Shown piece after piece: positions 1-24,105 of a DNA stretch of 24,105 nucleotides; the stretch's first letter is position 1, and each line of letters begins with the position of its first letter. The translations under genes and the position numbers were made by a program. The notes beneath the pieces are model-generated. The model worked only from the letters and a program-made list of their open reading frames with translations, ran no database searches and was not told where the DNA came from. The stretch is from IMG/VR virus record IMGVR_UViG_3300032083_001705, positions 1 through 24,105 of that record. One strand, written 5' to 3'. The DNA comes from a virus.

Positions 1-2
1 CA

Positions 3-416
3 AAAGCAAAAGTGATTTCAATAAAAGAAAGTTCTAAGAACTTGGATTTAACAAAAAGTGCAATAAATGATATTTATAATGAGGGAAGTGACGAGTACAA
101 TATAATCAATGCCATTCGGTCTTATTACGGAGCATTAGTCAATTACTTGTTGACAAACCTAACAAATCAGTTTAATAACGCTGAAAGTGTACCAAACTTT
201 CCTGATTCCATACCAATTGTATTCGGTGGTGGAACAAGTTTAGTAAAAGGGTTTATGGAAGTAGTAGGGGAACAATTTAATCAAGATGAATTTCCTATTG
301 ATGTTAAAGAATTTACATTAGTGGAAGATGCTCACACAGCAGTCGCAAGAGGTTGTTTAAGTGAAGCACAATTAATCGAGGAGGAAGATAGTGAAAGTAA
401 CGAAGAGTCAGCTTAA
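3..416 (+). CDS. Actin-like ATPase, C-terminal part (5' end outside window)
   Basis: The reading frame is open from base 3 with no stop, so the gene starts upstream; the GTG at 12 is probably an internal valine. The visible 137 residues contain a segment IPIVFGGGTSLVKGF followed about 35 residues later by AHTAVARGCL. This pair matches the second phosphate/adenosine region of the actin-Hsp70-MreB superfamily (GG-x-S-x-hydrophobic-x-G, then AVARG), where it helps close the nucleotide site. The tail is very acidic (EEEDSESNEESA) and overlaps the next gene by 26 bases. The family includes filament-forming ParM and MreB proteins, so a role in positioning DNA or capsids is possible but not shown. 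The ATPase core (phosphate-1 loop) lies outside the window, so activity cannot be judged. Confidence 0.6.
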   Translation, partial: KAKVISIKESSKNLDLTKSAINDIYNEGSDEYNIINAIRSYYGALVNYLLTNLTNQFNNAESVPNFPDSIPIVFGGGTSLVKGFMEVVGEQFNQDEFPIDVKEFTLVEDAHTAVARGCLSEAQLIEEEDSESNEESA

Positions 417-1371
417 AGAACTTATAAGACATACTATAGTTGATTTAACTGAAAAAACATTCGGTTCTAAAGCACAATATGATGCTTATAGAAAGAAACA
501 TAATCTGAAACCTGGTAGTAAACATAAAGTTGATGGTAAAACCGTTACCGTTAGAGATGTGAAAAAGATTTCAAAGTCTGCTGCAAAGTCAGCTGACAAA
601 TTTGCAGCTGCTCAAAATGCTAAATTAGATGCAGCTGAAAAAGCTATGAAGAAAAAGAAAGTAAAAGAATCCAAAATGAAAAGATATACTGTAAAAGAAG
701 TAAGAATGTGGATGAAAAAATTAGAAGAGAATCGTTATAAGAAAGTATATAATTCAGACGCTCGTAGAGTTGCTTGGATGGTGAATAACGAAGGTGTTGA
801 ATTAAGTGAAATGCCTAAATCAATGAGTAAGAAATGGACAAAAGCTCAATACGGAAGAGAAAGATATTTGGCTACTGAGTTTTTAAAATCTAAATCAGAA
901 CAAATGACTGAAGGAAAACTTACAGAAAAAAGTGCTATTTCACTTAACTTATGGATAAAAGAATTTGAAAGATTAGCTAAAAAGAATAGAATGAAACCAG
1001 TTGATTTTATTAAAAAGCACATTTCAAAAAGAAAAGGAATGGATAATGAAGTGGTAAAGGATGTGTTGAAACATTTTCAAAAGAATGAAGGAAAACTTAC
1101 ATCAGAACAAAAATTAAGAGAATCAATTAGAGAAATCATCAAAGAACAATTGAATGAAGTAAAATTTAAAAAAGTCATTTTACCAAATGATATGAAAACA
1201 AAAGTTAAAGTATCTAAAATGATTAAACAATTAAAATTAAAAATAGATAAAGATTATGATGTTAAAGCTTTAAAAGCAAGAGGTGGAGACCAAGTAATAT
1301 CAATTCTTCCAAAACATTATAATAAATTTATAGAATTAGCAATGCAAAACAAACTAAATCCAAGAGGTTAA
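391..1371 (+). CDS. Basic helical protein with capsid-targeting-like motifs, function unknown
   Basis: Starts at GTG 391; the GAGGAGGA ribosome binding site at 378-385 inside the previous gene decides this start. The 326-aa product is lysine rich. It opens with an amphipathic helix (residues 5-21, KSQLKELIRHTIVDLTE), followed by a stretch FGSKAQYDAYRKKHNLKPG (24-42) and a Lys/Ala linker. A second helix of the same style lies at about 240-256 (LRESIREIIKEQLNE), just before a separate C-terminal domain of about 70 residues. Both helices end in L-x-E (L19-T-E21 and L254-N-E256), the type of site cut by T4 prohead protease gp21. By position, upstream of gp22 and gp23, it may be a prohead core or internal virion protein. 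That role is inference; I recognise no enzyme domain. Confidence 0.6.
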   Translation: MKVTKSQLKELIRHTIVDLTEKTFGSKAQYDAYRKKHNLKPGSKHKVDGKTVTVRDVKKISKSAAKSADKFAAAQNAKLDAAEKAMKKKKVKESKMKRYTVKEVRMWMKKLEENRYKKVYNSDARRVAWMVNNEGVELSEMPKSMSKKWTKAQYGRERYLATEFLKSKSEQMTEGKLTEKSAISLNLWIKEFERLAKKNRMKPVDFIKKHISKRKGMDNEVVKDVLKHFQKNEGKLTSEQKLRESIREIIKEQLNEVKFKKVILPNDMKTKVKVSKMIKQLKLKIDKDYDVKALKARGGDQVISILPKHYNKFIELAMQNKLNPRG

Positions 1372-1372
1372 T

Positions 1373-1627
1373 ATGGCATATAAGAAGAACTTTAGGAAGA
1401 AAAGACCTAAAGATACAGCAGTAGGGTTATCAGTAACGGTTCACAACAATAATGTAGAAGGTGCTTTAAAAATATTAAAAAGGAAAGTAAAAAATTCAAA
1501 TTTAATGCAAGACTTGAGAGCAAGAGAACACTTCATTAAACCATCAGTTATCAAAAGAGAAAAAATAAATTTAGCAAAATTAAGAAATCATTACGCTGTA
1601 CAAAAAGAAAAAGAAAATGATAAATAA
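1373..1627 (+). CDS. rpsU: Phage-encoded ribosomal protein bS21
   Basis: An 84-aa highly basic protein. Residues 19-54 (GLSVTVHNNNVEGALKILKR and the following KVKNSNLMQDLRAREHF) match the bS21 core, which in bacteria reads V-x-V-x-x-N-x-x-x-E-x-A-L-(R/K)-x-(F/L)-K-R-x-(V/C). The length is slightly above the usual 65-75 residues, with extra charged residues at both ends. bS21 sits on the 30S platform near the anti-Shine-Dalgarno end of 16S rRNA and helps mRNA binding. bS21 genes are known from several cultured and uncultured phages, including marine ones. The start is 1 base beyond the upstream stop codon with AGAGG at 1363-1367, so it is probably translationally coupled. It could replace host S21 and bias ribosomes towards phage mRNA; that role is inferred. 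Confidence 0.9.
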   Translation: MAYKKNFRKKRPKDTAVGLSVTVHNNNVEGALKILKRKVKNSNLMQDLRAREHFIKPSVIKREKINLAKLRNHYAVQKEKENDK

Positions 1628-1651
1628 TTAATAGTTTTTAATAAAAACTTT

Positions 1652-1667
1652 ATATTTATATACATAA
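1652..1667 (+). promoter_or_regulatory. Late promoter-like motif before gp22
   Basis: ATATTTATATACATAA is a variant of the recurrent GATATTTATATATGAA motif of this window. It lies in the intergenic gap after the S21 gene, about 105 bases before the gp22 ATG, and would drive the gp22-gp23 unit, which ends at the terminator at 4491-4509. Confidence 0.5.
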
Positions 1668-1676
1668 GAATCAAAT

Positions 1677-1700
1677 ACACCGTCTACCCTTTTACGGTGT
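1677..1700 (+). promoter_or_regulatory. 5' leader hairpin of gp22-gp23 transcript
   Basis: ACACCGT (1677-1683) pairs perfectly with ACGGTGT (1694-1700) around a 10-base loop. No T-tract follows, so it is not a terminator. It lies about 10 bases downstream of the late promoter-like motif, so it would sit at the 5' end of the capsid mRNA, where stem-loops often protect a transcript from decay. Confidence 0.5.
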
Positions 1701-1772
1701 CTAAATATAACTTAACAATTAATTAAGTTTCCTAATAAACTTATTCCAAAAAATACATTGAGGAGAAATATC

Positions 1773-2747
1773 ATGGGAGATATTTTAAAAGAAGCTATAG
1801 CTGATGCTAAGGCAGTTAGAGAAACTGCATTAGAAAACGCTAAAATGGCTTTAGAAGAAGCATTCACACCTCAAATCAAATCTATGCTTTCGGCTAAACT
1901 AAAAGAGGATGAACTTGAAGAAGGTGATCCAGTAGTTGAAGATGAACATGAAGATGATGATGAAGGTGATGCTGAAGAAGGTTATCACGAAGATGATGAA
2001 GTAGGTGATGAAGATGAAGTAGAAGTTCCTGCTGAAGATGCACATGTTGATGATGCTGAAGAAGGTGAACACGAAGAAGGTGCTCACGATGATGAAGCTG
2101 AAGAAGGTGCTCACGAAGGTGAAGATGATGAAGAAGTTGACGAATCTAATTTAGATTTAGAAGCTATCATCAAAGAACTTGAAGCTGAATTAACAGAAGA
2201 TGAAGACGAAGACGAAGAAGTTGAAGAGTCTACTGAAGCTGTTGAAGAATCTGATGAACCTGTTGAAGAATCTACAGAAGAAACTGTTGAAGAAGAGTAT
2301 GAAATTGACGAAGCTGCAATTACAGAAGACGAAGATGAAGACGACAAAGAAGTCGAAGAGTCTAATACTTCTGCTATTGAAGCTGAATTAAAAGAATACA
2401 AAGAAGCAGTTCATTTCTTGAAAGATAAACTTCATGAAGTTAACATTCTGAATGCTAAATTATTGTTTACAAATAAGCTTTTTAAATCTTATTCATTAGA
2501 CAATAACCAGAAACTTAAAGTGGTTGAAACATTTGACAGAGCACAAACTACAAGAGAGATTAAACTTGTTTATTCTACACTTGCAGAACAATTCTCTGAC
2601 AATAGTTCAATCGTAACAAAAAAATCAATAAGTGAATCGGCTAGTGCTCCTGTTCAGTCAACTAAACCATCAACAGAATCAAGAAAAGTGATTTCTGAAG
2701 AGACACAAGTTGCTAACAGGTTTAAAAAACTTGCTGGATTACTTTAA
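1773..2747 (+). CDS. 22: Prohead core scaffolding protein, gp22-like, hyperacidic
   Basis: The ATG at 1773 is preferred over the in-frame TTG at 1758 because AGGAGA at 1761-1766 then serves as its ribosome binding site. The 324-aa product has an N-terminal helix (MGDILKEAIADAKAVRETA), a long Glu/Asp-rich region (about residues 45-205) with repeats such as EEGAHDDEAEEGAHEGEDDE and VEESTEAVEESDEPVEEST, then a coiled-coil-like region and a C-terminus ending FKKLAGLL. T4 gp22 (269 aa) is also acidic and helical, forms the core on which the capsid assembles, and is degraded by the gp21 protease. The position directly before the major capsid gene is the T4 order. The acidic region is expanded relative to T4. 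The assignment rests on composition, C-terminal similarity and synteny. Confidence 0.8.
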   Translation: MGDILKEAIADAKAVRETALENAKMALEEAFTPQIKSMLSAKLKEDELEEGDPVVEDEHEDDDEGDAEEGYHEDDEVGDEDEVEVPAEDAHVDDAEEGEHEEGAHDDEAEEGAHEGEDDEEVDESNLDLEAIIKELEAELTEDEDEDEEVEESTEAVEESDEPVEESTEETVEEEYEIDEAAITEDEDEDDKEVEESNTSAIEAELKEYKEAVHFLKDKLHEVNILNAKLLFTNKLFKSYSLDNNQKLKVVETFDRAQTTREIKLVYSTLAEQFSDNSSIVTKKSISESASAPVQSTKPSTESRKVISEETQVANRFKKLAGLL

Positions 2748-2768
2748 ACAATATAGGAGATAATAATC

Positions 2769-4460
2769 ATGAGTGATTATGTAAATGACGCCTTATTAGG
2801 CGCAAGTCCTTATAAAAAACAAGCTGATGAAGCAAAAGCTCTTGTCTCAAAATGGGATAAGACTGGCTTATTAGATGGTTTGAATGAGGATTTTCAAAGA
2901 AGTGGAATGGCTGTAATGCTTGAAAACCAAGCAAAACAGTTAATTTCAGAGAATAGTGGAACTGGTGGTACTGCTGGTGGTTCTACAAATGGTGCTAGTT
3001 CAGAAGAATGGTCTGGTGTAGCTCTTCCATTGGTTCGTAGAATCTTTGGTGAGATTGCAGCTCAAGACTTTGTATCTGTACAACCAATGAACTTACCATC
3101 TGGTCTAGTATTTTACTTAGACTTTAAATATGGTACATCAACTGGTGGAAATCAAGGTGAGGGATATGGAACTAACACAGCTGGATTCAGTACAACTAAA
3201 GGTGGTGCAGTTAATTCACTTGGTGGTAAAACTGGTCCAAGTTCACCTGGTGGACAAGATGATCAAGTTGCTCCATTTGGTGTTGGTGGTCTTTATGGTG
3301 AAGGTAGATATGATTATTCAATTAATCAAAAAGTTGCCGGTGGTGCAGCAATTGCAGCAGCTACTGCATCTTATAAAGATGTGAACTTTAACCAAGAGTT
3401 TAGTTCTTCATTAGCTACTCCTGGTACTTGGAAACTAACAATCGCTACACCTTCAGACGCTGATGCAAAAGCAGTTCGTTCATTCGGACTTTCTGGTTCA
3501 GCAGCTGGTGTTGGAAAAGCTAAAGTACTTAACCAATTCACAAAAATCAATGGTTCAAACATTGAATTTGTTGTATCTTGTTCAGTAGTTGAAAAAACAG
3601 CTATTGATGCTGATACTCCAGGTGTTGTATATTCAGTTGCTCCAACAGAAATTGTAAGAGGTGATTTTGAAGATACAACTGGTGATGCTACAAGTGATAC
3701 TTTAGCAATACCTGAAGTTGACTTACAATTACAAAGTTCAGCTATCGTTGCGAAAACAAGAAAACTAAAAGCTGTATGGTCTCCTGAGTTAGCTCAAGAC
3801 TTAAATGCTTATCATTCTGTTGACGCTGAAGCTGAATTAACATCTATGTTATCTGAATACATTTCTATGGAAATTGATTTAGAAATATTAGATATGTTAA
3901 TCTCAGACGCTTCAACTGTTGATTACTGGTCAGCTACTCCAGGTGAGGACTATGATGGTTCTGGTACTGGTGAAGCTGGTTGGAATATCACAACATTCTA
4001 TGGAACAAGATATGAATGGTATCAAACTCTATTGGGTAAAGTCCAAAAGGTTTCTAACGAAATCCAAAGATTAACTCTTAGAGGTGGTGCTAACTTCGTA
4101 GTTGTTTCACCGACTGTTGCTACTATCTTGGAATCTATTCCTGGATATTCAGTAAATACAGATGGAAATAAATCTCAGTTCGCTGCTGGTGTTCAAGTAT
4201 CAGGAACTCTAAATAATAGATTCACTGTTTACAAGAACCCATATATGACTGAAAATACATTACTTGTTGGTTTCAGAGGAAGTAACTTCCTTGAAACAGG
4301 TGCTGTATATTCTCCATATGTACCACTAATCATGACTCCATTAGTATATGATCCAAGTGACTTCACTCCAAGAAAAGGTGTGATGACACGATATGCTAAG
4401 AAAATGATTAGACCTGAGTTTTATGGTAAAATCCATTGTAAAGACTTAAACATAGTATAA
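2769..4460 (+). CDS. 23: Major capsid protein, gp23
   Basis: A 563-aa HK97-fold capsid protein of the T4 gp23 family (T4: 521 aa). It matches T4 over ALPLVRRIFGEIAAQDFVSVQPMN (T4 VMGMVRRAIPNLIAFDICGVQPMN), RKLKAVWSPELAQDLNAYHS with DAEAELTSML, and the C-terminal YSPYVPLIMTPLVYDPSDF region. The N-terminal 61 residues form a delta-like helical prodomain ending I59-S60-E61, which fits the I/L-x-E gp21 cleavage site (T4 cuts after E65). The mature protein would therefore start at N62, in a Gly/Ser-rich stretch. An insertion rich in Gly/Thr/Ser around residues 118-180 is longer than in T4. AGGAGATAATAATC precedes the ATG. It is the last gene of its transcription unit, followed by a strong terminator. 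Confidence 0.96.
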   Translation: MSDYVNDALLGASPYKKQADEAKALVSKWDKTGLLDGLNEDFQRSGMAVMLENQAKQLISENSGTGGTAGGSTNGASSEEWSGVALPLVRRIFGEIAAQDFVSVQPMNLPSGLVFYLDFKYGTSTGGNQGEGYGTNTAGFSTTKGGAVNSLGGKTGPSSPGGQDDQVAPFGVGGLYGEGRYDYSINQKVAGGAAIAAATASYKDVNFNQEFSSSLATPGTWKLTIATPSDADAKAVRSFGLSGSAAGVGKAKVLNQFTKINGSNIEFVVSCSVVEKTAIDADTPGVVYSVAPTEIVRGDFEDTTGDATSDTLAIPEVDLQLQSSAIVAKTRKLKAVWSPELAQDLNAYHSVDAEAELTSMLSEYISMEIDLEILDMLISDASTVDYWSATPGEDYDGSGTGEAGWNITTFYGTRYEWYQTLLGKVQKVSNEIQRLTLRGGANFVVVSPTVATILESIPGYSVNTDGNKSQFAAGVQVSGTLNNRFTVYKNPYMTENTLLVGFRGSNFLETGAVYSPYVPLIMTPLVYDPSDFTPRKGVMTRYAKKMIRPEFYGKIHCKDLNIV

Positions 4461-4485
4461 GTTTAATTTTTTACTAACTTAGTTG

Positions 4486-4516
4486 AAAAGCCCCCTATTA
4501 ATTAGGGGGTTTTTCT
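4486..4516 (+). terminator. Rho-independent terminator after gp23
   Basis: CCCCCTA (4491-4497) and TAGGGGG (4503-4509) form a 7-bp GC-rich stem with a 5-base loop, flanked by AAAAG and TTTTTCTTTT. It is the strongest hairpin in the window and separates the capsid unit from the next promoter. Confidence 0.93.
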
Positions 4517-4524
4517 TTTATAAT

Positions 4525-4540
4525 GATATTTATATATGAA
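4525..4540 (+). promoter_or_regulatory. Late promoter-like motif GATATTTATATATGAA
   Basis: A full copy of the recurrent 16-base motif. It lies 9 bases after the T-tract of the gp23 terminator and 100 bases before the ATG of the 160-aa structural gene. Its placement between a terminator and a leader supports promoter function on the plus strand. Confidence 0.7.
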
Positions 4541-4558
4541 TTATACAAAATAATTTAC

Positions 4559-4621
4559 TAGTGGAAGTAGTCACTAAACACCATTAGTATAAAAAAATTA
4601 ACAATCCTGAGAGTAGTGACT
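4559..4621 (+). promoter_or_regulatory. 5' leader with two mutually exclusive stem-loops
   Basis: TAGTG (4559-4563) can pair with CACTA (4572-4576). The same CACTA is part of AGTCACTA (4569-4576), which is perfectly complementary to TAGTGACT (4614-4621), ending just before the AGGAGA ribosome binding site at 4629-4634. The leader is about 100 bases long, longer than most in the window. Only pairing is visible; any switch function is inferred. Confidence 0.4.
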
Positions 4622-4640
4622 CAACATTAGGAGAATAAAA

Positions 4641-5123
4641 ATGGCAAAAAGAATAGGAAAATATAAAATTTCCAACAGAGAAAGTGCTCTAAATCTTACC
4701 GATGGTGGTACAATAACTGGTGCTATTGACTTAGGTGGTAATCAAATCGCTGGTTCAAAAATAGAAGTTAAAACTGGTGACGTTGGAACATTAGCGGCTG
4801 GAGATACAGGTGCTTTAATTTCATTGAGTGGTGGTGCTAGAACATTAGTTTTACCAACTGTTGCAACAGCTGGTTTGAATTTTAAAATTGTAGCTGGTTC
4901 TGCACATAACCATATCATTTCTTGTTCAAGTGGTGAAATAGGAAAACTACAAGGACAAATGATTGATGCTTCAAATGCTTCAACTATTGTATCAGCTCCA
5001 ATTACTGGTAAAACAGCTATTACATTAGCTAATGGAAAAATTGGTGATGTGGTGAGTTGTGTTTCAGATGGAACATCTTGGCATGTAGAAGCTGTACTTA
5101 ATGACACTGCAACTCTTTCATAA
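4641..5123 (+). CDS. Small beta-rich virion protein, possible capsid decoration or fibre protein
   Basis: A 160-aa protein rich in Gly, Ala, Thr, Ile and Val without membrane segments. Residues 45-158 alternate short beta-type stretches and glycine turns: LSGGARTLVLPT, then GLNFKIVAG, then ITLANGKIGDVVSCVSDGTSWHVEAV. The final SDGTSWHVEAV pattern is typical of beta-sandwich domains in phage fibre and head-decoration proteins. The gene stands alone between its own promoter motif, a 100-base leader and a strong terminator, directly after gp23, which suggests a product needed in large and separately controlled amounts. A decoration protein or head fibre is the best guess. I do not recognise a named T4 gene such as hoc or soc here. 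Confidence 0.6.
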   Translation: MAKRIGKYKISNRESALNLTDGGTITGAIDLGGNQIAGSKIEVKTGDVGTLAAGDTGALISLSGGARTLVLPTVATAGLNFKIVAGSAHNHIISCSSGEIGKLQGQMIDASNASTIVSAPITGKTAITLANGKIGDVVSCVSDGTSWHVEAVLNDTATLS

Positions 5124-5147
5124 TATTTAATTATAATATGATAACTC

Positions 5148-5179
5148 AAAAGGGTGGGAAATTTCTCACCCTTTTTTGT
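5148..5179 (+). terminator. Rho-independent terminator after the 160-aa structural gene
   Basis: AAAAGGGTG (5148-5156) pairs with CACCCTTTT (5167-5175), with further weak pairing inside the loop, and the stem runs into a T-tract (CTTTTTTG). It ends the single-gene unit. Confidence 0.9.
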
Positions 5180-5186
5180 TTATTTT

Positions 5187-5202
5187 GATATTTATATATG
5201 AA
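5187..5202 (+). promoter_or_regulatory. Late promoter-like motif GATATTTATATATGAA
   Basis: A full motif copy, about 10 bases after the preceding terminator T-tract and 29 bases before the gp13 ATG. It would drive the neck and tail-completion unit gp13 to gp15. Confidence 0.7.
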
Positions 5203-5231
5203 GAATAATACCCAATTTTGGAGAATAGTAA

Positions 5232-6416
5232 ATGTCAAAATTTCAATTTTTATATGAAAACCCTTCAGCTTCAGGTTCAGTTGTAGATTCTACACCACAT
5301 GGAATTTATGATTCTGATACTGAATTTCAAAACGATAGTTTAACTGTCTGTAAATATGTGGCGACAAAACTCGGACATCCAGTTATGCAATTAGAGTTTG
5401 GTTCAGGTTCTATATATGCTTGTTTTGAAGAAGCAGTATCAGAATATTCACAACAAATCAATCATTACAATACAAAGAATTGGATGTGGGAACATTATGG
5501 AAACACCACTACTGGTTCTGGATATAGTGGTACAGGTTCACATCAAGCTGAAACTCCAAATGGGGGAATGTCTTTATTTACTCTATCAGAACAATATGGA
5601 CAAGCTGTAAATGTTGGTGGTAACACTACAATGTTTACAGGTTCAATAACCCTTACTTCATCTCAACAAGTTTATGATTTACCAAGTGAGGGTAATTTTG
5701 AATCAACTGTTACGGGAACTGATAGGATAGAAGTTCAACGAGTATTCAACGAAGGCCCCGCTGCTATATCTAAATTCTATGACCCATTTGCTGGAGCATA
5801 TGATAATATTGAATTATTAGATTCATTTGGTATGGGTAATGTATCCCCAGCAGTTTCTTATATATTAAGGCCAATATCTTATGATTTAGGTAGAGCAAAT
5901 GCAATCGAAACAAATGATAAAGTAAGAAAATCAGCATATTCATTTGAATTAGTAAATAACAAAATGAGAATATTCCCATTACCAAAAGATGATGATGATG
6001 GTAGTAAAATATACTTCCATTATTACAAACGAGATGATAAAACGGATGTAACTCAATCTCACACAAGTGGAAAAGTATCAGATCCATCTAATATCCCATA
6101 TAAGTTTATTACCTATACAGAAATAAATTCAATGGGTAGAAATTGGATAAGAAAGTTTACATTAGCAACAGCAAAAGAACTTCTTGGAATAATTAGAAGT
6201 AAATATGCTTCAATGCCACTTCCTAACGGTGAAGTATCACTTGATGGTGAGGCTTTGAAATCTGAAGGTAGAGAAGAAAAAGCAAATCTTTCAGAAGAAT
6301 TAAAAGAGTTCTTTGAAGCTGTTAGTAAAAAAGAACAAGCTGTTACTGAACAAGAAGTTGCAAATGCTCAACAAGAAGTATTGAATAAAGCACCATTAAA
6401 AATATACATAGGATAA
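5232..6416 (+). CDS. 13: Neck protein gp13
   Basis: A 394-aa homologue of T4 gp13 (309 aa), one of the two neck proteins that close the filled head and join it to the tail. The N-terminal LGHPVMQLEFGSGSIYACFEEAVSEY corresponds to T4 [26 protein letters not shown]. The C-terminal region (about residues 305-365) has ATAKELLGIIRSKYASMPLP, then GEVSLDGEALKSEGREEKANLSEEL, matching T4 [24 protein letters not shown] and [22 protein letters not shown]. The extra length is an N-terminal extension, a Gly/Thr-rich insert near residues 85-110 and a charged C-terminal helix. GGAGAA at 5220-5225 is the ribosome binding site. The next gene follows 4 bases after the stop codon. Confidence 0.88.
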   Translation: MSKFQFLYENPSASGSVVDSTPHGIYDSDTEFQNDSLTVCKYVATKLGHPVMQLEFGSGSIYACFEEAVSEYSQQINHYNTKNWMWEHYGNTTTGSGYSGTGSHQAETPNGGMSLFTLSEQYGQAVNVGGNTTMFTGSITLTSSQQVYDLPSEGNFESTVTGTDRIEVQRVFNEGPAAISKFYDPFAGAYDNIELLDSFGMGNVSPAVSYILRPISYDLGRANAIETNDKVRKSAYSFELVNNKMRIFPLPKDDDDGSKIYFHYYKRDDKTDVTQSHTSGKVSDPSNIPYKFITYTEINSMGRNWIRKFTLATAKELLGIIRSKYASMPLPNGEVSLDGEALKSEGREEKANLSEELKEFFEAVSKKEQAVTEQEVANAQQEVLNKAPLKIYIG

Positions 6417-6420
6417 ATAA

Positions 6421-6894
6421 ATGTCTCAAACAAAACCATTTTTTATACCACAAAAAGAATTTGATTTAATCAACCAAATGAATGAAGAATTGATTGACGA
6501 AATCATTGGTCAATCAGTTGATATTTATAAAGTAAATGTTGAAAGAACGGAAGACAATGTTTATGGTGAATCTACGGCTAAATATTATGATATAGGATTT
6601 AGAGTTAATTGTTTAATTAATTATAATGAACCAGAAGTAATACAAGATGAATTTGGTGCAGATACCAATTCATCAATTGAAATGTTTTTTCAAAGAGAAA
6701 ATCTATCAAGTGGTTCATTAAATTTCTATCCTGAAACTGGTGATATTGTTGATTGGAATGATTACTATTGGGAAATTAATGGTACAACAGAACCACAATT
6801 ATTTGCAGGACATCCAAATTTTAAACACAACATTGTAGCTACTGCACATCGTTCAAGATTATCATCATTACAAATTGAAGAAAGACCAAGATAA
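6421..6894 (+). CDS. 14: Neck protein gp14-like
   Basis: A 157-aa protein directly after gp13, the T4 order. Residues 35-65 (DIYKVNVERTEDNVYGES and the following YDIGFRVNCLI) resemble the T4 gp14 region around YYVPREYVSPDLIFGEDL. Residues 104-126 (YPETGDIVDWNDYYWEING) match T4 [21 protein letters not shown], after which comes a phenylalanine/histidine segment as in T4. It is much shorter than T4 gp14 (256 aa), lacking the long C-terminal tail, as expected for a compact marine version. gp14 forms the neck with gp13 and accepts the finished tail. Its stop codon overlaps the next start as TAATG. Confidence 0.7.
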   Translation: MSQTKPFFIPQKEFDLINQMNEELIDEIIGQSVDIYKVNVERTEDNVYGESTAKYYDIGFRVNCLINYNEPEVIQDEFGADTNSSIEMFFQRENLSSGSLNFYPETGDIVDWNDYYWEINGTTEPQLFAGHPNFKHNIVATAHRSRLSSLQIEERPR

Positions 6895-7013
6895 TGCCAA
6901 ACAAAGCAGCAAAACATAGAAAACAAGAAAGACAAAAAAAGAACAAAATTTTAGAAAGAACTGGTAGAACACCTGCACAGATAAAAAGATTTAAAAAACG
7001 AGGTATAAAATAA
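6894..7013 (+). CDS. 39-aa very basic small protein, unknown
   Basis: A short frame opening at the TAATG overlap with gp14 and closing at another TAATG overlap with the next gene, so it is translationally coupled on both sides, which supports a real gene. The product starts MPNKAAKHRKQERQKKNKIL and ends with GRTPAQIKRFKKRGIK. About half of its residues are Lys, Arg or His, and it has no cysteines or hydrophobic helix. It could bind nucleic acid or an acidic partner such as the hyperacidic prohead core. No family is recognised with certainty. The spacing, compact placement and absence of stops argue against chance. Confidence 0.65.
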   Translation: MPNKAAKHRKQERQKKNKILERTGRTPAQIKRFKKRGIK

Positions 7014-7396
7014 TGGGTGTTCAAAGAATAACAGGAAAAAGAATTACGAAATATGATACTTCAAATCCTAACTTTATAGAAAAACCTAAACCTGAAGTTA
7101 AGGTAAGTGGTAATGTTCAAGATGATGAAGATGTGTATGGTGAAAGAAAACATACTTACACACCTGAACCAAATGGTAACTTACAAATGGAACAGATGAT
7201 GGGTAAGTTGATGAATAAATTAGATAACTTTGATTCACCAAGTCAAACAGGTATAAAAGCCGTTGAGGTGGATATTAAAAAAGAGATTGCAATTGGTAAA
7301 GCTGATATGAGTAGTATCAAATCACAAGAATTTAAAGGTAAAGTTAAAACTAAAAAAGATAAACTAAAAGCATTGAGGAAACGAAATGGCCGTTAA
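7013..7396 (+). CDS. Conserved-type hypothetical protein between gp14 and gp15
   Basis: A 127-aa protein starting at a TAATG overlap with the 39-aa gene and overlapping the gp15 start by 11 bases. Composition is basic and largely hydrophilic. The N-terminus (MGVQRITGKRITKYDTSNPN) is followed by a segment with acidic patches (QDDEDVYGERKHTY), a methionine-rich helix (LQMEQMMGKLMNKLDNF, about residues 57-73) and a Lys/Arg-rich tail (KVKTKKDKLKALRKRNGR). It has no membrane segment or catalytic motif. Its place between neck and tail-completion genes suggests a tail-terminator or assembly role, comparable to accessory genes near T4 gp3 and gp15, but sequence does not prove this. Confidence 0.6.
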   Translation: MGVQRITGKRITKYDTSNPNFIEKPKPEVKVSGNVQDDEDVYGERKHTYTPEPNGNLQMEQMMGKLMNKLDNFDSPSQTGIKAVEVDIKKEIAIGKADMSSIKSQEFKGKVKTKKDKLKALRKRNGR

Positions 7397-8249
7397 TAAA
7401 ATTACAAACAAAGGTGTGGTGAATAGGGAATTAGTTAATAGAGCTAATGAAGTATCTACCAAAGGAACAACTATTCGTGGTAATAGGGAAACAACTATTA
7501 TACCAGGTAATAATCTTTCAGATAATTATGCAATAACACTTAAAGATGTTGATACTGCAGTTTTGAATCATGTCAAGAATGTAATGAAACCAATGGTTAG
7601 AGAAGCTAATGAAACTCTAAAAATACCTGTATTTTATGGTAATGAAGAAAGATGGAAAGCTGTTAGAAAAAGAGGAGTATTGAGAGATAAAAACAATTCA
7701 TTAATACTTCCATTAATAATGTTACGAAGAACAGAAATTGCAAGAAATGATTTATCAGGACAATCTTTTCCACACGATGTTAAAGGTAATCATATAGATG
7801 TTGTTAGGGCTAATAAATGGAGTAAAGACAATCAATATGATAGATTTTCGGTTCAACAAGGAGTTCAACCAACTTATGATGTAATCACAACTGGAATGCC
7901 AAACTATACAGATGTAACATATGAATTTGTACTATGGACAAACTTCATTGAACAAATGAATCCATTAGTGGAATCTTTTGTCGACCAATCACATACCTAT
8001 TGGGGTGATGGAACTAATAATAAATTCTTATGTACAATCGATAGTGTATCAGATGCATCAGAAATGAATCAAGATGGTGAAAGATTTATAAAATCAACAT
8101 TTAGTGTTACATCAAAAGCATATTTACTACCTGAATACTTAAATTCAGTAATTACAAACAAAGTATCAAATATGAAAAAATTCACAACAACATCACGAGT
8201 TACTTTTGGTATGGAAGGTGATGCTACAGACAAACAAGTGGGAAAATAA
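7386..8249 (+). CDS. 15: Tail completion and sheath stabiliser protein gp15
   Basis: A 287-aa homologue of T4 gp15 (272 aa), which forms a hexameric ring at the head-proximal end of the sheath and tube and accepts the neck. KIPVFYGNEERWKAVRKRGV at about residues 78-97 matches the T4 segment RVPITYASKEHFMMKLNKW. The later stretch with VTYEFVLWTNFIEQMNPLVESF matches T4 IYELSIFTRYEDDMFQIVEQIL, followed by the conserved F-x-V-x-x-KAYLLP region. GAGGAA at 7375-7380 precedes the ATG, inside the previous gene. The stop codon lies in the loop of a 9-bp stem-loop (8232-8260). Confidence 0.82.
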   Translation: MAVNKITNKGVVNRELVNRANEVSTKGTTIRGNRETTIIPGNNLSDNYAITLKDVDTAVLNHVKNVMKPMVREANETLKIPVFYGNEERWKAVRKRGVLRDKNNSLILPLIMLRRTEIARNDLSGQSFPHDVKGNHIDVVRANKWSKDNQYDRFSVQQGVQPTYDVITTGMPNYTDVTYEFVLWTNFIEQMNPLVESFVDQSHTYWGDGTNNKFLCTIDSVSDASEMNQDGERFIKSTFSVTSKAYLLPEYLNSVITNKVSNMKKFTTTSRVTFGMEGDATDKQVGK

Positions 8250-8260
8250 ATCACTTGTTT
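8232..8260 (+). terminator. Stem-loop over the gp15 stop codon, possible weak terminator
   Basis: AAACAAGTG (8232-8240) pairs perfectly with CACTTGTTT (8252-8260) around an 11-base loop holding the TAA. Only three Ts follow before CCAAAA, so termination would be weak; mRNA 3'-end protection is an alternative. Confidence 0.4.
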
Positions 8261-8264
8261 CCAA

Positions 8265-8280
8265 AATTTATATATACTTA
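8265..8280 (+). promoter_or_regulatory. Degenerate late promoter-like motif
   Basis: AATTTATATATACTTA shares the core TTTATATATA with the full motif but lacks the 5' GATA and the final GAA. It sits between the gp15 stem-loop and the 87-aa gene, 37 bases before its ATG. A second TTATATATAG follows at once. Confidence 0.4.
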
Positions 8281-8317
8281 TATATAGACAATAAACAATT
8301 CATAATTGGAGGTTACA

Positions 8318-8581
8318 ATGCCAGAAGAAGTAAAATTTACAGAAGACGAACTAACACAAGTTCAAAACATACAAAAAAGTTATGCTAATGTTCAAAATCA
8401 ATTCGGACAATTAAAATTAGCTCAAATTAGATTAGATAATGATGAAGTAACTTTAGAAGATGCCTTAAAATCAATTCAAGAAGAAGAAAAGAAATTTCTC
8501 GATGGAATTACCGAAAAATACGGACAAGGTAGTTTAAATCCTGAGACAGGTGTATTCACACCAACTGAAAATAAATCATAA
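8318..8581 (+). CDS. Small acidic coiled-coil protein, unknown
   Basis: The ATG at 8318 is preferred over the upstream in-frame TTG at 8306 because GGAGG (8308-8312) is then its ribosome binding site. The 87-aa product is acidic and mostly helical: residues 5-65 (FTEDELTQVQNIQKSYANVQ onwards) show a heptad-like pattern, followed by FLDGITEKYGQGSLNPETGVFTP, a turn-rich tail. No enzyme motif, signal or membrane segment is present. It occupies the position where T4 carries the terminase genes 16 and 17 between gp15 and gp18, but it shares no likeness with them. An assembly chaperone or tail accessory role is plausible but unproven. Confidence 0.7.
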   Translation: MPEEVKFTEDELTQVQNIQKSYANVQNQFGQLKLAQIRLDNDEVTLEDALKSIQEEEKKFLDGITEKYGQGSLNPETGVFTPTENKS

Positions 8582-8617
8582 TAAACAAAAAAAAATCATT
8601 GTTTGAGAATTTAATCA

Positions 8618-8633
8618 TATATTTATATATGAA
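8618..8633 (+). promoter_or_regulatory. Late promoter-like motif before gp18
   Basis: TATATTTATATATGAA differs from the full motif only in the first base. It lies 62 bases before the tail sheath ATG. Confidence 0.65.
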
Positions 8634-8635
8634 TA

Positions 8636-8657
8636 ATACTAATGCGCAAAATAGTAT
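8636..8657 (+). promoter_or_regulatory. 5' leader hairpin of gp18 transcript
   Basis: ATACTA (8636-8641) pairs with TAGTAT (8652-8657) around a 10-base loop, directly downstream of the promoter motif, as in the gp22-gp23 leader. Confidence 0.35.
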
Positions 8658-8695
8658 ATTTACCTCAAAAAATAAGTTAACTTAGGAGAAATTCA

Positions 8696-10870
8696 ATGGC
8701 CGAAAAAATTATAAGTCCTGGTGTATTTACGAATGAAATAGACCAGACATTTTTACCTTCCGCTGTCGCTGATATAGGAGCTGCTATAATCGGACCAACA
8801 CTCAAAGGTCCTGCAGGAATACCTACTGTTGTAACATCATATTCTGATTTCCAAGCGAAATTCGGAGATGTGTTCAAAAGTGGTTCAAATTCATTTCAGT
8901 TTTTAACATCACATGCAGCAGAAGAATATTTAAAAAATTCAGACACATTAACTGTAGTTAGGGTAATGGCAAATGGGGGTAGTTCAGTTGCACCAGCTAC
9001 ATCCGATGTACTAACTTCTGATAGTACTACTGTTACTGGAACAACATTTGGTAGTGGTTCAATGACAATGGTAGCATCAAGTATTGAAGAATCAGATGTA
9101 ATCAGAGTAACAAACGGAAGTACTGTAATTGACTTCATTGGACAAGCTGTTCCAAATGAAGATGCGAGTGATGATTCAATAAGATTCTTTGCTAGGGGTT
9201 CTAGTGTAACAGATTTCGCAACTAACTTTAAAAATGAATTTAATACAGTAAGTGGATTAAGTGGTTTTACCGCAACTAGTATTGCAGGTTTGATTGGTAT
9301 ATCAGGTTCATCTGCTGGAACTTCTGGTAATGGTTTAGTTGTTGCAACTGGTTCAGGTGCAACATTCACAACTCAGTTTACAACTCAAGGTGGTACTGAT
9401 ACTGCTGGAACTTCAACAACTGCATTTACATTAGAAACATTAGCTGATGGTACAATAATGAACAATGCTCAAACAACAGCTACAACTAATAATATATTGT
9501 TAAGTGGTTCAAAACACAATGTTAGATTTGAAGTTACTTCAAAAAATAACAATAAAGGTACTTTTAATTTAGCTATTAGAGCTGGTAATGATAATATTAA
9601 AAGAAAACAAACACTTGAAACATTCAATAATTTAACATTAGACCCTAATTCAACTAATTATGTTGCAAAAGTAATTGGTGACCAAAATCAAACTGTTCAA
9701 GATGATAATGGTGTAAAATATATTAAATTAGATGGTGATTATCCAAATGCATCGAGATTCGTAAGAGTTAAAAGTGTTGGTACACCTTTAGTTGATTACT
9801 TAGATGAAAACGGAAATGTAAGAGTTCCTGCTAATTCATCTTCTTTACCTGCTGTAGGTAGTGGTTCATCACAAGGTGGATTTTCTGGTGGTACAGATGG
9901 ACATAGTGGATTTGATGCTCTTGGTAATCATAATGGGGATAGTGGAGTAACTGCTACTTTCTATGAAAACATAGAAGAAAACAATTCACAAGGACTTGAC
10001 CCAACAGCAGCTACTGATGGTGAAGATGCTTATAAACAGGCTCTTGACTTACTTGCTAACCAAGATGAGTTTGATGTTAATTTAATCTTATTACCAGGTA
10101 TCATAGATTCAGTTCATACAGCTGTATCTGCTAAAGCAATTGATGTATGTGAATCAAGAGGAGATTGTTTTACAATTCTCGACCCGGTTCCTTATAACTC
10201 AACATTAGCACAAGCTACTGCTAGAGGTGAAGCTAGAGATTCAAACTTCGCAGCTATGTATTGGCCTTGGGTTAAAGTACCTGATAATCAACTTGGTGTT
10301 CAAAGATGGGTGCCACCATCAGTAGTATTAGGTGGAATATATGCATTCAACGATAGAGTTGCACACCCCTGGTTCGCTCCTGCTGGATTGAATCGTGGTG
10401 GAATCACAACTGCTATTCAAGCTGAAAGAAAACTAACACAAGGTAATCGTGATGATTTATATGATAGTAATATTAATCCAATCGCTACATTCCCTGGACA
10501 AGGGGTAACAGTGTTTGGACAAAAAACATTACAGAAAAAATCAAGTGCTCTTGATAGAATCAATGTAAGACGATTATTAATCAGAGTTAAGAAGTTTGTT
10601 GCTTCTTCTTCAAGATTCCTTGTATTTGAACAAAATACAGCGGCAACACGAAGAAGATTCTTGGGAATTGTTAATCCATTCTTAGAACAAGTTCAATCAC
10701 AAAGTGGTTTGAGTGCGTTTAGAGTAGTGATGGATGAAACGAATAACACACCTGACACAATTGATAGAAATCAATTAGTCGGACAATTATTCTTACAACC
10801 AACAAGAACTGCTGAGTTTATTGTATTAGACTTTACAGTACAACCAACTGGTGCTTCTTTTCCAGAGTAA
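8696..10870 (+). CDS. 18: Contractile tail sheath protein gp18
   Basis: A 724-aa tail sheath subunit (T4 gp18: 659 aa). The N-terminus IISPGVFTNEIDQTFLPSAV is the classic sheath start, where the N-terminal arm joins the beta-sheet of a neighbouring subunit. Residues 85-90 (TLTVVRV) belong to the conserved core. The C-terminal domain (about 623-722) carries INVRRLLIRVKKFVASSSRF and FEQNTAATRRRFLGIVNPFL, with FRVVMDETNNTPDTIDRNQL, then the final EFIVLDFTVQPTGASF, all strongly conserved in sheath proteins. The variable middle (about 100-440), rich in Gly/Ser/Thr, is the protruding domain and is longer than in T4. AGGAGA at 8683-8688 precedes the ATG. A terminator follows, so it is a one-gene unit. 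Confidence 0.97.
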   Translation: MAEKIISPGVFTNEIDQTFLPSAVADIGAAIIGPTLKGPAGIPTVVTSYSDFQAKFGDVFKSGSNSFQFLTSHAAEEYLKNSDTLTVVRVMANGGSSVAPATSDVLTSDSTTVTGTTFGSGSMTMVASSIEESDVIRVTNGSTVIDFIGQAVPNEDASDDSIRFFARGSSVTDFATNFKNEFNTVSGLSGFTATSIAGLIGISGSSAGTSGNGLVVATGSGATFTTQFTTQGGTDTAGTSTTAFTLETLADGTIMNNAQTTATTNNILLSGSKHNVRFEVTSKNNNKGTFNLAIRAGNDNIKRKQTLETFNNLTLDPNSTNYVAKVIGDQNQTVQDDNGVKYIKLDGDYPNASRFVRVKSVGTPLVDYLDENGNVRVPANSSSLPAVGSGSSQGGFSGGTDGHSGFDALGNHNGDSGVTATFYENIEENNSQGLDPTAATDGEDAYKQALDLLANQDEFDVNLILLPGIIDSVHTAVSAKAIDVCESRGDCFTILDPVPYNSTLAQATARGEARDSNFAAMYWPWVKVPDNQLGVQRWVPPSVVLGGIYAFNDRVAHPWFAPAGLNRGGITTAIQAERKLTQGNRDDLYDSNINPIATFPGQGVTVFGQKTLQKKSSALDRINVRRLLIRVKKFVASSSRFLVFEQNTAATRRRFLGIVNPFLEQVQSQSGLSAFRVVMDETNNTPDTIDRNQLVGQLFLQPTRTAEFIVLDFTVQPTGASFPE

Positions 10871-10892
10871 TAGTTAAGAAAATAACTAAATT

Positions 10893-10928
10893 AAAGGGAT
10901 TTATAGAAATATAAGTCCCTTTTTTTTA
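10893..10928 (+). terminator. Rho-independent terminator after gp18
   Basis: AAAGGGA (10893-10899), a T-G wobble and TTATA (10901-10905) pair with TATAA and TCCCTTT (10910-10922) around a GAAA tetraloop, giving a 13-bp stem that runs into a T-tract. Confidence 0.93.
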
Positions 10929-10936
10929 TATTTCTT

Positions 10937-10952
10937 GATATTTATATATGAA
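10937..10952 (+). promoter_or_regulatory. Late promoter-like motif GATATTTATATATGAA
   Basis: A full motif copy just after the gp18 terminator and 33 bases before the gp19 ATG. The short leader contains the 12-base palindrome TTAAGTACTTAA (10961-10972). Confidence 0.7.
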
Positions 10953-10985
10953 TTAAAGGTTTAAGTACTTAATAGGAGAAATTAA

Positions 10986-11474
10986 ATGGCCGAATTATTA
11001 GAACCACAAGATATAATGTTTACCCCCTTTGAGCCAAAGCTCAAAAATAGATTTATAATGCAAATAGATGGTATTAATGCATACTTGATTAAAACTATGA
11101 ATCGTCCACAAGTTGATTCGGATGAAGTAGTGTTAGAACATATGAATGTAACAAGATATGTTAAAGGTAAAACAAGATGGCAACCATTAGAGATTACTTT
11201 ATACGACCCAATCGTACCAAGTGCTTCTCAACAAGTGATTGAGTGGATTAGATTACACCACGAATCAGTTACTGGTAGAGATGGATATGCTGATTTTTAT
11301 AAGAAAAACATCACATTTAATGTTTTAGATCCTGTAGGTGCTGTTGTTGAAGAATGGGAACTAAAAGGTGCATTTATTCAAAGTGCTAATTTTGGTGACT
11401 TAGCATTTGATTCATCAGATCCTGTAGAAATTGCACTAACATTAAGATATGATTACGCAATACTTAAATTCTAA
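10986..11474 (+). CDS. 19: Tail tube protein gp19
   Basis: A 162-aa tail tube subunit, almost the same length as T4 gp19 (163 aa). Typical family features are the N-terminal FEPKLKNRFIMQIDGINAYL, the segment KTMNRPQVDSDEVVLEHMNV with RYVKGKTRWQPLEITLYDPI, and the C-terminal SSDPVEIALTLRYDYAILKF. Tube subunits form stacked hexameric rings inside the sheath and carry DNA into the cell. AGGAGA at 10974-10979 is the ribosome binding site. The gene is flanked by a promoter motif and a terminator, so tube and sheath are made from separate short transcripts, allowing independent high expression. Confidence 0.95.
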   Translation: MAELLEPQDIMFTPFEPKLKNRFIMQIDGINAYLIKTMNRPQVDSDEVVLEHMNVTRYVKGKTRWQPLEITLYDPIVPSASQQVIEWIRLHHESVTGRDGYADFYKKNITFNVLDPVGAVVEEWELKGAFIQSANFGDLAFDSSDPVEIALTLRYDYAILKF

Positions 11475-11498
11475 TAAAATACTTAACTAAAATATGAG

Positions 11499-11535
11499 AA
11501 AACCCCCAATACAAAGAAATATTGAGGGTTTTTTT
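11499..11535 (+). terminator. Rho-independent terminator after gp19
   Basis: AAAACCC (11499-11505) pairs with GGGTTTT (11526-11532), and CAATA (11507-11511) pairs with TATTG (11520-11524) after one C/A mismatch. The loop is CAAAGAAA, and a T-tract follows. Confidence 0.9.
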
Positions 11536-11543
11536 ATTTAATA

Positions 11544-11559
11544 TATATTTATATATGAA
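11544..11559 (+). promoter_or_regulatory. Late promoter-like motif before the muramidase operon
   Basis: TATATTTATATATGAA follows the gp19 terminator and ends only 14 bases before the muramidase ATG, the shortest leader in the window. Confidence 0.65.
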
Positions 11560-11573
11560 ATGAGGATGTTTAT

Positions 11574-12053
11574 ATGAAAACAACATTTGACGAAATAATA
11601 GAAATAGTTTTAGACCACGAGGGTGGTTATGTAAATGACCCTGATGATGCTGGAGGTGAAACCAAGTATGGAATCGCTAAAAGATGGTATCCTGATGTGG
11701 ATATTAAAAATCTTACCAAAGAACAAGCTAAAAAGATATATCATACAGACTATTGGAGACGAGGTAAGTGTGATGAAGTTCCTCCACAATTAAGACATAT
11801 TTATTTTGATATGTGTGTTAATTTTGGTAGAAAAGGTGCTGTTAAAGTATTACAACAGGCCGCTAATTCTAAAAATAGAAACAAAATAGAAGTAGATGGT
11901 GGAATAGGACCAAATACAATAAATGCTATACAAAATATCTCATTAGATAGAGTAAGGGCATATCGTGTGTTACGATTTGCTAACATAGTTATAGACAAAC
12001 CAAATCAAGAGAAATTTTGGTTAGGTTGGTTTAGACGAGCAATTGAAGTTTAA
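11574..12053 (+). CDS. GH108-type N-acetylmuramidase (endolysin or tail lysozyme)
   Basis: A 159-aa peptidoglycan hydrolase. HEGGYVNDPDDAGGETKYGI (residues 15-34) is the GH108 signature, with the catalytic glutamate expected at E16. It is followed by LTKEQAKKIYHTDYWR and a C-terminal peptidoglycan-binding-3 type part (about 92-121) with EVDGGIGPNTINAI. GH108 enzymes cleave the glycan between N-acetylmuramic acid and N-acetylglucosamine. There is no signal peptide or membrane anchor, so as an endolysin it would need a holin, and no holin is seen in the window. The gene leads an operon of tail assembly genes, so it could instead be a virion-associated lysozyme, replacing the lysozyme domain of T4 gp5. 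Both roles are open; the enzyme family is clear. Confidence 0.9.
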   Translation: MKTTFDEIIEIVLDHEGGYVNDPDDAGGETKYGIAKRWYPDVDIKNLTKEQAKKIYHTDYWRRGKCDEVPPQLRHIYFDMCVNFGRKGAVKVLQQAANSKNRNKIEVDGGIGPNTINAIQNISLDRVRAYRVLRFANIVIDKPNQEKFWLGWFRRAIEV

Positions 12054-12074
12054 CCAAAGTTATAGGAGACAAAA

Positions 12075-12254
12075 ATGTCAACAGATAAATTATATAGTGA
12101 AATAAAAGAATTATTCGAACAATTTGAAGAAAATCATACAGTATTTTCAGATAAGGGTACAAAAGCAGCTGGTGGTAGAGCAAGAAAAGCTATCGGTGAG
12201 ATTAAGAAATTAGTTACAGGTTATAGACAAGCGTCTGTTTCCGAATCAAAATAA
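12075..12254 (+). CDS. Histone H1/Hc1-like small DNA-binding protein
   Basis: A 59-aa frame with ATG at 12075 preceded by AGGAGA at 12064-12069. It starts MSTDKLYSEIKELFEQFEEN and then carries KGTKAAGGRARKAIGEIKKL, which matches the signature of the Hc1 family of histone H1-like proteins (K-G-x-K-A-A-G-x-R-A-R-K-A-x-x-E-(I/L)-K-K-L). An acidic amphipathic first helix is followed by the basic second helix, as is usual in the short versions. Hc1 proteins compact DNA in chlamydial elementary bodies, and short homologues occur in Bacteroidetes and in phages. Here the gene lies in a late tail operon between the muramidase and the gp26-like gene, so it is made during particle assembly. It could condense or organise phage or host DNA; this is inferred. 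Confidence 0.8.
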   Translation: MSTDKLYSEIKELFEQFEENHTVFSDKGTKAAGGRARKAIGEIKKLVTGYRQASVSESK

Positions 12255-12266
12255 TCGGAGGTTATA

Positions 12267-13016
12267 ATGGCAGATAATAAATTTCCAAGTGAAATAATTG
12301 ATTTACCAAGTGAGGGTAAGTTATATCCAGAAGGACATCCTTTAAAAGAGGGTAAAGTAGAAGTTAAGTATATGACTGCAAAAGAAGAAGATATATTAAC
12401 ATCACAGAATTTAATTAAAAAAGGTGTGGTGATTGATAGATTAATAGATTCTTTAATATTAACAACGGGTGTTAAATCGGATGATTTAGTTCTTGGTGAT
12501 AAAAATGCAGTGATGGTTGCAGCTAGAATATTAGCATACGGACCAGAATATAGTTGTGAAGTTAGTAATCCCAACACAGGTGAGGTTTCAACTCAAACAT
12601 TTAATTTAGCAGATTGTCCATTTAAAAAATTACCAGAAGGAATAACAGAAAATAAGTTTGAAGTTGATTTACCAATAGCTAAGAAAAAAGTAACTTTTAA
12701 ATTATTGACTGGTAAAGAAGAAGTTCTAATAAATGAAGAACTAAAAGCTTCAGAAAAAGTTAATGCTGAGGTAAAACCAGAGTTAACTACAAGATTAAGA
12801 CATACCATTACATCAGTTGATGGTGATGATTCGGGTACTACAATTAATGGTTTTGTTCAAAATATGTTAGCTAGAGATTCCATGTATTTGAGAAATGAAA
12901 TTAGAAAAGTAACACCTGATATTGAGTTATCTCAAGAAATAGAAATAGGAGGAGAAACTGTCAAGGTAGATATACCAATGACAGTTGGGTTTTTTTGGCC
13001 TAGCACCGAAGGATAA
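12267..13016 (+). CDS. gp26-like baseplate hub / tail assembly chaperone, N-terminal frame
   Basis: A 249-aa protein beginning MADNKFPSEIIDLPSEGKLY and continuing with a K-V-E-V-K-Y-M-T-A-K-E-E-D-I-L segment (about residues 31-45). The pattern LPS-x-G-x-x-Y-P followed by a MTAKEED-type motif fits the T4 base plate protein family of gp26. The usual zinc-type CPxCG pair is absent here. GGAGG at 12257-12261 precedes the ATG. The gene sits a short distance before the tape measure, the place of tail assembly chaperones in other phages. Near its end the message reads GTT GGG TTT TTT TGG, and a second frame begins inside this overlap, so a longer fused product of about 315 residues is likely (see next entry). 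It ends PMTVGFFWPSTEG when not shifted. Confidence 0.7.
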   Translation: MADNKFPSEIIDLPSEGKLYPEGHPLKEGKVEVKYMTAKEEDILTSQNLIKKGVVIDRLIDSLILTTGVKSDDLVLGDKNAVMVAARILAYGPEYSCEVSNPNTGEVSTQTFNLADCPFKKLPEGITENKFEVDLPIAKKKVTFKLLTGKEEVLINEELKASEKVNAEVKPELTTRLRHTITSVDGDDSGTTINGFVQNMLARDSMYLRNEIRKVTPDIELSQEIEIGGETVKVDIPMTVGFFWPSTEG

Positions 13017-13215
13017 ACCTAAACTTCACGAACAAATATTTCAATTAATGTATTATGGACAAGGATTCACTCATTCTGATGTGTATGATATGCCCGTATA
13101 TTTACGAAACTTTTACTACAAACAATTAGCTGATACTCGTAAAAAAGAAAATGAAGAGGTGAAAAAAGCTCAACAAAAATCAAAACCCCCAATGAATCCA
13201 AGATTTAAAAGATAA
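12985..13215 (+). CDS. Second frame of gp26-like chaperone, probable frameshift extension
   Basis: The open frame is in the +1 phase relative to the gp26-like gene and overlaps its last 32 bases. A TGA at 12979-12981 closes it upstream. The only plausible start in the overlap is TTG 12985, and no ribosome binding site stands at the right distance, so independent initiation is unlikely. The T-run at 12990-12996 would allow the P-site Phe tRNA on TTT (12993-12995) to slip one base forward onto TTT (12994-12996) and continue GGC CTA GCA. The resulting C-terminal extension of 72 residues contains KLHEQIFQLMYYGQGFTHSD and VYDMPVYLRNFYYKQLAD, then a Lys-rich tail. The MPVYLRNFYYK segment resembles the second half of frameshifted tail chaperones (GpT-like) of other phages in layout. 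Confidence 0.65.
   Translation: MGFFGLAPKDKPKLHEQIFQLMYYGQGFTHSDVYDMPVYLRNFYYKQLADTRKKENEEVKKAQQKSKPPMNPRFKR
12987..12998 (+). promoter_or_regulatory. Candidate programmed frameshift site GGGTTTTTTTGG
   Basis: Seven consecutive Ts between GGG and GG. Frame 0 reads GGG TTT TTT TGG; the downstream frame reads GGT TTT TTT GGC. A +1 slip (or -2) connects the two. The 0-frame stop is 18 bases further on. Confidence 0.6.
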
Positions 13216-13229
13216 TTTTCTACATTATT

Positions 13230-13245
13230 GATATTTATATATGAA
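13230..13245 (+). promoter_or_regulatory. Late promoter-like motif GATATTTATATATGAA
   Basis: A full motif copy in the 56-base gap after the chaperone extension, 26 bases before the 86-aa gene, heading the tape measure to hub operon. No terminator precedes it, so transcripts from upstream probably also read through. Confidence 0.7.
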
Positions 13246-13271
13246 TACATCTATCTAATTAGGAGAATAAT

Positions 13272-13532
13272 ATGTCGAGTGGAAAATCATATATGAATAA
13301 CAAAAATATTTTAGCTGAAGGATTTTTTAGTAAATTAGCTAAATTGTTAAAATTGTCTTCTAAAGAAGAAAAAATACTTCAAAAAGATAAAAAAATAATG
13401 TCTCGATTTAAATCGTTAAACAAAGGTGTTAATGATATAGAATCAGAGTTGAACAAAAAATTTAAAGAATTAAACCCAAACCATAAACCTATCAAACTTA
13501 GTAAATATAAACTAAGTGATTTCTTAAAATAG
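13272..13532 (+). CDS. 86-aa basic helical protein, unknown
   Basis: The ATG follows AGGAGAATAAT, a strong ribosome binding site. The lysine-rich product starts MSSGKSYMNNKNILAEGFFS, whose NILAEGFFSKLAKLLK segment (residues 12-27) is an amphipathic helix of alternating hydrophobic and basic residues. A charged helical region follows (EEKILQKDKKIMSRFKSLNK), then a helix DIESELNKKFKELN, and it ends KYKLSDFLK. It has no membrane segment or enzyme motif. It is the first gene of the tape measure operon and is separated from the tape measure by 9 bases. It may be a tape measure chaperone or a minor tail protein. I do not recognise a T4 counterpart. Confidence 0.65.
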   Translation: MSSGKSYMNNKNILAEGFFSKLAKLLKLSSKEEKILQKDKKIMSRFKSLNKGVNDIESELNKKFKELNPNHKPIKLSKYKLSDFLK

Positions 13533-13541
13533 AGAATATAA

Positions 13542-15326
13542 ATGGCTAATAAATTCAAAGAACAATTAGATTTTGCTAGACAGGCTAATGAATTAACTAA
13601 AAAAAGAATGGAAAATGAAAAGTTTATTGATTCTACTCTTCAGGATAGGTCAAAAATTTTAGATAATATTGTTGCAAACGAAAAAGATATAAGTAAACTA
13701 ACTAATATACAGAAAGATATTACATCTAAAATAAATAATTTAAATAAAACAGGTCATACTGAAGCAGCTAAAAGATATAAAACTGAACAAAAAATTGTTA
13801 CAAATAAAATAAAAGAAATAAAACTTCAGCAAATGGCCAATAATTTAATTGAAGGTGCAACAGAAGCCGCTAATGAAGTTGATGGTGCTTTTGGTGGAAT
13901 AGGTTCAAGTATAAAAGGATTTGTATTAAATCCACTAACCGCTGGTATTGCTCTATTATTAGCATTTAATGCTCAACAAGAAACAATCTCTAAACAATTT
14001 GGTGGTATTGGTGTTACTAAATTCAGAGATGAATTAGCTGGAGCAAATCAAAACTTTGTAAAATTAGGTTTATCAAGTGAAGATGCTCAGTCTTCAATAT
14101 CACAGATAGCTAATGATTTTGGTATTGGTGTAAGTGAAGCTAGTAAATTATCAAACAATGTAGCTAGAATTGCATCTTCAACTGGTATAAGTGTAGAGGA
14201 ATCTACAAAATTAGTTGGATTATTTACACAAACTCAAGGACTGACTGGACAACAAGCTGAAGATTTATTATTAGGAACTAGACAACTCGCAGATGCAAAC
14301 AATATTCCATTTGATAAACTTTTATCAGATGTGGCCGCAGATACAGAAGTATTTGCGAGATTTTCAAAAGATGGTGGTCAGAATTTACTAAGAGCAGCAG
14401 TTCAAGCTAGAAAACTTGGACTTGATTTATCAACAGTAGCAAAAACAGCAGATGATTTACTTGAGTTTCAAGGTTCATTAACAGCTGAGATTGAAGCTTC
14501 TGTTTTACTTGGTAGAAATGTTAATTTACAAAAAGCAAGAGAATTATCTTTAGCAAATGATATAGAAGGATTACAAAAAGAAATAGTAAGACAAGTTGGT
14601 ACAGAAGCTGAGTTCAATAAATTAAATAGAATAGAGAGAGATGGGTTGGCTCGTGCATTTGGTATGAATGTTGCTGATATACAAAAATTAGTTTCAAAAC
14701 AAGGTGAACAATTAACTCTACAAGGTGAAATCAATAAATTAACTGCAGAAAATGAAATACCAGAGGATACACTTACAAGTGTTGCGAAGATTTTAGCAGA
14801 CTTTCAAACAATTGGTTTGGAATTGGCTGAAAGTATTGGCCCCTCATTAAATGCTGTTTTGGGATTTGCTAATGGTATTTTGAGTGCACTTCAAGCCACG
14901 GTTGGAGTTGGACCAGGTTTGTTAGGAATATTTGCAGCTATGAAAGGTCACTTATTACTTTCTGCATTCAGTATGAGAACAATAGCATCTAGTGCTATTT
15001 TAACAGCGTTTGCTAGGAATCCTATTATGGGTTCTATAGGATTTGGTTTGGGTGTGGCAGCAGTTACTTCAGCTATGTCAGCGATTAATAATGTAGCCAA
15101 ACCTGCATCTGCTCAAGAAGGTGGTATCACAACACAAGAAGGTTTGGTTAATGTTCACCCACAAGAAGCAATTGTTCCAATTGAAAAATTAGGTGGAATG
15201 ATTAAAGATGCTATGAGGCCTGTGGTTGAAGAAAATAAAAGAATGAGAGAACAAAACGACACATTGATAGCTGAAACCAGAAAACAAGCTGGAAGATTTG
15301 CTACAGCTATGGAGGGTTTATCGTAA
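13542..15326 (+). CDS. 29: Tape measure protein, gp29-type
   Basis: A 594-aa protein, very near the length of the T4 tape measure gp29 (590 aa), which sets tail length. The N-terminal 110 residues form charged coiled coil (for example NELTKKRMENEKFIDSTLQD). A hydrophobic stretch follows at about 125-148 (GSSIKGFVLNPLTAGIALLL), then a long helical Ala/Gly/Ser region, and a second hydrophobic Ala/Gly region at about 436-525 (VGPGLLGIFAAMKGHLLLSA and onwards). The C-terminal QEGGITTQEGLVNVHPQEAI with VPIEKL is a widespread tape measure ending. The ATG has only a weak upstream site (AGAGAAT). The stop overlaps the next start by one base. Its place after the chaperone frames strengthens the call. 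Confidence 0.85.
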   Translation: MANKFKEQLDFARQANELTKKRMENEKFIDSTLQDRSKILDNIVANEKDISKLTNIQKDITSKINNLNKTGHTEAAKRYKTEQKIVTNKIKEIKLQQMANNLIEGATEAANEVDGAFGGIGSSIKGFVLNPLTAGIALLLAFNAQQETISKQFGGIGVTKFRDELAGANQNFVKLGLSSEDAQSSISQIANDFGIGVSEASKLSNNVARIASSTGISVEESTKLVGLFTQTQGLTGQQAEDLLLGTRQLADANNIPFDKLLSDVAADTEVFARFSKDGGQNLLRAAVQARKLGLDLSTVAKTADDLLEFQGSLTAEIEASVLLGRNVNLQKARELSLANDIEGLQKEIVRQVGTEAEFNKLNRIERDGLARAFGMNVADIQKLVSKQGEQLTLQGEINKLTAENEIPEDTLTSVAKILADFQTIGLELAESIGPSLNAVLGFANGILSALQATVGVGPGLLGIFAAMKGHLLLSAFSMRTIASSAILTAFARNPIMGSIGFGLGVAAVTSAMSAINNVAKPASAQEGGITTQEGLVNVHPQEAIVPIEKLGGMIKDAMRPVVEENKRMREQNDTLIAETRKQAGRFATAMEGLS

Positions 15327-16957
15327 TGGGTTTAGAAAATTTAAAAAGTGTATTTCAAGAAGAATTAATTAATAACATTGAATCATTTTCATCAAATGTA
15401 ATAACTAATGTAAATGATACAAAGTTAACACAATTCACTACACCTGAATTAGGTAAATTAATAGGACAATCACCACTTGATGGGAAAAGTTGGGAAACAT
15501 TATATAATCCAAATCACTCACCTAAAGATGATGTTGGTTATAATTATCCAAATGCAAGTAGAGATAAACTAAATATAAGAAATCCTGAAGATGGTAGATT
15601 TGGATTTGCAGGTTCTTCAAGAACATCAGTAATTAGTGCGGTTGGAAAACTTATTGGAGCATCTGGACTTTCAGGTAACTTTCAAGAATTTTTACAAGAT
15701 ACGGGTAAAGAGCCATATATTGTTAGTAAAATAGCTTTTAGTGGTGATGGGGGATTAAATGGTAGATTAAATAATTTTGGTGGTAGAGATTTACCAATAG
15801 CTCGGTCTGTTACGGATGCACTAAGACTTACTAAATTTATAACATCTCCAGCAGGTGTAGCTTTTATTGCAAAACAAAACTTTTTAGGGTCTAATTCTAA
15901 GTCAGTATTTATTAGTAAAGATGGTAAATTACAACAATCAAGACAAAGGTTTAAACAAACATATAATCCTATTTCTTCATTAATTCAATCTGGATTTAGA
16001 GCTGGTGGAGTTCCAATAACTTTATTTGATAAAACAGAACCAAATTTAGGACTTGATATATTTGAATCAGATGAATATCCTGGTAATTCAACTTCATACA
16101 AAATAAACGATACTTTTACAGATGGATCTAATGAAAGTGGAAATAGTACAAATCTTTCAGATTTTGGTAATAAATTAGTTAACTCAATAAAAGGTTTAAG
16201 TGGTATTCCAACAGATGCTAAAAGTACCTATAGGGGTAAGGGTGATAAACACACCTTATTAGATTTTGGTGTTAGTGATTCGGAGGTTTCAGCAAGATTA
16301 GGTAGAATACAATATAAAGAAAAAATAGAAGATGCTCACCCCAACTCAACGAAAGATGGAACAATTGAGGGTGAAGAAAACGGAATGCCATTTTATTTCA
16401 AAGATATGAGAGATGGTGCATATGTGTTTTTTAGAGCATTCATTGAAGGATTATCAGAAAACATTTCACCAAGTTATAATTCAACACAATATATTGGGAG
16501 AAGTGAACCTGTTTATACTTACAGTATGTCGGAAAGAGAATTATCATTAACATTAAAATTATTTGCACAAACAAAAGATGAGTTAAGTATGATTTATAAA
16601 AAAATGAATAAATTAACATCATTATGTTATCCTGAATATTTTACAGATGAGGTTACAACATTAGTTGAAGATGAAGTGACACAAACAAGTTCAGAGGTAT
16701 TAACAAATATTGGTTATGGGAATAGGATGAAAGCACCCTTGACAAAATTAAGAATAGGTGAAATGTTTGGAAATACAAATTCTGAACTTCAAGGATATAT
16801 AAAATCATTATCTTATTCAGTAGACCAAGCTTCACCATATGAAACAGAGGTTGGAAAAAGAGTTCCAAAATATGTAACAGCAACAATTGGTTATCAAGTT
16901 ATACATTCTACAGTACCAAATCTTGAAACTAAATTTTATGGATATATCGGAGATTAA
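15326..16957 (+). CDS. Baseplate tail tube initiator, gp48/gp54-like
   Basis: A 543-aa protein. The C-terminal part (about residues 350-540) has a tube-like fold pattern: YVFFRAFIEGLSENISPSYN, then YIGRSEPVYTYSMSERELSL and TLKLFAQTKDELSMIYKKMN with a CYPEYF segment, then TKLRIGEMFGNTNSELQGYI and VTATIGYQVIHSTVPN. The order of a fibre/tube domain, a helix and a final beta strand resembles T4 gp48 and gp54, which cap the baseplate and start tube polymerisation. The N-terminal 330 residues include Gly/Ser/Asn-rich stretches and are larger than in T4 gp48 (364 aa). It follows the tape measure by overlap (TAATG) and precedes the LysM-type protein, the order seen in contractile injection systems. 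The product is likely a tube initiator; gp48 and gp54 cannot be distinguished. Confidence 0.6.
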   Translation: MGLENLKSVFQEELINNIESFSSNVITNVNDTKLTQFTTPELGKLIGQSPLDGKSWETLYNPNHSPKDDVGYNYPNASRDKLNIRNPEDGRFGFAGSSRTSVISAVGKLIGASGLSGNFQEFLQDTGKEPYIVSKIAFSGDGGLNGRLNNFGGRDLPIARSVTDALRLTKFITSPAGVAFIAKQNFLGSNSKSVFISKDGKLQQSRQRFKQTYNPISSLIQSGFRAGGVPITLFDKTEPNLGLDIFESDEYPGNSTSYKINDTFTDGSNESGNSTNLSDFGNKLVNSIKGLSGIPTDAKSTYRGKGDKHTLLDFGVSDSEVSARLGRIQYKEKIEDAHPNSTKDGTIEGEENGMPFYFKDMRDGAYVFFRAFIEGLSENISPSYNSTQYIGRSEPVYTYSMSERELSLTLKLFAQTKDELSMIYKKMNKLTSLCYPEYFTDEVTTLVEDEVTQTSSEVLTNIGYGNRMKAPLTKLRIGEMFGNTNSELQGYIKSLSYSVDQASPYETEVGKRVPKYVTATIGYQVIHSTVPNLETKFYGYIGD

Positions 16958-16959
16958 AA

Positions 16960-17229
16960 ATGTCAAGATATAAATCAACAGATAAAAACAAAAAAAGTAA
17001 TAAAAGATATTATGAAACAACTATTTACAAAAAAGTAGAAGAAAAGAATAGTGATTCATATTTTATTGCTGTTGAAGGTGATAGATGTGATAATTTAGCA
17101 AATAGGTTTTATGGTGATTCTACATTATGGTGGTTTATCGCTAAGGTTAATAATCTAACTACAAACAACATTCCTGCAGGAACATCATTGAGAATACCAG
17201 CCACAACAGTAGACGCTGAGGGTAGTTAA
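16960..17229 (+). CDS. LysM-like baseplate protein (gp53/gpX-type)
   Basis: An 89-aa protein. Residues 34-81 form a LysM-type unit: SYFIAVEGDRCDNLANRFYG, DSTLWWFIAKVNN and then NIPAGTSLRIP. The pattern G-D-x-x-x-x-L-A-x-x-x-Y-G-(D)-x-x-x-W-x-x-I-x-x-x-N ... G-x-x-L-x-I-P is the LysM domain of the phage tail protein X and gp53 family, which in contractile tails sits between the tube initiator and wedge or hub proteins. The N-terminal 30 residues are basic. The ATG is 2 bases after the tube initiator stop. The next gene starts 2 bases after this stop, so all three are translationally coupled. It is shorter than T4 gp53 (196 aa). Confidence 0.78.
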   Translation: MSRYKSTDKNKKSNKRYYETTIYKKVEEKNSDSYFIAVEGDRCDNLANRFYGDSTLWWFIAKVNNLTTNNIPAGTSLRIPATTVDAEGS

Positions 17230-17231
17230 AA

Positions 17232-20200
17232 ATGTCAATCAATAAAAGAATTTTTGGAACACCTTTAACAGGTATTGTCAAGAAAAAATTAGAAGCTAGA
17301 CAAGGAGTAACTGATAATTTAGAACCAGGACAATCCTTAGAGGGTAGAAATATAGCAGTATCTAATTATGATTATGCTAATAAATTACCATTTGTAAGAA
17401 TGTGGACATCTGTTAAAATCTTTGAAACTGCTGATATAGAGGAACTTGAAAGAATAGAAGCTTCTGAACTCACACCACCAATTGATGAACAAACTTTTGT
17501 TAATTTAAGAAACAAAGCTATTAAAGATAAAAAACTTGATATAGAATTAGATAAAACAAGAGTTAAAGAGATAAAAAATGAAAAAACAGGTAATCTTGAA
17601 TACTACGCAATTGTAGCTGCTACAAGAGACCAACAAACATTTGACCGTAAAATATATGAAATTGGAAATCATAATTATTTAAAAAATTATGGTGAAGCTA
17701 CACCAAATGAATCTGTTTCTGGAGCATTTCCAAATGAATCAGAAAAAAATCCATTAATGAAACCACAATCAGGTATTACATCTATAACATCTGAAACAGA
17801 AGGTTCATTAGGTTTAATAAAAAAAACAGTTGTAAATTTTGTAGTTCATAACTTTTATGATTTTGATAACATATTTTCAAAATACTTTTTAGCACCAGGT
17901 GCACAAATATTTGTAGATTTTGGATTCGCAGATATACCTAATTTATACAGACCTCAAGATTTAATTACTTTTTCTGAACAAGACAATGGTGGTTTACAGA
18001 AATATTTGTATGATGAAAAAATAGGATTCATAACAAAAAATCAAGGTGATGTTGAAGTTCTACAAGGAATAGTTACTGATTATAGTGCTACTGTAAGACA
18101 AGATGGTGGTGTGGATTGTTCAGTTACCTTAACATCAAAAAATGGTGCACTACTTAGTTTTGCAACAGATGATGACATTGTAATGAGAGTAAAATCTATT
18201 TTAACAAGAGGTATTTTGTATTTAGGTTTAAGAGCAGTAGTTGGAAATTTAGATAATGATGGTAATTATATTGATGATGATGACAAAGATTTAGAACAAT
18301 TAATGTCAACACCAAATGCTAGTTCAACATCAGACACTATTGAAACTTATAATAAAAATTTAATATTATTAGCAAAACAAGAATTGTCAGGTAAATCTGG
18401 TCCTGAAGGAAATTCAATTAGAACAGGTGTTTTTGTAGAAAATTTAAATGCAGACAACACTTTTATAACTTGGGGTTTATTTGAAGATATAATTATCAAC
18501 TCACAATTTGGTTTTGGAAAAGATAATGATGATATAGATAAAGGTAAAAATCTACAAGTAAAAATGAACTCATCAAATGCTTTCACACGATGGACAAATC
18601 TGAGTATAGCAAAACAACATGTTTTATCTCAAGTGCCAGAAGATGTACCAACTTTTATGTTTCCTGAATGGTGGTATAATGATGATCCAGATGAAGCTGG
18701 TGGTTCTTATTCATATCAAAAAGGAAAATCACCTGTGGTATTTAAAGATTTTTCTGAAGAAGAAGATTCTGAATCATTGGAATTAGAAACTGAATTTGAT
18801 AAAGGATTAGGAAGAATACCAATCAGAGAAGTTTTTATTAATGTAGATATGATTGTAAAAGCTTTTGAAAAAAACTCAGATGTTAAAAAAGTGGTACAAG
18901 AAATTTTAGAAAATGTAAATAAACAAGGTAATGGTTTGTTTGATTGGAGAATGAAGCAAGGTGAAACAGATGCTGAAATAGAAATAATAGATGCTAATTT
19001 TACAATCACAGCTGCAAATAAAGATTTAAATGAAGATGAACTTTTTGTGTTTAATGTCAATTCTCCCAACTCAATGATTAAAGATTATAATTTAGACTTT
19101 AAGTTACCATCAGGTAATATTGGTAATATGTATGCAATACAAGGATTGGGTGTGGGTGATACATTGTTTTCAACAAATAAAGCTGTTCAAGAAGCAATAG
19201 CTGTAAATTCACTTGATAAAGATTTACTAAAAATAATATATGAACCTGATATGGGTAATTATAGAGCTGAACAATTATTAGACGAACCAAAGGTAGATTC
19301 GGAAGTCTTCAATGTGTTTACATCAGTTGACAATTTGTTTGATAACAATGTTTATAAAATATCAACAACAGATAGTCCTAAAATAATAGAAGGTACTGAA
19401 TTATCATTAACATCTGAAAAAGCTACAACCTCAAATCAAGATAATCAACCAAAAATCACAGCTGATGAAATAATGAAAACAAGTAATGAAACTCTTGAAG
19501 CTGCAGGATATAAAATAGCTAAAACTTTTAAAGAATATTATAATTATAAAATAAACTCATCTGTTCAAGAAAAAATACCAAACTTATTACCTTATACTTT
19601 AAATTTAACAATTTTAGGTATAGCTTCAATTCAAGTGGGTGATACTTTTAAAGTGGATTATTTACCTAAGAGGTATCAAGAATCAAGTTATTTACAGGTG
19701 ATAAAAGTAACACATGAAATTGGTCCAGGTGGTTGGTATACCGCATTAGATACACAATTCAGATTATTACCTGAAAAAACTGGTATAATAAATAATACTA
19801 ATCAGAAAGATAGAATCAGATTATCTCCAACAGCTGTATCAAGTTTACCTTGTGAAGACAAAATTGAATCTAATGATGGTTGGTTTGATGATACTGTAAA
19901 AATAGCAGATTTCGCACCTTACATGACTGATATTGAAGTAAAATCTAATCCAGATTGGGCATTTGACTTCGCTTTAGATTTCAATGTCTCTAGAGAGTTG
20001 GAGGGTAAATTAAAAGATGCAAAAGGTGTGATTCAAAATTTTGAGGGAAATTTTAAGGCTATATTTACTGATGAAGCCAAACGTGATACTGCTTTACGAA
20101 GTGTTCAAGGATCTCAAAATGATAATGATTTTTATGACCAATATTCTAGAGGAAAATCAGTTGGTTTAGGATACTCCTATACTGGAGGAACAAGTATTTT

Positions 20201-20351
20201 TACCATTCATCCACCTGACATAATATTAAGACCTGGAGATAGATACACAATGTTAGTTTATGGTGATAAAATAGCTATATTAGACCAAAGTAATCCATAT
20301 TATGAAAAAACTTATAAATTTTTTCAAAATTATATTGGTTCTATTAAATAA
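17232..20351 (+). CDS. Very large baseplate hub protein, gp27-type
   Basis: A 1039-aa protein, the largest in the window. Residues 198-232 (KTVVNFVVHNFYDFDNIFSK, YFLAPGAQIFVDFGF) and 264-310 (LQGIVTDYSATVRQDGG and VDCSVTLTSKNGALLSF) resemble hub domains that form the ring below the tube. Residues 793-848 (ILGIASIQVGDTFKVDYLPK, YLQVIKVTHEIGPGGWYTAL, DTQFRLLP) are a typical last hub domain. T4 gp27 has 391 residues, so this version carries large insertions (about 330-560 and 580-780) and a C-terminal extension of about 190 residues ending in a beta-rich stretch (SIFTIHPPDIILRPGDRYTM). No lysozyme domain is evident, so the cell-wall enzyme is probably separate. The assignment as hub rests on domain likeness and order after the initiator and LysM gene. 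Confidence 0.62.
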   Translation: MSINKRIFGTPLTGIVKKKLEARQGVTDNLEPGQSLEGRNIAVSNYDYANKLPFVRMWTSVKIFETADIEELERIEASELTPPIDEQTFVNLRNKAIKDKKLDIELDKTRVKEIKNEKTGNLEYYAIVAATRDQQTFDRKIYEIGNHNYLKNYGEATPNESVSGAFPNESEKNPLMKPQSGITSITSETEGSLGLIKKTVVNFVVHNFYDFDNIFSKYFLAPGAQIFVDFGFADIPNLYRPQDLITFSEQDNGGLQKYLYDEKIGFITKNQGDVEVLQGIVTDYSATVRQDGGVDCSVTLTSKNGALLSFATDDDIVMRVKSILTRGILYLGLRAVVGNLDNDGNYIDDDDKDLEQLMSTPNASSTSDTIETYNKNLILLAKQELSGKSGPEGNSIRTGVFVENLNADNTFITWGLFEDIIINSQFGFGKDNDDIDKGKNLQVKMNSSNAFTRWTNLSIAKQHVLSQVPEDVPTFMFPEWWYNDDPDEAGGSYSYQKGKSPVVFKDFSEEEDSESLELETEFDKGLGRIPIREVFINVDMIVKAFEKNSDVKKVVQEILENVNKQGNGLFDWRMKQGETDAEIEIIDANFTITAANKDLNEDELFVFNVNSPNSMIKDYNLDFKLPSGNIGNMYAIQGLGVGDTLFSTNKAVQEAIAVNSLDKDLLKIIYEPDMGNYRAEQLLDEPKVDSEVFNVFTSVDNLFDNNVYKISTTDSPKIIEGTELSLTSEKATTSNQDNQPKITADEIMKTSNETLEAAGYKIAKTFKEYYNYKINSSVQEKIPNLLPYTLNLTILGIASIQVGDTFKVDYLPKRYQESSYLQVIKVTHEIGPGGWYTALDTQFRLLPEKTGIINNTNQKDRIRLSPTAVSSLPCEDKIESNDGWFDDTVKIADFAPYMTDIEVKSNPDWAFDFALDFNVSRELEGKLKDAKGVIQNFEGNFKAIFTDEAKRDTALRSVQGSQNDNDFYDQYSRGKSVGLGYSYTGGTSIFTIHPPDIILRPGDRYTMLVYGDKIAILDQSNPYYEKTYKFFQNYIGSIK

Positions 20352-20358
20352 AAAAAGC

Positions 20359-20387
20359 TTGTTTTTAACAAATAAATGTTATATATT
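20359..20387 (+). promoter_or_regulatory. Sigma70-type promoter for the polymerase-like gene
   Basis: TTGTTT (20359-20364), 17-base spacer, TATATT (20382-20387), preceded by AAAAAAGC. The -10 box ends 5 bases before the ATG at 20393, so the transcript should begin at or next to the start codon. It shares AAAAAAGCTTG and TATATTGT with the gp32 promoter. Confidence 0.65.
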
Positions 20388-20392
20388 GTAGT

Positions 20393-21640
20393 ATGTATTA
20401 TTGTGTTATACCTATATTTAAAGAACCATTCTTACATCCATTACACGAAAACAATGGATTATCAGCCTTATGGTGTCAACCAGAATCTGCAGAAGAACCA
20501 TTCTTTATAATTCAAAAACATCCCGATTCGGATGATATACTTCAAGATTACAAATGGTTAGATGAAGAACTTATTATGACTCCTGACAAAAAAATATTAA
20601 ATCATTTCTATGAATTTAAAGATGTTGTGGATAAAAACTTTATTTGGTGGAATGAAACAGGTAAACCATTTGATAAACATATAACCAACAATGCCATAGA
20701 TTTCTTGAGTAACAAGTTCTACAATGTTAAAAAACTTAACGAAATCATACCATTATCGAAACATAATGAGTATTGTAGTGACATCTATAAAGGAATGGCT
20801 AGAGCATATACAGGTGAAAACGATGATTATATGAATGATGTTGTGAAAGCATTTACATCTATTGAACAAAATGGTATCAAGGTTTCAGATGATATATGTG
20901 ATATATTTGATATGAGAGTAAAGAAACATATATCGAATGGTAAATTGTATTCACAATACAATCTATGGACAACAACAGGTCGTCCAAGTAATTCATTTGG
21001 AAGTGTTAACTTTGCAGCTCTACCACCTGAAAAGAGAAAAGGATTTGTGGCCGAAAATGATTCATTGATAGAATTTGACTTTGATGCATATCATTTAAGA
21101 TTAATCGCTGACTTGGTTGATTATGATTTTGGTAAAGATTCAGTACATCAACACCTTGCAGATTTCTATGGTTCAACATATGAAGAATCAAAACAAATAT
21201 CATTTAAATTACTTTATGGGGGAATAACAAAGGAAATAAGAGAAAAAGTCCCTTTTTTCAATAAAGTACATAGTTATATAAATAAGAAGTGGAATGAAAT
21301 AAATACTCATAATCTTGTTTATACTGATATTTATAGACGGAAACTATTATTTAAGAACTATGAAGATATGAATAGAAATAAGGTTTTTAACTATTTAATT
21401 CAGGCTTATGAGACAGAATCAAATATTAAGAAGATTTTATTAATTCAAGACTATTTATTAGGGAAGAAGACAAAATTGGTTTTATATGGATACGATAGTT
21501 TCCTATTTGACTTTTCAAACCAAGATGGAGTGGAAACTTTGAGAGAAATAAAATCAATTTTAGAAGAAAACAAACATTACACCAAATCCAAAATGGGTTT
21601 AAATTATGGTGAAATGCAAGACATTACAAAGAGGTTATAA
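20393..21640 (+). CDS. Divergent family A polymerase domain protein, no exonuclease domain
   Basis: A 415-aa protein with the palm and fingers motifs of the PolA/T7 polymerase fold. TTTGRPSNSFGSVNFAALP (193-211) fits the T-x-x-GR-x-S ... N-x-Q-x-x-P region. Motif A is FDFDAYHLRL, with the metal-binding aspartate at D229. Motif B is K267-xxx-F271-xxx-Y275-G276. Motif C is GYDSFLFDF with D368. The Klenow equivalents of R754 and E710 appear to be Y263 and H234, and HDE becomes YDS. The two catalytic aspartates and the fingers Lys and Tyr are kept, so activity is plausible. The first 190 residues show no exonuclease motifs. T4-like phages normally use the family B enzyme gp43, so this is an extra polymerase. 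No ribosome binding site precedes the ATG. A repair, gap-filling or priming role is possible. Confidence 0.75.
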   Translation: MYYCVIPIFKEPFLHPLHENNGLSALWCQPESAEEPFFIIQKHPDSDDILQDYKWLDEELIMTPDKKILNHFYEFKDVVDKNFIWWNETGKPFDKHITNNAIDFLSNKFYNVKKLNEIIPLSKHNEYCSDIYKGMARAYTGENDDYMNDVVKAFTSIEQNGIKVSDDICDIFDMRVKKHISNGKLYSQYNLWTTTGRPSNSFGSVNFAALPPEKRKGFVAENDSLIEFDFDAYHLRLIADLVDYDFGKDSVHQHLADFYGSTYEESKQISFKLLYGGITKEIREKVPFFNKVHSYINKKWNEINTHNLVYTDIYRRKLLFKNYEDMNRNKVFNYLIQAYETESNIKKILLIQDYLLGKKTKLVLYGYDSFLFDFSNQDGVETLREIKSILEENKHYTKSKMGLNYGEMQDITKRL

Positions 21641-21641
21641 T

Positions 21642-23456
21642 ATGACAAATATTTCAGAAATCATAGAAGAGATTTTAGTAGAATGGGCATATCGTGTTCA
21701 CGATGGAATGCCTAATCCCAAAAACGCACAACACATCCAAGAACTTCGTGAATCAATGGAAGAATTGAATTTACCAAATAAAGTTATATATGAAGTTATT
21801 CAGAATTTAATTAATGAAGAAGATAAAGAACATAGACTTGACGATAAAGAAAAAGAAAAAGCTAAAAATATGGGATTAACACATCTTGGTGGTGGTTCAT
21901 ATGGTAAAAAGGGTAAAGAAGCCACACATCAGGCAGTAGATGGAAAATTAGTTACAAAAAATGGTGGAGAAGAATCTGAAAAAGAAACAAAACCACCAAT
22001 GAAAATTGATGCTAATCCAATGGATAAAGAAAAAAAAGAAAAGGATACTGACACAACAAGTAAAGACGAAAATAGAGACAAAGACCATCAAGATACTGAT
22101 GCAGCTTTAAACTATTCAAAAACTCAAGAACAAAGGGATAAAGAAAGCGGAACATCTGATTTTGATAAAGGTGCTGGAACACATGTTTCAAGAGCTGGTG
22201 AAGCTTCAACTCACAAAGCATTACGAATGTTAAAAGAAGGTAAATCATATGATGAAATAGAAAAACAATTAATGTCTATCGCAAATGATAAAGATACATT
22301 TTTAACTAAAGAATGGGTTAACGCGTCTATAGCTGCTACCAAATCTATTGAATCTACCTTTGGTATAGATAATATAGATGAAATTGTTTGGGATACAAAA
22401 AGTGGACATAAAACTATAGGTGTTGAAAATCACGGAACATCAGCTGATATGTTTGTTAAATTAAAAGATGGAACTAGAGTTGGGGTATCACTTAAAAAAG
22501 ATGGTAAAGTATTTATAAGAAATGGTGGACATAAACAAGTGTTTGATAAACTATCTAATGATTTAATTGAAAGAGGAGTTTCAGAAGCAGAAGTTGAAGA
22601 ATTTAAAAAGAAGGCTGGTATTGAAAGTTTCCAAGAGGATTTAAAACAATCTATCCATAGTGGGACAGATAAATTAAGAATATCCAACGCTTATCCAGAT
22701 GTTGTAAATAGATTAAAAACTGATACCGAATATGCTAGAAAAGTTTTAGGCCCCAATTATGAAAAATATATTAATAGAATAGATGATGAATTTTTTGATA
22801 GATTACAAGGTAAATCTGGTAAAATGACAAAAGATGATGTCAAAATTCTAGCTAAAATATCAGCAACCGAAGAAATGATGAATGAAGACCCTTCTATTTA
22901 CAATGATATGAGAGATGCTGATATTAGATTAACTCAGAGATTTTTACAAGGTATACAAGATAGTCCACAAATAGAATCTGCTATAAAAGATGAGGTTTTA
23001 AAAGGTATACATGTTGAACAAATTTTTGGAACTGATACTGATATGAATCTTGATAAATTTATGACTGTGTATGGAATTGAACCTGATGGTTCTCAATTAA
23101 GTGAAAGAACTTTATTAAATTTATTTGGTTCAGATGTAGAAAATGCTCTTAAAGATTATAGAAATGTAAAATCAGATGAAAATAAAAAATTATTACAAAA
23201 AGCTTTAAGAGATAGATTAAAGATTGATTACAAAGATGGTGCGAAAGATGGTACGATTAAAATTAAACTAGATGATGGTAGTGAATTACCATTATTTACA
23301 ATAAAGTCAAGGTCAAGGGGAATAGGTGCTTCACCTACATTCGAAATGGCACAAACTAATTTTATGTCAAATGCTTTAAAATTTGGAACTAATGTAAACG
23401 AATGGCCAGAACCACAAAAAACTAATTTTTTAAGAAAACAAGCTGAAGAAGAATAA
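21642..23456 (+). CDS. 604-aa nuclease-like protein with phage N-terminal module
   Basis: The ATG at 21642 follows AGAGG (21630-21634) and is preferred over ATG 21606, which lies deep in the preceding gene. The N-terminal 60 residues start MTNISEIIEEILVEWAYRVH and continue DGMPNPKNAQHIQELRESME, a small helical module I recall from other marine T4-like phage proteins. Then comes GLTHLGGGSYGKKGKEATHQ with AVDGKLV and a Lys/Glu/Asp-rich linker to about residue 175. A compact domain follows with SADMFVKLKDGTRVGVSLKK (267-286): D269 and S283-L-K285 resemble the D-x(n)-(D/E)-x-K core of PD-(D/E)XK nucleases, with serine in place of the acidic residue. The remaining 300 residues are helical. Nuclease activity is uncertain. 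The next start overlaps the stop (TAATG). Confidence 0.55.
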   Translation: MTNISEIIEEILVEWAYRVHDGMPNPKNAQHIQELRESMEELNLPNKVIYEVIQNLINEEDKEHRLDDKEKEKAKNMGLTHLGGGSYGKKGKEATHQAVDGKLVTKNGGEESEKETKPPMKIDANPMDKEKKEKDTDTTSKDENRDKDHQDTDAALNYSKTQEQRDKESGTSDFDKGAGTHVSRAGEASTHKALRMLKEGKSYDEIEKQLMSIANDKDTFLTKEWVNASIAATKSIESTFGIDNIDEIVWDTKSGHKTIGVENHGTSADMFVKLKDGTRVGVSLKKDGKVFIRNGGHKQVFDKLSNDLIERGVSEAEVEEFKKKAGIESFQEDLKQSIHSGTDKLRISNAYPDVVNRLKTDTEYARKVLGPNYEKYINRIDDEFFDRLQGKSGKMTKDDVKILAKISATEEMMNEDPSIYNDMRDADIRLTQRFLQGIQDSPQIESAIKDEVLKGIHVEQIFGTDTDMNLDKFMTVYGIEPDGSQLSERTLLNLFGSDVENALKDYRNVKSDENKKLLQKALRDRLKIDYKDGAKDGTIKIKLDDGSELPLFTIKSRSRGIGASPTFEMAQTNFMSNALKFGTNVNEWPEPQKTNFLRKQAEEE

Positions 23457-23860
23457 TGAAATCTCAACTACTAGCAACATTCACAACAAAAGATAATCTT
23501 GATGAAACAATTGAGAAAATCGTTGACGCATATGTGATTATATTCAGTAAAGTATATGTATTACAAAATGAAAACAATGTAAATGAATTAATCTGTACTT
23601 ATAATGTGGATACACAAGATGGAATTGATTACAATAAAGTAGAGGGAACGATTTCTTTACATAGAAAAAAACATTCCAATACATTGTACACCATCAATGC
23701 ATTGAATGAATGTATCAAAAATTTAAACAATGGTGTCTTAGACAATAAGTTTATGGTGCCGTGGGAAAACTTTAAGAATATGTTAATGGTAACAAATTCA
23801 GATGGTTTGAACAAAATCAATACAAGAATATTTAAAATAGAAAAAATTGAAAATAATTAA
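23456..23860 (+). CDS. Conserved-type hypothetical protein upstream of gp32
   Basis: A 134-aa protein starting at a TAATG overlap with the previous gene. It begins MKSQLLATFTTKDNLDETIE and has alternating beta and helical segments: VDAYVIIFSKVYVLQNENNV, ELICTYNVD, then GTISLHRKKHSNTLYTINAL with NECIKNLNNG and a Trp-containing stretch near residue 102. The mix of a short beta sheet and paired helices suggests a small single-domain fold; no catalytic motif, cysteine cluster or membrane segment is seen. I recall similar proteins from other T4-like marine phages but no assigned role. Its place directly before gp32 in a replication-type unit suggests DNA metabolism, by context only. Confidence 0.7.
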   Translation: MKSQLLATFTTKDNLDETIEKIVDAYVIIFSKVYVLQNENNVNELICTYNVDTQDGIDYNKVEGTISLHRKKHSNTLYTINALNECIKNLNNGVLDNKFMVPWENFKNMLMVTNSDGLNKINTRIFKIEKIENN

Positions 23861-23868
23861 AAAAAAGC

Positions 23869-23898
23869 TTGACTTATATGCGATTTGTTTCGTATATT
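23869..23898 (+). promoter_or_regulatory. Sigma70-type promoter for gp32
   Basis: TTGACT (23869-23874), 18-base spacer, TATATT (23893-23898), preceded by AAAAAAGC. The predicted transcript begins near 23905, leaving a leader of about 80 bases before the gp32 ATG. Confidence 0.75.
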
Positions 23899-23916
23899 GT
23901 GAAGATAGTATAAATA

Positions 23917-23980
23917 GGTTATGTGGTTATATGGTATAACCATAAACAATAAACGATAAACGATAAAACATAGGAGAAAT
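23917..23980 (+). promoter_or_regulatory. Candidate gp32 translational operator (hairpin plus AT repeats)
   Basis: TGGTTAT (23924-23930) pairs with ATAACCA (23936-23942); a second GGTTAT (23917-23922) could take the same partner, and ATGGT (23931-23935) can pair with ACCAT (23939-23943). Four tandem units (ATAAACA, ATAAACG twice, ATAAAAC) fill 23942-23969, ending just before the AGGAGA ribosome binding site at 23972-23977. T4 gene 32 uses a folded 5' element plus an unstructured AU-rich repeat region near its ribosome binding site for autoregulation. Confidence 0.5.
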
Positions 23981-23984
23981 ACAA

Positions 23985-24105
23985 ATGGATATAAATGCAA
24001 TAAAATCCAAACTCGCAACATTACAATCAACTTCAAATACAAAAGATAACTTTTGGAAACCTGAACCAGGTCAACAAGTTGTTCGTGTTGTTCCTTACAA
24101 ACATA
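23985..24105 (+). CDS. 32: ssDNA-binding protein gp32, N-terminal part (3' end outside window)
   Basis: The visible 40 residues begin MDINAIKSKLATLQSTSNTK and continue with DNFWKPEPGQQVVRVVPYKH. The N-terminal helix, the F-W-(K/R)-P-x-x-G segment and the following beta strand ending V-P match the start of gp32-like single-stranded DNA-binding proteins of T4-like phages, where the first residues provide cooperativity and the FW-P segment opens the OB-fold core. AGGAGA at 23972-23977 is the ribosome binding site. It is preceded by its own sigma70-type promoter and an unusual leader. The OB fold and zinc site lie outside the window. The family call is strong for so short a piece because of the FWKP segment, context and leader. 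Confidence 0.8.
   Translation, partial: MDINAIKSKLATLQSTSNTKDNFWKPEPGQQVVRVVPYKH

Follow-up and report, generated by a model that had tools for sequence, protein, structure and literature searches.

The gp32 gene at the end of the window (here the whole stretch of DNA analysed, the 24,105-base virus record IMGVR_UViG_3300032083_001705, positions 1 to 24,105) is preceded by a leader in which a 5' hairpin is followed by a ladder of seven-base repeats that holds the Shine-Dalgarno (SD) sequence in its fifth unit. We consider it likely that this leader is an autogenous translational operator, through which gp32 would repress its own synthesis in a way that resembles the working of the T4 gene 32 operator. 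In order, the region consists of a promoter-like TTGACT-N18-TATATT, the element AATAGGTTAT, a hairpin of 10 pairs and a 35-nt stretch of heptads with GGAG inside it, and the individual features are:

23869 to 23898, + strand: promoter-like TTGACT-N18-TATATT upstream of the leader (consensus scan)
23913 to 23922, + strand: conserved 5' element AATAGGTTAT, which holds the GGTTAY motif (motif count in divergent leaders)
23922 to 23944, + strand: 5' hairpin of 10 pairs, one of them G-U, with the loop at 23932-23934 (fold, family z scores, loop-proximal covariation)
23942 to 23948, + strand: heptad 1, AUAAACA, which overlaps the base of the hairpin by three bases at its start
23949 to 23955, + strand: heptad 2, AUAAACG
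23956 to 23962, + strand: heptad 3, AUAAACG
23963 to 23969, + strand: heptad 4, AUAAAAC
23970 to 23976, + strand: heptad 5, AUAGGAG, which is the SD sequence in phase with the ladder
23985 to 24105, + strand: first 40 codons of gp32 (ssDNA-binding protein) from the ATG at 23985, the rest lying beyond the window end (open reading frame)

The original prediction had named the downstream gene as gp32, and profile matches together with a predicted structure identify it as a gp32 homologue (PF08804). All 40 residues encoded in the window are identical to those of the relative L002, whose full-length gp32 has 254 amino acids and matches the PF08804 profile (E 5e-16, 59.7 bits with a cut-off of 26.8), phrog_1192 (E 2.5e-24) and, by protein sequence, gp32 in the PDB (E 5e-4). 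A structure model of gp32 from a 54-sequence alignment reached a mean pLDDT of 65 (with 16 sequences the value was a low 40). The six matches that it has in the PDB at E<=0.001 are all RB69 and T4 gp32 chains, and Foldseek comparison with 2a1k/1gpc gave E values of 8e-10 to 5e-9. The window also carries T4-type structural genes for a tail sheath, a major head protein and a head-tail adaptor; among named phages the head protein is nearest to that of Flavobacterium phage immuto (50%), and a search of genome contigs matched three MAG contigs with conflicting hosts. Long GAAGAT-type tandem repeats lie at 1937-2359, inside the frame 1773-2747.

Relatives are the matches listed when IMG/VR was searched with the upstream protein and with gp32. 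At least 597 IMG/VR stretches encode a gp32 of this family, and the gp32 start could be read in at least 206 locus rows, which include the DNA of the window itself (L001), two named phages (L161 and L162) and overlapping loci of one contig. Minus-strand matches and matches starting after residue 12, L163 among them, were left unused. After removal of one row with a short upstream region and of leaders identical over the last 78 letters, 134 distinct leaders with 41-100% gp32 identity remained among the matches listed. A second, distant clade was collected with L217 as query, where 50 of 80 leaders remained as distinct; 26 of its leaders had at least 80% identity, and all of these except L343 were readable for the pair count (25). 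The two named phages belong to the 29 representatives used for hairpin folding and stand outside the period tests. The main clade has the consensus AATAGGTTATATGGTT-loop-AACCATAAnnAATAAACGATAAACRATAAAACAyAGGAG, and its form with a double GGTT is found in 77 of the 134 distinct leaders among the matches listed. Hairpin and repeats are conserved in relatives, with exceptions among distant ones, where the layout is kept loosely and a clear hairpin is sometimes missing.

Tandem 7-base repeats leading into the ribosome binding site had been predicted, and this part of the prediction held well: the 35 nt from 23942 onward form five heptads, the fifth of which holds GGAG. Matches at lag 7 number 22/28 in this stretch, a value reached by 0/20,000 dinucleotide shuffles, and TRF reports the same array with a period of 7 and 4.3 copies. 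Under a strict ladder rule it is the sole ladder in the window on either strand, and across the loci 75/206 locus rows have a ladder at gp32 by this rule, with a single further case in the rest of the 2.18 Mb covered (both strands counted). In 74/80 main-clade leaders the stem is followed by four NTAA units that keep a perfect 7-nt register; positions 1-4 of the heptads hardly change, and positions 5-7 are variable. Counted from the end of the stem to the last base of GGAG, 42 of these 80 leaders have exactly 35 nt, and 9, 7 and 12 of them have 34, 36 and 37 nt.

The 7-nt period extends beyond the main clade. In the 30 nt before the SD sequence of 27 divergent representatives, the mean z score is 2.16 at lag 7 and 1.63 at lag 14, and at most 0.18 at the remaining lags from 2 to 15. 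The score at lag 7 (z7) is positive in 25/27 representatives, with lag 7 as the single best lag in only 10/27; with simpler shuffles and lags up to 12 it is the best in 16/27. The 23 tracts of the most distant set have z 2.11 at lag 7 and 1.25 at lag 14, with z7>0 in all 23, next to values of 0.86 and 0.74 at lags 4 and 8. A middle set of 11 tracts is weaker (z 1.42 at lag 7, 1.29 at lag 14 and 1.24 at lag 6; 8/11 positive). The letters of the unit vary between tracts, for example AUAAACG, CUAAAAA, AAUAAAC and AACAAAU, and since the 7-nt period stays while they differ, the period outlives the sequence. No 7-nt period is seen in the 65 A-rich tracts that precede other genes (mean A 0.50; p 1.4e-9).

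Other gp32 leaders mark the range of this feature. By eye, there is no ladder in L161 and L162, the nearest named relatives with 47% and 41% gp32 identity, and 33 representatives of 74 cyanophage gp32 leaders have no 7-nt period on average (z7 0.5). The leaders read at the cyanophage gp32 loci L412-L491 share a CCAAATACAACTAATACGAGG-like tract just before the SD sequence. On average, nine T4-type gp32 leaders (T4 and eight others) likewise lack a 7-nt period (mean z7 0.17), with lag 7 as the best lag in the leader of ECD7. The period is also absent from L499, a leader from Mosigvirus, the genus of RB69.

The 5' part of the leader had been described as a 7-bp hairpin with alternative partners. 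The hairpin itself was found again and is longer than predicted: 8 contiguous Watson-Crick pairs (23924-23931 with 23935-23942) enclose the 3-nt loop UGG, and one G-U and one U-A pair lengthen the helix to 10 pairs (23922-23944). As for alternative partners, GGTT does occur twice in the leader, at 23917-23920 and 23925-23928, but neither an alternative pairing nor a pseudoknot is supported. A T4-type pseudoknot was rejected on the ground that pairing of the loop lies below the shuffles (loop complementarity in 74 leaders: 2.82 versus 3.14 expected downstream, 3.54 versus 3.72 upstream). A longer stem that would reach into heptad 1 was rejected as well, as heptad 1 varies (AC, AT, CT, TT and others) while GGTTAT is constant.

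Taken alone, the fold of the 84-nt window leader is not significant (z -1.55, 14/200 shuffles as good). At family level, the region from -75 to -28 of 29 divergent representatives has a median fold z of -1.93 with 13/29 at p<0.05, whereas leaders of other genes from the same loci, of which 150/159 control representatives were scored, have a median of -0.07 with 11/150 at p<0.05 (p 4e-8 for the difference). The median remains -1.93 with an extra clade added (16/35 at p<0.05), and the distant leaders L165, L173, L188 and L200 have no convincing hairpin.

Covariation in related phages, which the original prediction had proposed as a check, was found at the pair next to the loop. RNAalifold gave 5 pairs and none covarying for the main clade, because the stem is invariant there. 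The loop-proximal pair, in turn, is A-U in 32 and U-A in 18 of 54 distinct main-clade loops, so that it is formed in 50/54 versus 28.0 expected (0/5000 shuffles); the second loop pair does not covary (10/50 versus 9.3 expected). To allow for relatedness we placed 65 leaders on a tree of gp32 DNA; 8 of them were left out of the test as they have C-A, G-A or A-G at this pair. The tree has 10 changes on each side of the loop-proximal pair; the 10 independent pairs counted over all branches change together, and those on supported branches are concordant in 6/6 cases (p 0.031). In the distant clade a sequence-based alignment yielded no consensus structure with RNAalifold; MAFFT had misplaced the 3' arms, and pairs were therefore counted between the fixed flanking letters TTGT and RCAA. 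Among 16 distinct hairpins (25/26 leaders), the first pair is C-G 11 times and A-U 5 times, the second is A-U 10 times, U-A 3 times and C-G twice with one mismatch, and pairs 3, 4 and 5 are formed in 5/16, 4/16 and 15/16. A smaller count of 12 distinct hairpins from 20 leaders gave the same trend. These pair counts indicate that the hairpins of the distant clade have been replaced compensatorily.

In the region of the hairpin, the GGTTAY motif occurs in 22/33 divergent leader representatives (0.62 expected from shuffles, with a maximum of 4) and in 6/156 control leaders, and by eye its structural setting varies, as it lies beside the stem, in the 5' arm or in the loop. The promoter-like element is weak on its own, because the consensus scan found 5 such elements versus 4.6 expected; TTG-N18..23-TAnnT is present, as a raw count, in 91/134 distinct 110-nt leaders. 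A T4-type late promoter was rejected as the cause of the conservation, since the core TATAAATA is present at 23909 of the window but in only 6/134 leaders. Elsewhere on the + strand of the window, a late-promoter-like box TGATATTTATATATGAA, unlike the T4 late core, lies at 1653, 4527, 5189, 8620, 10939, 11546 and 13232 (four of the seven have this form and the rest are close variants). Each box lies between two genes, 28-120 nt ahead of the start of the second, and TATTTATA occurs 11 times on the + strand versus 1.4 times in shuffles.

The pattern GGTTATATGGTT-N3..14-AACCATAA is found in at least 120 stretches of the viral collection, and GGTTATATGGTT-loop-AACCATAA occurs in at least 205 loci (overlapping loci included), with gp32 directly downstream in 200 of them; the other 5 reach the end of the sequence, 3 of these past a start that looks gp32-like by eye. 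When 595 kb from 69 chosen sources were searched with a covariance model of the leader, no convincing second copy came up (two additional matches were weak, E 0.38 and 0.9), and in the stretches searched no other gene with the same leader was seen. The main-clade leader persists where a thioredoxin-like gene takes the place of the P0001 homologue as the upstream gene. L010, L016, L034 and other relatives differ in whether a gene stands between this homologue and gp32, and the intervening gene of L034, the one tested, matches a thioredoxin-domain family. The leader is also intact in L072, L106 and L111, where a tRNA-Met gene ends at its start (L072:4184-4258, L106:2352-2426, L111:2351-2426), and as the tRNA gene abuts it, the 5' end of the leader may come from tRNA processing in these phages.

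The original prediction had compared the layout with the T4 gene 32 operator. According to the accounts in PMC535899 and PMC3014915, the T4 protein attaches to its leader at a pseudoknot in the 5' part and extends from there across UUAAA/UAAA repeats into the ribosome binding site. The likeness holds for a folded 5' element followed by unstructured A+U-rich repeats with a UAAA core that run into the ribosome binding site (as described for T4 in PMC535899), and the layout is conserved among the relatives, occurs in the stretches searched at this gene alone, and has the backing of covariation and periodicity. The window leader stands before a gp32-family gene, reaches the ribosome binding site and has a less structured A+U-rich 3' part of 43 nt from 23942 to the AUG, with UAAA in heptads 1-4 and the UUAAA form absent. 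The comparison fails for the pseudoknot and for the pitch: the T4 operator combines a pseudoknot of about 28 nt with UUAAA/UAAA repeats, whereas the window leader has a plain hairpin, and its UAA cores are exactly 7 nt apart with the SD sequence in phase, a pitch that the T4 tract does not have. We do not file the leader as a member of the T4-type operators, because the pseudoknot, a defining part, is not supported and because binding and repression by gp32 are what we infer. It may have an independent origin or be the result of deep divergence from the T4 operator.

Further known systems share single traits with the leader. The gene 32 operator of RB69 is described as divergent in sequence with the same layout as that of T4 and as repressed by its own gp32; unlike the window leader, it has a pseudoknot and UUAAA/UUAA elements (PMC535899). 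The operator of T4 gene 43 (DNA polymerase) is recognised through a simple hairpin that precedes the start codon, but it belongs to another protein, and the account in PMC3014915 describes no repeat ladder. STAXI motif RNAs (RF01728) are repeated RNA elements that are sometimes located near genes of ssDNA-binding proteins, but they are presented as repeated pseudoknots of Enterobacteriales (PMC2864571), and the window has no match in Rfam 15 at gathering score. At the leader itself, Rfam gave a single match up to E 10, with 14.7 bits versus a cut-off of 49.9. Among the matches listed in searches of open-licence PMC literature, there was no report of the window leader or of a gp32 operator phased at 7 nt.

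Cooperatively bound T4 gp32 occupies 7 nt per monomer on ssDNA of any sequence, as reported in PMC7826291 and PMC10484735, and the latter states that this site size shrinks towards 5 nt at high protein concentration or on a crowded lattice. Because the heptad pitch equals the T4 gp32 site size and the ladder runs from the hairpin to the SD sequence, we propose autogenous filling by gp32, on the assumption, taken from T4, that the site size of the window phage protein is also 7 nt. The hairpin and the GGUUAY motif would mark the RNA and set the start point of binding, and gp32 protomers would fill the unstructured A-rich ladder cooperatively, one per 7-nt unit. The length from hairpin to SD sequence would fit a chain of about five protomers, the last of which would cover the SD sequence and block ribosomes. 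Abundant ssDNA would draw gp32 off and translation would resume. More tentatively, the ladder could be a molecular ruler, with a pitch that selection has matched to the lattice site of a cooperative ssDNA-binding protein otherwise indifferent to sequence. Register and not one high-affinity motif would then let gp32 recognise its own message, with the SD sequence as the last rung; we hold this idea to be slightly less likely than not. Since T4-type leaders lack the 7-nt period on average, T4-type repression can do without a matching pitch. That T4 manages without it, and that the middle relatives are less regular, count against a strict need for the pitch.

Instead of an operator, the leader could be a constitutive translation enhancer and mRNA stabiliser, the hairpin blocking decay from the 5' end and the tract serving as a ribosome standby or S1-binding site for a protein made in very large quantity. 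The composition of the tract would suit this, as across the representatives it is A-rich (0.60 versus 0.38 in control leaders) and largely unpaired (0.77 versus 0.53), and it enters an SD sequence that is present in 115/118 gp32 leaders versus 239/584 other genes of the loci. In the window itself an SD sequence is nothing unusual, as an SD-like string of at least 4 bases precedes 17/22 other window genes listed. T4 gp32 is required in large amounts, which would also be in line with an enhancer. However, an enhancer gives no reason for a 7-nt period that survives changes of the unit sequence, and it leaves unexplained why this period is absent from the 65 other A-rich tracts and rare elsewhere in the loci, so that we regard this explanation as unlikely.

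That the ladder is read by another RNA-binding protein of phage or host and not by gp32 seems improbable to us. T4 also uses RegA and further repressors, as reviewed in PMC3014915, and GGUUAY is conserved like a sequence-specific site, but one would expect to meet a general regulator at more than one gene, whereas the full motif is found only at gp32 among the matches listed, and the pitch is that of the T4 gp32 site. A DNA element such as replication-origin iterons, a promoter or a transcription-factor site is still harder to reconcile with the data: tandem direct repeats beside a replication gene do look iteron-like, but the compensatory changes of the hairpin and the in-phase abutment on the SD sequence point to RNA, and the leader stays intact with a tRNA-Met gene upstream. 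Neutral slippage of tandem repeats kept by descent can practically be dismissed, for although the units of a single leader can change in concert (L147, L121), an outcome that slippage or conversion would also give, register and copy number are nearly fixed in the main clade and the first four heptad positions hardly vary while the last three do.

An autogenous gp32 operator remains our preferred explanation. PMC535899 describes it as unclear how gp32, which is indifferent to sequence, tells its own mRNA from others, and the review in PMC3014915 asks for a study of gp32 autocontrol in diverse relatives of T4. The gp32 family that carries this leader is well represented in IMG/VR, and the leader itself is without a match in the Rfam release searched. 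As a candidate operator it would be new relative to that of T4 in that a plain hairpin replaces the pseudoknot and the pitch corresponds to a single protomer. The leader shows how the letters of hairpin and repeats can turn over while the geometry is kept. If the ladder is indeed the gp32 operator, specificity could come from register, that is from many weak sites placed one protomer apart.
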